The position numbers and the translations under genes are program-made. From Rhodohalobacter sp. SW132 (GTDB taxonomy: Bacteria > Bacteroidota > Rhodothermia > Balneolales > Balneolaceae), in NCBI RefSeq assembly GCF_003390325.1, contig NZ_QUOK01000015.1, positions 1-64,000 on the forward strand: DNA of 64,000 nucleotides, given 5' to 3'. Every line of letters starts with the position of its first letter. Position 1 is the first letter of the stretch. The notes under the pieces were generated by a model. It did not search any database. It was not told where the DNA came from and saw nothing but the letters and a program-made list of their open reading frames with translations. Positions 1 to 64,000 of this stretch are shown here, one piece after another.

Positions 1-929
1 CTCAGCAAATAACCGGCACCGGGATTTGATTTGTTGATAAATGTTGATTCCACAATCTACCAGAAACTCCCGAAAAAGCAAGTCGATGTCCGGTTAATTT
101 GCCTTGTTAAGGCTGGGATGGACTTGCGACCTCTTCACCTAAACCAAATCGAAACCAATTATTTGCACCGTCCCTCGCCATGACCCCGGCAGGTGTTGGA
201 AAGATTCTGCCCAGGCGACCCGGGGCCAACGTTTCCCGGCTGATTTACTGAAACGATTTATCGGGATGTATTAACCAACCACGCCCAAGGCGCCGCAGGA
301 AAACCCTGGAGAAGGCAAAGCAGGTCCAATGAATCCAGCCCGATTTTACAAGTGTCCGCTCTTGGGAAAAGTGACGATTGCCGCGCTGAATGGAGTTTGA
401 ACAACGAGCTGGCGGCCTTTTTTTACCAGAAAAATTTTCGTAGCGACGAGCCGCCCCCGGAATCTGTCACAGGGCCAACAAACGCCCATTTTCCCTAAAA
501 AAATCTCGTGCTTCGCACTACCTGCCAAACTAACCCAACGCGAGGCCTGCCAAACGTACTTGGACATTATTTTTTGAAGCCGTTGGCGCCCGTTTTTCTT
601 GGGAAAATTTTTAAAGAAGCAGCCCACAAAACAAGCTGGACATGACGGGCGAATTGGGAACCAGGCAAAACCTAAAACCCCGCACCCCCACTTCCACATT
701 TTTGCGAGCCTGCCGGGCCTTAACATGTATTTCTCTTTTGGGCTTTCAGCACCAAGTTATGCCGAATAGTAATCCAATTATCTTAATCGTGCAAGGGTGG
801 ACCAAATAATGTCCGATGAATGTTTATCGGCAGTTTTTTTATGTCCGAATAAAACGCCGATAAAAAATTTGAAAATATTTGTAAGTAAATCTCATTTTTT
901 GGCTCATACAATATAAATGGTATGATGAC
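1..929. other. Region upstream of integron integrase: possible attI/cassette area, no convincing gene
   Basis: No recognisable protein is encoded here. A 126-codon minus-strand frame (346-726) begins at an ATGTTAAGG reading away from the integrase, which is where a first cassette would start in an integron, but its product looks like no known family and is rich in Trp, Cys, Phe and Lys. I searched for attC sites (RYYYAAC ... GTTRRRY) and found only a weak candidate: GGCCAAC at 473-479 and GTTGGC at 582-587, enclosing a GTGC-TTC-GCAC mini-hairpin (509-519) and A-rich/T-rich arms. The first ~720 bp look richer in G+C than the integrase gene. Cassette identity is therefore inferred only from position. 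Confidence 0.3.
809..864. repeat. Interlocking direct and inverted repeats just upstream of intI (possible attI/promoter structure)
   Basis: ATGTCCGA occurs at 809-816 and again at 841-848. TTTATCGGC (823-831) is the reverse complement of GCCGATAAA (856-864), with a T-run between. CCGAT (813-817) also pairs with ATCGG (826-830). The block lies 65-120 bp before the integrase start, where attI and the regulatory region of an integron sit, so it could hold integrase- or repressor-binding sites. The function is inference. Confidence 0.45.
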
Positions 930-1889
930 ATGAAAGAGAAAAAAATACTCACTCAGTTAAAAGAAGAGATTCGTCGACGCAATTATAGCTTTAGTACCGA
1001 GAAAACGTACTCGCAATGGATTGTTAGATTTGTTCGGTATCACAATTTAACACATCCAAAGTTCCTGAAAGAAGAAGATGTGGTAAAGTACCTGAATTAC
1101 CTTGCCAATGACCTCAATGTAGCAGCTTCAACACAAAATCAGGCGTTATCGGCTATTGTTTTTCTCTATACACACATACTGAAACAACCGCTTCACCATC
1201 TCGATAAACTTAAAAGAGCAAAGAAACCAAAGCATTTACCTGTTGTATTGACCGAAAAAGAAGCCATGGCTGTTATCAAATCCATTCATGGTATTCCGCG
1301 CTTGGTTGTTGGATTATTGTATGGTTCAGGTTTGCGCATTTCTGAAGCACTAAGACTTCGAATTCATGATCTTGATCTCGACTATAAACAAATTATCGTA
1401 CGAAATGGTAAAGGATTGCGGGACAGAGTGACCATGATACCCGAATCCTTAATTGATGGAATTGAACTGCAAATCCAAAAAGTGAAAAACCTCCACAAAT
1501 TAGACCTTGAGAAAGGATTTGGTGAAACGATTCTCCCAATGGCTCTTGCCAGAAAATACCCGGCAGCTTCTAAGAATGTTCGGTGGCAATATCTTTTTCC
1601 GTCAAAAAAACGGGCAGTAGATCCCCGATCAGGTGTCCGGCACCGGTATCATATTTCACAACGAGATATCAGGAGGGCTGTACGCAAGAGCGCTGAGAAT
1701 CAGAATATCCAAAAACACGTGACCCCTCATACATTCCGGCACTCATTTGCGACACATTTATTGAGCAGCGGATATGATATTCGAACTGTTCAGGAATTAC
1801 TGGGTCATAAAAGTGTAAAAACTACAATGATATATACGCACGTTCTGAACAGGGGAGGCCGCGGCGTCAAAAGCCCGATCGATTTTTAA
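930..1889 (+). CDS. intI: Integron integrase (tyrosine recombinase, IntI type)
   Basis: This is a site-specific tyrosine recombinase of 319 aa, a normal IntI length. An N-terminal SAM-like core-binding domain spans about residues 5-85 (ending FLYTHIL). The catalytic domain carries R136 (GSGLRISEAL), K161 (NGKG), H267 and R270 (HTFRHSFATH), H293 (LGHKS) and the nucleophile Y302 (IYTHV). It is placed in the integron family rather than XerC/D by the extra patch at about residues 204-240 (ALARKYP...WQYLFPS) and the C-terminal LNRGGRGVKSPID. IntI proteins insert and excise cassettes between attI and single-stranded attC hairpins. The ATG at 930 is used because upstream ATGs run into a stop; no Shine-Dalgarno is visible. 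The gene appears intact. No clear attC array is visible to the left, so it may be a sedentary integron with few or decayed cassettes, or its array lies beyond the edge. Confidence 0.93.
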   Translation: MKEKKILTQLKEEIRRRNYSFSTEKTYSQWIVRFVRYHNLTHPKFLKEEDVVKYLNYLANDLNVAASTQNQALSAIVFLYTHILKQPLHHLDKLKRAKKPKHLPVVLTEKEAMAVIKSIHGIPRLVVGLLYGSGLRISEALRLRIHDLDLDYKQIIVRNGKGLRDRVTMIPESLIDGIELQIQKVKNLHKLDLEKGFGETILPMALARKYPAASKNVRWQYLFPSKKRAVDPRSGVRHRYHISQRDIRRAVRKSAENQNIQKHVTPHTFRHSFATHLLSSGYDIRTVQELLGHKSVKTTMIYTHVLNRGGRGVKSPIDF

Positions 1890-1947
1890 CGGATCTCGAA
1901 AATAACAGCCCAAAACCATTCCGTTTACAAAACTAAAAACTCACAAC

Positions 1948-2646
1948 TCAACCTTCACTGGCCAAATTATTTTTCTTAATCTGGGCCAGTTTTTCACGGA
2001 TCATAGCAATTACCATCTCAAGAGCTACATGGTTTTCACCACCCCTGGGAATGATGATATCCGCGTATCGCTTGCTCGGTTCCACAAATTCCAGGTGCAT
2101 CGGACGCACAAAATTTTCATATTGCCTCATTACACCTTCCAGGTCCCGGCCGCGTTCCATGATGTCCCGCTTGATGCGCCGAAGCAGCCGTACATCATCG
2201 TCGGTATCCACAAACAGTTTAATATCCATCTGTTCCCGAAGAGCCGGTTCCGTAAAGATCAGGATTCCATCGAGCAGAATAATCTCCTTCGGCGTTACTT
2301 TTTCGGTTTTTTCATCACGCGTATGAGCTGCAAAATCATATACAGGAACATCCACCTGGTAGCCGTTTTTTAGCGCCTCCACGTGGCGGATCATCAGTTC
2401 AGTTTCAAGAGAGGAGGGGTGATCGAAATTTTGTTTTTTTCGTTCTGAAAGAGGCAGGTGCCCCAGGTCGCGGTAGTACGAATCGTGCTGGATCAGCTGG
2501 ATATTATTTCTGCCGATACCGGATAAAATATGTTTAACTACTGTTGTTTTTCCGGAGCCTGATCCGCCTCCAACACCAATAATGAGCGGTTTTTTCGACA
2601 CGATACTTCTATCTGGCTGAGGTTTGGCGGTTGTAACTGCGGTCAT
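1948..2646 (-). CDS. udk: Uridine kinase
   Basis: The protein phosphorylates uridine and cytidine with ATP/GTP in pyrimidine salvage and acts in the cytosol. The P-loop GGGSGSGKTT lies about 25 residues from the start, followed by the family sequences QHDSYYRD and NFDHP and the C-terminal phosphate and base-contact segment with RDIMERGR and RQYENFVRPMH. I start at the ATG at 2644-2646, giving 232 aa against about 210 for typical Udk. A longer frame to 2712 would add 22 residues unlike the family and lie deeper inside the upstream amidase gene. With this start the gene still overlaps the amidase 3' end by 38 bp on the same strand, suggesting co-transcription. Confidence 0.93.
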   Translation of the reverse strand: MTAVTTAKPQPDRSIVSKKPLIIGVGGGSGSGKTTVVKHILSGIGRNNIQLIQHDSYYRDLGHLPLSERKKQNFDHPSSLETELMIRHVEALKNGYQVDVPVYDFAAHTRDEKTEKVTPKEIILLDGILIFTEPALREQMDIKLFVDTDDDVRLLRRIKRDIMERGRDLEGVMRQYENFVRPMHLEFVEPSKRYADIIIPRGGENHVALEMVIAMIREKLAQIKKNNLASEG

Positions 2647-3880
2647 ATTCGATCTTAAAATCACGAATAGACCTGAATATTGCAGATGCAACGATTGCCT
2701 GGCCGTATTCACTATTTAAATAATTTGCTTCTGCAGGGTTTGAGATGAACCCGAGTTCAATGAGAACCCCGGGCATCGATGCTTCATATAAAACCTGGAA
2801 ACCGGCCTGCTTTACGCCGCGGGATCGGCGCTGTGCCCGCTCCCTGAACTGGTACTCCATCTTTTCCGCAATCCGCTGACTGGTAGACATGTTTCCTGCA
2901 TTCATCAGCTCATAAATCAGCAGATCTTCCTCAGTAAGCTCCTCAATTTCCCCGGTTTCATATTGTACAACACTGTTTTCCCGCTTCATGACCTCAAGCG
3001 CTGATTGACTGCGAGCCATCCCCAGAAAGTAAACTTCTGCTCCATGCACGCTTCTCTGGCGTGCTTTATTTGCATGTGAAAAAGAGTTTGCGTGAATGGA
3101 TACAAACAGATCGCCATTGTTTTCATTCGCAATTTTGCCCCGGTCCACAAGGCTCACATACTCATCTTCTGTGCGGGTATATACAACTTTTAAATCAGGA
3201 ATATTCTGTTCGATGTATTCACCTACTTTAAGTGCAACGGCAAGAGTTACATCCTTTTCATGAACTCCGTTTACTCCCCCGGCTCCGGGTTCCCAGCCGC
3301 CATGCCCGGCATCTATCACCACAACTTCAAAGCGGGATCCATTCCTGCGTTCATCAGCAGGTTCATCAAATAAAAACTCTTCGGATGTCTCAGTTTGTGC
3401 ATCATGCGTGAATAAATTCCAGTCGATCGGGGATTGATCATCAGAAAGCGCAGTTAGATCTTCAGGGGCGGATTGTGCGAGTGCGAGCAGCAGATCACGA
3501 CCGTTTTGATCGTTATAGGCTGAAAAATTGAAGTAATGACCTTCGTGCAGTTTTATGTCAAATGCGATGCCAGAGGGGAGTTCATACAGTATAAAATCTT
3601 TAAATACATTGCCGGTTACAGGCGGATTAAAGTTTACCGTATCAAGATTTTCGGAGTAGAGTTTTACCTGCAAAAGATCAGTAGACGGCTGCAGAACTTT
3701 AGAAGAATCAATAGTTTCGCTCAGGTGAAAACGAACTACGTAGCCCAGGCCGTCACTGCGTTCAACAGCTGAAACACGTTGTAATTCGGTCTGAGCCGAT
3801 GCCTGGGGCAGTGCCAGAAATCCGGAAAAAAGTATCAATATGCAAAACAGTTTGAAAACGTAACTGTATAGGTGTTGCAT
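2609..3880 (-). CDS. Secreted N-acetylmuramoyl-L-alanine amidase (Amidase_3)
   Basis: This is a zinc-dependent cell-wall hydrolase that cuts the bond between MurNAc and the stem peptide, probably for daughter-cell separation or wall turnover in the periplasm. A signal peptide covers about residues 1-29 (hydrophobic core, then PQASAQ). Residues ~30-150 form a beta-rich region reminiscent of an AMIN domain, though I cannot assign it firmly. The Amidase_3 domain fills about 185-410 with the expected metal ligands: H in DAGHGG, E in GVHEKD and H in SIHAN, plus the catalytic E in VLIELGFISN. The length of 423 aa fits AmiC-like enzymes. The 3' end overlaps the udk start on the same strand. Confidence 0.92.
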   Translation of the reverse strand: MQHLYSYVFKLFCILILFSGFLALPQASAQTELQRVSAVERSDGLGYVVRFHLSETIDSSKVLQPSTDLLQVKLYSENLDTVNFNPPVTGNVFKDFILYELPSGIAFDIKLHEGHYFNFSAYNDQNGRDLLLALAQSAPEDLTALSDDQSPIDWNLFTHDAQTETSEEFLFDEPADERRNGSRFEVVVIDAGHGGWEPGAGGVNGVHEKDVTLAVALKVGEYIEQNIPDLKVVYTRTEDEYVSLVDRGKIANENNGDLFVSIHANSFSHANKARQRSVHGAEVYFLGMARSQSALEVMKRENSVVQYETGEIEELTEEDLLIYELMNAGNMSTSQRIAEKMEYQFRERAQRRSRGVKQAGFQVLYEASMPGVLIELGFISNPAEANYLNSEYGQAIVASAIFRSIRDFKIEYDRSYNRQTSAR

Positions 3881-4361
3881 TACTGGTTGAATATAAAGTA
3901 CGAAAGTTAGTTCTAATCAGAATTTAACGAATAATTGATCTATACATAAACAGATTTTTTCAATTTATCGTATGACTGACATGCCAATTTTTTTAAAAAG
4001 ATTCGATGTACAAATAGAATACTATTATTACTGTTTTTCTGATAGCTACTTCGGCTGAATTCAGATCCGGCATTTAAATTTATACTGTAGTGGTGCCGGG
4101 GTAATTGGGGATAATCAGTACCAAGTTCTCGATGAATCATCAGGGAATTTCAAACTGGACTTACAACAGCTGTTTTCTTTTTAATAGTCATCATTCAAGA
4201 CACTCCTCCTGCGATGTCTCATGAAAATAGAGGATTCTGAATTTTCCGGTAGAACCTTAATGTTTTATACTGTATTTATATGGAATTGAATACTGTCTGA
4301 TCGGTGCGGAACCCCAGGCGGTTGAAAACAGATCAGGTTAATTTGGCGGCGACAGAACAGT
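3881..4361. other. Intergenic region, no gene seen
   Basis: This AT-rich spacer of about 480 bp lies between divergently transcribed genes (amidase to the left, AAA protein to the right), so it should hold both promoters. A 66-codon minus-strand frame (3940-4140) has no protein-like features and was discarded. I see no strong hairpin or repeat. Confidence 0.6.
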
Positions 4362-7331
4362 ATGCATAAAAAGGAACAGCCCGGCAGCCCCGGTTCGGCA
4401 GAAAAAAAGATACAGGCGTTTATATCTGATGAACTCTGTGATCAGATTTGTAGGCTGCGATCCTCATTTCGAAAACCGCTTCAGGAATGGTTTGCAGGTA
4501 CAAGAGATGAAATTCAGCGGATTCGTAAAGATGATGAGTTTCGATACCGGCAGATTATTGATCTGATCAGCCGGAAAATTCCCGATCTGCAGTCAGCACT
4601 CCTGCAACTTAAAAATCCCGGATGGCACTCGCTTTATCGGGAGGCGATTAACACCGCGGCATCATCAATTCCTGAAACGGTTGCAGAAATTCAGCACGAG
4701 AATCGTTTTCAGGTTCTTGAAGGGGATTCACTTCGAATTAAAACCGGCAAACATGTGAAGCGGGTCGCCAGATCGGTTTTTCGAAAAAAATTTGAGCGCA
4801 GGATTTATCTTCGCCAGCTTTTTTTGAACCGATTTCTGCACAATACGGATGCAGTGATGGATTTCGCTGCACGCGAGTATGATGAATGCGCTATGCTGCT
4901 CGATCTTCTGCTGGAAAAACGCACAGAAATTGAGAAACAAAAAAAGAAAACCGGACCTGAATCGCATTCCACTTTCCAGGTGAAAATTCTGGATGAGATT
5001 GAAGAGCAGCTGCAGGTTGCGGTTCAGCACCTGAAACAGTTTGAAGAGAACAACAAACCCCAGGTTATTCAGTGGCTGGATAATATTACGCCCGATTTGC
5101 TTGAGAAAACATCCAAAGCGGGTACAATTGAGCATCGGCAAAAGGTAGTGACCGAAAGTGAATTTGGAAATTTTAAACCATCCGCATCGGAAAAACTGAT
5201 TAAACAGTGTGATGCGTGGGCTGATTATCTGCACTCCCAGCTGAATGACCTCCGGGTTCAAACCGAAATTGCACGCTATGGCTCTATTGCATCTGAAATT
5301 AAAGAGGAACTTCTAAACCGGTCGCATATTTTCTTTCGGGATACATTCTATCTGCCGATCGAAGAAGGTGTGGAATCGGTGAAAACTGCTATCGAAAAAA
5401 TTCGAAGTCTGAATTCATCTGAAAATAAAAAAGAAACCGGTGAACTCGACCGGATCCGGCTGGATTTACTGAAGAAACTGGAACATTCGCTGCTTGAGCC
5501 GATGAGGGAACAGGACCGCTTGCTTGAACCGGTGGATATGATTCGGAATAAAATCAGTGATTTGCAGGTTGAATCCCGGCGATTTACGGATGAATTAACA
5601 CTTGCACAGAAACGGGTGGTGAAATACCCCATCCCGGATCTCACGCCGGATACCATTCGATGGCAATCACTTGCGGCCAGGTATTTGAAAGAGCAGGCCC
5701 TGAAAAAACTGGATCCAACGGACCAGAACCTCGATCTGCTGATACGTGAAATCCTTACGGAAGTTGAAGAAGCGGTGCAGGTAACCGACGTTAATATTCT
5801 GGCAGCTATTGAATCGAATGAAGAAGGCGGCGAAGAGAAACCGTTACAAATTGCACTTGATGGTCTTGAACGGGCTGTAATAACACTTGAAAAATCGATT
5901 AAGCAAGTGCGTGAAAAACAGAACACGTACGATACCATCTTGCGGGAAACACTGCCAACCGCCCTGCATGAACTCGCCCGCACCATGCTCAATAAAGAGT
6001 TCGACCGTTTTGAAATGCGTGATAAAGCCCTGATGGTTAAAGAACAGGCCATTAACTGGCAGCAGAAATTAACGGCCTGGTGGGCTGCAACAAGTGAAAG
6101 GGCTGAAATCAGCTGGAGGTTTATCGGGCTGAAAATCCGGACTGGCTTTAAGATTCTGGCACCGTACCTGGGGTTCAGGGCCGAAAGTATCATCACGATC
6201 AAGGAAAAACGAAACCTGGCGGAATACCTGGCCAGGCCGGGAGTGGAAAGTGATTTGCCTTTCATCTATAAACGTCTGTTTAATCGCGATTTTCCAATAG
6301 ACGAGCGGTTTTATGTTCCGCCCAAAAAGAGTCAGCAAACGATTAATGGGGCATTCGGGCAGTGGAACCGGGGTTTAAGCGCAAATGTGGCAATTATTGG
6401 TGAAAAGGGGAGTGGTAAAAGCACCATGCTAAGGTTTGCACAGAAGGATATATTAGAGGGTGCAGATACGGTAACTGTGCATTTTGAAAAGACGTTTACG
6501 GACGAAAAAGAACTTCTGAAGCAGCTTTGCAGCGCACTTGGTTTTAAGCAAACCGAAAGCCGTGACGAGTTTCTCGAAAAAGTGGATAGGAAGCGATCGT
6601 CGTCGGTTGTAGTGGTTGAAAATCTGCAGAATATTTTTATTCGGAATATAAACGGCTATGAGGCACTCGAAGCATTTTGGGTGATTATGTCTTCTACCAT
6701 GGAAAAACTCTTCTGGGTTGTAACCACATCGCGTTACTCGTGGAATTTCTTTATGAAAATGTCGGATGCTGACCAGTATTTTTCTCATGTAGTATTTGCC
6801 GATCAGCTCAATGAAACAGAGATCCGTGAGGTGATTTTGGCCCGGCACCGGTCAACCGGCTACGAACTCTATTTTGAACCGGGTGAATCACTGAAAAAAA
6901 GCCGGGCATATAAAAAACTGGCTGGCAACCCAAAAGAGGCACAAAAGCTGGTGAGAGATCACTATTTTTCAAAATTATCAAGGGTCAGTGAGGGAAACCC
7001 CTCCATTGCTATGATTTTTTGGGTGCAGTCTGTAAAAGAGTTTGATACCCAGCGTTTTGTTTTCAAACCGCTTGAAATTACCGAAGTTGATAAACTTGAA
7101 GTTCCTTCCCGCGATGTATTATTTACGCTGGCCGCACTCGTGATTCATGATACACTGACCAAAGAGGAGGTAGCCCTTGCGCTTCATCAGGATACGTCTC
7201 AAAGTAGTCTCATGCTGGCGAGATTAAAAACCAAAGGAATTGTATATACAAGTAAGAGCGGTTATAATCTCAATCACCTGGTATACAGGCAGGTGGTTCG
7301 GCTGCTGAAACGCAGAAATTTTATCCATTAA
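4362..7331 (+). CDS. Large unknown protein: long helical N-terminal part plus C-terminal AAA/STAND-like ATPase
   Basis: I do not recognise a named family. Residues ~1-600 are highly charged and rich in Glu, Lys and Leu, and look helical or coiled-coil, with no clear membrane span. The C-terminal third is a P-loop NTPase: Walker A GEKGSGKST at about 680-688, and a Walker B-like strand VVVVEN at about 749-754 ending in Glu-Asn rather than Asp-Asp/Glu. A sensor-like strand (FWVVTTSRYSW) follows, then a helical lid and a probable winged helix at the end (KEEVALALHQD...LKTKGIVY). This layout resembles STAND/ORC-type AAA proteins that couple nucleotide binding to a signal. The stop lies 13 bp before the MscS gene on the same strand, so the two are probably co-transcribed. 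A link to osmotic or membrane stress is only contextual. Confidence 0.8.
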   Translation: MHKKEQPGSPGSAEKKIQAFISDELCDQICRLRSSFRKPLQEWFAGTRDEIQRIRKDDEFRYRQIIDLISRKIPDLQSALLQLKNPGWHSLYREAINTAASSIPETVAEIQHENRFQVLEGDSLRIKTGKHVKRVARSVFRKKFERRIYLRQLFLNRFLHNTDAVMDFAAREYDECAMLLDLLLEKRTEIEKQKKKTGPESHSTFQVKILDEIEEQLQVAVQHLKQFEENNKPQVIQWLDNITPDLLEKTSKAGTIEHRQKVVTESEFGNFKPSASEKLIKQCDAWADYLHSQLNDLRVQTEIARYGSIASEIKEELLNRSHIFFRDTFYLPIEEGVESVKTAIEKIRSLNSSENKKETGELDRIRLDLLKKLEHSLLEPMREQDRLLEPVDMIRNKISDLQVESRRFTDELTLAQKRVVKYPIPDLTPDTIRWQSLAARYLKEQALKKLDPTDQNLDLLIREILTEVEEAVQVTDVNILAAIESNEEGGEEKPLQIALDGLERAVITLEKSIKQVREKQNTYDTILRETLPTALHELARTMLNKEFDRFEMRDKALMVKEQAINWQQKLTAWWAATSERAEISWRFIGLKIRTGFKILAPYLGFRAESIITIKEKRNLAEYLARPGVESDLPFIYKRLFNRDFPIDERFYVPPKKSQQTINGAFGQWNRGLSANVAIIGEKGSGKSTMLRFAQKDILEGADTVTVHFEKTFTDEKELLKQLCSALGFKQTESRDEFLEKVDRKRSSSVVVVENLQNIFIRNINGYEALEAFWVIMSSTMEKLFWVVTTSRYSWNFFMKMSDADQYFSHVVFADQLNETEIREVILARHRSTGYELYFEPGESLKKSRAYKKLAGNPKEAQKLVRDHYFSKLSRVSEGNPSIAMIFWVQSVKEFDTQRFVFKPLEITEVDKLEVPSRDVLFTLAALVIHDTLTKEEVALALHQDTSQSSLMLARLKTKGIVYTSKSGYNLNHLVYRQVVRLLKRRNFIH

Positions 7332-7344
7332 CGGCAGGAGAATC

Positions 7345-8418
7345 ATGAAAGGAATTAAAATTTTTGCAGCTCTAATTCTACTCTTTTTCATGGCAGGACA
7401 TTTCGGCCTGGTCTCGGCCCAGGTTCCGGCTACTTCACCGGATACGGTAATTACAGACACTTTAGAGGTGGATACTCTGCAAATTGAAGATACAGAGCAG
7501 GCAGAAGAGGAGGAGCCTGCTGCTGAGGATGAACAAGAGACGGAAGAAGCCGATTCAGCAGCAGAATTTGAAGGTGAAATGGAACAGGAGCTGGTACAGC
7601 TGAGGGAGCTCATATCATTCACAAAGCTGTTTAACGCAATTATTTTGCTGATTATCACCTATTTTATCAATAAATACTTCACGCTGATTCTGGACAATCT
7701 TGCGGAAAAAGCTACCAATTACAGGCTTTTCATAAAACGGTTGTCACCTATCAGCCGGATCGCCATCTGGTCTGTTGCCATTTATATTGTCATTGCCGGG
7801 GTTCTGGCTCCGCCATTTGAAACGATCATCACTATTGCAGCATCCGTGGGAATCGCTGTTGGATTTGCATCACAGGATATTTTGCGGAATATATTTGGCG
7901 GTATTATGATTATTCTCGACCGGCCGTTCCAGGTTGGGGATAAGATCCAGGTTGGGGAACATTACGGGGAAGTACTCGGCATTGGACTACGCTCCAGCCG
8001 CGTGGTAACGCCCGATGATTCGGTGGTTTCCATTCCAAACGGTGAATTAATGAACCGGGCGGTATCCAATTCTAACAGCAGTGCACTTGACTGCCAGGTC
8101 GTTGCCGAAATATTTTTACCCGCTACAACGGATGTGCAAAAAGTGAAAGAAATCGCCTACAAAGCCGTCTGGTCATCCTCGTTTACCTATTTGAATAAAC
8201 CCGTTGTTGTAATTGTTTTGAATGAAATGTTCAACAACCGCTACGTGATAAAATTGCGGGTTAAAGCGTACGTTGTTGATATCCGGTATGAATTTATGTT
8301 TAAAAGTGACATGACCGAAATGATCTTACAAGAGTGCAACCGTCAGGGTTTGATTCCTGATGGGACCGTTCCGTCTGGCCCGAAAATCTCGCCGGACGAG
8401 TTTGTTCAAAAAAAATGA
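7345..8418 (+). CDS. Small-conductance mechanosensitive channel family protein (MscS)
   Basis: The product opens under membrane tension to release solutes during hypo-osmotic shock. Residues 1-27 look like a signal peptide ending near VSAQ, followed by a low-complexity acidic segment (~40-90, many Glu/Asp/Ala) that would lie in the periplasm. Hydrophobic spans follow at about 92-115, 135-153 and 155-175. The pore-lining and upper-vestibule signature of MscS (SVGIAVGFASQDILRNIFGG, then DRPFQVGD) starts near residue 168. The beta domain (GEVLGIGLRSSRV, then SIPNGELMN) and an alpha/beta tail complete 357 aa. The periplasmic acidic linker before the first channel helix is unusual for the short MscS type. 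The gene lies 13 bp after the AAA ATPase gene. Confidence 0.9.
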   Translation: MKGIKIFAALILLFFMAGHFGLVSAQVPATSPDTVITDTLEVDTLQIEDTEQAEEEEPAAEDEQETEEADSAAEFEGEMEQELVQLRELISFTKLFNAIILLIITYFINKYFTLILDNLAEKATNYRLFIKRLSPISRIAIWSVAIYIVIAGVLAPPFETIITIAASVGIAVGFASQDILRNIFGGIMIILDRPFQVGDKIQVGEHYGEVLGIGLRSSRVVTPDDSVVSIPNGELMNRAVSNSNSSALDCQVVAEIFLPATTDVQKVKEIAYKAVWSSSFTYLNKPVVVIVLNEMFNNRYVIKLRVKAYVVDIRYEFMFKSDMTEMILQECNRQGLIPDGTVPSGPKISPDEFVQKK

Positions 8419-8508
8419 GTCGTTCTGAAGATGGGTAGGAATTGCGTGGAGATTTGTCCGACGAGTAATCATGCCCTGTCGCCCAATCGCCCGACGAAAT
8501 ACCCAATC

Positions 8509-9573
8509 TTACCCCACAACAAGCTTACCGGAATAGGCTTGGTGAAGCAACGCTGATATACGTTTCTGATCCATCGGAGCAGGATTATCAAAAGAGAGTT
8601 GCATAATTTGTTCTGCAGCCGATTCCGCCTGGTTTGAATTGAATCCTATCTCTTTTAAGGAAACGGGATTTTTGAGTCTTTCAGAGGTTTTAAAAAGCTC
8701 AAGCGGGGGATGGTCAGCACCAAAAGCAATTCTAAAGTCGGAGCGAATCTCCTCATCCAGTGAATTCCACTGATAATTGAAAACAAAAGGCAGCAGCACG
8801 GTGTGAACGGATGCGTGATCTAAACCAAAGTTGCCTCCCAAAACGTGTGCAGCTTTATGGTGCAGCCCCATATCTACTTCATTCAGTACTTTTCCAGCCA
8901 AACATCCTCCCATCAGAAACCTTTCATGGATCGGGTTGGCGAGTGTTCCGGCTTCTGCAAATTCATTCATTGCGGCATACATCAGTTCAATGCCCTGAAG
9001 CGCCGAGCGATAGGTGAATGGATTATTTTCTGTGCTGTATACGGCTTCCACAAGATGGGCCATGGCGTTCATTGAGCTCTTTGCTACGAATGAGGCTGGC
9101 AAAGCGCGGGATAGCCCGGGATCGTAAATCACCAGCTGGGGCAGCACATCAGGGTGACGTCCCACATCTTTTTTCCCGTTTGATGAAATCCCGTAAACGT
9201 TGGTCATTTCAGAACCTGAGAAGGTAGTTGGAACAGCCCATATCGGCAGCGGATGTTTTAGAGCTGCAGCTTTGGCCAGTCCGATGGCAGAACCACCGCC
9301 GATGGCCAGCATGAGGTCTGGCTGCAGTTTGGCGACAGAATGCCGAACTTTTTGAACCTGATCTTCCGGCACATGCTGAATTACCCGGCTGAAATGTTCA
9401 ACTACGTTCACACCTTTTATCTGTGAAATTTGACCAACCAGTGTGTTAAACCTTGAAGAGGCTACAATCCATATCGATTTCAGCTCATGACGCCTAAGCT
9501 CGTCCTCTAATGTCTGAATAAATGGTTTTCCAAATTGTATCACTGCCGGCTGCTGCTGATATCTGAACTGCAT
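8509..9573 (-). CDS. Iron-containing alcohol dehydrogenase, maleylacetate-reductase-like
   Basis: This is an NAD(P)H-dependent dehydrogenase of the group III/DHQ-synthase-like fold, 354 aa. The nucleotide-binding motif GGGSAIGLAKA, the family hallmark AVPTTFSGSEMT, and the helix with NAMAHLVEA are all present. The later metal and substrate segment HHKAAHVLGG followed by GLDHASVHTVLLP matches maleylacetate reductases, which reduce maleylacetate to 3-oxoadipate in aromatic degradation. Neighbouring genes hold no other aromatic pathway step, so the physiological substrate is open. The gene faces MscS tail to tail with a 90-bp gap in which I see no clear terminator. Confidence 0.85.
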   Translation of the reverse strand: MQFRYQQQPAVIQFGKPFIQTLEDELRRHELKSIWIVASSRFNTLVGQISQIKGVNVVEHFSRVIQHVPEDQVQKVRHSVAKLQPDLMLAIGGGSAIGLAKAAALKHPLPIWAVPTTFSGSEMTNVYGISSNGKKDVGRHPDVLPQLVIYDPGLSRALPASFVAKSSMNAMAHLVEAVYSTENNPFTYRSALQGIELMYAAMNEFAEAGTLANPIHERFLMGGCLAGKVLNEVDMGLHHKAAHVLGGNFGLDHASVHTVLLPFVFNYQWNSLDEEIRSDFRIAFGADHPPLELFKTSERLKNPVSLKEIGFNSNQAESAAEQIMQLSFDNPAPMDQKRISALLHQAYSGKLVVG

Positions 9574-9812
9574 GAATAAAATCTGTATTGTCGTTAGCGA
9601 ATGGAAATGTATAATATACTGGATTTTCCTGATTCAGCTGAATCTGATCATCAGCAAGAGATGGCATGCTTTAAAAAATTTAGATTTTCAGGATCAGCAA
9701 AAAAAACCGAGAATGTAATAAAGGTTCATAAAGTGAGGGAAATGGGGTAAACTTTCAGCCGAAAAGAGAATGTAGAGAGCGCTTGGTAAACGACGGCCAA
9801 CTAAATCAAAAC
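9574..9812. other. Intergenic spacer between dehydrogenase and csp terminator
   Basis: This stretch presumably holds the promoter of the minus-strand dehydrogenase gene. Together with the csp terminator at 9813-9842 it makes about 300 bp without a gene. I see nothing else in it. Confidence 0.5.
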
Positions 9813-9842
9813 AAAAAAAGCCGCACTTGTGGGTGCGGCTTT
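9813..9842 (-). terminator. Rho-independent terminator of the cold-shock gene
   Basis: GCCGCAC (9820-9826) pairs with GTGCGGC (9833-9839) around a 6-nt loop. On the minus strand the hairpin is followed by a T-run (A-run at 9813-9819 on the plus strand). It lies 35 bp past the csp stop codon. Confidence 0.9.
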
Positions 9843-9877
9843 GATGATTTACTAGTAATAATTATTAAAGTGATTGA

Positions 9878-10087
9878 TTACGACATGCGCCGTACTTCAA
9901 TTGCACTAAGTCCCTTAGGGGTATCTTCAACGTCGAATTCTACTTCTTCGCCGTCATTCAATCCTTCCTGGAATCCCAGATTCTCTATATTATTGCGGTG
10001 AACAAAGATATCTTTTCCGCCATCCTCAGGCTCGATGAATCCAAATCCTTTTTCAGAATCAAACCATTTTACTTTTCCGTATTGCAT
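9878..10087 (-). CDS. Cold-shock domain protein (CspA family)
   Basis: This is a 69-aa single cold-shock domain that binds single-stranded RNA/DNA and melts mRNA structure. The RNA-binding motifs RNP1 (KGFGFIE, about residues 13-19) and RNP2 (DIFVHR, about 26-31) are intact, and the start YGKVKWFD is canonical. It is monocistronic with a strong terminator. The long spacer upstream (over 700 bp to the next gene) leaves room for the long 5' leader typical of csp genes, but I cannot identify a specific thermosensor fold. Confidence 0.95.
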
Positions 10088-10351
10088 AGTATTGTGTAGT
10101 AGTTGAACCTGTCATACCATTGACAGGAGTATTATAATTGATATTTCATTATACAATTATTTACCTGAAAAGCCTACTAATGCGTGTAAAGAGTGATAAT
10201 TTTTTTTATTGTATATCTATTCTTACATATGTAATAAAATTTATTACAAGATTCGGGTTTTTTTTCACTTACAAATATGGGTTTAGAAACGAACAGGTTG
10301 ATCGTTTCACAGGGTTTTAAAGATACAGATCCGGACATGTCACCAACCAGG

Positions 10352-10392
10352 GATATGAAAAGAGTTGCACATCAGATGCACTATTTCATATC
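10352..10392. repeat. Imperfect hairpin of unknown role
   Basis: GATATGAAA (10352-10360) is the exact reverse complement of TTTCATATC (10384-10392). Inside it TGCA and TGCA can pair around a 7-nt loop. No T-run follows, so it is not an obvious terminator. Confidence 0.55.
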
Positions 10393-10489
10393 AATACTGT
10401 CCAAAACATTTAGAAAATTCATCAAATATCTTCGTTTCTGTTCATTCGGAATAGATATTTTTATAGATCGAAAATCGATTCCCTGCTTT

Positions 10490-10582
10490 TTTACGCAGAG
10501 TTACGAGGATGAATTCGCTGATTCCCGAAGATTTTCTGTGCATATCTGCGCATTTCTGCGATACACTCAGCTGTAATCTGTG
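10490..10582. repeat. Degenerate copy of an interspersed CGCAGAGTTACG / CTGCG filler repeat
   Basis: The text reads TTACGCAGAGTTACGAGG, then TCTGTGCATATCTGCGC and ATTTCTGCGATAC, ending TCTGTGAAAAG. It is built from alternating CGCAGAG and TCTGCG words that can pair with each other. Similar 'cgcagagttacgcagag' strings are scattered in intergenic regions of many bacteria. The assignment rests on pattern recognition only. Confidence 0.45.
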
Positions 10583-10859
10583 AAAAGAAGAACAGATTGC
10601 ATTCAGGATTTCAAATTTCTCTCAAATTCATTCATTGTTTTGGATAGTTGTGATATAGGTATAGATACCTCCGGCTTGTATCGGATTATTTTCACCACTT
10701 GAGTTTTTTATTAGGGATAAATCAATCGTCTTCTGCCGAAAGTGATCAGAATTATAAAAAAGGGAGATTTTCAGCTGTTGATGCAAATGGTTATCATCAT
10801 TTAGAAATCGGCAGTATTGTTAAGGCCGAAGATTTCCAGTTATTAAATATTCAGCACAC

Positions 10860-12713
10860 TTGGCCAGTTCAGACGAAAAACAAGTTACCTTAAACAGGGA
10901 GCGTAACGAGCACACGAACCGATTGAGGAGAAGTCTCAACAAAGTTAAGTGGTCGCATGCGCTGATGCAGATTTTCTGGACTGCCGGTCCGGTTACTTCA
11001 CTTGGCCTCATCGGAGGATACTACATTGGTTACGGCACCATGCCTTCTATGCAGCTGCTGATCTATTTTGTCAGCTTCACTGTATTTTCGGGTATCATCG
11101 GCCTGGTAGCTAAAGTTGTATACGATGGAACACGCGGTCACCTCGAGGAGCAATCTGAAAAGGATATTCTCGATGTAACCGACAAGCTGGGAGACCTGAT
11201 TCTTGTTGCCCGGGATAAGGTTGTTCAGGCGTATGAGGGTGAGGCACGCCAGCGAGAAGCGGCACTTCAACTCCTTCGCCGGGTGGATCTGACTCCGTAC
11301 GGTGTTACGATTGCATTCAGAGATCTGACCGACGATCGGGAAGTGGGAGAGATTATGGGGCAGATTTTTGCCTATCGCAGAATCGGACTTCAGACAAAAG
11401 TGCGGGAGCTGTACGCAGAACATAAGGATAAAATTGATTTGATCACTAAAGATCTGAATGAAAAATCTCCTCAAGCGGCACGTGAATTAAAAACCTGGTT
11501 TACCGGAAATACATCGGGGCATTTAAAGTACGGTGTTCAACGGGAAAAATATTTTCTCCAGCGAGTGATGTCAGCCATCGAAAATAATAATCCGTATATC
11601 ATGACTTTTCGTGATGTGGAAGAGATGATGATCCTGGCATTTGAACTGATCAGCGGCCGGGAAATCCCTACTTTGATATTTTCCTACTCTGGGAACTGGA
11701 AATACGCGACTACAATTGATGATCTGGAAAGAAAACGAAGCCGGTACAGGGTAGCACAGGCAAAAGGGGGGAACCGAATACGGGCACTGGCCGCCTACAT
11801 GGTGGAATCGGGATTTGAATCTCCGGATGCGCTGCCTGAAGGTGTGGAGATGAATCGTCTGCTCACAAACGTAGTTCGCAGTATCGATCGTCTTTCAGTT
11901 AAAGCGCTGCGTGCAAGCCGGGATCCGCACATCCCCCAAAAAGAGCTGAAAAGAATTTCAGCAGCGATGAATACCGTTTTGGAACTGTACCAAATGGCAA
12001 GGGAAGGATATAAAGAATCGGGGAAACATTTCATGGAATTGCAAACAGCTCAGGAAAAATGGCTGAAATCTTCTTCAAAAAGTGAAGGATCTCCCGGAAC
12101 TCTGCAGCTGGGCAAAGGGCGCAGGGGTATTCGAATACGCGAAAGTGTAATCGGGCTGGATGAAGAAGCCCGGCTCGAAGTGTGCCGGCACCTGGCATGG
12201 TATTTCGAGAAAGAGGATATCAAGAAAAACAGTTTTTCATTGTTCTCATCATTCGACAACAGGGGGGCGATGTCTGCCCGGCGGCTGGCAGTTGAAATTG
12301 CAGTGGCTCTTGAACCCCATATAAATCTCTCAAAACCGGAAATTCAGCGGAATATCAACGCTACGAAAGCGATCTATCTTGGCGGGCTATCCCCCGATAT
12401 GAGTGCTGCACAAAAAGAGGAACTTGGCCGAAGAATGGCCGCTGAGGCTGACAACGGTCTGGGGCTTTCTGCAATTCGCCTGGCTGAAACACTAGTTTAC
12501 CAATATAATGTTGAACTTACGGATGAGGCGATCGACTTTCTGAACTATAATTATAATGCAGGCAGGAAATCGCTCCATCGCGTGGCCAGCAAGAAAAAAG
12601 AGGTCCAGATGGCGGTCCGTTCACTGCAGGATATTCCGCCGGTTCTGTCAGATACTAAAAATTTGTGGCGAAAAGCACTCCAGGAAATTAATAAAGCATC
12701 ATCTAAATTATGA
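10860..12713 (+). CDS. Unknown two-TM membrane protein with large cytoplasmic helical domain
   Basis: I do not recognise this 617-aa protein. After a charged N-terminus there are two hydrophobic segments (about residues 36-58 and 63-87). The remaining ~520 residues are soluble-looking, charged and mostly helical (for example REVGEIMGQIFAYRR, ARLEVCRHLAWYFEKEDI), with no P-loop or other catalytic motif that I can see. The start is uncertain: the frame is open back to a stop at 10821 with no ATG, so a TTG at 10860 is the most upstream candidate. An ATG just before the first TM segment would be shorter. The stop overlaps the start of the NTF2-fold gene (ATGA), implying translational coupling. 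Confidence 0.75.
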   Translation: MASSDEKQVTLNRERNEHTNRLRRSLNKVKWSHALMQIFWTAGPVTSLGLIGGYYIGYGTMPSMQLLIYFVSFTVFSGIIGLVAKVVYDGTRGHLEEQSEKDILDVTDKLGDLILVARDKVVQAYEGEARQREAALQLLRRVDLTPYGVTIAFRDLTDDREVGEIMGQIFAYRRIGLQTKVRELYAEHKDKIDLITKDLNEKSPQAARELKTWFTGNTSGHLKYGVQREKYFLQRVMSAIENNNPYIMTFRDVEEMMILAFELISGREIPTLIFSYSGNWKYATTIDDLERKRSRYRVAQAKGGNRIRALAAYMVESGFESPDALPEGVEMNRLLTNVVRSIDRLSVKALRASRDPHIPQKELKRISAAMNTVLELYQMAREGYKESGKHFMELQTAQEKWLKSSSKSEGSPGTLQLGKGRRGIRIRESVIGLDEEARLEVCRHLAWYFEKEDIKKNSFSLFSSFDNRGAMSARRLAVEIAVALEPHINLSKPEIQRNINATKAIYLGGLSPDMSAAQKEELGRRMAAEADNGLGLSAIRLAETLVYQYNVELTDEAIDFLNYNYNAGRKSLHRVASKKKEVQMAVRSLQDIPPVLSDTKNLWRKALQEINKASSKL

Positions 12714-13189
12714 ACCCAAAAAAGTATCCGCCCATGCATTCACCCGATATGATTCCGGCGAGGTTTACAGAAGCCTGGAACGAACGGGATGCAGATAAAA
12801 TAGCCGCAATTTTTGATGAAAACGCAGAATTTGTGAATGTTGTTGGGATCTGGTGGCATTCACGTGAAGAGATCCGGAAAGCCCATGATTACGGACTTCG
12901 TGTGATTTTTAACGAATCAACTCTAATAACAGGCAAAGTAACGGTAAAAAAATTAAGCAGTACTGTTGCGGTTGTTCATGCCAGGATGATCCTGAAAAAT
13001 CAATCCAATCTGGAAGGAAAAACTCCGGGCGGGCGGCAAACCATCTTCAGTTTTGTGGTCCACAAAAAAGGGGAGGAGTGGAGCTGTGCTTCCGCCCAGA
13101 ATACGGATATCGTTCCCGGTAAAGAGACCCACTTTATGGATCCGGACGGGAACTTGAAAGCGGTGGATTACCGAGAGTCTGAGGAATAA
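12710..13189 (+). CDS. SgcJ/EcaC-like NTF2-fold protein
   Basis: This 159-aa soluble protein has the cone-shaped NTF2/SnoaL-like fold. The N-terminal helix FTEAWNERDADKIAAIFDENAEFVN is the standard opening of SgcJ/EcaC proteins, followed by the strand GIWWHSREEIRKAH and the core TVAVVHAR. SgcJ/EcaC members bind small ligands or act as small isomerases or hydrolases; no specific substrate can be named. The ATG at 12710 overlaps the upstream stop by 4 bp, so it is expressed with the two-TM protein. Confidence 0.8.
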   Translation: MNPKKYPPMHSPDMIPARFTEAWNERDADKIAAIFDENAEFVNVVGIWWHSREEIRKAHDYGLRVIFNESTLITGKVTVKKLSSTVAVVHARMILKNQSNLEGKTPGGRQTIFSFVVHKKGEEWSCASAQNTDIVPGKETHFMDPDGNLKAVDYRESEE

Positions 13190-13250
13190 ATTAACCGTTA
13201 AGAGAAGCTCAGAACTCTATTGAACATTGATGCAATTCAACAGATTATTT

Positions 13251-13277
13251 GTCGAACTGTCGAACTGTCGAACTGTC
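13251..13277. repeat. 8-bp tandem repeat (GTCGAACT x3.4)
   Basis: Three perfect copies of GTCGAACT (13251-13274) plus GTC lie in the 102-bp gap between two convergent genes. This short array could vary in copy number by slippage. No function is evident. Confidence 0.8.
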
Positions 13278-13291
13278 TTGCTTAATCAGCT

Positions 13292-14533
13292 TTACTTCAC
13301 CAACATCGGTTGGGCTGCTTTTTCCAATGCCTGCTCCAGGTCGGCAATCAGGTCGATTGGGGATTCGATTCCCACCGATAAGCGAATCAATCCGTCTGTT
13401 ATTCCCGTTCTTTTACGAACATCAGGTTTAACAACAGAGTGTGTCATCGATGCGGGGTGCTGGATCAATGAATCTACATTCCCGAGGCTTACAGCCAGCG
13501 TACAAAGTTCAACGCTGTCCATCATTGCAACACCGGCTTCGTAACCTCCCTTCAATTCAAACGCGATCATTCCGCCAACCCCATTCTCTAAAAGATCCGT
13601 TGCCAGCAGATGGTCTGGGTGGTGCTGCAAACCAGGGTACCAAACCTGTCCAACAGCCGGATGAGTATCGAGGAATTCCGCTACTTTTAATGCGTTTTCA
13701 TTGTGTTTTTTCATACGCAGCGGAAATGTTTTAATCCCCATCATCGTAAGCCAGGCGTCGAACGGACTGCAGATCCCGCCAAAGTTTTTGCGGTAGACGG
13801 GTATTTCATACCTCTCAAAGAACCCTTTCCGCGCTGTAAGTGATCCGCCGACGATATTGCCGTGTCCGCATATGTATTTGGTGGTAGAATAGGCAACAAT
13901 ATCTGCGCCGTGAGCAAGCGGTCGCAGATGGTAGGGCGTAGCGAATGTATTATCAACCATTACCGGCACATTATGCTGTTTTGCCAGGTGGCAAATTGCC
14001 GGAAGGTCACACACTCTCATCGTTGGGTTAGCGATGCTTTCGAGGTAGATCAGCCCGGTATCGGGATGATCGTTCAGCGTACGCTCAAGTTCATTCAGGT
14101 TATAGGGATCAATATGGGTAACGGCAATGTTAAATTCTCCGGCCTCCTCCTGCAGAAACTGGGATGTGCACCCGTAAAGAACTTCCTGGGCCAGAATTCG
14201 TTTGCCTTTCCCGATTGCCATCAGTGCTGTGGTGATGGCCGCCATGCCGGATCCAAAGGCCATCGATTCAGCGGAGATCTCAGAGTCAAACGTTTCGATT
14301 TCCGATAGTACCGATTCGAGCTGTTGAACCGTTGGATTCCCCAATCGAGAGTAGCTGTGTGAAGCTCCTCCCGGTTCATGAGCAAAGAATTTTCTGCCGG
14401 CATCGGCATTTTCAAACCGGAAGGTCGACGTTTGATAGAGTGGCATCACATGTGAGCCGTACGGATCGTGTTTCGGGTGATCTGCCCGCGAACAGATCGT
14501 TTCCAGCGTGCGTGAATGGTTTGCTTTATCCAT
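13292..14533 (-). CDS. megL: Methionine gamma-lyase (PLP-dependent, Cys/Met metabolism family)
   Basis: The enzyme would cleave L-methionine to methanethiol, ammonia and 2-oxobutyrate. It is a 413-aa fold-type I PLP enzyme. The PLP lysine lies in STTKYICGHG (about K219), with D in MVDNTFATP, YSRLGNPT for the neighbouring subunit's phosphate contacts, and FGSGMAA. The sequence VLYGCT places a cysteine (about C122) where methionine gamma-lyases have their substrate-side Cys, favouring MGL over cystathionine gamma-synthase. I use the ATG at 14531-14533; a GTG 9 bp upstream is possible. The start overlaps the Lrp-type regulator stop by 8 bp, so the two form an operon, and the regulator likely controls it. 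Confidence 0.88.
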   Translation of the reverse strand: MDKANHSRTLETICSRADHPKHDPYGSHVMPLYQTSTFRFENADAGRKFFAHEPGGASHSYSRLGNPTVQQLESVLSEIETFDSEISAESMAFGSGMAAITTALMAIGKGKRILAQEVLYGCTSQFLQEEAGEFNIAVTHIDPYNLNELERTLNDHPDTGLIYLESIANPTMRVCDLPAICHLAKQHNVPVMVDNTFATPYHLRPLAHGADIVAYSTTKYICGHGNIVGGSLTARKGFFERYEIPVYRKNFGGICSPFDAWLTMMGIKTFPLRMKKHNENALKVAEFLDTHPAVGQVWYPGLQHHPDHLLATDLLENGVGGMIAFELKGGYEAGVAMMDSVELCTLAVSLGNVDSLIQHPASMTHSVVKPDVRKRTGITDGLIRLSVGIESPIDLIADLEQALEKAAQPMLVK

Positions 14534-15011
14534 GATTCTCACCTTCTTCTACTTCAGTTAATCGGATGTTTGATCCCTCTTTTATCACCGACAAAACGAT
14601 GCCGGTATAAATTTGTTCAACCCCGGGAATTCGAGTCAGCTTTGACCGGAGCAGCTGTTCATATTCACTGGTATCAGCTACCACAATCTGCAGCAGGTAA
14701 TCGTACTCACCGGTAATATTATAACACGCCAGGATTTCCGGTATTTTCCCGATATGCTCACTAAAATCATTTATGCTCTGCATCTGGTGAACGGCCAGTT
14801 TTATGGAGCAAAAAAGTGTAAGCCCCTTTCCAACTTTATCCCTGTTGATTCGGGCCGTGTATCCCGTAATAACCCCGCTTCTTTCCAGGCGTTTTACCCG
14901 TTCTGCTGTGGGGGTTGTCGTGAGCCCAATCTTTTTGGCCAGGTCATTGGTAGTGATACGGCCATCCTCTTGAAGGATCTCTAAAATTTTTTTGTCTGTC
15001 TGATCCGTCAT
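14526..15011 (-). CDS. Lrp/AsnC family transcriptional regulator
   Basis: This 161-aa regulator has an N-terminal winged helix-turn-helix (ILQEDGRITTNDLAKKIGLT, then TAERVKRLE) and a C-terminal RAM ligand-binding domain (ACYNITGEYDYLLQIVV, then LTRIPGVEQIYTGIVL). Lrp-family proteins sense amino acids and usually control nearby amino-acid genes and themselves. The next gene, methionine gamma-lyase, overlaps it, so methionine or a related amino acid is the obvious candidate effector (inference). A perfect inverted repeat 12 bp upstream of its start is the likely operator. Confidence 0.92.
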   Translation of the reverse strand: MTDQTDKKILEILQEDGRITTNDLAKKIGLTTTPTAERVKRLERSGVITGYTARINRDKVGKGLTLFCSIKLAVHQMQSINDFSEHIGKIPEILACYNITGEYDYLLQIVVADTSEYEQLLRSKLTRIPGVEQIYTGIVLSVIKEGSNIRLTEVEEGENHG

Positions 15012-15023
15012 TTTATGAAATCC

Positions 15024-15069
15024 CAGTGTTTATCACTTTATATATTTGATATAATAGTGATAAACACTG
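15024..15069. promoter_or_regulatory. Perfect 14-bp inverted repeat: probable operator of the lrp-megL operon
   Basis: CAGTGTTTATCACT (15024-15037) is an exact inverted match to AGTGATAAACACTG (15056-15069), separated by 18 AT-rich bases that include TATATATTTGATATAAT. It ends 13 bp from the regulator's start codon, so it would overlap the promoter and be suited to autoregulation by an Lrp octamer binding two faces of the helix. The bound factor is inferred, not shown. Confidence 0.8.
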
Positions 15070-15140
15070 AAAAAGTCACATCTAAAAGTTAAAAGTACTT
15101 TTGGTCTGAAGTTGACAGAGTACAGTTACTTTGGCTGATC

Positions 15141-15974
15141 TTACGGCAAAATTAGTATCGGAAGGTCGGAATATCTGCGGAATTTTTCGGTGTGATGGAC
15201 ACCCAGCAATTTCTGGACGATCGAATGCTTGTAACGGTTCATTACCAGCAGCGCCCTGGAATGTTTGCTGATATATTCTGCGAGGCCAACTAAACTATTT
15301 TCATGTTCCAGCACCGTAAACTCTGGCGGAGGATCGAGATTCAACTCCCGGATGACCTGCCTGAACCCTTTGACACGAAGTATGGTATCGAAATCTTTAT
15401 GATCAGTTACGTGAATCACATCCAGTTTTGCAGCGAAAAATTTAGCGAATGAATGCACGTAACGAAGGTTTTCGGGATCTTTTTCACGAAGATTGGTTGT
15501 GAAGATAATCCGTTTAAAGTCGGGGGTGCGGCTGCTTTTTTCTGCCGGTAAAACAAACAGGGGAACATTAGTTTCTGCAACCATTGCAGAAGAGACACTC
15601 CCCAGCACGATCCTTTCAATTCCGCTTTGCCCCTTACTGCCCATTACGATCAGGTCAGCTGAACATTCATCAGCCTGCTTCATAATTTCCCTCACAGTGC
15701 GACCGTGCTTCACTACCGGCACGATATCAACTTCGGTGTCACCGCTTTCACTGTACTTCTTTATTAGTTGATTGATCTTCGATTTTGCATTGTCTTCCAT
15801 TATGCTGAGCATTCCCTCAATAGCAGTTGCTGTGTTATAGGGTGGCTCTACCACATGCAGAAGTATAATTGTCGCACCTGTTTTCGATGCAATTTGGCGG
15901 GAGACTGTAAAGGCTTCAGCCGAGTAGCCTGAAAAATCTACCGGAAGCAGAATGGTTTTAATTTTCGTTTTCAT
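15141..15974 (-). CDS. Universal stress protein, tandem UspA domains
   Basis: This 277-aa protein has two UspA domains. The first (1-145) opens KTILLPVDFSGYSAEAF and carries the ATP-binding signature DLIVMGSKGQSGIERIVLGSVS followed by VPLFVLP. The second half (~155-277) is degenerate and lacks a full G-2X-G-9X-G motif. Usp proteins bind ATP and help survival under starvation or oxidative stress. Its start overlaps the end of the upstream Usp gene by 17 bp, so they are co-expressed. Confidence 0.9.
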   Translation of the reverse strand: MKTKIKTILLPVDFSGYSAEAFTVSRQIASKTGATIILLHVVEPPYNTATAIEGMLSIMEDNAKSKINQLIKKYSESGDTEVDIVPVVKHGRTVREIMKQADECSADLIVMGSKGQSGIERIVLGSVSSAMVAETNVPLFVLPAEKSSRTPDFKRIIFTTNLREKDPENLRYVHSFAKFFAAKLDVIHVTDHKDFDTILRVKGFRQVIRELNLDPPPEFTVLEHENSLVGLAEYISKHSRALLVMNRYKHSIVQKLLGVHHTEKFRRYSDLPILILP

Positions 15975-16983
15975 CTGCAGTTGTCTCCACTTTATTTTTT
16001 TTAAATAGTTTACTATCAGGCCGGATGGTAAGAATTGGTTTTTCTACATTCATGGCCACTTTTTCAGCATGTGAACCCATAATCAAATGTGCCAGTCCGC
16101 TGCGCCCATGAGTTGTCATCACCACCATATCGGCTTTAGAATTGGCATACTCCGTGATTTCATGATGTGCCGAGAAACCTGTTTTGATTTCAATCTGAAC
16201 GGGTATGGTTCGTTTGGTCCCGTTTTCGCGGAGTGTAACTTCTATTCGCGAACCCGACTTCGACACAGACAGCTTTTGCTCAGAGGTTTCAGTTTCACTG
16301 GTAAATTCCTCAAGCCGGCTGATCAAATGCTCCCTGATCTCGGAATTTCGGGTCTGGCTTGATCGGGTTGAAAAATGATTTGAAATCAAACCGTACATTT
16401 CATTGATGTAAAGTATGGTGATGGAAGCTCCAAGAGTGTGGGCCATTTTGACCGCGGCCGGAAGTGCTGCCATTGAAAGTAGTGAACCGTCACTCGGTAG
16501 CAGAATCCGTTTGATATGATCCGTATTGGCATTCTCTGTTACTGTAAGGACCGCTACTTCTGATCGGCGGAGAACCTGTTCCGAAGTTGTTCCGCGAAAC
16601 ATACCGGATTGATCTTTTCCTTTTGCACTCATGATGATCATGGAGTAATTCCCATTGAGAGCGTGACCAGTGATCACCTCCGACGGTTTGCGATCTACCT
16701 TTACATACACATTACCACGGTTTTCATAAGGAAACTGCTCCTTCATAATTTTTTCGATCTGCAGCTCCGCTTCATTAAAGAGGTGAGGGTAGAGATCCTC
16801 TTCCAGGTCCGGCAGGTTTTTTTCATTCCGAACCTGTTCATCCAGTAAAATGATATTGGGAATGATGTGGAGAAGATCAACAACTCCGCCGTGAGCCTTC
16901 GCAATTATTCTCGCAAAATCGTATGCTTTTTCTGCTGATGCTGAAAAATCTGTGGGGACTAATATTCTGTCGATGGTAGCCAT
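15958..16983 (-). CDS. Universal stress protein, tandem UspA domains
   Basis: This 341-aa protein has two UspA domains, the first opening RILVPTDFSASAEKAYDFA. Its first domain has a variant motif (MIIMSAKGKDQSGMFRGTTSEQ), while the second keeps a good ATP-binding signature (MVVMTTHGRSGLAHLIMGSHAE, then PILTIRP). An insertion of about 60 polar residues separates the halves of the second domain. It is the first gene of a two-gene Usp operon. Confidence 0.9.
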   Translation of the reverse strand: MATIDRILVPTDFSASAEKAYDFARIIAKAHGGVVDLLHIIPNIILLDEQVRNEKNLPDLEEDLYPHLFNEAELQIEKIMKEQFPYENRGNVYVKVDRKPSEVITGHALNGNYSMIIMSAKGKDQSGMFRGTTSEQVLRRSEVAVLTVTENANTDHIKRILLPSDGSLLSMAALPAAVKMAHTLGASITILYINEMYGLISNHFSTRSSQTRNSEIREHLISRLEEFTSETETSEQKLSVSKSGSRIEVTLRENGTKRTIPVQIEIKTGFSAHHEITEYANSKADMVVMTTHGRSGLAHLIMGSHAEKVAMNVEKPILTIRPDSKLFKKNKVETTADENEN

Positions 16984-17206
16984 AGATGTTCGGTTTATAT
17001 GGGATGTTATATTTTAAATAAGCTCAACACATGATAAAAATAAACAACCAATCTTGATCCCTTTAATGTTAATGAGCATTAAGCGTTGGTCTTATAGTTA
17101 AAAAAATCATGCTGAACACTACAACTACAAACATACAAATCCTCTTCTAAAATAAAATTTAACATGTATGCACTTTCAAAAATCAAATACTGAAAGAACA
17201 AACGCC

Positions 17207-17449
17207 TCAATAATCATCGACGGTGACATCAATCAGGTCGATCATTTTTTTGCAGGCTTCTTCTTTTGTAAGGCCTTTGGTTGTAAGTATAATTCGGTTA
17301 TCATTTTTTGCTTCAACGACAAATTGGCCGCTTTCTGAATCACCCTTAATGTCCGTGATTCTGAATCCGCAATATCCCTGATCATTCAAAATGTTGATCC
17401 GTTCATGTATCAGATAGTCGTAATCTGGAGAATTATTACTGAAAAACAT
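17207..17449 (-). CDS. Small hypothetical protein (80 aa)
   Basis: I do not recognise a family. The protein is acidic and soluble, with alternating strands (GYCGFRITDIKG, QFVVEAKNDNRIILTTKG) and a C-terminal helix (TKEEACKKMIDLID). It is believed real because its ATG is preceded, 8 bp upstream on the minus strand, by a GGAGGG Shine-Dalgarno, rare in this window. It is a single gene between the Usp operon and a terminator. Confidence 0.6.
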   Translation of the reverse strand: MFFSNNSPDYDYLIHERINILNDQGYCGFRITDIKGDSESGQFVVEAKNDNRIILTTKGLTKEEACKKMIDLIDVTVDDY

Positions 17450-17659
17450 ATCGCACCCTCCGTGGTTTTATGATCGGTTCTCTGTTCAGAAAGGAGAAAA
17501 GTGGCTGAACCCGGGAAATCCTGTACGGGTGAAACTCACTTCACCCCGATCTCTATCTGTAATTAAAACAGAAATTTTCAATTTATAAATAGGAGCAACC
17601 CTGAATTTTATGTAGGGCAGAGTATTACGATAGAAGAGGAGAGTAGATATTTGTAAAAC
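17450..17659. other. Spacer upstream of the small hypothetical gene
   Basis: With the terminator and hairpin to its right (to 17784) this makes about 335 bp without a gene. It should hold the promoter of the 80-aa gene. I see nothing else. Confidence 0.5.
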
Positions 17660-17683
17660 AAAAAAGGGAGCCGAAGCTCCCTT
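17660..17683 (-). terminator. Rho-independent terminator downstream of the lipoprotein gene
   Basis: GGGAGC (17666-17671), CGAA loop and GCTCCC (17676-17681); on the minus strand the hairpin is followed by a T-run (A-run at 17660-17665). Confidence 0.85.
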
Positions 17684-17700
17684 GTCAGAATAACTTCTAA

Positions 17701-17720
17701 CCCGATTGTAATCAATCGGG
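17701..17720. repeat. Perfect 8-bp-stem hairpin in the 3' region of the lipoprotein gene
   Basis: CCCGATTG (17701-17708) and CAATCGGG (17713-17720) pair around TAAT. It lies between the lipoprotein stop and its terminator, so it may stabilise the mRNA 3' end. Confidence 0.7.
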
Positions 17721-17784
17721 CAGAAGTCATAATTTTACTGTCTGAATATTATCTCAAAACGATAAATTCATTCCCGAATTAAAA

Positions 17785-18954
17785 TTAAAACTGCACCGGG
17801 CAGCCGAAAACGATCTCAGCTTTTCCTCTTTCACCGCTGGTGAATGTTCCGCTGAGGGTGATTTCTCCGTTCAGGTAAAATCCATTGGATAGATCCAGAT
17901 TCTGCAGGCTGTAAAACACCTGGGATTGATTATCATAATCTGCTGTAACTGAAATGCTCTCACCGGCATATTCTCCAGAAAGCGTTACAGTTGTGCCGGG
18001 ATCTCTCGCAGTAACCCAAATTTGGGCTCTGTCAACATCCTGAATTGAACATGAAGCCGGCATTTTAGCAGACAGATCTTCATAAATTGTATAGCTATTA
18101 CCAACACTAGCACTCAGCTGATCCAGCTCAGGAGAATATACAAAATCGATCTCAGTTGTGCCGTTTTGAGTAAATGTAGCGTGCTCTTGTGAGCGATTGG
18201 CACCTACGCCAAGGTCACCCGTTCCAAGATAAATTTCCTGCTGATCTGCGGATGAAAGGAAGTTACGATATCGAACGCCAAATCCTTTTTCCTGCGGACA
18301 TTCACCTGGTACGATGATAATCTGATCCTGCGCACCGGGTACTTCAGCATAAAGGATTTGCAAACAACCGTTTCCCGGTAAAATCAGATCCTTGTTGTCA
18401 GATACATCTTCCAGGATATTATTGATAATATCCATGTTATATGAGCCATCTCTTACATAACTCGGCAGTTCATTATCAGGGATGGTGTTCAGGTCAAACT
18501 TTTTGTGATCCATAATCGACCAGAGTGCAATTTGAATTTCCAACCAGCTCAGATCTTCGTACTGTTCCTCGTAGGATTCAATATTATTCACAAGGTAGCT
18601 TATCCCGTTCCAAAACGGTTCGTCATCTATTGAATGCAGTTTAACGTTGCCGTATGATTTGTTGTCTGAATCGATTGCCACGTCCCAAAGTGCACAGAAA
18701 GCGGGGTATTCACCGGAACTGATGCCCGATGTTTCTGCCATGCCGTCAAGACGAATGGTGAAGTTGGATTTTTTGCGATCGCGGTTTACGGTTGCCACGA
18801 CACTTTCCGCACCTTCGATTAGATTAAGGTTTGGTATATCAACAAGTGATTCTTCGATCCCGTCAACGTTATTTGTGGAGTCACAAGCTGTAAGACCGGC
18901 TGCAATCAGCAGAAGCAGTGGCAAAGCAAGACGTAGTAGTTTATTGTTTAACAT
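17785..18954 (-). CDS. Unknown secreted lipoprotein
   Basis: This 389-aa protein has a lipoprotein signal (hydrophobic core LALPLLLLIAAG, lipobox LTAC with Cys24). The mature part is rich in beta strands, Asn, Asp and Ser, and contains four or more spaced cysteines. The middle (PAFCALWDVAID ... ALWSIMDHKKF ... DGSYNMDIINNIL) might be a repeated-fold or carbohydrate-associated domain, but I cannot name a family. It would be anchored to the outer membrane. Monocistronic, with its own terminator. Confidence 0.75.
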   Translation of the reverse strand: MLNNKLLRLALPLLLLIAAGLTACDSTNNVDGIEESLVDIPNLNLIEGAESVVATVNRDRKKSNFTIRLDGMAETSGISSGEYPAFCALWDVAIDSDNKSYGNVKLHSIDDEPFWNGISYLVNNIESYEEQYEDLSWLEIQIALWSIMDHKKFDLNTIPDNELPSYVRDGSYNMDIINNILEDVSDNKDLILPGNGCLQILYAEVPGAQDQIIIVPGECPQEKGFGVRYRNFLSSADQQEIYLGTGDLGVGANRSQEHATFTQNGTTEIDFVYSPELDQLSASVGNSYTIYEDLSAKMPASCSIQDVDRAQIWVTARDPGTTVTLSGEYAGESISVTADYDNQSQVFYSLQNLDLSNGFYLNGEITLSGTFTSGERGKAEIVFGCPVQF

Positions 18955-19152
18955 AATGTTCCCTTTGGTAGTTAATTAGCAAATGTAGTTTATCCTAAAG
19001 CCGTATAGGACTTTTGCACAAAAATAGTAGAAGGGAACTCAAACGGTAATTAAAAATTTCAAATGAAATTGAAAATACCGTTTAATGAGTATATGGTACG
19101 GCTGGTTAAAAGATTATAACAGCCAGAGATAGAAAAAATGTCTCTTGCAGGA

Positions 19153-20310
19153 TTACCTGTTCTTCAGGTATTCATTTATATCAAGATTCAATTTGTCTGC
19201 ATAATGCCTGAGAAGTTCCATCTTATAGTGCAGCAGCTGCTGATCTTCTGAGATGGTTTCAGATATGATTCGGTTGCTGAACAGAAAAGTGGATACTTCT
19301 TTGCCGTAATCATCCTCAATCTGTTCTTTGATCGGGGTGAAAAATTCTCGTTTTGCCCGGTTTACTTTCTCTCTTTGTTCTCTATAATATTTTTTTTGAT
19401 CAGCTGAAGGCGGTTTATTAGCAGGATCCGTATCAGAAAGTCCTTTCTCGGCAGCTTCTTCTCTGGCATCCCGAACCACGGTGAGAAGTTTCTTTTTCAT
19501 TCGGTCTGTTTTAATCCGTTTAAATATTCCGCGCGTGTTTTTCCATTTTTCAAGCCGTCCCGGATCTTTTGCCGCTTTTTGAATGATCTCTTTTTGAATC
19601 ACCTGGAATGAGGGTTTATTTAGTTTCTCAGCAATCTCCTCGCGCGTTTCCATCAGGCGGACATAAATATGCCACTCCGTTTCTGTAAAATCGTTTTTAT
19701 CTTTCTCTTTGATTACGTCGTTGTTATCAATATTTGAGTGATCGGCAAGGTCCATTACACGATTTTCTTCCTCAATCCAGCCGGAAAGCTCTTTTTCTTT
19801 AGCTTCGGTTTGCAGGTGATCTTTTAATATCAACAGATGTCTGACATCTTCAGCAGCGTAGTGAAGCTGATCATCAGACAGCGGCCGGTGGTACCAGTTA
19901 CTCATTTGTGATGATTTCCCTGTATCGATTTCAAGAATGTTTTGAAGGTGATTTGTCAGGGAGGCAGGGGAATAGTTCAGCAGGCTGATTGCGTTATCGA
20001 GGTCGTATATGTTTTTCGGGAAACAGCCGATGGAGTGGAGGAGACGCAGATCTTCGCCAAATGCGAAGGCTACTTTCTCGATCTCCGGATTCTCCAGGAC
20101 AGGAAAGATCGTATTTATCTGCAGCGAAGAACTGAGCGGGTCGATCAGGTAGATGTTGTCGCCATCAGAAAGCTGCATCAGGCAGAGATTAAATCCGTAT
20201 CTGTAGTAGTTTTTATCAAATTCGAGGTCAATCGCAATCTGACCGGCGTTGTTGAGTTCGGGAAGAACAGTATTGAGCGTTTTTTGCTCATCAATAAATT
20301 GAACAGACAT
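19153..20310 (-). CDS. rnd: Ribonuclease D
   Basis: This 3'-5' exoribonuclease trims stable-RNA precursors such as tRNA. The DEDD nuclease core shows Exo I (IAIDLEFD, about D28 and E30), Exo II around IYDLDNAISLL, and Exo III HYAAEDVRHLL with the Tyr/Asp pair. An HRDC domain follows (about 210-290, WHIYVRLMETREEIAEKLN). The length of 385 aa is typical. It lies downstream of the P-type ATPase on the same strand with an 82-bp gap. Confidence 0.9.
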   Translation of the reverse strand: MSVQFIDEQKTLNTVLPELNNAGQIAIDLEFDKNYYRYGFNLCLMQLSDGDNIYLIDPLSSSLQINTIFPVLENPEIEKVAFAFGEDLRLLHSIGCFPKNIYDLDNAISLLNYSPASLTNHLQNILEIDTGKSSQMSNWYHRPLSDDQLHYAAEDVRHLLILKDHLQTEAKEKELSGWIEEENRVMDLADHSNIDNNDVIKEKDKNDFTETEWHIYVRLMETREEIAEKLNKPSFQVIQKEIIQKAAKDPGRLEKWKNTRGIFKRIKTDRMKKKLLTVVRDAREEAAEKGLSDTDPANKPPSADQKKYYREQREKVNRAKREFFTPIKEQIEDDYGKEVSTFLFSNRIISETISEDQQLLHYKMELLRHYADKLNLDINEYLKNR

Positions 20311-20392
20311 ACATATGTTTTATGAAGATTTAATAAGAGACTAAAATAGAGAGTTACAGTATCAGAAAAAAACGAATCAAAGATCCTGAATC

Positions 20393-23113
20393 TTAGGAAT
20401 TCATTTTCTGTTTCGCTTTTTGTCTCCTTCCAAATATCAGTTTCTCCAGTTCAACGGTCAGGAATACAATCACACCGGCCGCTAACGGAAAGATCCAGTA
20501 GCTTAATTCATGCGGGTCGGTACCGAACAGCGTATTCATGAACGGGGCATAGGTAAACAGAAACTGGAAAAAAATCAGCAAACCGGTGGTATAAAAGACG
20601 GCACGGTTATCGAAAAATCCGGAATCGATGGCCGGACCATGCATCCTTCGGCAATTAAACAGGTAAAACAGCTGCCCCGCAACGAGTGTGTTTACAGCGA
20701 TGGTCCGGGCCGTTTCAACGTCGTACCCATTCTGTTTCAGCCAGTAGTACATTCCGAGGGTAAGTCCGCCGATCAGCACGGATACAAACGCGATTCGCCA
20801 AATTAGGTAGCCGCTCAGAATTGCATCGCCGGAATCCCGCGGGGGACGTTTCATCACCCCCGGTTCCGTAGGTTCAAAAGAGAGTGCGAGGGCCAGCGTG
20901 ACTGCCGTAACCATGTTTACCCATAATATTTGTACCGGCGTTATCGGGAGAACGAGCCCCATCAGCACAGCGGCCATAATTACAAGCGATTCAGCACCGT
21001 TTGTTGGAATAATAAACAGGATTGCTTTTTTAAGGTTGTCGTAGATCGTACGTCCTTCTTCAACGGCATTGGCAATGGAGGCAAAATTGTCATCTGCCAG
21101 CACCATTTCGGCGGAATCTTTGGTTACTTCCGTTCCCTTGATGCCCATCGCAATGCCTACATCGGCGCGCTTCAGGGCGGGAGCATCGTTTACGCCGTCA
21201 CCGGTCATGGCACAAATTAAATTCTCTTCCTGCAGGGCTTTCACCAGACGAAGTTTGTGTTCGGGACTGGTTCGTGCAAATACATCATATTCAAGTGCAG
21301 CCTTGCGGATTTCCTGGTCGTTCATCGCTTCAAGTTCTGCGCCGCTGATCGCTTTTGTTCCATCACTCAGCCCCAGTTCAAGTCCGATCGCGCTGGCTGT
21401 AACCAGGTGGTCGCCCGTAATCATCTTAACACGGATACCTGCCGATTTACACGCTTTAATCGCCTCGATCGCTTCGGGGCGCGGCGGATCTACAATTCCG
21501 GCAATCCCAAGAAAAGTTAGCCCTTGTATGTCATCGTGGTCGATTCCATCCACATCTTGATCCGTTTCTGCATAAGCGGCAGCAATCAGCCTGCGTCCCT
21601 GTCCGGCCTGCTTCTCACTCATTTCCCGCCAGAATTCAGTATCAAGATCTTCCCGGCCGTCGGCTGTCAGCTGAGCATCGCACCGCTCCAGCAGACGTTC
21701 CGGCGCACCTTTCACGTATACGATCCGTTTGCCATTATTCTCATTCAGTGTCGCCATAAATTGATGTTCCGATTCAAACGGAATATGATCCACGCGATCT
21801 GGATTAAATTTACCAAAGCCGGTTTTATGTGCAAGAGTTACAAGTGCTCCCTCTGTGGGATCACCCTCCAGTTTCCACTGGTCGTCTTCCTTGTGGATCT
21901 GTGAATCGCTGCAGGCAATGACGGTCTCGATCAGTTTTTGAAGAACCGGTTCTTGTGAGGCTTCAATTTTTTCCCCATTTTTGATGAGATCTCCTTCGGG
22001 TTCATACCCGGCGCCTTCCACTTCGTATTCGGCGTCGGCAGTGATGACACTTCTCGTCGTCATCTCGTTACGGGTGAGGGTTCCTGTTTTATCAGAACAG
22101 ATCACGCTGACCGAACCGAGCGTTTCAACTGACGGCAGTTTTCGGATAATTGCATTTCTGCGCGCCATCGCCTGAACCCCGATCGCAAGGGTGATGGTCA
22201 TGATGGCCGGTAAACCTTCCGGAATCGCGGCAACAGCGAGGCTGATCACAGCCATGAACAGTTCGCTAATCTCGTAGTCCCGGAAAAAATAACCTATCGC
22301 AAAAAAGATCGCAGTGAGACCAAGTATCCCTACAGACAGAACTTTACCAAACTGATCGATCTGCCTCAGCAGGGGAGTGGTGATTTTCTCCACATCGGTC
22401 ATCATCCGGTTGATTTGGCCGAGCTGGGTGTGAGAACCGGTTTCAACAACCACACCGGTTGCGCGGCCATAGACCACCGAAGTGCCTGAAAACGCCATAT
22501 TTTTACGATCGCCGGGTACAGCGTCTTCTTCAACTTCCTCAGTGTGTTTTTCCACTGCAACGGATTCGCCGGTCAATGCCGACTCTTCAATTCGGAGATT
22601 TCGCACATCAATCAGGCGTAAATCTGCCGGTATTTTGTCACCGGATTCCAGCAGGACGATATCACCGGGAACGAGCAGTTCGGCATCAATTTTTCTGCGC
22701 TGGCCGTTTCGAAGAACAGTGGCATCGAGCGAGAGCATGTTGCGAATCCCTTCAAGTGCTTTTTCCGCTTTGCCTTCCTGAACGTACCCGATGATGGCAT
22801 TGATCAGAACAACACCCAGAATTACGCCGGTATCGAGCCAGTGATCAAGCAGCGCGGTAATTCCGGCAGCAGCGATCAAAACGTAGATCAGGACGTTGTG
22901 AAACTGCATCAGAAATCGTTTCAGGGCAGATGGGGGCTCGGACTCGGGTAGTTTATTCTCCCCATGTTCATTTAGCCGCTGCTCGGCTTCATCCGGTGAG
23001 AGTCCTTCTTTGGAGGTGTGCAAGTTGTAGAATACTTCATCAATCTGCTGTTGGTGCCAGGATGTAGATTTTTTTGATGATGTATTTTCTGCTTTTTTTT
23101 TCTCTTGCTGCAT
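20393..23113 (-). CDS. P-type cation-transporting ATPase, probable Ca2+ type (P2A-like)
   Basis: This inner-membrane pump of 906 aa would drive ATP-powered cation export, most likely Ca2+. The N-terminal cation-ATPase domain is followed by the actuator motif ALTGES, M4 with AAIPEGLPAIMT (the P2A/P2 ion-site PEGLP), the phosphorylation motif CSDKTGTLT (D341), and the hinge TGDGVNDAPAL. M6 reads LWVNMVTAVTLALAL. PEGLP and M6 fit PacL/SERCA-like and related secondary type pumps; Na+/K+ specificity cannot be excluded by eye. The C-terminus adds the usual four-helix C_N ATPase block. Confidence 0.92.
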   Translation of the reverse strand: MQQEKKKAENTSSKKSTSWHQQQIDEVFYNLHTSKEGLSPDEAEQRLNEHGENKLPESEPPSALKRFLMQFHNVLIYVLIAAAGITALLDHWLDTGVILGVVLINAIIGYVQEGKAEKALEGIRNMLSLDATVLRNGQRRKIDAELLVPGDIVLLESGDKIPADLRLIDVRNLRIEESALTGESVAVEKHTEEVEEDAVPGDRKNMAFSGTSVVYGRATGVVVETGSHTQLGQINRMMTDVEKITTPLLRQIDQFGKVLSVGILGLTAIFFAIGYFFRDYEISELFMAVISLAVAAIPEGLPAIMTITLAIGVQAMARRNAIIRKLPSVETLGSVSVICSDKTGTLTRNEMTTRSVITADAEYEVEGAGYEPEGDLIKNGEKIEASQEPVLQKLIETVIACSDSQIHKEDDQWKLEGDPTEGALVTLAHKTGFGKFNPDRVDHIPFESEHQFMATLNENNGKRIVYVKGAPERLLERCDAQLTADGREDLDTEFWREMSEKQAGQGRRLIAAAYAETDQDVDGIDHDDIQGLTFLGIAGIVDPPRPEAIEAIKACKSAGIRVKMITGDHLVTASAIGLELGLSDGTKAISGAELEAMNDQEIRKAALEYDVFARTSPEHKLRLVKALQEENLICAMTGDGVNDAPALKRADVGIAMGIKGTEVTKDSAEMVLADDNFASIANAVEEGRTIYDNLKKAILFIIPTNGAESLVIMAAVLMGLVLPITPVQILWVNMVTAVTLALALSFEPTEPGVMKRPPRDSGDAILSGYLIWRIAFVSVLIGGLTLGMYYWLKQNGYDVETARTIAVNTLVAGQLFYLFNCRRMHGPAIDSGFFDNRAVFYTTGLLIFFQFLFTYAPFMNTLFGTDPHELSYWIFPLAAGVIVFLTVELEKLIFGRRQKAKQKMNS

Positions 23114-23324
23114 AATTAACTGAGTAAATGAATGTTCGCTATTTCAGAATTGTTAAAATTACTGCATAGTTAGATTGCCAGCGGATCGGGCAAGCATATC
23201 TGACTTAAGCAGGATATCAAATGGAGATAAAATACATTCAGGGTATAAAATTTTTTATGATTTTTGAAGTTAATAATTTAATCTGTTCTAATCTGTCTGC
23301 CATTAAGTGATTTTACTTCGAGTA

Positions 23325-24368
23325 ATGAAAAAATTACTAAAGTATAGTTTCGGTCTATTATTATTCGCTTTTCTCTCAACCGGATGTTCCGGCACCGAAA
23401 AAGTAAGTTCGGAACGTACTCTTCATGATTCGCAAACCCGTTACATGAGTGCTGCAGGGTCAGATTTTTTGCGAAATCAGTTAAACAGGGGAATGGAGTC
23501 CGTAATTCGTATTCAGATCACAGCAGGGTATCGTACGTTTCAGTTTGATCTTGATGATCTGCCGACCCGTGCAGAACTTGAGGGCACAGATTTTAGTGAA
23601 CGGGCGCTGGATACAATGCTGGATCATAATTCAAGAGCGGGTTCTGCGCTTGTACTTTCAAATCGTCGCGGAAATAGTGTACTGCTCACTCCTTCACATG
23701 TAGTATCGTACCCTGACACAGTGTGGCATTTTACAGAAGGATCCGTGCGAACCCCGCAGGGCAGAGTTGAAGCAGTTTCAGTACGTGAATCGATCTCTCG
23801 GTTTATCATCGGTTCTCATGGAATTTATGAATTTGAAGTTGGAGTGAATGATCCTGACCAGGATCTTGCATTAATGATAAAAAGGTGGGGAAGCAATGAC
23901 AGGCCTGAATTGACACCGCTGCAGATTGAGGCAGGAAACTATGAAGCTCTTGAATGGTCGGACCAGGTTTATGCGATTGGTTACCCGTTGGGAGTGGGCA
24001 TGATTACCCGGGGAATGGTGAGTAAGTCGATTCACTCACCCCGAAGAAGTTTTGTTTTTGATGCATCAATAAACAGGGGTTTCAGCGGCGGAGCGATATT
24101 TGCGGAACGCAGTGATGGGTCCGGCCTTGAATGGGTTGGGATGGTATTATCTGCATCTGCATCACACGAAGAATACCTGGTACCAGAACGGGATTCCGAT
24201 ATGGAATTTCATCCGGATCTTGAGTACAGGGGAGCCGTTTTTGTTGAACGGAAACAGCGTATCAACTATGGAATTACCTACGCCGTGGGAATTGATCAGA
24301 TCAGAGAGTTCATCAACAATCACCGGGATATTCTGAGTGAACAGGAGATCCGGCTGCCAGAGTTATAG
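23325..24368 (+). CDS. Trypsin-like serine protease lipoprotein
   Basis: This envelope protein of about 347 aa opens with a positively charged, hydrophobic signal and a lipobox-like LSTGC (Ser rather than Leu at -3, so lipidation is likely but not certain). The protease-like core shows the catalytic triad in order: H in LTPSHVV (about 125), D in DQDLALM (about 180) and S in NRGFSGGAIF (about 254), with the strand YAIGYPLG between. It resembles single-domain DegP/trypsin-like peptidases without a PDZ domain. The ATG at 23325 is chosen; a GTG at 23307 would add six residues in front of a good signal peptide. No operon partner. Confidence 0.8.
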   Translation: MKKLLKYSFGLLLFAFLSTGCSGTEKVSSERTLHDSQTRYMSAAGSDFLRNQLNRGMESVIRIQITAGYRTFQFDLDDLPTRAELEGTDFSERALDTMLDHNSRAGSALVLSNRRGNSVLLTPSHVVSYPDTVWHFTEGSVRTPQGRVEAVSVRESISRFIIGSHGIYEFEVGVNDPDQDLALMIKRWGSNDRPELTPLQIEAGNYEALEWSDQVYAIGYPLGVGMITRGMVSKSIHSPRRSFVFDASINRGFSGGAIFAERSDGSGLEWVGMVLSASASHEEYLVPERDSDMEFHPDLEYRGAVFVERKQRINYGITYAVGIDQIREFINNHRDILSEQEIRLPEL

Positions 24369-24388
24369 AGCTCAGGTTATAACTCTCC

Positions 24389-24400
24389 GGTTATAGCAAC
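24389..24400 (+). repeat. Left 12-bp inverted repeat flanking the toxin-antitoxin module
   Basis: GGTTATAGCAAC here is the exact reverse complement of GTTGCTATAACC at 25064-25075. The pair encloses only the DUF433/DUF5615 genes. Confidence 0.5.
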
Positions 24401-24496
24401 TTCGTAAAAGCTTACCTATCGAGTTTTCAAAAATTTCCAAGTCGCCTGTTCGTTGACTATATTACTTGATAAACATTAAGTTTTTCTTCCATAAAA

Positions 24497-24712
24497 ATGG
24501 CTACTCCAAATAATCTTATAGAAAGGCGGAAAGACATACTCGGTGGTACACCTGTCTTCAAAGGTACCCGTGTCCCGGTTAGCACCTTTTTTGAATATCT
24601 GGAGGCTGACCATTCCCTTAACGAATTTCTGGAAGATTTCCCCACAGTAACCAAACAACAAGCAATTCAGGTGCTTGAGAGATTTAAAGATCAACTACTT
24701 CAGCCGCAATGA
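24497..24712 (+). CDS. DUF433 family antitoxin
   Basis: This 71-aa protein is a complete DUF433 domain: an opening GGTPVFKGTRVPVSTFFEYLE, then a helix-turn-helix-like part (SLNEFLEDFPTVTKQQAIQVLE). DUF433 proteins are typically the antitoxin of VapBC-like modules whose toxin is a DUF5615 PIN-like protein. That is exactly what follows: the stop overlaps the ATG of the next frame by 4 bp (ATGA). Confidence 0.88.
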   Translation: MATPNNLIERRKDILGGTPVFKGTRVPVSTFFEYLEADHSLNEFLEDFPTVTKQQAIQVLERFKDQLLQPQ

Positions 24713-25061
24713 TCAAGATTTTGATGGATGAATGCCTTCCAAAAAAATTGAAGTACAGAATTGAAGAATTAGATTCGAATTTATTTGTTAAAACGACTCC
24801 TGATACGAAGTACCGCGAAGCGCTATGGGATGGGCAAGTCTTTCGAATGGGAAGTTATTGTCAGTTGCCGAGAAAGAATTTGATGTTTTTATTACAAGTG
24901 ACAAAAATTTGAGTTTCCAACAATCCATCCCCTCTTCTTCAATCCAGGTTGTACTTCTGAAAGCCAGAACCAATACTTATGAAGATTTAGTACAACTGGT
25001 CGAGAAATTACCATCAGTCATAAAAACTCATGAGCCTGGTAAATTTTTAGAAATCGATTAG
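24709..25061 (+). pseudogene. DUF5615 PIN-like toxin, frameshifted
   Basis: The first frame (24709-24912) encodes the N-terminal PIN-like strand MIKILMDECLPKKLKYRI, with the acidic D/E pair. The rest of the domain continues in another frame: from about 24804 it reads YEVPRSAMGWASLSNGKLL and then EFDVFITSDKNLSFQQ, the second acidic cluster of DUF5615, through to 25061. The break lies between about 24770 and 24804. Either the toxin is inactivated, or there is a sequencing error or a recoding event. A dead toxin beside an intact antitoxin is a common decay state. Confidence 0.85.
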
Positions 25062-25063
25062 AG

Positions 25064-25075
25064 GTTGCTATAACC
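25064..25075 (-). repeat. Right 12-bp inverted repeat flanking the toxin-antitoxin module
   Basis: GTTGCTATAACC lies immediately after the end of the broken toxin frame and mirrors 24389-24400. Confidence 0.5.
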
Positions 25076-25215
25076 AGCGTAGCGCTTCGCGGTTCTTCGA
25101 ATCAACCGGATTTTGCCGCTCAAAGTTGTTAAAAAAAATTTTTTAGATTTGCGGTATATCCTTTTTTTACCACTTTAGGAGCAGCAAATGGCAAAATCGT
25201 TTAAACGCCAAACCG

Positions 25216-25629
25216 TTATGGGCTCTCTTTGATATATTCAACATAATCACCCCCGGTAATCCGTTTTTTATCAGCTGTTGGATGATTGTAGATGTAAGCC
25301 CATACATTCTCTGATTTACCATCTTGCCGTTTCGCGCTGATTTCCTTCCGGCGGTACTCATGCGGCTCCGGATAGCGTGTTGAACACCCCTCATATTCAT
25401 CCAGACCGGCCAGGACTACAGCGGGTTCCGTCATCCTGTAAATTTCACCGCAGACCTGTTCCTCCGGATTATCAGACAAAACCAGCCCGGGATACCAGCC
25501 GAGATCGTACAACCGCCCCTGAACAAATCCCCTGCCGATAAAAACTGAATTTCCGCCAAGCAAGTCAGCCCGGTTGACGCTGGAATCACTCCTGAGAGTG
25601 CCGTAAACAAAAAGAAGATGAGTATTCAT
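25216..25629 (-). CDS. Gamma-glutamylcyclotransferase-fold (AIG2/GGCT-like) protein
   Basis: This is a 137-aa GGCT-like fold: the opening FVYGTLRSDSS forms the substrate-binding YGTLR loop, the following GRLYDLGWYPGLV is conserved, and LDEYEGC carries the catalytic Glu position. Family members cyclise gamma-glutamyl amines or act on related conjugates. The exact substrate is unknown. Single gene. Confidence 0.88.
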   Translation of the reverse strand: MNTHLLFVYGTLRSDSSVNRADLLGGNSVFIGRGFVQGRLYDLGWYPGLVLSDNPEEQVCGEIYRMTEPAVVLAGLDEYEGCSTRYPEPHEYRRKEISAKRQDGKSENVWAYIYNHPTADKKRITGGDYVEYIKESP

Positions 25630-25943
25630 GAAGCAAAAGGGGGCTACGTTTAAATCATAACATATAAAATCAGAAAAGCATCACAAAAAGCCATATCAAA
25701 TATTAACGCAGATTTCTATTTGATCAAAACCGGCCCCCGATCCGGCGTCTTCTTTATGTATAAATATTTAATATGTGGCTTCACACACGGGATCCAATCC
25801 TTCTCACTTTTCACTTCTCACTTTTGCCCATCCAACCACTTTCATTTTAAAAAGCCTGCAAATATGCTTAATTTACTATAATTATAATATCATGTTACCA
25901 TTTTACGTATCAGATTTCAAGCAAATCAATTATTCTTAGACTA
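25630..25943. other. Intergenic region with short direct repeat
   Basis: This stretch of about 310 bp lies between divergent genes. It contains TTCTCACTT-TTCACTTCTCACTT (about 25801-25824), the same CACTTTTCACTT word type seen near fixX, and an AT-rich stretch before the propeller lipoprotein that probably holds its promoter. Nothing else is seen. Confidence 0.5.
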
Positions 25944-27152
25944 TTGACATCACATCTAAAACACGGACTTTATCTTGTTTTGTGCACGCTGTTATTTTGG
26001 GGATGCACTACGGAATCGCAAGACGGTTTGCCGGCTCACGTGGCCGCTATCGATTCGCTCATTATACTTTCAAACGAGGAGAGGGCGGTCCCTGCCGCCG
26101 ATCTGCAGCCGGTGGCAACGTTTCAGGACTCCTTGTTTTTAAATGAGATTTCATCCGTTATTGCTGATCCCACCGGTGCGGTCTATATAGCCGGTGAATC
26201 GTGGAAACGAACCAAAATTTTCAAGTTCCAGCCTGACGGAACTCTCACTGACAGTCTGGGTGAATACGGAACCGGGTTTGGAGAATTTCAGCAAATCAGC
26301 CGCCTGCAGTTTCGAAGGGATGACCTCTATATTTTTGATGGAGAATTGAACAGGGTAACCATTTATGATACTATAAATAATGAATTTACCGATACACTTG
26401 GCATTTGGCACCAGCCGGATTTGATACCTGTTGACTGGACGGGTGCTGATTCAAAGCCAGTAGCGCTGCTGGGAGAATCTTCCTTCCTCATCTCCCTGCA
26501 CAAGCAAAGAGATCCCGCATATGATCCGATAGGAGCAGTACGATATTTTCGTGCAGATTCGATGGGTAATTCAGATTGGAAGCCGCTCTATGAAATGCCG
26601 GACTTCAGGTATATCGTTGGTGATTACGCCGGCAGGCCCGCCCCCTTCACAATTCCGTTTCCTGAACGTCCGATCGCAGAAGTTTCTGCCGGCGACAGGA
26701 TCTATTCCGCTTATTCTGAAGAATTTTTGATCCGTGTACGTGATGCAGACGGCCGTGAACTGCACTCTTACTACTATCCGAAAGCGAGAGAGCCGCTCGA
26801 TCCCGATGAAGAAATTCATCCCTTGTACAGCCATAACGATCAGCTTCTGAGAGTACGCGAAAGTGCACAATTTCCCGATGAGTGGCCGGCGATTTACTCC
26901 ATAATTGCGGATGATGATAATCGCATCTGGATTTCTGTGATCACGGGTGACCGAAATCAACTCGAATGGTGGGTGGTTGATGACCGGAATGGAGAGCTGA
27001 TCGCAACATTTACCTGGCCGTTTGATAAACCGGTGGTTCATGTTCAGAACGGCCTGATCTACACGGTTGAGCAGGACGATATGGGATTCAAAATTGTAAA
27101 CGCCTACAGATTGGATTTAGCTGACGAGCACCGCGTTCAATCCGCTTACTAA
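25944..27152 (+). CDS. 6-bladed beta-propeller lipoprotein
   Basis: This 402-aa outer-membrane lipoprotein has a signal LYLVLCTLLFWGC with lipidation Cys near residue 21. The body has spaced blade motifs: SSVIADPTGAVYIAGE, ILKFQPDGTLTDSLGEYGTG-like, QFRRDDLYIFDGELNRVTIYD and IIADDDNRIWISV. These NHL-like blades match the 6-bladed propeller family common in Bacteroidota and relatives, whose roles are mostly unknown. The start is a TTG at 25944, since no ATG precedes the signal in frame. It is related in type to the lipoprotein at 31291-32409. Confidence 0.75.
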   Translation: MTSHLKHGLYLVLCTLLFWGCTTESQDGLPAHVAAIDSLIILSNEERAVPAADLQPVATFQDSLFLNEISSVIADPTGAVYIAGESWKRTKIFKFQPDGTLTDSLGEYGTGFGEFQQISRLQFRRDDLYIFDGELNRVTIYDTINNEFTDTLGIWHQPDLIPVDWTGADSKPVALLGESSFLISLHKQRDPAYDPIGAVRYFRADSMGNSDWKPLYEMPDFRYIVGDYAGRPAPFTIPFPERPIAEVSAGDRIYSAYSEEFLIRVRDADGRELHSYYYPKAREPLDPDEEIHPLYSHNDQLLRVRESAQFPDEWPAIYSIIADDDNRIWISVITGDRNQLEWWVVDDRNGELIATFTWPFDKPVVHVQNGLIYTVEQDDMGFKIVNAYRLDLADEHRVQSAY

Positions 27153-27856
27153 TCATCCAGGTAATAAACGATTGTAGATACCACACGTACATTTTTGATG
27201 TGCGGATTGTTGTTATCACGCGGTGAGATGCTAAACTGACCCTGGGATGCAGTTTTGATTTTCCCCAGCCGGCTGTTGGAATCTTCCGCAAATTTCTCAG
27301 CCACTTTCCGGGCCTCTTTCGTCGCTTCTTCAATCATCTCCGGTTTGATGTCGTTCAAACGGGTGAACAGGTATTCGGCACGGTCGTAGTACTCATCACC
27401 GGTAATGGTTACGCCCTGCTTTCCGAGTTCCACCATTTGGTTCATAATATTGCGGGTTCCCTGAACATCATCCGTGTAAACAGTTATCGTCTGTACGGCT
27501 ACATACCGAAACTGGAAATTACTGTCTCCATAAAATTGGGCTGAACGGTCGGTTACCACCGGTGTGGCTGAAGAAATGGCCTCAGGCGATATTCCATTGT
27601 CCTGCAAAAACTGCCTCACTTTTTCACTGCTTTCATCCAGCTTTTGATAGATTTCTTCAAGATTATTGCCGGTCTCGGTATAACGAATTGGCCAGATTAC
27701 AATATCGGCAAGATGCTCCTGTTCGGAAAGCCCGCGGACCGTAACCGTGCGGTCGTACTGCTTAAAGGTATTAACGGAGGATTTCAGGAAGAGCCCGATT
27801 ACCAGGCATCCGGCAAGAAATGCGATGCCCCCAATGATAGATGAATATTTTTTCAT
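27149..27856 (-). CDS. SIMPL domain (DUF541) protein
   Basis: This 235-aa protein is membrane-anchored by one N-terminal helix (IIGGIAFLAGCLVIGLFL). The SIMPL/DUF541 body has TVTVRGLSEQEHLADIVIWPI and VAVQTITVYTDDV, and ends with a strand before VYYLDD. Family members form ring-like oligomers in the periplasm; their role is poorly known. The ATG at 27854-27856 is used: the extra 49 residues of the longer frame are unlike the family. It converges with the propeller gene; the two stops overlap by 4 bp. Confidence 0.85.
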   Translation of the reverse strand: MKKYSSIIGGIAFLAGCLVIGLFLKSSVNTFKQYDRTVTVRGLSEQEHLADIVIWPIRYTETGNNLEEIYQKLDESSEKVRQFLQDNGISPEAISSATPVVTDRSAQFYGDSNFQFRYVAVQTITVYTDDVQGTRNIMNQMVELGKQGVTITGDEYYDRAEYLFTRLNDIKPEMIEEATKEARKVAEKFAEDSNSRLGKIKTASQGQFSISPRDNNNPHIKNVRVVSTIVYYLDD

Positions 27857-28038
27857 GATCTGTTTTGTGAAGAAATAAGGTGAGAATTCGAAGCCATTCA
27901 ACGAACCATAAATTACGGAGTTGTGGAATGATGATACATAGCTTCTAAAAATAGAATAGAGGAAATATCGGTTTTGTTCCCGAACTAAAAAAAGATGAAG
28001 CATCTGACTTCACCTTTTTTGAAATAGTTTCACCGGAA

Positions 28039-29241
28039 TTATCCCTTCGGTACAAATGACTGAATTCCAGTAATTTCGCGCCCCAGGATCAATCCGTGGA
28101 TGTCATACGTGCCTTCGTAGGTATTCACCGATTCGAGGTTTACCATATGATGGATCACGCGATATTCCCCTGAGATTCCGTTTCCGCCGTGCATATCCCG
28201 CGCAACACGGGCGATTTCGAGCGCTTTGCCTACATTATTTCTCTTGGCGAGCGACACCATAGAAGGGTGGAGACGCCCTTCGTCTTTCAGTTTGCCCAGC
28301 CTCCAGGCGAGCATCTGCATGGAAGTGATGTCGGTAAGCATATCGGCCAGTTTGGTTTGAGGAAGCTGGTTAGCCGCTATCGGTTTGCCAAACTGCTTAC
28401 GGTCGAGCACATATTGCCGCGATTTTTCATAGCAGAATTCGGCAGCTCCAACGGCGCCCCACGCAATCCCGTATCGGGCACTGTTCAGGCACATAAACGG
28501 TCCTTTAAGTCCGCGGATATCGGGAAACACATTTTCATCGGGTACAAACACATCTTCAAAAACCAGCTCACCGGTGGAGGAGGCTCGCAGACTCATTTTA
28601 TGTTTCGTAGCCGGAGCGGAAAATCCATCCATCCCTTTTTCAACCAGGAAGCCGCGAATAACCGGCTCATCATCTTTCTTCTCTTTTGCTTTGGCCCAAA
28701 CTACAGCCACATCGGCAATAGGGGAGTTAGTGATCCACATCTTTGCACCATTCAGTTTCCATCCGCCGTCTGTTTTAATCGCGGTGGTGGTCATTGAACC
28801 GGGATCAGATCCGTGATCAGGCTCCGTCAATCCAAAGCATCCGATAATTTCACCGGATGCCAGGCGCGGTAAAAACTTCTGTTTCTGATCTTCGGTGCCA
28901 AAAATGGAAATGGGATACATCACCAAAGAGGATTGAACCGACATAAATGACCGGTAACCGGAATCTACCCGTTCCACCTCGCGGGCAATGAGTCCGTACG
29001 CGGTCTGGCTGGCACCCACGCCACCATACTCCGGGTCAATTGTAGCACCCAGCAGTCCGAGATCCCCCATCTCTTTCGCCATCTCGATATCAAAAACCTC
29101 ATCCTGGTTTCCCTTGAGCGCGCGGGGTTCAAGTTTCGACTGTGCATACTCCCTTGCTGATTCCATGATCATCTTATCATCTTCGGAGAGTTCAGATTCA
29201 AACAGGTAGGCGTCGTTGATGTTAAAAGAGTTATTTGACAT
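28039..29241 (-). CDS. gcdH: Glutaryl-CoA dehydrogenase
   Basis: This 400-aa FAD acyl-CoA dehydrogenase oxidatively decarboxylates glutaryl-CoA to crotonyl-CoA in lysine/tryptophan breakdown, passing electrons to ETF. The signature [14 protein letters not shown], the helix [18 protein letters not shown] and the catalytic Glu in NTYEGTYD followed by [11 protein letters not shown] are the GCDH version rather than the straight-chain one. Its electrons could enter the fixABCX system encoded 7-11 kb to the right. A stand-alone gene. Confidence 0.93.
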
Positions 29242-29400
29242 GGCAGAAATCGTTTAAAATCGGTGTGATATTTTTGCTTATACAATGTACAGAAATCACC
29301 CAGGTAAATCACCCGGATTCTTCATTATCCTGAGTGTGGAATGATTGATGAAATGTTGTGATTTGTTGAGGTTACGCACGCCAATTATTCAGTTAAAAGT

Positions 29401-30216
29401 TTAAGATGAAGCATCGAAACCTTCATCAAATACTTTGTGATAATAAGACAGAACAAATAGATAAATACCATATACCATCAGTCCTCCCGCAGTAATTCCG
29501 AGGACCCAGATGCCGTACGGCTGATCGCGCAAAGAGCTAAGTGCCTCGGAAAGGCCGCCGGCTTCTTCGGCATCAAACGTTACTGATGCCCGGTAAAAGA
29601 GGAATGCCATCATGCAGTAAACCAAACCCCAGGCTGCAACTCCAATACGTCCAAGCCATCTCAAGATTCCCATTTCTTTCTCGTTCATCGATTTTTCACT
29701 GAAACTCGATTCAAATGTAGCATACCAGGAAGAGTAGAATTGATACAGTCCGCCGATCAGAAGTAAACCGGCAGCTATCATGATCAGCCAACTACCGAAA
29801 GGCAGCTCAAGGATCCGTTCCACCCACACTTCCGTAGTTTCATCACCATCCGGAGTATTCAGTCCCTGCAGAATTTGCCAGGCAGCATATGACATGGAGA
29901 TGTAAATACATCCGACAATGAAATCGATCGCCCGCATAAATTTTACTTTCCCGGAACTGCCCCGGTTTTCAGGATCTTTGATGGCCTGAACCATTCTCCA
30001 AATGGCATGTGCGATCAGGCCGGCAATAATACCGATCAGCAGAACCGACCCGAATGGCTGATTGATAAACTCACGAAACGCATCGGTTGCGTCAGAGGTT
30101 TCTCCTCCCATCCCGATGGCTGTTTGCATCGTCAGCAGACCCACCATAAAATAGACCAGACCTTTGGCGATATATCCGATGCGGGCGATTACAAAGATGG
30201 GGGTTTGCTTATTCAT
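29401..30216 (-). CDS. DUF1206 integral membrane protein
   Basis: This 271-aa inner-membrane protein has six hydrophobic segments in three repeated pairs. Each repeat opens with a pattern like RIGYIAKGLVYFMVG, R..DFIVGCIYISMSY or RIGVAAWGLVYCMMA and ends with G...A.G.G. This three-fold internal repeat is the DUF1206 architecture. Function is unknown. Confidence 0.85.
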   Translation of the reverse strand: MNKQTPIFVIARIGYIAKGLVYFMVGLLTMQTAIGMGGETSDATDAFREFINQPFGSVLLIGIIAGLIAHAIWRMVQAIKDPENRGSSGKVKFMRAIDFIVGCIYISMSYAAWQILQGLNTPDGDETTEVWVERILELPFGSWLIMIAAGLLLIGGLYQFYSSWYATFESSFSEKSMNEKEMGILRWLGRIGVAAWGLVYCMMAFLFYRASVTFDAEEAGGLSEALSSLRDQPYGIWVLGITAGGLMVYGIYLFVLSYYHKVFDEGFDASS

Positions 30217-30310
30217 TTAACATTCTCCTTGTTTGGACACAAACTACGGCATATACAATCTATAACTAATCAATCAAACTTCCATCAAGAATATCGTGTG
30301 GTGCAGGGCT

Positions 30311-30350
30311 AAAAAAAAAGCCACACACCGGTTTCGATGTGTGGCTTTTT
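30311..30350. terminator. Bidirectional terminator hairpin (left copy)
   Basis: A 9-bp stem (AGCCACACA / TGTGTGGCT) with an A-run before and a T-run after, so it can stop transcription from either side. It is part of the left direct repeat. Confidence 0.75.
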
Positions 30351-30424
30351 CTGGGACTACTGGGAACTATTCGTTGTAACCCATTTCGTTTTTGAGGATG
30401 CGCGTAAGAATCAGCCGCTGAATT
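30313..30424 (-). pseudogene. Left copy of a 112-bp direct repeat: relic of the acyl-CoA dehydrogenase 3' end plus terminator
   Basis: These 112 bases match 32417-32528 with three substitutions. The right copy is the last 18 codons, stop and terminator of the acyl-CoA dehydrogenase gene. Here, read on the minus strand, the relic still encodes [18 protein letters not shown] and the stop, but similarity ends abruptly at 30424, so it is a fragment. It also contains a good hairpin: AGCCACACA (30319-30327) with TGTGTGGCT (30338-30346), with A- and T-runs on both sides. Confidence 0.92.
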
Positions 30425-30440
30425 AAATGTGAGATTTAAC

Positions 30441-30463
30441 ATATTGTGTTGACAACATAATAT
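30441..30463. repeat. 23-bp near-palindrome just inside the left junction
   Basis: ATATTGTGTTG (30441-30451) and CAACATAATAT (30453-30463) are inverted copies with one mismatch around a single A. It lies 17 bp inside the edge of the segment bounded by the direct repeat and could be an operator or part of the element's end. Confidence 0.6.
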
Positions 30464-30667
30464 TGCCAAAATTTCAAGTGGTATGAAAATTAGAAACTTG
30501 AGAGTTGGTTAAAACACTTATTAAGTAATAAACATTTTTGGTTAAGAAGAATTTTAGTATACTACTTAAGGCGTAATAAGTACAGGCTCAGTGACCGAAA
30601 AAAAACGGGAAATGACAGTTGCAGAATTCACTCTCCATTTCTTATTAAATTTAGCATTTTAAAAATT

Positions 30668-31294
30668 ATGAGTAAAAAAGTTGGTTTAATAGCCTATTTG
30701 GTGCTGCTAACATTTGCGTGTGAATCTGAAAATGGAAAGAATTTTTCCACTACTGATAGGAGTACTTCAGAACATAATGAGCCGCCCAGAAATCCTCTTG
30801 AACCAATTGAGAGTCTTCAGGTTGTTTATATTGGAGCCTCTAATTGTAATCACTGTTCAAGTGATGAGGCAATTGAAAAGATCACATTCATCAAGAATAG
30901 ATTAAATGAAGTTGCTGACCATTTGGGATATCAAACGTGGTTCACTGGAATTGCTGCCGACGAAGATCCTGTTTCCGGGTATGAACATTTAAAAGAAACG
31001 TGGCCATATCATGAAATCAACACTGGCGCATATTACTACAACTGGGGACATATGGAATACATTTGGGGTGAGGGTGATTTTGCAGGTCAGGGCAGTGTAC
31101 CACAAATATTAATTAATCGATCAACGTACAGAATTGAACCGGCTGGAATGGGGATCGGAAATGCGTTTAGGGAAGAACAATTAGTTAAAAGATATTCAGG
31201 CTCTCAGGATCTGGCACTTTTATATGAGAAGCTTATGGAAGATGATTTTGAAAAAATAGCCACTCAGTTAGGGATAAATAGCTTAGCGGATTGA
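30668..31294 (+). CDS. Thioredoxin-like lipoprotein
   Basis: This 208-aa lipoprotein has a signal KKVGLIAYLVLLTFAC with Cys18. The mature N-terminus has a strand VVYIGASNCNHCSSDE with a CNHC motif in the position of the thioredoxin CxxC, followed by helix KITFIKNRLNEVADHLG and, later, a GSVPQILINR segment with the cis-Pro of a thioredoxin fold. It may be a thiol-disulfide protein in the periplasm. It overlaps the next gene by 4 bp. Base composition is visibly more AT-rich than the acyl-CoA dehydrogenase genes on either side. Confidence 0.75.
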   Translation: MSKKVGLIAYLVLLTFACESENGKNFSTTDRSTSEHNEPPRNPLEPIESLQVVYIGASNCNHCSSDEAIEKITFIKNRLNEVADHLGYQTWFTGIAADEDPVSGYEHLKETWPYHEINTGAYYYNWGHMEYIWGEGDFAGQGSVPQILINRSTYRIEPAGMGIGNAFREEQLVKRYSGSQDLALLYEKLMEDDFEKIATQLGINSLAD

Positions 31295-32409
31295 TCATGA
31301 GGCAGCTTCTTTGGGGATTTCTGTCCTTGTTATTTTTCTGTACTGCATGTGATAAGTCAGATGAAACAAGAATTGTAGAGCATCCTGATTATAATCTGAT
31401 ACCATATGCAGAGTATGATTATACATTAATGTCCAAAAATCAGGACTTGTCTGAATTTGGATCTGATTTGCCTCGTCAGGTTGAGATACTGGCCCGATTT
31501 TTGGAATCTCCCAATCAGATTGAAGCTACACCAGTCGTCTTGAGAAATTCATGGGGAGCAAAAGCAGTTAGCGTCGACGAAAGGCTCATTCTATTACATA
31601 TCGCAAGCGATCAACTTTTAGAGTATGATCTTTCAGATAGTAGTATTACTGAAACCGCCCCGTTTGGAAGGGGACCCGGGGATATTGCTTATGCTAACGA
31701 CCTCATAAAGCATAATAATAAAATCCTATTGCCACGCGATGATCATAAAATTACAGTTTTTGACTGTGATAATGAGCCGTGTGAATATAAAATTTCAATT
31801 CCTACGGATGTATCGGCTAAATCTTTAGCAGTTATGAACAACGATTTTGCTGTAATGGGAACCCGTTATGATGGTCAAATTGAAAAAAATATTACTATAT
31901 ATACAGCGGAAGGTGAAAGCGTGCATTCATTTGGGGAGTATTATCAAACGAATGACTTTTATTTGAAAAATTTATTAATGCAAGGTACTATCCGATCAAG
32001 CGATTTATTGAATTATTATCTTATTGCCTATAACCGATTACCTTTTTTATTCATATTCAATGATGATGGCGATTTGATTCATAAGATGAGACTGGAAACA
32101 TATAATCAGACAATCCATGAATACGACACAATATCAAGGCGTGTTACTACGACCCCAAAAGGAGGGATATCTGATTTGTTTCAAGTCGATGATACAAATT
32201 TTGTAATATCCGTGACTTCATATGGCAATTCATCGTATGATTATGATAGGGAGGTTTCCTTTTATCTAATTAATCTTACAGAACAGACATCTTACTACAT
32301 TGGAACGCATCACCATCAAGGGGATGGTAACATATCTATACAACTGACGGATTTGGGTGTTGTAGTTATTGTTGGAGGAGAGGTGAACCTGTTTAGAAAC
32401 AGAAACTAA
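31291..32409 (+). CDS. 6-bladed beta-propeller lipoprotein, co-transcribed with thioredoxin-like lipoprotein
   Basis: This 372-aa lipoprotein has a signal LLWGFLSLLFFCTAC with lipidation Cys near 20. Repeated strands such as KAVSVDERLILLHIASDQLLEYDL, NNKILLPRDDHKITVFD and VDDTNFVISVTSYG give a propeller pattern. This pairing of a propeller lipoprotein with a thioredoxin-like one recurs in Bacteroidota-type genomes (recalled, not searched), but its substrate is unknown. The gene starts at an ATG overlapping the upstream stop (ATGA region) and ends just before a bidirectional terminator. Confidence 0.72.
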   Translation: MIMRQLLWGFLSLLFFCTACDKSDETRIVEHPDYNLIPYAEYDYTLMSKNQDLSEFGSDLPRQVEILARFLESPNQIEATPVVLRNSWGAKAVSVDERLILLHIASDQLLEYDLSDSSITETAPFGRGPGDIAYANDLIKHNNKILLPRDDHKITVFDCDNEPCEYKISIPTDVSAKSLAVMNNDFAVMGTRYDGQIEKNITIYTAEGESVHSFGEYYQTNDFYLKNLLMQGTIRSSDLLNYYLIAYNRLPFLFIFNDDGDLIHKMRLETYNQTIHEYDTISRRVTTTPKGGISDLFQVDDTNFVISVTSYGNSSYDYDREVSFYLINLTEQTSYYIGTHHHQGDGNISIQLTDLGVVVIVGGEVNLFRNRN

Positions 32410-32416
32410 TAATAAT

Positions 32417-32455
32417 AAAAAAAGCCACACACCGGTTTCGATATGTGGCTTTTTC
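32417..32455. terminator. Bidirectional terminator between propeller lipoprotein and acyl-CoA dehydrogenase
   Basis: AGCCACACA / TATGTGGCT stem with one mismatch, an A-run to the left and a T-run to the right. It serves the plus-strand lipoprotein gene and the minus-strand dehydrogenase gene, which converge here. Confidence 0.8.
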
Positions 32456-32528
32456 TGGGACTATTGGGAACTATTCGTTGTAACCCATTTCGTTTTTGAG
32501 GATGCGCGCAAGAATCAGCCGCTGAATT
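32417..32528 (-). repeat. Right copy of the 112-bp direct repeat (functional acyl-CoA dehydrogenase 3' end)
   Basis: This copy is intact as part of the acyl-CoA dehydrogenase gene and terminator. It differs from 30313-30424 at three positions. The segment between the two copies (30425-32416) carries the two lipoprotein genes. Confidence 0.92.
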
Positions 32529-33661
32529 TCGGAGGTTCCTTCCCCAATGGTCATCAATTTGGAGTCGCGCAGAAATCGTTCTACATGGTACTCCTTGGTA
32601 TAACCATACCCGCCGTGAATCTGGATGGCATCCAGCGCGGCGCGTTCTGATAGTTCCGAGGCAAAAAGCTTGGCCATAGACGCTTCTTTTGTATATGATT
32701 TTCCGCGGTCTTTTCGCCAGGCGGCTCGATGGACCAGCAGACGTGCCGCATCAATTTCAACCGCCATGTTCACCATTTTATGCTCGATAGCCTGGAAATC
32801 TCCAATCGATTTACCAAACTGTTTGCGCTCCTTCGCATATTTCATCGACTCTTCCAGGGCTCCGCGCGCAATTCCTATCGACAATGCACCGATCCCGATC
32901 CGCCCGCCGTCCAGAACTTTCATGGTGTCGATAAATCCTTTTCCAAGTTCTCCAAGCAGGTTATCCAGGGGAATTTTTACATTTTCGAAAACTACTTCTG
33001 TGGTGTCGGATGAATTCATCCCGAGCTTATGCATCGGGGGCCCCGGTTTCACTCCGTCCATGGTGCGTTCAACGATAAAGGCACTAATCCCTTTGGTGCC
33101 CAGGGTTGGGTCCGTTTTAGCAAGAACTACGTAAACATCTCCGACTGAACCCTGTGTGATGAAAATTTTACTGCCGTTGATGATCCAGTGATCTCCTTGC
33201 TTAACGGCTGTGGTCTTCATACCTGACGCGTCGCTTCCTGATCCGGGCTCTGTCAGGCACCATGCACCGAGTTTCTCGCCTCTTGCAAGCGGAGTGAGAT
33301 ATTTCTGTTTCTGTTCGTGAGATCCCGCAAGGGCGATGTGTCCGCTCCCAAGCGAGGTGTGCGAAGCAACAGTGAGGGCAAGTGAAGCATCCCAGCGGGC
33401 AATCTCTTCAATGGCGAGGCAGAAACTGACGGTATCGAAACCGGCACCGCCATATTTTTCATCATGATAAATTCCAAGAAGGCCCTGATCGGCCAGCATC
33501 TTTACAATTTCGTGGGGGAAAGATTTGTTGTGATCCCGATCCATCACATCCGGTGCGATGTGGCGTTCTGCGAAATCACGAACACTGTCGCGGATCATCT
33601 GCTGATCTTCGGACAGCTCAAAAGATAAATTTTCTGTTCGTTCAAGTACTTCTAAACTCAT
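32471..33661 (-). CDS. Acyl-CoA dehydrogenase (short/medium-chain type)
   Basis: This 396-aa FAD enzyme introduces the alpha-beta double bond into acyl-CoAs and hands electrons to ETF. Signature 1 ([15 protein letters not shown]), signature 2 region ([22 protein letters not shown]) and the catalytic Glu in [14 protein letters not shown] fit the butyryl/medium-chain branch. The ATG at 33659-33661 is used; a GTG at 33700 would add 13 poorly conserved residues. Its 3' end is duplicated at 30313-30424. Confidence 0.93.
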
Positions 33662-34028
33662 GGTTGTGAATATGTTTAAGTTGATTGGAAACGCTTCCAC
33701 AAGATAACGATTTAAAAGCAGATTTCATTTGGCTAATCCTGTTAAAAAGAAGTAACGAATCATTCTGGAACAAATGATCAAAATAACAAACCCCTCAGCA
33801 GAAATAATTGCAGCTTACATACATGAAAAGCCCTGATATTTAAAATTTTTATAACTAAAAAATCGGTTTAAAGTGTTTCAGGGGCGTTTATAAGGTTCTG
33901 ATGATCGTTTAAGTTTTCATTTAAAAAACTTGGAACAATCAGTACTGGTTCTACTACGAGTCATCAGTAGCATCGATGGTGCTGCACAATTAATTAAATG
34001 AATAATAAATCAATCAGAGGTAATAGAC
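33662..34028. other. Intergenic region between divergent genes
   Basis: About 365 bp should hold the promoters of the acyl-CoA dehydrogenase and of the first carboxypeptidase-regulatory-like gene. An AGAGG Shine-Dalgarno-like site precedes the latter. Nothing else is seen. Confidence 0.5.
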
Positions 34029-34448
34029 ATGTTAAATAAAACATTCATGACAGCAGGAACACTCATACTTAGTATGATGGTTTTGATGGCTGCAACGCAA
34101 GTTGAGACACTCAACTCTAATTCTGAGCACGATCTGGATCGCGTGGAAACCCTGGAAGGTGAGGTAGTCGATGCCAACACTGAAGAGGGTATACCCGATG
34201 CAACTGTGTATCTTATTAAAGGAAACGATCGTGCCAATGCCGATTCAACCACAACTGACTTTTCCGGAGAGTTCTCCTTTGAAGGGTTGGAAGAAGATTC
34301 CTATACTCTTGAAGTAGAAGCAAGAGGATATGAAACAAAGGAAAAAGATGTTGAGGTGAAAGGCGACCGTGATCAAGACCGTGATCGCGATGAGTATGGA
34401 GATAAAGATAAAGATAAAGTGAAAATTGAACTTGAGCCTGAATATTAA
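34029..34448 (+). CDS. Small secreted carboxypeptidase-regulatory-like domain protein, with charged tail
   Basis: This 139-aa protein has a signal peptide (to about residue 22, MVLMAAT). A single beta-sandwich CarboxypepD_reg-like domain follows: LEGEVVDANTEEGIPDATVYL, DFSGEFSFEGLEEDSYTLEV and GYETKEKDV, the usual 'gain a value, become sensible' pattern. The C-terminus is highly acidic/basic with a DRDxDRDEYGDKDKDK run. First of three similar neighbouring genes; likely an independent transcript with its own terminator. Confidence 0.78.
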   Translation: MLNKTFMTAGTLILSMMVLMAATQVETLNSNSEHDLDRVETLEGEVVDANTEEGIPDATVYLIKGNDRANADSTTTDFSGEFSFEGLEEDSYTLEVEARGYETKEKDVEVKGDRDQDRDRDEYGDKDKDKVKIELEPEY

Positions 34449-34471
34449 ATTTTAAGTTCAGATTAAGTAAG

Positions 34472-34507
34472 GGTGCAAATCTGTTAAAAGGTTTGCACCT
34501 TTTTTTT
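34472..34507 (+). terminator. Rho-independent terminator
   Basis: GGTGCAAA (34472-34479) pairs with TTTGCACC (34492-34499), followed by eight Ts. It lies 24 bp past the first small gene. Confidence 0.88.
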
Positions 34508-34698
34508 GTCCATAATATTACAATTTCAATCGATTCTGAGGGTTAAAAGCCTTCAATCTCAATAAAATCAGATGCGGTTAAATTCGATGATTTCAGCCAA
34601 AAAGAACGATTTCAAATTTAATTTCATTTTTTATGAAACAAATTAGTACCATTATAATAATTAAAAGTGATACTCTAACTTAAACCAGACCAATAGTT

Positions 34699-35028
34699 AT
34701 GCTTAACAAAACGATTCTACCACTCGCTACAATATTCTTAATGTTCTTTGCCGTTGCCTGTGGATCATCAGGAATGGTTGGATCTGATGATCAAACTGCA
34801 GTTGCAGGGGTAGTACTTGACTCTGAGTCATACGACCGAATTGCAAATGCTACTGTAACTCTTACAGGTGAAGATAAATCTACGGTAACGAATGAAAATG
34901 GAGTGTTTACATTTGTTGATGTAGGAGTTGGTACTCATGATGTAACTGTTGAGTCAGACTCTCACGGAACCGTTGAAACTACCATTGATGTTGAACAGGG
35001 TGGCTCACGGGTCGAAATTAAACTCTGA
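34699..35028 (+). CDS. Small lipoprotein with carboxypeptidase-regulatory-like domain
   Basis: This 109-aa protein starts like its neighbour (MLNKT) but has a lipobox, AVAC (Cys21), so it is a lipoprotein. The domain shows VAGVVLDSESYDRIANATVTL and NENGVFTFVDVGVGTHDVTV, the same fold pattern. It would sit on the inner or outer membrane facing the periplasm. Own terminator follows. Confidence 0.78.
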   Translation: MLNKTILPLATIFLMFFAVACGSSGMVGSDDQTAVAGVVLDSESYDRIANATVTLTGEDKSTVTNENGVFTFVDVGVGTHDVTVESDSHGTVETTIDVEQGGSRVEIKL

Positions 35029-35091
35029 AAAAGCTGAAAATTTTCCGGATGTGTTAAATGTATTACATTTTTCATCATCTGAACTGCTTAT

Positions 35092-35129
35092 AAAGCTCTC
35101 TTCATTTGGTTGAAGAGAGCTTTTTTTTT
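35092..35129 (+). terminator. Rho-independent terminator
   Basis: AGCTCTCTTCA (35094-35104) pairs perfectly with TGAAGAGAGCT (35111-35121), followed by a long T-run. It lies about 65 bp past the lipoprotein stop. Confidence 0.92.
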
Positions 35130-35245
35130 CATACATGGTAAGTCATATTCAAATTTGCCAAAAATTTCGATTGGCAGACCTATTGCAATCCCGTTCGCTC
35201 TCTACTCCAATACTATCTTTTTTTAATCATAAGTGGTTTAATTCC

Positions 35246-35540
35246 CCGACCCTCTGGGTCGGAAAGAAATAAAAGTCCCCCTTTTGCCGAGGGCATCCCT
35301 TTGGGGGAAGGGGGAAGCGATCCCGACAGCTGTCGGGAGAGCTGGGGGATGATCCTGTAGGCGTTGATCCTAGCAAATTAACAATTTTTATGGTCTCAAA
35401 ACTCTACAAATCATCCCCCATTGCCTCCTTCCCCCGTAGGGATCCCTTCGGGAGAAGGGGGACACTCCAAAAGTAAGCTTTGTATTGACCAAAAAGTTAA
35501 GGGTTCTTAGTTGATACCTCGCGGGTTCTGCCCCGAGGTA
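35246..35540. repeat. MITE-like inverted-repeat element with nested palindromes
   Basis: Left arm 35275-35353 begins GTCCCCCTTTT and ends GGGGGATGAT; right arm 35410-35463 begins ATCATCCCCCA and ends AGGGGGAC. The arms are imperfect inverted copies, with the left arm carrying an extra palindrome CCCGACAGCTGTCGGG. An outer hairpin CCGACCC-TCT-GGGTCGG (35246-35262) precedes the left arm, and an ACCTCG/CGAGGT hairpin (about 35516-35539) follows the right. Such 'gggggatga' elements with a GACAGCTGTC core recur in intergenic regions of this kind of bacterium (recalled, not searched). No transposase is inside. Confidence 0.75.
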
Positions 35541-35808
35541 GTTCAATCTACAGAGATAGTAGTCTTTATATCTTATCCTCCCAAGTTTAAGTCTACCAAT
35601 GCGTTATAGATTATATTAGATGATGTTTTATTGTTACTTATAATCATGTTTTGGCCCCGCTAATTTTGCGAAATCGATTAATTTGTAAAAAATCAGAATT
35701 TGTGAAAAGAATCAGGAACTTTCTTTCTGATTAGTGATAGGAAGGGATGAAGCGAAAAGATAATTCGCTACCAAATGTACTCAACCATAATAAAAAATAA
35801 GAGAAAAC

Positions 35809-36165
35809 ATGAAGATCCAAAAATTAGCTTTAGTAATAGCCACCCTCGTACTAAGTTCTGTACTGTTCATGGCAGCTACAACTGCAGATCAAACCACTCC
35901 TCAGAATGCCGAGTATACAATTGCTGGTACAGTGATTGATGCCGACACTCATGAAGGTGTTGCAGGTGCAGAGATTACTATCAATGAAACCGAACAGTCA
36001 GCTACAACTGATGAATACGGTACTTTCTCATTCATGGACCTTGAAGAAGGAACATATACTCTTTCTGTAAGTGCAGATGAGTATGAGGATACCGAAACAG
36101 AAGTTGAGGTAAGTGAAGAAGGTGCTACCGTCGAGATCGAATTAGTACCTGAAACACGTATGTAA
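35809..36165 (+). CDS. Small secreted carboxypeptidase-regulatory-like domain protein
   Basis: This 118-aa protein has a signal peptide (core LALVIATLVLSSVLFMA) and one domain: IAGTVIDADTHEGVAGAEITI and DEYGTFSFMDLEEGTYTLSV. Closest in layout to the 139-aa protein but without the charged tail; no lipobox. Probably a separate transcript. Confidence 0.78.
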   Translation: MKIQKLALVIATLVLSSVLFMAATTADQTTPQNAEYTIAGTVIDADTHEGVAGAEITINETEQSATTDEYGTFSFMDLEEGTYTLSVSADEYEDTETEVEVSEEGATVEIELVPETRM

Positions 36166-36184
36166 ACTCACAAACGTATTTCAT

Positions 36185-36223
36185 AAAGGAGCATTCTTCA
36201 GATGAAGGTGCTCCTTTTTTTTT
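36185..36223 (+). terminator. Rho-independent terminator
   Basis: AAGGAGCA (36186-36193) pairs with TGCTCCTT (36209-36216), with an inner CTTC/GAAG pair and a T-run after. It ends at the convergent fixX stop. Confidence 0.88.
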
Positions 36224-36524
36224 ATCCGTAATTCCAGGTAACTCCGCGGCCAATTTCAGGATCTGGAAACTCCCATGTTACCGCCCCCTGATCACATGCA
36301 TACATACAGGTACCGCATTCAATGCAATCTTCTACCTGGAAATGCACTTTCCCTTTCTCATCCATTGTATAGCAATTCGCCGGACAAACATAAGTTGTAC
36401 ATTTGTGCGGACACGTAGAGTTGCAAATCTCCGTATCCACGCGGATGTGTGGCTTGATATCCGATTTTGCCTGGTTCCGGTAGCTTACCAATCCGAGTTG
36501 TTCTTGCAGGGTCAGGAGTTTCAT
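36222..36524 (-). CDS. fixX: FixX-like ferredoxin partner of ETF-quinone oxidoreductase
   Basis: This 100-aa protein carries the 4Fe-4S ferredoxin of the FixABCX/EtfABCX complex. CIECGTCMYAC supplies a CxxCxxCxxxC cluster and the N-terminal half has further cysteines (CNSTCPHKC, VCPANCY). It forms a pair with FixC to pass electrons to quinone. Last gene of the etfB-etfA-fixC-fixX series, but 252 bp separate it from fixC. Confidence 0.92.
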   Translation of the reverse strand: MKLLTLQEQLGLVSYRNQAKSDIKPHIRVDTEICNSTCPHKCTTYVCPANCYTMDEKGKVHFQVEDCIECGTCMYACDQGAVTWEFPDPEIGRGVTWNYG

Positions 36525-36575
36525 AGTTGTGATAGATAAATTTTAGTAATGAAAAAATGGTTTGAGACTTTTCTT

Positions 36576-36615
36576 AAAAGTGAAAAGTGAAAAGTGAAAA
36601 GTGAAAAGTGAAAAG
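36576..36615. repeat. 7-bp tandem repeat AAAAGTG x5.7 between fixC and fixX
   Basis: Five perfect copies of AAAAGTG plus AAAAG, in the fixC-fixX gap. It could vary in copy number by slippage. A related CACTTTTCAC stretch lies on the other side of this gap (36748-36767). Confidence 0.88.
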
Positions 36616-36776
36616 CTGAATCTGATTTATAAATCTTGCACACAAGATTCTCTCTTTTCAAAAGGGGAGATTTCATTTAGTATGTGCAAGAAATTTGTGA
36701 TTTGATCAAATACATGGTTTAAAAAACTTCTGTGATATATCATCTGCCTTTTCACTTTTCACCTTTGCCTTTTCCT

Positions 36777-38099
36777 TTATAAAGCTTTCGCTCCTTTAGC
36801 ACCCACTTTAATCAGATCCCAGTAAGAAGCATGCTTTTTAACGGAATCTTTTAGCATTTCGCGTGCTTTCTTTGTGGGTTCATTTTTGATGCTGAAGAAA
36901 TTTCGTCCAAAATCACAGATTAAATTTGGCATTTTTTGGGTCATCACAGGATCATGAAGCAAATGAACGGCGTCCTGGAAGTTGTTGATGTCCTGCATCA
37001 CATAGCTGTTCCGCAAGTTGTTTTCATACGCTTTCATCGATGATTCACCAAAATCCTGGTTCTTTTTCGCTTCGGTGATCGCCTCACCGGCCAGAATTCC
37101 CGATCGCATGGCGTAATCCATTCCCTGGATCGCCTTTCCTGCGTTCATCAGCAGATTTGCCGCTTCACCGCAAACCACGAGGCCCGGTTTATAAAGTTTT
37201 TCAGGCATCACCCGCTTATCCCCGGATGAGACAACATGCGCGGAATACTCCACAACTTCGCCGCCGCGAATGGTGTCCGCAATGACCGGGTGTTTTTTGA
37301 AGGTGTTCAGAATGTCATACGGCTTTTTCCCTTTTTCACGCAGATCTTTCAATCCAAGAACAAGCCCGAGGGAGAGGGTATCTTTATTGGTGTACAGAAA
37401 TCCTCCGCCTTCAACTCCGTCTGTTGCAAATCCAACAAATTCGTTGCTCATCCCGCTTTTTCCATTCAGCTGAAATCGGTTTTCGAGCACATCCTGATCA
37501 AACCGGATGATCTCTTTGATTCCCGTCAGCATATGATCAGCCGGTACATATTTATCCTGCAGGCCAACCTGACGTGTCAGCAGGTTGTTGACTCCTTCGG
37601 CCAGGATCACGGAGTCGGAATAAAATTTCTCATCTCCGGTGCGGATTCCCTTCACTTTTCCATCTTCTTCAAGAACTTCCTCCACAAGAATGTTAGGGGC
37701 GATGAACGAATCCATCGCGTAATCGCTCTCATCAATCGCCTGCTGAACTTTATCCGCCAGCCAGCGGTCGAATTTGGAACGAAGTACAACGACCCCGGTG
37801 TAGGGAGGTTCATTGAAGTGTGAGGATTTAAAATCAATCGAAAAAGAAGATTGGTTATCCATAAATGTGAGACGCCGCTGGTTAATGAATCGATCCCATC
37901 CGGCATCTTCTTCCCAGTAATTGGGCACCAGTTTTGCAAGATCGTTTCCCCACAATACGCCACCGGATACATTTTTTGATCCGGGAAACTCGCCTTTTTC
38001 AATCAACAGAAATTTCATGTTGTTGCGGGCAAGAGTCATGGCCGCAGCAAGGCCGGCTACACCGGCACCAACGATTATACAATCAAATTTTTCATCCAT
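36777..38099 (-). CDS. fixC: FixC / ETF-quinone oxidoreductase flavoprotein subunit
   Basis: This 440-aa FAD protein accepts electrons from EtfAB and reduces the menaquinone pool with FixX. The FAD-binding motif IIVGAGVAGLAAAMTLA and acidic strand end LLIEKGE open the protein, SKNVSGGVLWG is the FixC/GG-reductase signature, and VCGEAANLLMNAGKAIQGMDYAMRSG is the second FAD region. About 100 C-terminal residues form the quinone/membrane-contact part. Confidence 0.93.
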   Translation of the reverse strand: MDEKFDCIIVGAGVAGLAAAMTLARNNMKFLLIEKGEFPGSKNVSGGVLWGNDLAKLVPNYWEEDAGWDRFINQRRLTFMDNQSSFSIDFKSSHFNEPPYTGVVVLRSKFDRWLADKVQQAIDESDYAMDSFIAPNILVEEVLEEDGKVKGIRTGDEKFYSDSVILAEGVNNLLTRQVGLQDKYVPADHMLTGIKEIIRFDQDVLENRFQLNGKSGMSNEFVGFATDGVEGGGFLYTNKDTLSLGLVLGLKDLREKGKKPYDILNTFKKHPVIADTIRGGEVVEYSAHVVSSGDKRVMPEKLYKPGLVVCGEAANLLMNAGKAIQGMDYAMRSGILAGEAITEAKKNQDFGESSMKAYENNLRNSYVMQDINNFQDAVHLLHDPVMTQKMPNLICDFGRNFFSIKNEPTKKAREMLKDSVKKHASYWDLIKVGAKGAKAL

Positions 38100-38157
38100 A
38101 AGGGCAGGAATTAATAGTCTTGAGTCTTGAACGGAACGTACCGCACTCTTTTCAATG

Positions 38158-38231
38158 AGTGATGAGTTGTAAGTTCTAAGTGTTTAGTGAATGTTTAATC
38201 ATTCACATCTAAACACTCACAACTCACTACT
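38158..38231. repeat. Long imperfect hairpin in the fixC-etfA gap
   Basis: AGTGATGAGTTGT...AGTGTTTAG.TGAATG (38158-38193) can pair with CATTCA...CTAAACACT.CACAACTCACTAC (38200-38231) around a 6-nt loop. The words CACAACTCAC and relatives are typical filler repeats. In an operon it might affect mRNA processing between etfA and fixC. Confidence 0.7.
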
Positions 38232-38238
38232 TAATACT

Positions 38239-39216
38239 CTAATTTTGTTTCAGTTTTTTGATTTCTTCGATGAACGGAGGCAGCACTTTGTAGAGATCGC
38301 CCACGATACCGTAATCAGCAATATCAAAGATGGGGGCATCGGGGTCTTTATTGATGGCTACAATCACTTTTGAATTTGCCATTCCCGCTACGTGCTGGAT
38401 TGCCCCGGAAATTGCCACTGCAATGTAGAGCTGTGGGGCAACTACTTTACCGGTCTGACCGATCTGCAGGCTTGGGTCGTAATCGCCCGCTTCCGTTAAG
38501 GCGCGTGATGCCCCGATCCCGGCATTTAAAAGAGATGCAAGTTCAGAGATCATATTGCGGGCTTCTTCATCTTTCACGCCGCGGCCTGCTGCAACAACAG
38601 CTTCCGCTTCGGAGAGATCAATCTTATCCCCGGAGGCTCCGAGAATCTCCTTCAGCGTGATTTTCAACTCATCATCACTGAATGAAAAATCAATGGTTTC
38701 CACTTCAGGCTCAGCTGCCTTTTCGGCTACATCATACGAGCCGGACCGAACCGTGAGAAGTACCGGACTGCCTTCAGCCTTAACAGAGGCTACAATTTTG
38801 GCCGCCATCACGGGGCGTTTTCCTTTTACACCATTGTCTGTCAGTTCAAATTCAGACATATCGGCGAGGGATGCGGTTTTTTGGTTCGCCGCGAGCGCCC
38901 CAAGGACATCTTTTGATCCTTCAGTAGAAGCAAATGCCACAACCGACGGGCTGGCTTTCTCAATTGCCAGCGAAAGAGCCCGGATCAGCGGTGTGTTCAG
39001 ATGATTTTTGAAAATCGGGTTTTCGACCAGGTAGATTTTATCCGGGCCATATTTTTTAAGCTGATCCACATAGCCGGATGCATCTGCATCCACAACAAGA
39101 GCTGCACTCTGCTGTCCGCTATCGGCTGCAAGCTGGTTGCACCTGGAGAGAACTTCAAGGGATGAGCGTTTTATTTTTCCGTCGTTAACACTGATATAAG
39201 TTAAGAGTGTACTCAT
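38239..39216 (-). CDS. etfA: Electron transfer flavoprotein alpha subunit (FixB type)
   Basis: This 325-aa subunit binds the FAD of ETF. The C-terminal FAD domain shows [23 protein letters not shown], then [28 protein letters not shown]. It follows etfB and precedes fixC. Whether the ETF is electron-bifurcating cannot be told by eye from this sequence. Confidence 0.94.
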
Positions 39217-39258
39217 TGAGTTCAGATATTCTTTTAAGGAGTAAGTTGATAAATGGGT

Positions 39259-40026
39259 TTAGATAAGGTTCTCTTGGCTGTCGAGCAGCTGAGCAACTTC
39301 TCTGGCGATTTCTTCCGGTTCGCCTTCGAACTTTTTACCGGGCTCACGGCCGGGCTTCTCTTCAAAACCGGTAATTTTTGTTTTTGCAGACAAACCTTCC
39401 GATAGGCTAAGATCGTCGGCTGCTATCGTTTCCACCGGCTTTCTTTTGGATTGCATGATTCCTTTCAAACTCGGAATTCGCGGGTCGTTCATATCATTGG
39501 AGCAGGTTACCAATCCCGGAGAGGGGAGAGAGATGATCTCTTGGCCGGTATCCCCTTGTCGTTTCACCGTTAGAGCACCATTTTCGTAGGTTAGTCCAAC
39601 TGCATTTGTGACATAAGGAAGATCAAGAAGTTCGGCGAGCATACTGCCTGTGAGACCGGAATCAGTATCCTGTGACTGCTTTCCGCAGGAGATATAATCA
39701 AACTCTTTATCTTTGAAAAAGGCGGCCAGCATGTTAGCATAGGTGAACGAGTCGTTATCGGAATCGTCGTTTGTTATGATATGGGTTCCTTTGTCTGCTC
39801 CCATGGCGAGTGCCTTTCGAATCGTCTCTTTCGCTTTTTCCGGGCCGGCAAGAACTACTTCAACTTCTGCGTCATGCTTTTCTTTAAGCACGAGAGCCTC
39901 TTCCACTGCTGATGCATCGTATGCGTTTAAAATACTTCGGTCTGCATCCTGAATCAGTTTGCCGTCTTTAATCTGAAGGGGCGCATTAACATCGGGTACC
40001 TGTTTTATACAAACGTAGAATTTCAT
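39259..40026 (-). CDS. etfB: Electron transfer flavoprotein beta subunit (FixA type)
   Basis: This 255-aa subunit opens FYVCIKQVPDVN, with the internal pattern DYISCGKQSQDTDSGLTGSMLAELL and the conserved RIPSLKGIMQSKRKP near the end. It is first in the etfB-etfA-fixC-fixX cluster with 42 bp to etfA. Together with the two acyl-CoA dehydrogenases nearby, the cluster is a candidate electron route from acyl-CoA oxidation to menaquinone. Confidence 0.94.
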   Translation of the reverse strand: MKFYVCIKQVPDVNAPLQIKDGKLIQDADRSILNAYDASAVEEALVLKEKHDAEVEVVLAGPEKAKETIRKALAMGADKGTHIITNDDSDNDSFTYANMLAAFFKDKEFDYISCGKQSQDTDSGLTGSMLAELLDLPYVTNAVGLTYENGALTVKRQGDTGQEIISLPSPGLVTCSNDMNDPRIPSLKGIMQSKRKPVETIAADDLSLSEGLSAKTKITGFEEKPGREPGKKFEGEPEEIAREVAQLLDSQENLI

Positions 40027-40332
40027 TCTGTTACGTATTTTCTTTTATTGTTCTGGAACCGCTTTTTTGTGATCCTGAAATATAAAAAAATCATACCACA
40101 AAAGTTGAATCGGATATGAAGCGTTTTCATCATAACGGTTTTGCTGTTTGGATCACATCACACCATTAACAAACCTCAGAGCTATAGAATTTATCTCTGA
40201 TTAGTTTATTTGTCAGAATCGCATATTAAGTTTTGGATCTGTGTTTAAAGGTATTCAGAAGTTCATATTTGGAAGCCGGTTTAACAATCAATCAAAATGG
40301 ATTTGTGGTAACAGCGAATTTGGTCAGGATTT
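40027..40332. other. Intergenic region between divergent etfB and ABC permease genes
   Basis: About 305 bp should hold both promoters. I see no repeat or hairpin of note. Confidence 0.5.
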
Positions 40333-41607
40333 GTGCGTGATCTCCCTTATTTTGTGCGCTTCCGATCACCCAAAATCGAACCCTTTTTGAAATCACCTGT
40401 TCGCCCATTACCGTTTTGGAGTAAACTTGTTCTGCTGGTTGTCATAACCGCAGCGGGTTTATTATGGACCGGAATGGCGGGAATGCAGGAGCGTGTGGTT
40501 GTTTTAAGGATGTTTCTCTTTTTCGGATCTGCGCTGATTGCCTTCATCACACCCTACCTTCTGTTTCCTGATCCTGCGGCACCCCTGATGCAGCTTGGGA
40601 ATGCCGGCCCGTCCGGGTTGATCCGGCACCTGGTTCGAAGAGTATCGGTACTGTTGGTCAGTACGCTGCTGTTCATAGCGGTGATCTGTTTTGGTGATAT
40701 TCATGCCCCGATCAATGAGCTGGCGGCGAAAGCAATCTATTTTCTTCACGGCTCCCTCTTCTTTTCCGGCCTGCTTTTTTATTCAGTAATTCGCTACACT
40801 CGTTCGGGCAAAAGTTCTCAGTTCTGGAAAGAGTCAGATAAGGGAAAAAAACTCCGTTCTGACCTCGGCGAGTATTTCAAATACCCGATCGATCCCGGAG
40901 CCATCCCCAGTTTTATCAACACGGTCGTAGTGGGCGCACTTGGTATGATCGCAGTTTCGGCAGGAGCGGCGCTTTATGGAAGTTTTGGTTTGATATTTGA
41001 ATTGATACCCGCGCTGATTTTAGTGGCTATGGCTGCGGTTTCATTCTCGAAGCTAAGCCGAGATCTGCCATCTAATTATTACGCATCTACCGCCTTTTTT
41101 AATGAATTTTTTGGCGAAACAGTTGCCGGCAAAGAGCAGGAGGGGAAAGTTGAGGTGTTTCAGCTCTGGTGGGTGCCCAGACCAATTAAAAGCCACGTTT
41201 GGGCGATGCTGCTGCAGCTCGATCGGAAATTTCCGGCAGGTCGTGTGCTGCTGGCCGGCCATCTGCTGATCTGGATCTTGTCGTACCAAAGGCCCGGTGA
41301 TGAGCTGATGATAACAGCCTGGCTGCTGTTTTCGCTGTTTCACCATATTATTATTGTGATATCGCTCTCTGATCAGTTTTCACCGGCATGGTTTCAGCGG
41401 TGGATCGGTTCTGCTGCCGAATGGATTTTCGCGCGGATATGGATCCAGTTTCGCTGGATTCTGATCCTGGCCGTGAGCATGCTGTTTAACTCCTGGATTT
41501 TTGGTCACGTTTCGTACAGCGCTCAAGCTGCTGTTCTGCTCTTTTATATCGGATCAGCCACCGTTATCTCCCTGGTATCTCACTTTTATAAAAACGTATA
41601 CTCCTGA
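40333..41607 (+). CDS. Multi-spanning membrane protein, probable ABC transporter permease
   Basis: This 424-aa protein has about ten hydrophobic segments and no clear family motif. A downstream ABC ATPase gene starts 8 bp after it, so it is probably the membrane half of an exporter. The start is a GTG (40333); the N-terminus VRDLPYFVRFRSP fits ABC-2-type permeases in which cytoplasmic residues precede the first helix. Substrate unknown. Confidence 0.65.
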   Translation: MRDLPYFVRFRSPKIEPFLKSPVRPLPFWSKLVLLVVITAAGLLWTGMAGMQERVVVLRMFLFFGSALIAFITPYLLFPDPAAPLMQLGNAGPSGLIRHLVRRVSVLLVSTLLFIAVICFGDIHAPINELAAKAIYFLHGSLFFSGLLFYSVIRYTRSGKSSQFWKESDKGKKLRSDLGEYFKYPIDPGAIPSFINTVVVGALGMIAVSAGAALYGSFGLIFELIPALILVAMAAVSFSKLSRDLPSNYYASTAFFNEFFGETVAGKEQEGKVEVFQLWWVPRPIKSHVWAMLLQLDRKFPAGRVLLAGHLLIWILSYQRPGDELMITAWLLFSLFHHIIIVISLSDQFSPAWFQRWIGSAAEWIFARIWIQFRWILILAVSMLFNSWIFGHVSYSAQAAVLLFYIGSATVISLVSHFYKNVYS

Positions 41608-41615
41608 TAACTCTC

Positions 41616-42251
41616 ATGATTGAACTTCGGAATGTTACCAAGCAGTTTAAGGCGGGTAAAACGATTTTTGAATCGATAAACGACACGTTTTCAGCGGGCG
41701 AATTTATCGGTTTGCGGGGCCCGAACGGATCGGGTAAAACCACATTTCTGCGCCTGCTGTCGGTGAACTCATTTCCATCTGCAGGATCTGTTTTTTATGG
41801 GGAAATCAACATCCACAAATCTCCCCGTGAGTACCTAAAAGATGTTGGACTGGTTCACGATCAGGAAAGTCTTCCCGTTCATATGAGCGCGGTTGAACTG
41901 CTGGAGTGGGTGCTTCGCAGTCGTGGAATGTGGCGGGATGATCAGTCACCCAAACAAATTAATGATCTTTATGGAAGGCTTAATTTGGGCGATGACAGGT
42001 ATGAGCAGATCGGTACCTATTCCACCGGTATGAAAAAGAAAACACAAATTGCAGCCGCCTGTATCGTAGCACCCCGCATCCTCATTCTGGATGAACCGTT
42101 ACGCGGTCTCGATACCTCCACGCGCACCGTTGTGGAGGCGATCCTTAAAGAGATGAAGGGGGAAGGCGCTCTTATTCTGATGGCTTCTCACACCGCGGAT
42201 ATCGAATCGGATTACGTGGACCGAATTCTTGAATTTCCACTTAAAAACTGA
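41616..42251 (+). CDS. ABC transporter ATP-binding protein
   Basis: This 211-aa ATPase has Walker A GPNGSGKTTF, signature YSTGMKKKTQIAAA (a divergent LSGGQ as in ABC-2 exporters), Walker B RILILDEPLRGLD and the H-loop ASHTAD. It is short, with no C-terminal extension. It likely powers the upstream permease. Confidence 0.92.
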   Translation: MIELRNVTKQFKAGKTIFESINDTFSAGEFIGLRGPNGSGKTTFLRLLSVNSFPSAGSVFYGEINIHKSPREYLKDVGLVHDQESLPVHMSAVELLEWVLRSRGMWRDDQSPKQINDLYGRLNLGDDRYEQIGTYSTGMKKKTQIAAACIVAPRILILDEPLRGLDTSTRTVVEAILKEMKGEGALILMASHTADIESDYVDRILEFPLKN

Positions 42252-42361
42252 AGCATACCCACGAATAAACGAATAAGTTCTGAGAAAAAGCGATTCCAAC
42301 CGTATAGTTCGTTTGATTTATTGCTTGTGTGATTTATATACTGCAAGTCTGCCATACACTC

Positions 42362-42382
42362 ACGGCATAGTGCCGTCAGATT
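42362..42382 (+). terminator. Weak candidate terminator
   Basis: ACGGCA (42362-42367) and TGCCGT (42371-42376) pair around TAG, then CAGA and six Ts. The stem is short and lies 110 bp past the ABC ATPase stop. Confidence 0.4.
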
Positions 42383-42436
42383 TTTTAAATAGCTTCCTAA
42401 TGTGATCCATTTTTAAACATCCACGATTAAATTAAT

Positions 42437-43357
42437 ATGTCTGAGCTAACTCTCCCCGAAGTTGAACTGAACATCTATTCGCCGAAAGATCCTGTTGAAG
42501 TAGTTGTAGTAGAAAATTATATCGTAACGAAAGAATCGAGTCCGAATATTGTTCGTCATGTTACTTTTGATGTATCCGGAACAGAGCTCGAAAACCGAAT
42601 CATTGCCGGGCAGTCCGTAGGAATTTTACCACCGGGTGAAGATCGGAACGGCCGTCCGCATAAATTAAGACTCTACTCTATATCATCCCCGACAAAAGGT
42701 GAGCACGGAAAAAAACATCTCGTTTCTACTACGGTAAAGCGCACAATTGAGGAGTGGGACAATAAACTTTACCTGGGAGTAGCTTCAAACTACCTTTCAG
42801 ATTTGCAGCCTGGCGATAAGGTGAAGATGACCGGGCCAAGCGGCAAGCGGTTTCTGCTCCCCGAAAATGCCCGCGATTTTAACTACCTGTTTTTCGCAAC
42901 CGGCACGGGAATCGCACCCTATCGCGGAATGATCAAAGAACTTTTTGAGGAGGAGTACACCAACGACTGTGTGCTCGTTTTCGGATGCTCCTACCGAACT
43001 GACCTTCTGTACGCTGATTTTTTTGAAGGATTGGACAAAAAACATGAAAACTTTCACTATCTGAAATCGATCTCCAGGGAAAAACGTCGTAAAGACGGAT
43101 CCAAGTTTTATGTGCAGACCCAGCTAGAAGATGAGGAAGAACTCCTTCAGCCAATTCTCCGGAAAGATAACACACTTATCTATATCTGCGGGATGAAGGG
43201 GATGGAGATCGGGATTTATAAACAGCTCGTTCGATTGAACCTGATCGATTACGTACAGATCAAAAAAGAACTGCCGGAGTCGCTTGATGAGATCCCAACG
43301 GATAAATTCAAGCGGTTTATCAAACCATCAGACCGCACATTTGAAGAGGTGTATTAG
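42437..43357 (+). CDS. Plant-type ferredoxin-NADP+ reductase
   Basis: This 306-aa FAD enzyme exchanges electrons between ferredoxin/flavodoxin and NADP(H). FAD motif RLYSISSP and the NADP-binding FATGTGIAPYRGM, GCSYRTDLLY and YICGMKGME are present. The C-terminal FEEVY puts the aromatic residue next to FAD, as in plant/cyanobacterial FNR. The length lacks the cyanobacterial N-terminal extension. Stand-alone gene. Confidence 0.92.
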   Translation: MSELTLPEVELNIYSPKDPVEVVVVENYIVTKESSPNIVRHVTFDVSGTELENRIIAGQSVGILPPGEDRNGRPHKLRLYSISSPTKGEHGKKHLVSTTVKRTIEEWDNKLYLGVASNYLSDLQPGDKVKMTGPSGKRFLLPENARDFNYLFFATGTGIAPYRGMIKELFEEEYTNDCVLVFGCSYRTDLLYADFFEGLDKKHENFHYLKSISREKRRKDGSKFYVQTQLEDEEELLQPILRKDNTLIYICGMKGMEIGIYKQLVRLNLIDYVQIKKELPESLDEIPTDKFKRFIKPSDRTFEEVY

Positions 43358-43527
43358 TGAAGTACTATCGATAAAATGCCGGGGAATCATCGGATGAGTT
43401 TTACGAAAAATCGAGTCGAATTGGATCAGGATATAATTCTCAGATGACTTATCTGATGAGTTGCCATGTATAGCTCACTATTCACATTTTAATTGAAGTA
43501 CTTCTATCTCTTGAAAGTGTTTTGAGC

Positions 43528-44475
43528 TTAATTCGACTCCGCCGACTCAGGTTCACGTCGTTTGTAGGGCGATTCTCTCATCTTCACAAACTTGTAAGGG
43601 ATAATCTTCCCTCCAAATTTTTCGGTATAAACCTGCGTGAAAACAGCCCCAAGAAGAATGGTTTGAATATTGTAGTAGACCCACACGATAAAAATAATGA
43701 GTGAGCCTGCTGCGCGATACGTAGCACTGATAGCGGAGCTGGTCATGTAAATACCAATCAAATATTTTCCGAGCAGAAAGAGAATAGTAGTAGCAATTGC
43801 TCCAACTAAAATATCGGACCAGTTGGCGTTAACATCGGGAAGGATTTTAAAGATCAGTGTGAAGAATGCCACGGCAAAAGCGATCGTCATCAATTCGCTG
43901 ATGATGCGGTAGAAATCGAGATTTATGTCGGGAACGGCCTGGGTAAAAAATCCGGTAACAACACCGATTATCGCTTCGGTGAGAAGCGAAGCAATTAATA
44001 AAAAACTGATCAGAATAATCACACCAAATGAGAGGAGCCTGTTGAGTAAAAAATTCCAGATTGAATTGATTTCAACATCAACAACATTCCAGATTCTGTT
44101 GAGTGTTTGCTTGAGCTGAGTGATTACCGTGGTTGCTCCGAACGCTACAATAAAGGCAGCCATAATAGTTGCAAAAAATCCGGTTGCCGAGTAGGAAACT
44201 TCTTCAAGAAACTGGTTTAGATTTTCTGCAATATCATCTCCTGCAAGCTCGGCAATATACTCCTCAACCTGAATGGCGATAAACTCTTCACTCAAGAATA
44301 TTCCCGACACAGAGACGATCAGAATAAAGAGCGGGGCGATGGAGAAAACGGTATAAAAAGCGATCGCAGCACCCTGGGTGAGAATGTCATCATCAACAGC
44401 TTTTTTGAAGGTGTTTGCGAGCAGTTCTTTTACGTCGTTATAAACGGTTTTAAAATCGGGTAATTCAATTTTCAT
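43528..44475 (-). CDS. YihY/BrkB-like inner-membrane protein
   Basis: This 315-aa protein has six transmembrane segments with the YihY opening DILTQGAAIAFYTVFSIAPLFILIV and TTVITQLKQTLNRIWNV. These proteins were once misnamed RNase BN; their role is probably in envelope lipid or metabolite transport. The start overlaps the aminotransferase stop by 4 bp. Confidence 0.9.
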   Translation of the reverse strand: MKIELPDFKTVYNDVKELLANTFKKAVDDDILTQGAAIAFYTVFSIAPLFILIVSVSGIFLSEEFIAIQVEEYIAELAGDDIAENLNQFLEEVSYSATGFFATIMAAFIVAFGATTVITQLKQTLNRIWNVVDVEINSIWNFLLNRLLSFGVIILISFLLIASLLTEAIIGVVTGFFTQAVPDINLDFYRIISELMTIAFAVAFFTLIFKILPDVNANWSDILVGAIATTILFLLGKYLIGIYMTSSAISATYRAAGSLIIFIVWVYYNIQTILLGAVFTQVYTEKFGGKIIPYKFVKMRESPYKRREPESAESN

Positions 44476-45644
44476 AGGTGTGAAAAAAGGTGGTCGAGTA
44501 CGTTATCGATTTCATCTTCTGTATTGTAAAAATGCGGGGAAACCCTGAAATAATTTTCCCTGGCGGAAATCATAATCTTGTTCTCTTTCAGTACCGAAAT
44601 CATGCGTTCAGAATCAACTATTCCGGGAATCCGGAACGAAACAATACCGGCTCTCTCTTCAGGATTAACACTGGTAATTATTGATATTTCAGATCTGTTT
44701 TTGGCCTGGAGACGGTTTATCAGGTAGGACGTTAAATGGAGTATGTGTTTCTCAATTAATTCTATATTAACATCATTAAATAACTGCAGTGCAGTCGATA
44801 GACATGAAATACCTATAATATTTGGAGTTCCGGTTTCGAGGTGCTGACTTATTGGCAGCCATGTTTTTTCGAACTCCGTTAGTGCCCACGGATCTTCCAC
44901 GGACAACCAGCCGGTTTTCACCGGGTTCATTTGTTTTTGCATCTCTTCAGCCAGGAAGAGAAACCCGACACCCATTGGGGCCATCAGCCATTTATGTCCG
45001 CCCGTGCCGAGTGCATGGATATGGCAGGCAGTCACATCAATCGGAACGGCACCGAGCGCCTGAATTCCATCCACAACGAAGAGGATTTCATTCTCCTTAC
45101 ACAGCTCACCTATCGCCCGGAGATCCGCCCTGAATCCACTCAAATATTGAACGGCACTTATCGAAACGAGCCGCGTTTTTGGGGTGATATATTTTCGAAT
45201 TTGATCAACACTAATTTTATGATCCGAGTGAGGTATGTAGTGTAATTTTACACCCTGCGATTCAAGCCGGCGGTAGGGTTGAATGTTGGCAGGAAATTCC
45301 ATCGTATTCAGAATTATTTCATCTCCTTTATTCCACTCAAGTCCGTTGGCCACCGCCGAAATTGTATCCGATGTATTTCCCATAAACGTAACCTGCCCGG
45401 GCGATGGGGAATGGATGTAATCCGAAACTCTTTTTCTGGCCAGTTCAATCGTATCTCCGAGCTCTTCGAAATTTTCAACAGGTCCGAAATGCCGGGTGTC
45501 AATCCACTTCATTGCAGTCTCCCGTACCGGGGTCGGTAATGGATTTATAGAGGCGTGGTTCAGGTACGTGAATCCCGCAGAAGTGTGCGGAAACATTTTA
45601 CGAATTTCGTTCAATTCAGCTGCAGAAAATGGAGACTGACTCAT
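44472..45644 (-). CDS. Class V aminotransferase / cysteine desulfurase-like PLP enzyme
   Basis: This 390-aa fold-type I PLP enzyme has the PLP lysine in GTGGHKWLMAP (K218), the Asp in VVDGIQALG (D192) and the start YLNHASINPLP. It lacks the catalytic Cys loop expected of a SufS/IscS desulfurase as far as I can see, so it is closer to isopenicillin-N-epimerase-like members of the family. It is co-transcribed with DUF502 and YihY genes (4-bp overlaps). Confidence 0.85.
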   Translation of the reverse strand: MSQSPFSAAELNEIRKMFPHTSAGFTYLNHASINPLPTPVRETAMKWIDTRHFGPVENFEELGDTIELARKRVSDYIHSPSPGQVTFMGNTSDTISAVANGLEWNKGDEIILNTMEFPANIQPYRRLESQGVKLHYIPHSDHKISVDQIRKYITPKTRLVSISAVQYLSGFRADLRAIGELCKENEILFVVDGIQALGAVPIDVTACHIHALGTGGHKWLMAPMGVGFLFLAEEMQKQMNPVKTGWLSVEDPWALTEFEKTWLPISQHLETGTPNIIGISCLSTALQLFNDVNIELIEKHILHLTSYLINRLQAKNRSEISIITSVNPEERAGIVSFRIPGIVDSERMISVLKENKIMISARENYFRVSPHFYNTEDEIDNVLDHLFSHL

Positions 45645-46234
45645 TTCACAGTATTACTGTTATTGTTGTAGCTGTTGATATTCGTGACACCTGCGGAAAC
45701 GGTAAATTTCAGTGCGTCCGACGGATCGATATCGAGCGGCGTGACAAACGAGGGATCCACAAGAAAAAGGTTCCCTGAAAAATTATAGGAGTGGGGGAAA
45801 TAAACCGCCACCCGGTTATGAATGTCATACTCTTCCAAATTCTCTTCGGTGATAAATCCTATCCTGTCAACACCATCTGTCAGCCGAACGATCGCCGGAC
45901 GGTTAAATCGTTTTTTTTCGCCAACCAATGCTTCAGTGAGATCCTTAAACGCAGTGTAGATAATTTTCACAAATGGGGTGCGCTCCAGCATCTGTTCAAA
46001 ATAGGAGAGAAGTGAACGGGAGAATGCCTGGGTGACGAGATAACCAAGAATTGCAATCAGAAAAAATGCGGTTATAATTCCAAGGCCGGGGATATCAAAC
46101 GGCAGCCAGCCAAAAAGTATGCTGTATAGCGTATTGTCAATCCAGTTGACCAGCATGGTAATAATGAAAAATGTGGCGAACAGGGGAAAGGCAAATAGAA
46201 GACCCCTTAAAAAGTAATTCAGTAATTTTTTCAT
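45641..46234 (-). CDS. DUF502 family membrane protein
   Basis: This 197-aa protein has two N-terminal membrane helices (about 12-33 and 50-70). The DUF502 core follows: VDRIGFITEE and VYFPHSYNFSGNLFLVD. Function unknown. First of a three-gene operon with the aminotransferase and YihY. Confidence 0.88.
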   Translation of the reverse strand: MKKLLNYFLRGLLFAFPLFATFFIITMLVNWIDNTLYSILFGWLPFDIPGLGIITAFFLIAILGYLVTQAFSRSLLSYFEQMLERTPFVKIIYTAFKDLTEALVGEKKRFNRPAIVRLTDGVDRIGFITEENLEEYDIHNRVAVYFPHSYNFSGNLFLVDPSFVTPLDIDPSDALKFTVSAGVTNINSYNNNSNTVK

Positions 46235-46394
46235 GGATCGGGTTCGATTAGCGGCTGATTAAGATAGATCCTGCAATATACGTAACCGTATGTTAAGAAT
46301 TTAGATCCGGCAGCAGAACATGGGGTGAGGTTTACTCCTTTTTTTTCTATTTTGATAAGCTGTAAAAAAATACTGTTCTAACCAATTTTTCTCT

Positions 46395-49049
46395 ATGCCT
46401 GTGAAGACCTCTGACGAGATCAGAAAAGACTTTTTTAATTTTTTTGAAGAAAAACAACATCTGATCGTAGATAGTGCTCCAGTAGTTCCTAAAAATGATC
46501 CTACGTTGCTTTTTACGAATGCCGGCATGAACCAGTTCAAAGCTATTTTCCTCGGGGATGAGCCGGGATACAAAGCCGGTGATAAAATCTGGAGCCGCAC
46601 AGCCAATACACAGCGCTGTATTCGTGTAAGTGGAAAGCACAACGACTTAGACGAGGTGGGGCACGACACCTATCACCACACGCTTTTCGAGATGCTCGGC
46701 AACTGGTCGTTCGGCGACTATTTTAAAGAGGAAGCGATCGAATGGGCGTGGGAACTTCTTGTGGATCGATGGGGACTCGAACCGGACCGTTTATATGCAA
46801 CCGTATTTGGCGGGGATAAGGAAGACGGCCTCCCGGTGGATGAAGAAGCGATTGAACTCTGGAAAAAGAAAACGGATATCAACCCGGATCACATCCTCAG
46901 ATTTGGTAAAAAAGATAATTTCTGGGAGATGGGGCAAACCGGTCCATGCGGGCCTTGTTCAGAAGTTCATGTTGATTTACGGCCGGACAAAGAGAGGAAA
47001 AAACAGCCCGGCGCCGAATTGGTGAACATGGACGATCCCTGGGTGATGGAGATCTGGAACCTGGTGTTTATCCAATTTTTTCGGGATGAAGAAGGAAAAC
47101 TCAGTAACCTGCCCGATCAGCACGTGGATACTGGAATGGGATTTGAGCGAATTTGCGCCGTTCTGCAGGGAAAAACTTCAAATTACGATACCGATGTGTT
47201 TGAACCGCTTCTGGAATTCATTTCCGGAATCTGCGGCAAACCGTATGGACACGACCTGGAAACGGATATCGCTATGCGTGTGATTGCTGATCATATCCGT
47301 GCGGTAAGCTTTTCCATCGCGGATGGGGCATCACCCTCGAATGACGGCCGCGGATATGTGATTCGCAGAATTTTACGCCGGGCTGTCCGGTATGGATGGG
47401 ACCGCCTTGCACTGAAAAAACCGTTCATGTATCAAATTGTGCCTGTGCTGGCCGAGCAGTTCAAAGGTGTATTTCCGGAGCTGGCATCGCAGGTTGAATA
47501 CGTGCAAAATGTGATCAAAGCTGAGGAGAAGAGCTTTTTAAGAACGCTGGGACAGGGAATTGAGCTTTTTGAGGAGATGACCGAAGGTGAGGATAAAATA
47601 TCAGGTGAAAATGCATTCAAACTGCATGATACCTATGGATTTCCAATCGACCTCACCCAGCTGATGGCTCGTGAAAAAGGGATCGATGTAGATTTAGACG
47701 GGTTTGAAACCCTGATGAAGCAGCAAAAAGAGCGGGCCCGTGCGGATGGAAAGTTTGCAGCGGGTGAAAGCGGCAAGAATGTTGAACTGCTGATCGAAGA
47801 CTACACATTTGAATTCACCGGATATGATCACCTGATATCTGAAGCAGCCATTGCAGCTGTGAATCGCGATGAAAAGCGGCCGTCGCTCTGGCTGACACGC
47901 TCTCCATTCTATGCAGAATCGGGCGGACAAATTGCCGATACCGGTACCATTGAAAACAACGGTGAAGTGATTCGGGTGAAAGATGTTCAGAAAACTCCGC
48001 AGGGATTTGAACATATTGTTGATCGTATTCCTGATGACCTTTCCGGAACCTGGACCGCAGAAGTACATCGTGAAAGGCGGCTGGAGATCCAAAAACATCA
48101 CACCGCAACCCACCTGATGCACGCCGCTCTGCGCGAAACAATCGGGGATCATGTGGTACAGAAAGGATCGCTGGTAGAGCCGGGAAGGCTTCGGTTTGAT
48201 TTTTCACATTTTGAGGCGGTAACCCCGGAACAGCTCGATGAAATGGAAGCCCGGGTTAACGAGAAAATCCAGGAAAATATCGAACAGGATGTCCAGGTAA
48301 TGGATATTGAACAGGCCCGGGAGCGCGGTGCCATGATGCTATTTGGCGAAAAGTATGGAGATCGCGTACGCGTGGTCACGTTCGATCCCAAATTTTCAAT
48401 GGAACTTTGCGGCGGAACGCACGTCGGTGCGACCGGTGAAATCGGGTACTTCCGGTTTCTGCACGAATCCTCAGCGGCAGCCGGAATCCGAAGAGTGGAG
48501 GCTGTGGCAGGAAAAGCAGCAGACAAGCTGATCAGAAATGAGAAGAGCGCTCTCAAACAAATTCAGGCTATGCTTGGAAATAGTGAAAATCCCGCTGCAG
48601 AAATTGAAAAACTGATCGCTCAAAATCGTGATCTTGGAAAAGAGATTGAAAAACTGAAAAAGAAAGATGCTTCCGGCGCGCTGGACCAGATTCTGGAAGA
48701 GGGCACCGAAACAGCCGGAGTTTCGCTCTATACCGGCGAAGTTCCCGGTGCGGATATGGATCTTCTCAAGCAGATGGGTTACAGGGCATTGCAGTTGAAA
48801 GACTCCGGGTCTGTGTTTGTGCTTGCATCTCAGAACAGCGAAGGAAAAGTATTTCTGATGGCTGCAATCACCCCTGATCTAAACGAAAAAGGGCTGCAGG
48901 CTGGTAAACTGGTATCACAGCTGGGCAGGATTGTCGGCGGCGGCGGCGGCGGTCAGCCTGAACTCGCAACGGCTGGCGGACGGTTCCCTGATAAGATTGG
49001 CGAAGCGTTCGGCACAGCCGAAAAGTGGATTAAGGAACAGTTAACATGA
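46395..49049 (+). CDS. alaS: Alanyl-tRNA synthetase
   Basis: This 884-aa class II synthetase charges tRNA-Ala. Motif 1 region LLFTNAGMNQFK and motif 2/3 regions GHDTYHHTLFEMLGNWSFGDYF and GMGFERI are present. The editing domain carries zinc ligands HHTATHLMHAAL and CGGTHV. The C-terminal DHHA1 domain ends GGGGGGQPELATAGG. Complete. Confidence 0.97.
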   Translation: MPVKTSDEIRKDFFNFFEEKQHLIVDSAPVVPKNDPTLLFTNAGMNQFKAIFLGDEPGYKAGDKIWSRTANTQRCIRVSGKHNDLDEVGHDTYHHTLFEMLGNWSFGDYFKEEAIEWAWELLVDRWGLEPDRLYATVFGGDKEDGLPVDEEAIELWKKKTDINPDHILRFGKKDNFWEMGQTGPCGPCSEVHVDLRPDKERKKQPGAELVNMDDPWVMEIWNLVFIQFFRDEEGKLSNLPDQHVDTGMGFERICAVLQGKTSNYDTDVFEPLLEFISGICGKPYGHDLETDIAMRVIADHIRAVSFSIADGASPSNDGRGYVIRRILRRAVRYGWDRLALKKPFMYQIVPVLAEQFKGVFPELASQVEYVQNVIKAEEKSFLRTLGQGIELFEEMTEGEDKISGENAFKLHDTYGFPIDLTQLMAREKGIDVDLDGFETLMKQQKERARADGKFAAGESGKNVELLIEDYTFEFTGYDHLISEAAIAAVNRDEKRPSLWLTRSPFYAESGGQIADTGTIENNGEVIRVKDVQKTPQGFEHIVDRIPDDLSGTWTAEVHRERRLEIQKHHTATHLMHAALRETIGDHVVQKGSLVEPGRLRFDFSHFEAVTPEQLDEMEARVNEKIQENIEQDVQVMDIEQARERGAMMLFGEKYGDRVRVVTFDPKFSMELCGGTHVGATGEIGYFRFLHESSAAAGIRRVEAVAGKAADKLIRNEKSALKQIQAMLGNSENPAAEIEKLIAQNRDLGKEIEKLKKKDASGALDQILEEGTETAGVSLYTGEVPGADMDLLKQMGYRALQLKDSGSVFVLASQNSEGKVFLMAAITPDLNEKGLQAGKLVSQLGRIVGGGGGGQPELATAGGRFPDKIGEAFGTAEKWIKEQLT

Positions 49050-49121
49050 AAGGCTGAAAATATCTGAAATTTTGGGTATACTCTAAGTCTTTAAAAAATT
49101 TGAATTGAACGTAATCATTGA

Positions 49122-50219
49122 ATGATGGCCAAGAAAAAGGACGAAGCAATTTTTGCACCTATCGGCATTAATAAAAGTCAGGATGGTAAAATCGACAAGG
49201 CAGTTGATCTGCCCGATCCCACCAAAAAAACTCACAAACAGCTTGGTTTAAAAAACGATCAGCTGCTCGAAATGTTTGAGCAGATGTTCCTGCAGCGCCG
49301 GTTTGAAGAGCGCGCCATGCAGATGTATCAAAAAGGGAAATTTGGTGGTTTCCTGCATCTCTATATCGGTCAGGAAGCTGTTTCTACCGGTACCGTGTTT
49401 GCCCTTAATGATGATGATGACATCATCACCGCATATCGCGATCACGGCTGGGGATTGGTGCGCGGGGTAACTCCAAATGAAGGAATGGCTGAGCTTTATG
49501 GAAAAGCTACCGGATGCTCAAAAGGCAAAGGCGGCTCCATGCACTTTGCCAAAGTTGAAAATCATTTCTGGGGCGGATACGGAATTGTTGGCGGACACAT
49601 TCCGCTTGGAGGCGGAATCGCATTTGCCAATAAATACCATGGAAATGACCGCGTGATGGCGTGCTTTCTTGGTGATGGTGCCGTAGACCAGGGTGCATTA
49701 CACGAAACTTTGAATATGAGTCAGCTCTGGAAACTGCCGGCCATCTACGTTGTGGAAAATAATGGCTACTCGATGGGTACCGCAGCTCGCCGCCACACCG
49801 TAAACGAGATTCATGAACGCGCCAACGGGTACGGAATGAAAAATACCGTACTCAACGGAATGGATGTTTTCACGGTCTACGAGCAGATGAAGAAAATTGC
49901 CAAAGAAGTTCGTAAAGACAGCATGCCCTGGTTTGTAGAAATCCGAACCTACAGATACCGCGGTCACTCCATGTCTGATCCGCAGAAATACCGATCCAAA
50001 GAGGAACTCGAGGAGTATCAGAAAATCGATCCGATCGAACGGCTGAAAGCGTATATCCTGGATAAGGATATTGCTGACGAGAAAAAGATCGAAGAGATAC
50101 AGGACAAGGTCGAAGACCAGGTGCTCGAAGCGGTAGATTTTGCCGAAGAATCAGATTTCCCTGAAGATGATGCGCTCTACGAAGATATGTTCGCCGGAGA
50201 GCCACACTTCCACAAATAA
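49122..50219 (+). CDS. pdhA: Pyruvate dehydrogenase E1 component alpha subunit
   Basis: With PdhB this 365-aa subunit decarboxylates pyruvate using thiamine diphosphate. The ThDP motif is GDGAVDQGALHETLN...ENN, with the substrate-side GSMHF and the phosphorylation-loop-like RYRGHSMSDPQKYR. It precedes pdhB by 51 bp and pdhC, forming an E1-alpha/E1-beta/E2 operon. No E3 gene is visible in the window. Confidence 0.96.
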   Translation: MMAKKKDEAIFAPIGINKSQDGKIDKAVDLPDPTKKTHKQLGLKNDQLLEMFEQMFLQRRFEERAMQMYQKGKFGGFLHLYIGQEAVSTGTVFALNDDDDIITAYRDHGWGLVRGVTPNEGMAELYGKATGCSKGKGGSMHFAKVENHFWGGYGIVGGHIPLGGGIAFANKYHGNDRVMACFLGDGAVDQGALHETLNMSQLWKLPAIYVVENNGYSMGTAARRHTVNEIHERANGYGMKNTVLNGMDVFTVYEQMKKIAKEVRKDSMPWFVEIRTYRYRGHSMSDPQKYRSKEELEEYQKIDPIERLKAYILDKDIADEKKIEEIQDKVEDQVLEAVDFAEESDFPEDDALYEDMFAGEPHFHK

Positions 50220-50270
50220 TCTGCATTTGCACGAATAATCAAAAAATTTAACTAACCAAGAAGCTGAAAA

Positions 50271-51254
50271 ATGGCTGAATTAAAATTTAGAGAAGCGATC
50301 CGGGATGCTATCGACGAAGAAATGGCAACGGATGAGTCCATATTTGTTATGGGCGAAGAGGTCGCGGAATATAACGGAGCTTACAAAGTAACCGAAGGAC
50401 TTCTGGATAAATATGGATTCAAAAGGGTGATCGATACACCTATTTCAGAACTCGGATTTGCCGGAATTGGCGTCGGAGCCGCAATGAACGGCCTTCGGCC
50501 AATCATAGAGTTCATGACGTTTAACTTTGCCGTTCTGGCAGCAGACCAAATTATTAACCACGCCTCAAAAGCCCGGTATATGCTTGGCGGCCAGGTTTCG
50601 ATCCCCATTGTGTTCAGAGGCCCGAATGCGTCAGCCGGTCAGCTTGGTGCCACCCACTCGGTAGCATACGACTCGATGTACGCCATGTTTCCCGGGTTAA
50701 AAGTGATCTATCCATCCGAACCCGGTGATGCGAAAGGACTATTGAAATCTGCAATTCGTGATGAAGATCCGGTACTGTTTATGGAATCGGAGCAGATGTA
50801 CGGCTTGAAGGGTGAGGTGTCTGATGAGGAAGATTTCACGATTCCGATCGGCAAGGGAAAAATCAAACGCGAAGGTGATGATGTCACAATCGTTGCGACT
50901 GGAAAAATGTATCACATCGCACAAAATGCGGCAAAAGAGCTTGCCAAGGATGGGGTTGAAGCAGAAATCATAGATCCGAGAACCATCAAACCGCTGGATA
51001 TCGAGATGATTATTGAATCCATCAAAAAGACAAACCGCTGTGTGATTGTGGATGAAGCTCACCCGTTTGGCGGGCTGGCTTCTGAAGTCGGATTTTTGAT
51101 TCAGCGTGAAGCGTTCGATTACCTGGATGCTCCCGTTCAGCGCGTAACTCTGCCGGATGTGAATGCTCCATTTTCGAAACCGCTGTTTGATCTGTGGCTG
51201 CCGGATGCGAAAAATATTGTGGAAGCTGTAAACACCGTAACCTACCGGAAGTAA
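50271..51254 (+). CDS. pdhB: Pyruvate dehydrogenase E1 component beta subunit
   Basis: This 327-aa E1-beta subunit opens REAIRDAIDEEM, with MGEEVAEYNGAYKVTEGL, DTPISELGFAGIGVGAA and the C-terminal transketolase domain VIVDEAHPFGGLASEVG. It partners PdhA. Confidence 0.96.
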   Translation: MAELKFREAIRDAIDEEMATDESIFVMGEEVAEYNGAYKVTEGLLDKYGFKRVIDTPISELGFAGIGVGAAMNGLRPIIEFMTFNFAVLAADQIINHASKARYMLGGQVSIPIVFRGPNASAGQLGATHSVAYDSMYAMFPGLKVIYPSEPGDAKGLLKSAIRDEDPVLFMESEQMYGLKGEVSDEEDFTIPIGKGKIKREGDDVTIVATGKMYHIAQNAAKELAKDGVEAEIIDPRTIKPLDIEMIIESIKKTNRCVIVDEAHPFGGLASEVGFLIQREAFDYLDAPVQRVTLPDVNAPFSKPLFDLWLPDAKNIVEAVNTVTYRK

Positions 51255-51395
51255 TTGTGCGGCAAAAGCAGAAGTGAATGAGAAAATATCATTCTTTTCA
51301 CATTCACTTTTGCGTTTTGCCAATCCGCTTCCTAATGTTTGGTGCAAAACCGAATTGAAACTGTATCCTTATTAATTTTGACAATTTAACTGACT

Positions 51396-52697
51396 ATGGC
51401 CGAAAAAATTGAAATGCCGAAGCTGAGTGACACCATGGAAGAGGGTGTAATCGCCTCCTGGAATGTGAAGGAGGGAGATAAAGTTGAATCGGGCGACGTA
51501 ATTGCTGAAGTCGAAACCGATAAAGCTACAATGGAAGTTGAAGTGTTTGATGCAGGCACGATTTTGAAAATTATGGTAGAAGAGGGCGACGCTGTTCCTC
51601 TTGGCGGCACTATGGCAATTATCGGTGAAGAAGGCGAAGATATCAGTGATCTTCTTGGCGATAGCGAGGATTCATCAGGCGATTCAAAAGATTCTGAAGA
51701 TGAGAAGAAAAAATCTGATTCAAAGGAAGATGAAGATGATGATACTGATGAGAAGAAAAAAGATTCAAAAGATTCTTTCGATCCGATTCTTGAAGGCGTC
51801 GACGGCAAGAAAAAGGAGAAAAAGAAGGAGAGTTCTTCTGATGATGGGCGTGTAAAAGCCTCGCCTCTTGCTAAAAAGATGGCCGAAGATAAAGGCATAG
51901 AACTTTCGGCTGTTGATGGTTCAGGACCCGAAGGACGAATCATTAAACGGGATATTGAAAATTATAAGCCTTCCAAAAAGAAAGAGACCGGCGTTGAAGT
52001 TCCGTCATTTGAAGATGCAGAATCTGAGGATGTGAAAATTTCTCAGATGCGAAAAACAATTGCCAGACGACTTTCAGAAAGTAAATTTACCAATCCGCAC
52101 TTCTATGAAACGATTGATGTGGATATGGAAGCAGCGATCGAAGCACGCGCAAAACTTAATGAAGTGAGCGAAGTAAAGATCAGCTTTAATGATATTGTAG
52201 TGAAAGCATGCGCTGCTGCACTCCGTCGCAATCCTTCTATTAACTCTTCCTGGCTGGATGATGTCATCAGAAAACACGGTGACGTTAATGTTGCCGTAGC
52301 TGTGGCCATCGATGAAGGTTTGATGACCCCGGTACTGCGTCACGCCGATAAGAAAAATCTGCGTCAGATTTCTGTTGAAACTAAAGAACTGGCAGGTCTG
52401 GCTCGTGATCGCAAGCTTCAGCCGGAACAGATGGAAGGAAGCACATTCACCATCTCCAATCTTGGAATGTTCGGAATTGAGGAATTTACCGCGATTATCA
52501 ACCCACCAAATGCCTGTATTCTCGCAGTAGGTGCCATTCGCGACGTTCCTGTAGTGAAAAATGGCGAAGTTGTGCCGGGCAAACGGATGAAGATGACGCT
52601 CAGCAGCGATCACAGGGTAGTGGACGGTGCAAAAGCCGCGGCCTTCCTGAACACGCTGCAGCAGATGCTCGAAAATCCGCTTGCGATGATGCTGTAA
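51396..52697 (+). CDS. pdhC: Pyruvate dehydrogenase E2 (dihydrolipoamide acetyltransferase)
   Basis: This 433-aa E2 has one lipoyl domain (lipoyl lysine K43 in VETDKATME), a low-complexity Asp/Ser/Lys linker (~90-150), a peripheral-subunit binding domain (VKASPLAKKMAEDKG, GRIIKRDIE) and a CoA acetyltransferase core ending DHRVVDGAKAAAFL with the catalytic His. The linker is acidic-lysine-rich rather than the Ala-Pro linker of E. coli. A terminator follows. Confidence 0.96.
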   Translation: MAEKIEMPKLSDTMEEGVIASWNVKEGDKVESGDVIAEVETDKATMEVEVFDAGTILKIMVEEGDAVPLGGTMAIIGEEGEDISDLLGDSEDSSGDSKDSEDEKKKSDSKEDEDDDTDEKKKDSKDSFDPILEGVDGKKKEKKKESSSDDGRVKASPLAKKMAEDKGIELSAVDGSGPEGRIIKRDIENYKPSKKKETGVEVPSFEDAESEDVKISQMRKTIARRLSESKFTNPHFYETIDVDMEAAIEARAKLNEVSEVKISFNDIVVKACAAALRRNPSINSSWLDDVIRKHGDVNVAVAVAIDEGLMTPVLRHADKKNLRQISVETKELAGLARDRKLQPEQMEGSTFTISNLGMFGIEEFTAIINPPNACILAVGAIRDVPVVKNGEVVPGKRMKMTLSSDHRVVDGAKAAAFLNTLQQMLENPLAMML

Positions 52698-52725
52698 TTC
52701 GTTTTAACTAATCATATGACATAAC

Positions 52726-52760
52726 AAAAAAAGCCTCAGCACTTGTTGAGGCTTTTTTTT
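52726..52760 (+). terminator. Rho-independent terminator of the pdh operon
   Basis: AAGCCTCA (52731-52738) pairs with TGAGGCTT (52747-52754), followed by a T-run. Confidence 0.92.
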
Positions 52761-52941
52761 GTTCGTAGTTAAACACTTGAATCGTTTGTTTATAAGAGCC
52801 GACAACCCAGGTTTGTCAAATTGTGTAGAACAGATAAAAGAGTGTACATATCGCATCCTGACACATTACAAATAAACCATGAGTATTGTATGTGCAAAAC
52901 TATAATACCTCTAAGATGATTTCGATACGTTAATCGTCATG

Positions 52942-55900
52942 CTATTCTCTTGTGATAATCACGATATGAGAATTGGTATGACCGTAATTCTCTATAAGTA
53001 TATTCTGAAGCTTCAGGGCACTTTCAAGATTTGCCTCATTGGGATTCAGGTAGAGCACAAAATCTTCTCCTGGTAACTCTACAATCTCCGGGGAGGTTCT
53101 GCTGAGTGCAGAGAATTGGTTAGCGGCAGCTTTTGCTGAGTCCCGATCCCCATATATTCCGGTATATACCTTGTATTCTGTTTTCATGTACCCGTTTGTG
53201 AAATAAGGTATACTGCTTATCATATAACTATGAAGCGGTATCACAGGATTTAAAATTTGCCGTGCGCTGCTTAGATCAAGTTCATTATATGTAAGATTTG
53301 CATACACAAAATGGAATCCTCTGCTGCTATTATATTCCAGGTAACTTTTAATACCGGTTCGACTTTCTAACGTGTGGATGAATTGTTCTGCATACTGAGG
53401 TGAATTATATGCTCCAAGCTGTATACGTACGGCATCTTCCGTTTGTCGGGGTACATTGCGGCCTCCTGGTTGTCCCATAAAGTGAATACGCAAACTTTGC
53501 AGATGCTCAATTTCATCAATTACGTCTGAAAGTTCCTGTATCTCTAATGGCGTGATAAATTCCTTACTCTGGAGTCTGAAAAGTTGACTATTAGTATCAA
53601 AAAGATCAATAAACTCTATCCCAGCGATCCGAATCAATTCATCCCGGACACGTATCGACTCACTTTGATTAGTGAATTCACCGGTTTCGACAATAAACCC
53701 GTCGATTTCACTGCGAGATAATATTGGAACCATATGTTCAGAAGCATTTTCAGGTTGCAAAATGATTTCGAGTCCTTCGATAAAATCACCCTCAGGTTTT
53801 GCGTATAGCGTGAACCCAGGTGTTTTCTGGGGCATTTGTAACCCTATATATTCAAGCTGTGAAGAATCAACCGCAATGCTATAATCTCCCGGTGGAATTT
53901 CATAGGCGTAGAAACTTCCGTCGGAAAAGGTTCGGATCTCCTGCCGGTGAGGCTCCCTGCCATCTGGCGCATCGATCTGTTCAATCAAAAGTTTTAAACC
54001 GGGAATCCCAGTGCGTTCATAGTTTAGATATCTCAGTACCGATCCATCCACTACGCCGGTCATATATACCGGTATATCGATCGTTTTGAATTGATTGGGA
54101 TCTGAAACAAATGAAAACTGCTCGATACCGGGGATCAGCAACGGATTGTGGATGGATGATTTATTTACCGATACATTGTACTGTCGGTATGGCTGGAGCT
54201 GGCTGATATAATTTATACCGTTTCTTGAAGATATTCTGCCTGTAGCTTGCTCTATCTGGACTGTTCTGTTTTCGGTATATAGCAGTTCATCGCCATTCTC
54301 AAATTGTCCTGAATTGTTGTGATCAAGGAACATTCGTACGGCAACACCTGAGCGCCCAACTTGCTGGCGGTTATCCATAAAGGCATTTCTGTTCCCCGGG
54401 TCCAAACCAATCGAGCCTCGAAAACTCTGCGTGGCAGAATAGTTGCCGCGGGTTGTCCGAGCGGATGAATTCGACCGGAATGCATTAAAATCGATTGTAA
54501 TACTGACCCGTCCATATGTGAAATCCCCAATAAAATTTTTGCCGCCTGTCAGATGAAAACGTCCACTGTTCATCATATTTCGCGAAATCTGCAGCTCACT
54601 ATTTTCGATTTCCTGAAGGTAGGGGATATAGTTAGTCTGGGCTCTCACAAAAACTCCTCTTAGAATCGAAGGCCAGGTGGGTGATCTGCCCATGGTGTAG
54701 GTGATTGCAGCATTTAAACGGGCCGATGGGGTGGTCTCAAAAGCGGGTTGGCCGATTTGGGTATCCCTGTAGCCAAATCGCAGGTTGGTGCGTCCAAGCC
54801 GGCTATTTAAGTCCACTCGGTAGCGGGTAATGGATGTAAGCTCCCGTCTTTCATTCGTATATGCAATACGAATAAACATAGGGAGAGGGCCGGCAGAAAT
54901 CGGGGTAAAGAAATTTGTGCGGATATCTGATCGGTTTCGAGAAGGATTGTAGAGGCCACCCATCCGGGTATAGTGTGTATACTCCGCGGTCAAACTTGCA
55001 GATGAAGGATAGAGCACGCTGAATGATCCCCGGTAGAATGCATCAGATGCAACTTCTGCCGAAAGCAGGTAGTTTGAAAACCAACGGGTAGAGAGCTGAC
55101 CGGAAAATGTGGGCACTGAATCGTGAAAATCTTCAAAATATTCGGCACTGCCCGAAACGGTTATTCGACTTGATAAACCTGCAGATATGGAAGATTGCCC
55201 CATTAGCCCGCGATCAATCGATCCTGAAACAGGGTTGTCGAGTCTGCCCGCCTGCAGTGTGTAATTGACTACTCCGGGAGGAGTGAATGTGAACGGTATT
55301 CTGATTCTGCGATTCTGTTCAATTAACTCGCCGGATGGGGCGTATGAGCGGATACTGTAGCTGGACTTTCCGTACGTTAGCGGCAGCTCAAAATTGTATC
55401 TTCCGGATTGGTCAGCGTTCTGAAAGCCAACCAAAGATTGATTCCGATATAACTCTACTTCAGCATCTGCTTCGGTTGTACCTGATAAGTAGGTGTGACC
55501 ATAAATATGGCGTGGCTCGAGTGGTTCATTACTCAACGAAATTCCGGTGAAGGCAACCGGGTTCAGTCCTCTTGAGTTCGTCTGCCCGATGGTAATAGTG
55601 GTCAGGTACGGGCTTTTACGAATTCCATATCTCCAGCGTAGATTTGAAGAGCGCAGCACACTGGCGGTTTCTGAGTGGAATCCATGGATATTTCCCTGGA
55701 TATCACCTCCAATTACTTCGGCTCCAAACGCCGTATTATAAAGAAAACTGGTGCGTTGAGCTGAGTAATTACCAGAGAGGTTATAATCTAAAAATCCGGC
55801 ATGAAACAGACGTCTGTTCCTGTCGAACTGCAGAGGGTAGTAGGTTCTGTAGAGTTGATTTTGAGACTGTTCAAGCTGACGTCTCCGCTGTTCACGATCT

Positions 55901-56379
55901 CGGCGCGCAATAACCGGAAGATCCATATCAGTATTCAGTGTAAGTGAAAGGGATGAAAAATCCGCACTGAAATGAAGATTAAATATTTGACTGAAAATAT
56001 CTGGGTGAAAATAGATTCCGTCTGGCCGTATGAGTAAATAATTTTTGGGGAAAGTTGAGGATGAATGCTGAAACTCAGCAGTCAAATCATCAATTAAAAT
56101 CCTGTATTCTCCATAATCTGAAAACCGGCCTGAAATCTCATTTTGAGAAGAGTTGTAGTGGTTTTGAATTTCAAGAAGATCAAAAAGCTGACTGGCAGGA
56201 AGATAAAATTCGTTTTGGTGATAAAGTGCGGGGATATAGGTATTAATTACCTGCTGGTGACGAAACTGCAACAGAACTTCACTATTGGTTTCGAATTTTG
56301 CAGATGCAGTTTCTGTAGTAACTAAAAGTACCAATATGGTCAATAGAAGCAAATTCCTATTGAGATAAAAGTACCTCAC
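52942..56379 (-). CDS. Usher-like outer-membrane protein with three C-terminal SPOR-like repeats
   Basis: This 1145-aa protein has a signal peptide to about residue 28. An usher-type N-terminal domain opens VLLQFRHQQVINTYIPALY and then YLPASQLFDLLEI. A plug-like Ig segment (GHTYLSGTTEADAEVELYRN, then SGRYNFELPLTYG) and the TPPGVVNYTLQAGRLDN transition lead into a long run of alternating strands with aromatic ends (~380-700), suited to a beta-barrel. A SRNGI/FLDHNNSGQFENGDELL segment and a C-terminal beta-sandwich (~770-880) follow. Residues ~889-1145 hold three SPOR-like repeats: IDGFIVETGEF (~893), AVRIQLGAYNSP (~983) and YKVYTGIYGDRD (~1069). Ushers export chaperone-bound subunits; SPOR domains bind denuded peptidoglycan. 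The start overlaps the chaperone stop by 4 bp. Confidence 0.8.
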   Translation of the reverse strand: MRYFYLNRNLLLLTILVLLVTTETASAKFETNSEVLLQFRHQQVINTYIPALYHQNEFYLPASQLFDLLEIQNHYNSSQNEISGRFSDYGEYRILIDDLTAEFQHSSSTFPKNYLLIRPDGIYFHPDIFSQIFNLHFSADFSSLSLTLNTDMDLPVIARRDREQRRRQLEQSQNQLYRTYYPLQFDRNRRLFHAGFLDYNLSGNYSAQRTSFLYNTAFGAEVIGGDIQGNIHGFHSETASVLRSSNLRWRYGIRKSPYLTTITIGQTNSRGLNPVAFTGISLSNEPLEPRHIYGHTYLSGTTEADAEVELYRNQSLVGFQNADQSGRYNFELPLTYGKSSYSIRSYAPSGELIEQNRRIRIPFTFTPPGVVNYTLQAGRLDNPVSGSIDRGLMGQSSISAGLSSRITVSGSAEYFEDFHDSVPTFSGQLSTRWFSNYLLSAEVASDAFYRGSFSVLYPSSASLTAEYTHYTRMGGLYNPSRNRSDIRTNFFTPISAGPLPMFIRIAYTNERRELTSITRYRVDLNSRLGRTNLRFGYRDTQIGQPAFETTPSARLNAAITYTMGRSPTWPSILRGVFVRAQTNYIPYLQEIENSELQISRNMMNSGRFHLTGGKNFIGDFTYGRVSITIDFNAFRSNSSARTTRGNYSATQSFRGSIGLDPGNRNAFMDNRQQVGRSGVAVRMFLDHNNSGQFENGDELLYTENRTVQIEQATGRISSRNGINYISQLQPYRQYNVSVNKSSIHNPLLIPGIEQFSFVSDPNQFKTIDIPVYMTGVVDGSVLRYLNYERTGIPGLKLLIEQIDAPDGREPHRQEIRTFSDGSFYAYEIPPGDYSIAVDSSQLEYIGLQMPQKTPGFTLYAKPEGDFIEGLEIILQPENASEHMVPILSRSEIDGFIVETGEFTNQSESIRVRDELIRIAGIEFIDLFDTNSQLFRLQSKEFITPLEIQELSDVIDEIEHLQSLRIHFMGQPGGRNVPRQTEDAVRIQLGAYNSPQYAEQFIHTLESRTGIKSYLEYNSSRGFHFVYANLTYNELDLSSARQILNPVIPLHSYMISSIPYFTNGYMKTEYKVYTGIYGDRDSAKAAANQFSALSRTSPEIVELPGEDFVLYLNPNEANLESALKLQNILIENYGHTNSHIVIITRE

Positions 56380-57203
56380 TTTATAGTGAAGTGCGTTTTC
56401 TCTGAAACTGGAATAGATTGAACCAGATTGCGTGACGGGATATCACTGCGTTCGGAAATAAATTTTGTTTCGATCAAATACTCACCTGCAGGCCAATTTT
56501 CCGTATTAAAAATCGCACGATGATGGTTGTTGAAGTAGACAGACGTAGAACTTTTTCGCTGTTCAACAATTTCACCATCTTCATTACGGATTACGTTTTG
56601 TACGGATCCGATAAATGGTGCGTTCCCGGTTCGGTTGACGTTAGTTAATACCGTTATTTTATCATCACTATTAAGAATTTCTGTACCGTTTATTTGAAGT
56701 CCGGTTGAAGTCGCCCCCTTTCTTGCAAATACAGCCGTCACCTGGTCGATTTGAAATGCAATTTGTGCAGATACCAATGTGTCATCCGTTTCACCAACAG
56801 AAGGAGAGAGCTGGCTTGATGAGACACGCATGCGGGTCCAGTGTACACCGTCCGGTTTATTAATTGGAATCTGACCAATCAGACGAACGGTTTGTCGCTG
56901 GCCGGAATCGAGCATAAACGTAGTTGGAAATGCTCGTATGTAAGGCTTTAAAGAATATCGATCCTCCGAATCTTCATCTATATAATTAAGGGTAACGTTG
57001 CCAAGTGAATCGGTTTGAGGATATGCAAATTCAAATGAAAGCTGAACCTCAACCGGTGTTTCTGAAGGATTTGATACATAAAAAGATCCTACATTGCTTC
57101 CCGGATCCAGAAAAACCGCGGTTGGTGAAATTGTAACCTGCGCAGGTGCCTCTCCGGACTGAAAGAAAAAGAAAATGAGCAGTAAGAAAATGTATTGTTT
57201 CAT
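56376..57203 (-). CDS. PapD-like periplasmic chaperone of a chaperone-usher system
   Basis: This 275-aa secreted protein has a signal peptide ending near PAQ. Domain 1 opens VTISPTAVFLDPGSNVGSFYVSNPS, the usual PapD-like first strands, and includes RQTVRLIGQIP. Domain 2 follows from about 175 (GLQINGTEI ... GNAPFIGSVQNVIRNEDGE) with a final strand into NLVQSIPV. PapD-like chaperones complete the Ig fold of pilus subunits in the periplasm. The canonical PapD Arg8/Lys112 pair is not evident at the start, so it is divergent, closer to archaic or Bacteroidota chaperones. It sits between subunit and usher genes. Confidence 0.82.
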   Translation of the reverse strand: MKQYIFLLLIFFFFQSGEAPAQVTISPTAVFLDPGSNVGSFYVSNPSETPVEVQLSFEFAYPQTDSLGNVTLNYIDEDSEDRYSLKPYIRAFPTTFMLDSGQRQTVRLIGQIPINKPDGVHWTRMRVSSSQLSPSVGETDDTLVSAQIAFQIDQVTAVFARKGATSTGLQINGTEILNSDDKITVLTNVNRTGNAPFIGSVQNVIRNEDGEIVEQRKSSTSVYFNNHHRAIFNTENWPAGEYLIETKFISERSDIPSRNLVQSIPVSEKTHFTIK

Positions 57204-57261
57204 TTGATTCGAAAGCTAAAATCAAGCCGTAGATTCATCTACCTGAATTCACGTGATTGGT

Positions 57262-57816
57262 TTAAAGAGTTGTCAGAGTAAACTCTATTGTCACACTCTG
57301 CCCGCCTGCCTCTGTTGTAGAGTAAGATCCTGAATGTATGGCATCCACGGCTTCAAGCGAACCACCAATGCTCAGAATAATATTTTCGCCGGTGCCGTCT
57401 GCTTCTATTGTATTTCCGGATGTTAAGGTTTCATCATTTGAAGTACTACCGTTTACTGATGTGCCGGAAACAACATATATGGAGGGCACAAATGAGATCG
57501 TATGACTGTTTGATACCGAAGCCAGAATTCCGTTGCCAAAGGTAACACTAAACGCTTCATTTAAGGCATTTTGAATGGAAATCTGAGCTCTTTGCGGAGT
57601 TGTTGCGTTGATATCAGCAGATCCGAGTGGGTTAGAATCCACTACAGCTTGCTGACCGGATTGAATATTTCCAAATTCCACAACGGCAGGGTTTGTAACG
57701 AATTCAAGCGCACTTTCTACAGTGGCTGTTACGTCAATGGTTTCTGTTGCTTCCTGAGCGTAAACTCCATGGGCAAAAAAGAGAGAGAGTAGAGTAAATA
57801 GCGCGATTTTTTTCAT
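57262..57816 (-). CDS. Secreted DUF4402-like fibre subunit
   Basis: This 184-aa protein has a signal peptide (LFTLLSLFFAHGVYAQ). The mature part is a small beta-rich domain: an N-terminal strand TIDVTATVESALEFV, VVEFGNIQSGQQAVVD, and the C-terminal IILSIGGSLEAVDAIHSGSYS...VTIEFTL. This closing IGG..E/D...G.Y...V.I.F is the DUF4402 signature and resembles spore-coat-U/archaic CU subunits. No cysteines are present in the mature part. The ATG at 57814-57816 is preferred over a start at 57855, which would put 13 odd residues before the signal. Fourth subunit gene, just upstream of the chaperone. Confidence 0.78.
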   Translation of the reverse strand: MKKIALFTLLSLFFAHGVYAQEATETIDVTATVESALEFVTNPAVVEFGNIQSGQQAVVDSNPLGSADINATTPQRAQISIQNALNEAFSVTFGNGILASVSNSHTISFVPSIYVVSGTSVNGSTSNDETLTSGNTIEADGTGENIILSIGGSLEAVDAIHSGSYSTTEAGGQSVTIEFTLTTL

Positions 57817-57900
57817 CGTAATTAAGTTTTTTTCGGTAATCGAGTGTAATCTCACATGGCAGGTGTGAAATAACAGGTTTAGTTCCGCCTTCTGTATCAG

Positions 57901-58422
57901 TTATTCGTAATAGATAGTAAGTGTTGCTTTCCCCGTGTACAGTCCCGGCAGTATATCGTCAACATCGATTGATCCACCGATAATAATCCACAGGGCACTC
58001 CAATACTCCTGTTCTCCACTACTGTATTCACGATTTGATAATTCTATCTGTTCTATACCTTCACGTATAGGCTGAGCTGATTCATTGTAGTTCTCCCCAT
58101 CTCTATAAAATGCATTAAGAGATAGATTTATCCTGTTATCGGACGCATTATGGGCGTGCTTAAGAACATTAGAGGATTCTAAAGTTAACAGAATTTGACT
58201 TGCCTGGTATGTATTAATTCTGAATACGCCGGCACGGGAACTATCAAACCCGATATGATGATGGCCCGAATTAGTCTCAATCATTCCAAAATCAAGATGC
58301 TGTTCTACGGTAGCTTCAGATTCAGGCTCAATTTCAATCTGAAAGTTCAAAAACTGTGCTGAACCAGCATTAAAAGCAGCACAATTAAGGAGGATCGAAA
58401 ATGTGAAAACGAGAAATTTCAA
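57901..58422 (-). CDS. Secreted DUF4402-like fibre subunit
   Basis: This 173-aa protein has a signal peptide (to about AGSAQ, residue 23). Its mature start FLNFQIEIEPESEATVEQHLDFGMIE has alternating hydrophobic residues, as needed for a donor strand. The C-terminus IIIGGSIDVDDILPGLYTGKATLTIYY shares the subunit signature. No catalytic motif; a structural role is inferred from context. Confidence 0.72.
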   Translation of the reverse strand: MKFLVFTFSILLNCAAFNAGSAQFLNFQIEIEPESEATVEQHLDFGMIETNSGHHHIGFDSSRAGVFRINTYQASQILLTLESSNVLKHAHNASDNRINLSLNAFYRDGENYNESAQPIREGIEQIELSNREYSSGEQEYWSALWIIIGGSIDVDDILPGLYTGKATLTIYYE

Positions 58423-58434
58423 AGCGTAGGCCTT

Positions 58435-59088
58435 TTACTGGTATTCAATTGTTACGGTGATTGAGCCGGAATAGAAACCTGCAAAAATATTACCCACATC
58501 AATTTCACCATAAAGGAAGATAAACGCTTCACTGTTGACAGACTCCTGGTTGAAATCACCACTTTGTGGAATGGGAGGCGGGCCGGGGAGCTGAAACTCA
58601 CGGGCTTTAATCGGAAAACGGGCGTTCCCAATATTATTTGTTCCCGTTCCGGTTACATGAATATATTCGGCATCCGACACCTGATTGATTCCGCGGTTTG
58701 CATAGCCTGCTTTCATTGTGAATGGAATGCTCCTGAGAGGATCACCGCTGTATGATGGATCACCGTTCAGCAACAGTTCTCCAGTTCCATTGATGTCAAC
58801 CAGAATATCCAGGTAATGAACTCCAATTGCTGAAATAGAAACTGCTTCAGTTAGTGAAATCTCGTACACACCGCCATTTCTGACCACCGCGCCATCAAAC
58901 TGCAGGTCTGAAAGTGTTACATTTTCAAGATGAAGTGTGTAAGTTCCGTATTCACTGAAATTGATCTCCTGCGAAATTCCGTCTGACGGATTCATCATTG
59001 TCATGACGAGTACTCCCAGACTCACCAGAAGCAATTTTAACGAATCAAAAGGTGAACCATTGGTAATATAATGAATAGCTTTAGTCAT
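58435..59088 (-). CDS. Secreted fibre subunit, larger paralogue
   Basis: This 217-aa protein has a leader with a hydrophobic core (LLLVSLGVLVMTM) that starts about 17 residues from the N-terminus, followed by GISQEINFSEYGTYTLHLENV. The C-terminus FIFLYGEIDVGNIFAGFYSGSITVTIEY carries the same closing signature. The extra ~40 residues in the middle include a Pro-rich LPGPPPIP. It might be a specialised (tip or adaptor) subunit, but position alone does not prove it. Start and upstream stop share TGATG. Confidence 0.7.
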   Translation of the reverse strand: MTKAIHYITNGSPFDSLKLLLVSLGVLVMTMMNPSDGISQEINFSEYGTYTLHLENVTLSDLQFDGAVVRNGGVYEISLTEAVSISAIGVHYLDILVDINGTGELLLNGDPSYSGDPLRSIPFTMKAGYANRGINQVSDAEYIHVTGTGTNNIGNARFPIKAREFQLPGPPPIPQSGDFNQESVNSEAFIFLYGEIDVGNIFAGFYSGSITVTIEYQ

Positions 59089-59609
59089 CAGATATATTCA
59101 ATTTCTATGGTAAATTCACCATCATATATACCCGGGGCAGCATTCGACAGATCAACATCACCCCCAATCCAAATAAAAAATTCCCCATCCTCATTAAATT
59201 GAAGTTCCCTTGTGGTTTGCTCCAGAGGTTCAGCCGAGTTTTGGTCGTTTAGGTGATTACCGGCTATGCGGTACCGAAAAGCGATTGAACCTGGACCATC
59301 TGGATTCCTGATTGTGAAGTCCCGGATGTAATTTAGCCTGAATTCACTTCCGGGCAGACCACTGGCAATCATTTTCCCTGCTCTTCCACTTGAAATGGGG
59401 CTAATTCTCAATACAGGATTCTGCCGGTCCAACCCATGAAAATCTAGCGTTTGAATGGTGAGCAGTTCGATAGAATTCTGGAAATTGGCCGAGATATGAA
59501 TAGATATGGATTTAGTTTGGCCGCTTTGAGCTGATACAATCAAAGGAACACATAGAAATACGATCCATAACGGTAACGTGCGACAAACTGTTTTTATAAG
59601 TGAGAACAC
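59088..59609 (-). CDS. Secreted DUF4402-like fibre subunit, first gene of the operon
   Basis: This 173-aa protein has a signal peptide (LWIVFLCVPLIVSAQ). N-terminal strand KSISIHISANFQNSIELL could serve as a donor strand; the end FIWIGGDVDLSNAAPGIYDGEFTIEIEY is the clearest example of the shared IGG.(V/I)D...PG.Y.G..T..I.Y signature in this window. It lies 91 bp after the convergent-looking menE stop on the same strand and is the first subunit gene. Confidence 0.75.
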   Translation of the reverse strand: MFSLIKTVCRTLPLWIVFLCVPLIVSAQSGQTKSISIHISANFQNSIELLTIQTLDFHGLDRQNPVLRISPISSGRAGKMIASGLPGSEFRLNYIRDFTIRNPDGPGSIAFRYRIAGNHLNDQNSAEPLEQTTRELQFNEDGEFFIWIGGDVDLSNAAPGIYDGEFTIEIEYI

Positions 59610-59700
59610 GCAGGAAAAGTTGTTTTGAGAGTCAGACTGTGATTAAATCTGATTATCGTACCAAAACAATATTTTCTTAATTGCAGGAATGCTTGTTATT

Positions 59701-61197
59701 TCAGAATTTCGGATCTTTTTCATTCTTCTGATAGAGCTTAAAAAGTTCGCCACGCCTGATTTTTCCCAAAGATGTGGTGGGAATTTTATGAACAGGTACA
59801 TACTCTTTTGGGATTTTGTATCCCGACACACGTTTTTTTAGCTCACCAGAGAACCATTCAGGGTCAAATGATTCTTCGTCTTTTATTTCAAGCAGGGCAA
59901 CAACTTTTTGTCCCCATTCAGGATCTGATATCCCGGTCACTGCTGCCCGGATCACCCCATCGAAATTTTCAAGAATCTGTTCAATTTCAACCGGATCCAC
60001 ATTTTCCCCACCTGTGATGATTCTGTCAGTTCGCCTGTTTTTGATAAAAAGTTGCTTCCTTCGGTTCAGGTGGCCGATATCACCGGTATTGAACCAGCCG
60101 TTTTCATCAAAAACACGTGAGTTGAGAGCAGGGTCGGGGTAAGAATCGATCACTTGTGGTCCTCTCAGCCAAATTTGGCCGATTTCATTCGGCGGCTGAA
60201 CGGATCCGTTTTTAGGATCACGTATCTGAACCTCGTTGGGTTTAAAAATAGTTCCCACGCTTTTTTTAGGGTGATACATTCCGCGGGGCTGAAGCATCGG
60301 ATTAGCTGCGATTTGCGCGCAGGTTTCTGTCATTCCGTAACTCGAAACAACCGGTACACCCCGCTCAAGCGCTCGGTCTATCAGCCCATCGGGAACAGGG
60401 CCGCCACCAAGAAGAAGTGCTTTAAATTCAAGGTGCAGCTGAAAAAGCGGTTCATCAAGCAGGCGCTGAAGCATCGTTGGAACCAGAGAAGCGACCTGGA
60501 ACAGGCGATTTTCAGACAGAAAAGTTCGGATTTGATCCTCATCAAAACTGTCCAGCCTGAAAATCGCCGAATGATACAGAATAGATCGAATAACGATTGA
60601 TATTCCGCCTATGTGATTGAGCGGTAAACAGAGCAGCCAAAAACGGTCGGGGTCAGGTTTAAAGTTGATTGCGGATGCCTGTGTTGCAAAAATTATCTGT
60701 CTGCGCAGTAATGATACCAGTTTTGGTCTCCCGGAAGATCCGGAAGTGAAAAAATATCCGAATGGGAGTGAAGGATCAGAAGAGGGTTTCTCGATTGTAT
60801 TTTCAGATGCAATTACATTCAGATCACGTTTTGCGATATCTAAAACCGGGTAATCATCAGCCCTGGCCCGGTTTTCAGAATCTGTATAAAATGCACCGGG
60901 CTTTTTGATATTGATTTGGTCCCGGAGCTCAGCATCGGTCAGGTCGGGGTTGAGCGCGATAAATGGTATTTTCAGTAGATTGCATCCGGCAATCACAAAA
61001 ATCAGTTCATCACTGCTTCGGCTAAGCAGGGCCAGCGGACGATCTTCCGAAATGTTGTTCTCGCTGCACATTTTAGCGAATATTGAACAAAATCCATAAA
61101 GGTGCGAATAATCGTATATCGTTTTTTCCGAAGCCAGGAAGCTTTTCTTGGGGTCAGGTAGTGAAAATTCAGGATAATTCAATTTTTGGGAACTCAT
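59701..61197 (-). CDS. menE: o-Succinylbenzoate-CoA ligase
   Basis: This 498-aa AMP-forming ligase activates o-succinylbenzoate to its CoA ester in menaquinone synthesis. The AMP-binding core FFTSGSSGRPKLVSLLR, SYGMTETCAQIA and WFNTGDIGHL, plus RTDRIITGGENVDPVEIE are present. The C-terminal lysine region reads TSLGKIRRGE. The start lies 1 bp past the MenC stop, so they are co-transcribed. Confidence 0.9.
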   Translation of the reverse strand: MSSQKLNYPEFSLPDPKKSFLASEKTIYDYSHLYGFCSIFAKMCSENNISEDRPLALLSRSSDELIFVIAGCNLLKIPFIALNPDLTDAELRDQINIKKPGAFYTDSENRARADDYPVLDIAKRDLNVIASENTIEKPSSDPSLPFGYFFTSGSSGRPKLVSLLRRQIIFATQASAINFKPDPDRFWLLCLPLNHIGGISIVIRSILYHSAIFRLDSFDEDQIRTFLSENRLFQVASLVPTMLQRLLDEPLFQLHLEFKALLLGGGPVPDGLIDRALERGVPVVSSYGMTETCAQIAANPMLQPRGMYHPKKSVGTIFKPNEVQIRDPKNGSVQPPNEIGQIWLRGPQVIDSYPDPALNSRVFDENGWFNTGDIGHLNRRKQLFIKNRRTDRIITGGENVDPVEIEQILENFDGVIRAAVTGISDPEWGQKVVALLEIKDEESFDPEWFSGELKKRVSGYKIPKEYVPVHKIPTTSLGKIRRGELFKLYQKNEKDPKF

Positions 61198-61198
61198 T

Positions 61199-62281
61199 TC
61201 AAAAAAGTTTTTCGAGGCGTTCAGGATCTAAAGAGTTAAACGGTACAATCGATTGACCGGAAACATTATCTAAAAGCGCATGGTTTTTGTCATCCGATGT
61301 CTTCGATAAATCATACGAAAAAAAGTCTCCGGTATTTAATCCGTGCGCCGAAATTCGGCTGCCGAATATGCCGGCTAAAAGTGTAATGAACCTCCTTCCA
61401 ACGATAGATTCAAGAGCAGTGGTAAAAATCACTCTGTCTACAAGATGATCGTAACGGGAAATTGTTGCAAATAAAGGGATTAAATTTCCAAGCAGCATAG
61501 GTTTAAGAATATAAAAGAGTGATTCAGATTCGAATCGGAAAACATTTGCGTATCCGAATTTTGGAATGGATTCATCAAGCGCAATTGGCAGATGTGAGCG
61601 TTCCGTGATTTCGGTTATTTGACGGATGTTTGTAAGCCTAACCGGCTCTTCAAGATACTCTACCGGAAGATGAGCAAACAGTTCCGATAAAATTGAGATT
61701 TGTTCAAGTGGCCAGGAACGGTTGGCATCAATTCGAAATTGAATTCCAGGGAACCGGCTGGAGGCGTTATTCAGAATTTGAGCTAACTCACCCGGTTGAT
61801 TTCCAGTTTTAATTTTGAACACTCTGAATCCCTGATCAACGCCATCAGAAATACGGTTTAAAATGTAATCTCTGTCACCTATTCCGATAACGGCATTGAT
61901 TTCAAGCTGATTTTGAACGGAATGATTTAAAAGGGTTGACAGCGATTGGTTGCTTCGATGACAAAGCAGCATCAACCCGAGGCTGCTAACGCCGAATTGG
62001 AAGGATGGAATTTGAGGTAATGCAGATGTAAAATGAGCGAGTGAATCCAGGGTGAATGGTTCAGAATAAAACTCCTCGATCGACCCTCTGAAATTTGAAT
62101 AAACAGTTTGAACCTGTTTATGGTTTTCAGAAGAAAAACCAGTGAGCGGAGCTGATTCCCCGATCAGGTCACATTGAGAATTTCGATAACGTAAAATAAA
62201 TCCTTCTCTGTTTTCAAAGGAGCCGGCAGCGGTGGTAAACCGTTCGGAAAAAGGGAGTCGATATCTGTAGAGGCTAAACAT
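61199..62281 (-). CDS. menC: o-Succinylbenzoate synthase
   Basis: This 360-aa enolase-superfamily enzyme dehydrates SHCHC to o-succinylbenzoate. The catalytic lysine motif FKIKTG, metal ligands in FRIDANRSW, VEYLEEPV and ALDESI, and the second lysine in YILKPMLLG are present. The ATG at 62279-62281 is used, overlapping the menA stop by 8 bp; the longer frame start at 62320 lies inside menA. The overall order is menA-menC-menE. Confidence 0.9.
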   Translation of the reverse strand: MFSLYRYRLPFSERFTTAAGSFENREGFILRYRNSQCDLIGESAPLTGFSSENHKQVQTVYSNFRGSIEEFYSEPFTLDSLAHFTSALPQIPSFQFGVSSLGLMLLCHRSNQSLSTLLNHSVQNQLEINAVIGIGDRDYILNRISDGVDQGFRVFKIKTGNQPGELAQILNNASSRFPGIQFRIDANRSWPLEQISILSELFAHLPVEYLEEPVRLTNIRQITEITERSHLPIALDESIPKFGYANVFRFESESLFYILKPMLLGNLIPLFATISRYDHLVDRVIFTTALESIVGRRFITLLAGIFGSRISAHGLNTGDFFSYDLSKTSDDKNHALLDNVSGQSIVPFNSLDPERLEKLF

Positions 62282-63233
62282 AGGTATCAATGATAAAAGC
62301 GGCAGCGAGCAGAAATCCAAACATCATCATCAATCGGGCTGTTTCAGCAAGGGTATCGTTTAGCTCTTTTTTATCGATGTTGGTCCAGATCGTTTGATTC
62401 AATTTGTAGGCTGGAAATAGGGTTAGGTAGGCGAGATAAATCCATCCGGAGGCATCCGTTAAAACGTGCATCAATGAAAGAGACAAGTATGAGAGGACAA
62501 GCATTGCGGTGTACTCAGCCTTCAGCATGTTTTCACCAAATAGCACCCCAAGGGTTCGTTTATTGGCCGCCCGGTCCTGTTCAATATCACGGAGATTATT
62601 TACAACCAGAATATTTACACAGAGTGCGCCAACCGGAATGGAGGCCCAGAAAGAGGTTACTGACCAGCTCAAAGCATTCACATAATACGTTCCTGTTACA
62701 GCAACGATTCCAAAAAAGATAAACACAAAAAGGTCACCCAGTCCATTATATCCAAGCGGGTAGGGGCCGCCGGTATAAAGCACGCCAAAAAGGAGCGATA
62801 GGAGCCCGATCAGAAGTACAACCCAGCCGCCGATCCACACAAGGTAAAGCCCGGCAAAAAAAGCTATAAGCATGGCGGCGATTGTAGCATTTCGCATCGC
62901 TTTGGGGGTGATGAGTCCGGCAGCCGTTGCCCGTTCAAAACCGAGACGTTCATCGGTATCGGCACCTTTTATAAAATCGAAATAATCGTTGGCAAAATTG
63001 GTACCGACCTGGATAGTGAGGGCGCAAAACAGGGCGACAAATGTGGTGTCAAAACGGAAAAGCTGATGGTTCCAGGCGATCGCGGCGCCGGTTAATACAG
63101 GCACTACTGCAGCCGCCAGGGTTTTAGGGCGGGATGCGCTCAGCCAGAGCTCTATTTTATTCTTTTTCAAAGGTTTAAGTGGTAATTGTGGTGTGAGTAT
63201 TTTGGTTTCATGAAGATAGTGAATCTGGTGCAC
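62274..63233 (-). CDS. menA: 1,4-Dihydroxy-2-naphthoate polyprenyltransferase
   Basis: This integral membrane enzyme of about 319 aa adds the polyprenyl chain to DHNA, yielding demethylmenaquinone. The Asp-rich NDYFDFIKGADTDERLGF and the second NNLRDIEQDRAANKRTLGV motif are the UbiA-superfamily active site, and about eight TM helices follow. The start (GTG, 63233) is uncertain; translated residues before KIELWLSASRPKTL are poorly conserved. Confidence 0.9.
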   Translation of the reverse strand: MHQIHYLHETKILTPQLPLKPLKKNKIELWLSASRPKTLAAAVVPVLTGAAIAWNHQLFRFDTTFVALFCALTIQVGTNFANDYFDFIKGADTDERLGFERATAAGLITPKAMRNATIAAMLIAFFAGLYLVWIGGWVVLLIGLLSLLFGVLYTGGPYPLGYNGLGDLFVFIFFGIVAVTGTYYVNALSWSVTSFWASIPVGALCVNILVVNNLRDIEQDRAANKRTLGVLFGENMLKAEYTAMLVLSYLSLSLMHVLTDASGWIYLAYLTLFPAYKLNQTIWTNIDKKELNDTLAETARLMMMFGFLLAAAFIIDTYV

Positions 63234-63522
63234 CCTAAAAAAGTTCAGTTAGCAAACCGTTAGTTCAGTCGTATACTTTAAATTGTTAACTCGGAAGCGC
63301 TTCTACGGTAATAAATAAAAGAAATAATCAGTTTGAATTTCTTTAGTAAATAACTACATCTGAATTGATTAAAAAAATTTTGTTAATACTCATCTGGTCA
63401 ATATATTTACCACTGTTTTTGAATTTTAACTCAAGCTGGTTGACGTTTACTGCACAGGCTCCGAAGGCTCAGGCAGTTAAACAACCAATCAACTTTATAA
63501 AACTACAAATACCCACGAACGC
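63234..63522. other. Spacer between menA and glutamine synthetase
   Basis: Nearly 290 bp between divergent genes. A 72-codon frame at 63365-63583 overlaps the glutamine synthetase start and is not credible. The stretch should hold both promoters; I see no hairpin or riboswitch. Confidence 0.5.
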
Positions 63523-64000
63523 ATGGCATACTCTAAACTTGAATACATTTGGCTTGATGGATATGAGCCTACTCAGCATCTGAGAAGTAAAACCAGAGTT
63601 ATACACGATTTTAGCGGAAAACTTGAAGATGCACCCATTTGGGCATTTGATGGAAGTTCAACTCTCCAGGCAACCGGGAGCTCTTCTGATTGTCTGTTGA
63701 AACCGGTTGCGATCTATCCTGATCCTGATGTGAAGCATGGATACCTGGTGATGACTGAAGTTCTGAATTCAGACGGTACCCCGCACGAAACGAATTCAAG
63801 AGCTGCAATTGATGAAGATGACACCGATTTTTGGTTTGGTTTTGAACAGGAATATTTCCTTGTAGATCCTGAAACAAATCGCCCCCTCGGATTTCCGATC
63901 AACGGGTATCCCGCACCGCAAGGCCTCTACTATTGCGGCGTTGGAGCAAGGAATGTTTTTGGACGCGAAATTATCGACGAACATCTTGATATCTGCCTGG
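63523..64000 (+). CDS. Type II (eukaryotic-type) glutamine synthetase, N-terminal part
   Basis: The frame runs off the window edge after about 159 codons. It opens AYSKLEYIWLDGYEPTQHLRSKTRV, then PIWAFDGSSTLQATGSSSDC and WFGFEQEYFLVD, the beta-grasp domain and first catalytic strand of GlnII. The enzyme makes glutamine from glutamate, NH3 and ATP. GlnII is shorter than the usual bacterial GlnA and lacks its adenylylation control. The ATG at 63523 is the only plausible start. Confidence 0.92.
   Translation, partial: MAYSKLEYIWLDGYEPTQHLRSKTRVIHDFSGKLEDAPIWAFDGSSTLQATGSSSDCLLKPVAIYPDPDVKHGYLVMTEVLNSDGTPHETNSRAAIDEDDTDFWFGFEQEYFLVDPETNRPLGFPINGYPAPQGLYYCGVGARNVFGREIIDEHLDICL

Follow-up and report, generated by a model that had tools for sequence, protein, structure and literature searches.

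A divergent, probably wall-anchored chaperone-usher fibre system of Balneolaceae with a SPOR array at the end of its usher

Chaperone-usher assembly is the textbook way of building a surface fibre with no external source of energy, and it has been described mostly from Proteobacteria. A six-gene cluster of Rhodohalobacter sp. SW132 raises the question of whether such a system is also present in the family Balneolaceae and in what form. The cluster lies in the window, that is, the whole stretch of 64,000 nucleotides of contig NZ_QUOK01000015.1 that was analyzed. We read it, with a probability of roughly 0.8, as a divergent non-classical (archaic/alternative-like) chaperone-usher system whose fibre would be anchored to the cell wall.

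The six ORFs are found on the minus strand at the coordinates given by an earlier, sequence-only reading (Table 1), and all the frames are open. Four subunit genes are followed by those of the chaperone and the usher in the tightly packed order that had been claimed, with overlaps of 1 or 4 nucleotides and gaps of 12, 45 and 58 nucleotides between adjacent ORFs. Upstream the operon is bordered by menE, 91 nucleotides away; downstream the next gene is pdhC, convergent and 244 nucleotides away, which agrees with the statement that no two-domain tip adhesin follows the usher. The usher is present in 42 of 58 Balneolaceae genomes and the order sub1-sub2-sub3-sub4-chaperone-usher is repeated across genera. 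The nearest named relatives are Rhodohalobacter halophilus, of which the isolate JZ3C29 has the SPOR-tailed form, and Balneolaceae metagenome genomes; elsewhere in the phylum, other families have more distant usher-chaperone pairs. Because this order recurs in many Balneolaceae loci and the 4-nucleotide overlap between chaperone and usher genes is found in 31 of 59 loci, the layout is not a product of chance.

Table 1. Coordinates of the operon features in the window and the evidence for each
Feature	Coordinates	Strand	Evidence
Subunit 1, 173 aa	59088..59609	-	Signal peptide ending in ...VSA before Q; C-terminus GIYDGEFTIEIEYI, Gly -14, Tyr -2; conserved place in the operon
Subunit 2, 217 aa	58435..59088	-	Gly -14, Tyr -2; conserved place, homology, motif enrichment
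Subunit 3, 173 aa	57901..58422	-	Gly -14, Tyr -2; sub-threshold DUF4402; conserved place
Subunit 4, 197 aa from the called GTG	57262..57855	-	DUF4402-like; strict C-terminal motif absent
PapD-like periplasmic chaperone, non-classical type, 275 aa	56376..57203	-	Invariant Pro93 and Arg124; AF2 model; Foldseek
Usher, 1145 aa	52942..56379	-	Foldseek to FimD/PapC, 1.3e-19; hhalign P 97.5; in 42/58 family genomes
Usher periplasmic N-terminal domain, about aa 35-150	55930..56277	-	Secondary structure of the model, pLDDT mostly about 75
Usher beta-barrel including the plug, about aa 194-660	54400..55800	-	Model, Foldseek
Usher plug domain, about aa 285-370	55527-55270	-	Aligned with the FimD plug
Usher C-terminal periplasmic beta domains, about aa 670-880	53740..54372	-	Inferred boundaries
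SPOR array ending the usher, about aa 894-1144	52948..53700	-	PF05036 over cut-off; secondary structure of the model

What had been called an usher-like barrel is borne out by structure prediction. In a Foldseek search with the model of the 1145-aa protein, the best 19 PDB matches were all FimD or PapC (1.3e-19 to 1.8e-9) and unrelated barrels started below them, with LptD at 2.5e-6; the confidence of the model itself is low (pLDDT 56). An hhalign comparison with the five ushers of E. coli K-12 gave P 97.5 and E 6e-12 over nearly the full length, plug included, against P 0.3 for LptD and P 0.1 for FhuA as controls. The model supports a plugged usher barrel with periplasmic N- and C-terminal domains, the C-terminal beta domains showing weak similarity to GEVED, CarboxypepD_reg and SdrD_B. 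The check proposed in the sequence-only reading, an HMM search with PF00577 for the usher and PF00345 for the chaperone, fails when taken literally, since both proteins score below the curated cut-offs. PF00577 matched nothing in the window's own genome; in the 297 genomes of the phylum it passed its cut-off in none, and its three sub-threshold matches were all to these ushers. Neither the usher nor the chaperone was identified at curated cut-offs with Pfam and NCBIfam alone, and no usher turned up when PDB sequences were searched with phmmer and with profiles.

The 275-aa protein was modelled by AF2 with a pLDDT of 84.7 and resembles CfaA, SafB, EcpB, YadV, CsuC and PapD in Foldseek (1e-8 to 1e-6), as expected from its earlier designation as a PapD-like chaperone. 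Its top structural match is the Gram-positive WxLIP of enterococci (8e-10), so having this fold does not by itself mark a protein as a pilus chaperone; the relation is probably that of a shared two-Ig chaperone-like fold. With PF00345 the protein scored 17.9 bits, below the gathering score of 23. In CsuC and EcpB, Arg89 is the super-conserved arginine of strand F in domain D1 and acts as the non-classical carboxylate anchor (PMC4654587). Arg124 of the window's chaperone is invariant across 23 homologues and aligns with EcpB Arg89, in a profile alignment that is itself weak (P 3.9), and the counterpart of the superfamily proline is Pro93, which is likewise invariant. The classical Arg8/Lys112 pair of FimC is not kept in this chaperone, where it aligned to Ala/Thr positions. 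Tyr223 is nearly invariant among the homologues, its alignment with the Tyr/Arg carboxylate anchors of D2 not being firm. Fold and residues together support a two-Ig PapD-like chaperone of the archaic/alternative type, as modelled here, and the conserved F1-strand arginine (PMC4654587) speaks for the parallel with archaic, Csu-type systems that had been drawn before.

Three of the four window subunits end as classical pilins do, in a C-terminal motif with Gly at -14 and an aromatic at -2. Of the genes two to four places before the chaperone, 84 of 109 have it, against 14 of 330 background ORFs, a strong enrichment that upholds the claim of a shared subunit signature; of the genes adjoining the chaperone, only 12 of 50 show its strict form. 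The DUF4402 similarity attributed to the fourth gene is indeed found there, but it is sub-threshold in Pfam and is also seen in subunits 1 and 3 (E 0.004-0.045 for the three; 18.3 bits in subunit 1). Judging by the position of its signal peptide, subunit 4 probably starts at an internal ATG at about 57816. N-terminal donor-like strands and signal peptides without a lipobox were read by eye in the subunits. We propose that the PapD-like chaperone would cap the four Sec-exported subunits in the periplasm and hand them to the plugged usher barrel in the outer membrane, where donor-strand exchange would polymerise them into a fibre on the surface. Some coats are made by chaperone-usher systems, and export of the subunits into an amorphous coat or matrix, with no defined pilus, would suit the absence of a tip adhesin and the presence of several small subunits; we hold this outcome to be unlikely, although worth weighing, as four distinct conserved subunits in a fixed order suggest an ordered fibre.

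How the base of the proposed fibre may be held is suggested by the tail of the usher, which scores 27.1 bits with PF05036 (SPOR), whose cut-off is 21. The array was modelled as three beta-alpha-beta-beta-alpha-beta units (residues 894-968, 983-1055 and 1066-1144); when the units were compared alone with Pfam, the third reached a sub-threshold 17.6 bits and the first was unmatched. SPOR was matched in 19 of 25 aligned usher homologues, which are all of the tail-bearing non-motor members; of the remaining six, judged by tail length and neighbourhood, four are of the motor type with a TPR tail and two have no tail. Since SPOR domains bind peptidoglycan devoid of stem peptides, we infer that the usher is tethered to the wall: the periplasmic array would fasten the fibre base to peptidoglycan, and this base would probably be located at denuded glycan strands, at the septum or young poles. 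We found no description of a SPOR-bearing or motor-linked usher in the literature searched, and a paper on MotAB evolution (PMC12505986) mentions neither ushers nor SPOR. The interpretation given in the sequence-only reading largely holds as a whole, but it had overlooked this tail and the motor-linked loci of sister genomes.

In 13 Balneolaceae genomes the usher is followed in the same operon by a FliF/FliG fusion, a TPR lipoprotein, MotA and MotB, with intergenic gaps mostly below 50 nucleotides. The motor-type usher has about 1000 aa and a TPR tail of about 120 aa that resembles the neighbouring TPR lipoprotein; the SPOR array of these loci is carried by MotB, alongside an OmpA domain. Domains found in the sister usher operons are MotA_ExbB, MotB_plug+OmpA and FliG. 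The FliF/FliG fusion of one locus (L053) has FliG_M, FliG_C and FliG_N over cut-off and a weak YscJ_FliF_C match; a fragment from genome G039 matches YscJ_FliF_C at 2.2e-4. Equivalents of MotB Asp32 and MotA Pro173/Pro222 are retained in all motor loci; most of them also have FliG Arg281 and, near position 289, an acidic residue. Order-level relatives (L103 and L104) also carry the usher-motor set, but the MotB of L104 has no SPOR. The flagellar export gene FlhA was not found in eight of the 13 motor genomes, and on this account the motor genes of most loci were not taken for ordinary flagellar ones; that view is also disfavoured by the fusion of FliF and FliG, since FliG is a separate protein in the window's genome. 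In the latter no such motor was found beyond the flagellar FliG/MotAB set.

In a further family of the same class (f12), distant usher loci hold an ExbB-like gene (PF01618, 7.7e-12), an ExbD-like gene (in L118 at 1.4e-5, narrowly passing the cut-off; in L122 below it) and, where TonB would be expected, a further gene with no Pfam match. Given these two associations, gene neighbourhood suggests that ushers of the lineage have been tied to ion motors more than once. It may be, at what we judge to be somewhat less than even odds, that the window's system is one of a class of energised chaperone-usher systems, with motors that would drive fibre export or rotation. Ushers of such a class would have been coupled at least twice to ion-driven motors, namely to a FliF/FliG rotor and MotAB stator in Balneolaceae and one related family and to ExbB/ExbD with a TonB-position protein in another, and the window would be the form where the usher itself retains the peptidoglycan anchor.

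Each Balneolaceae locus has exactly one SPOR carrier: the usher if there is no motor, MotB if there is one. On the tree of usher cores, the tail/motor state switches at least six times. In the tree of the tails, those of ushers and of MotB fall into separate groups, the 13 MotB tails being a single group with a support of 99, and usher tails are mostly closer to one another than to the MotB tails of sister genomes. Repeated simple deletion of motor genes, fusing the usher to the MotB tail each time, was rejected because of this likeness among most usher tails and because the MotB tails form one group. An exchange of 3' modules, or a single transfer of the tail, would fit the distribution better. 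Since the two kinds of tail group separately, the one in the window is not a recent motor remnant.

An ion-driven motor might nevertheless act on the usher or the fibre; in the window it would have been lost, would not be needed or would come from another source, such as the genome's own flagellar MotAB. Such coupling would account for the 13 motor loci with their TPR-tailed ushers and those of the order-level relatives, for the single SPOR carrier per locus, for the conserved MotB and MotA residues, for the eight genomes without FlhA and for the ExbB/ExbD neighbours of the f12 ushers; yet the window's genome has only the flagellar FliG/MotAB set and the SPOR tails of usher and MotB stand apart, and from these gene comparisons we regard it as improbable for this locus. 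Because its genome has no motor beside the flagellar genes, we read the window as a wall-anchored chaperone-usher fibre. A decaying relic with no present function would suit the long branch of the window's usher (0.83) and its SPOR tail, the most divergent of all (3.74), but is hardly credible, as the six frames are open and signal peptides, motif residues and overlaps are retained.

Several observations were counted against the fibre reading: the PF00577 and PF00345 misses, the usher pLDDT, a fourth subunit that mostly has no strict motif, the lack of a recognisable tip adhesin, the weakness of SPOR units 1 and 3 when taken alone and WxLIP as the best chaperone match.

An usher anchored to the wall, in a non-classical system conserved widely across Balneolaceae, would extend both the range and the anatomy of chaperone-usher systems. 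The sister loci, with SPOR on MotB and rotor and stator in the operon, raise the question of whether an ion motor could drive or turn a chaperone-usher fibre, and a motor-followed usher in sister species suggests that this group could have a powered assembly or movement of its fibres.

Among the known systems, the WxLIP of enterococci matches the window's chaperone best in structure, whereas it is Gram-positive and has no usher. Type V pili of Bacteroidia are made of lipoprotein subunits with neither chaperone nor usher; the window, in contrast, has both, and its signal peptides show no lipobox by eye. Domains homologous to those of the flagellar motor (MotAB/FliF/FliG) and of ExbBD motors are found in the sister and f12 usher loci, not in the window's operon, and the sister motor genomes differ from the flagellar case in that most have no flagellar export gate. 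Classical type 1 and P pili (FimCD, PapDC) have in common with the window the usher fold, the chaperone fold and the Gly-14/Tyr-2 subunit C-terminus, but its chaperone is devoid of the carboxylate-anchoring Arg8/Lys112 and its usher has additional periplasmic SPOR domains. Closest in plan are the archaic and alternative systems (Csu of Acinetobacter, Ecp of E. coli, CFA/I), with the same subunits-chaperone-usher order, a plugged usher barrel and chaperones of the same two-Ig form that have the F1-strand arginine (Arg89 in CsuC/EcpB, Arg124 here) in the absence of Arg8/Lys112 (PMC4654587). In spite of this likeness, the window proteins show about 12% identity to those systems, below the Pfam cut-offs; compared with the archaic Csu type, the two-domain tip adhesin is missing and the usher is extended by the SPOR array. 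Archaic systems have been reported in Proteobacteria, Cyanobacteria and Deinococcus-Thermus (PMC4654587), whereas the system in the window belongs to Balneolaceae.

In 13 Balneolaceae genomes the operon extends past the usher (loci L044, L047, L049, L052, L053, L062, L066, L146-L150 and L152), and the genes that follow encode, in this order, a FliF/FliG fusion, a TPR lipoprotein, MotA and MotB-SPOR. The usher tail at these loci is composed of TPR, in place of the SPOR array. The usher of L070, a locus of genome G039, which is congeneric with the window, has a TPR tail, and downstream of it lie genes for a TPR lipoprotein and, before that, a 224-aa fragment with FliF alone (YscJ_FliF_C at 2.2e-4). 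FliG, MotA and MotB were absent after this usher in a genome that is 74% complete, and L070 is possibly a reduced motor.

A second type of cluster (L133-L144) lacks the usher and contains a FliF/FliG fusion, a secreted protein, a TPR lipoprotein, MotA and MotB. The secreted protein (357-419 aa) starts CsgG/FlgO-like and ends barrel-like, as judged by eye; that of L133 had no Pfam match. This cluster is a putative flagellum-like motor.

Coordinates of the chaperone and of the flagellar genes in the window's genome
Feature	Location	Source
PapD-like chaperone	56376-57203	window
Flagellar gene set (FlhA, FliG, MotA, MotB)	G000 C1:361578-389000 (L151)	window's genome

Three small pseudopilin-like membrane genes, PilV/W/X-like by eye and one with DUF4900, lie 5' of subunit 1 in L041, L052, L054 and other loci. 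The trio precedes the chaperone-usher operon in several genera and is not present upstream of the window's operon.

The distant ushers of f12, another family of the same class, adjoin ExbB/ExbD-like genes, with a further gene in the TonB position (L118, L122, L164-L171); some of these loci have a chaperone-like domain within a 1000-1300 aa protein.

The top structural match of the window's chaperone was WxLIP of Enterococcus faecium, and this match hints that WxL systems and pilus chaperones may be related.
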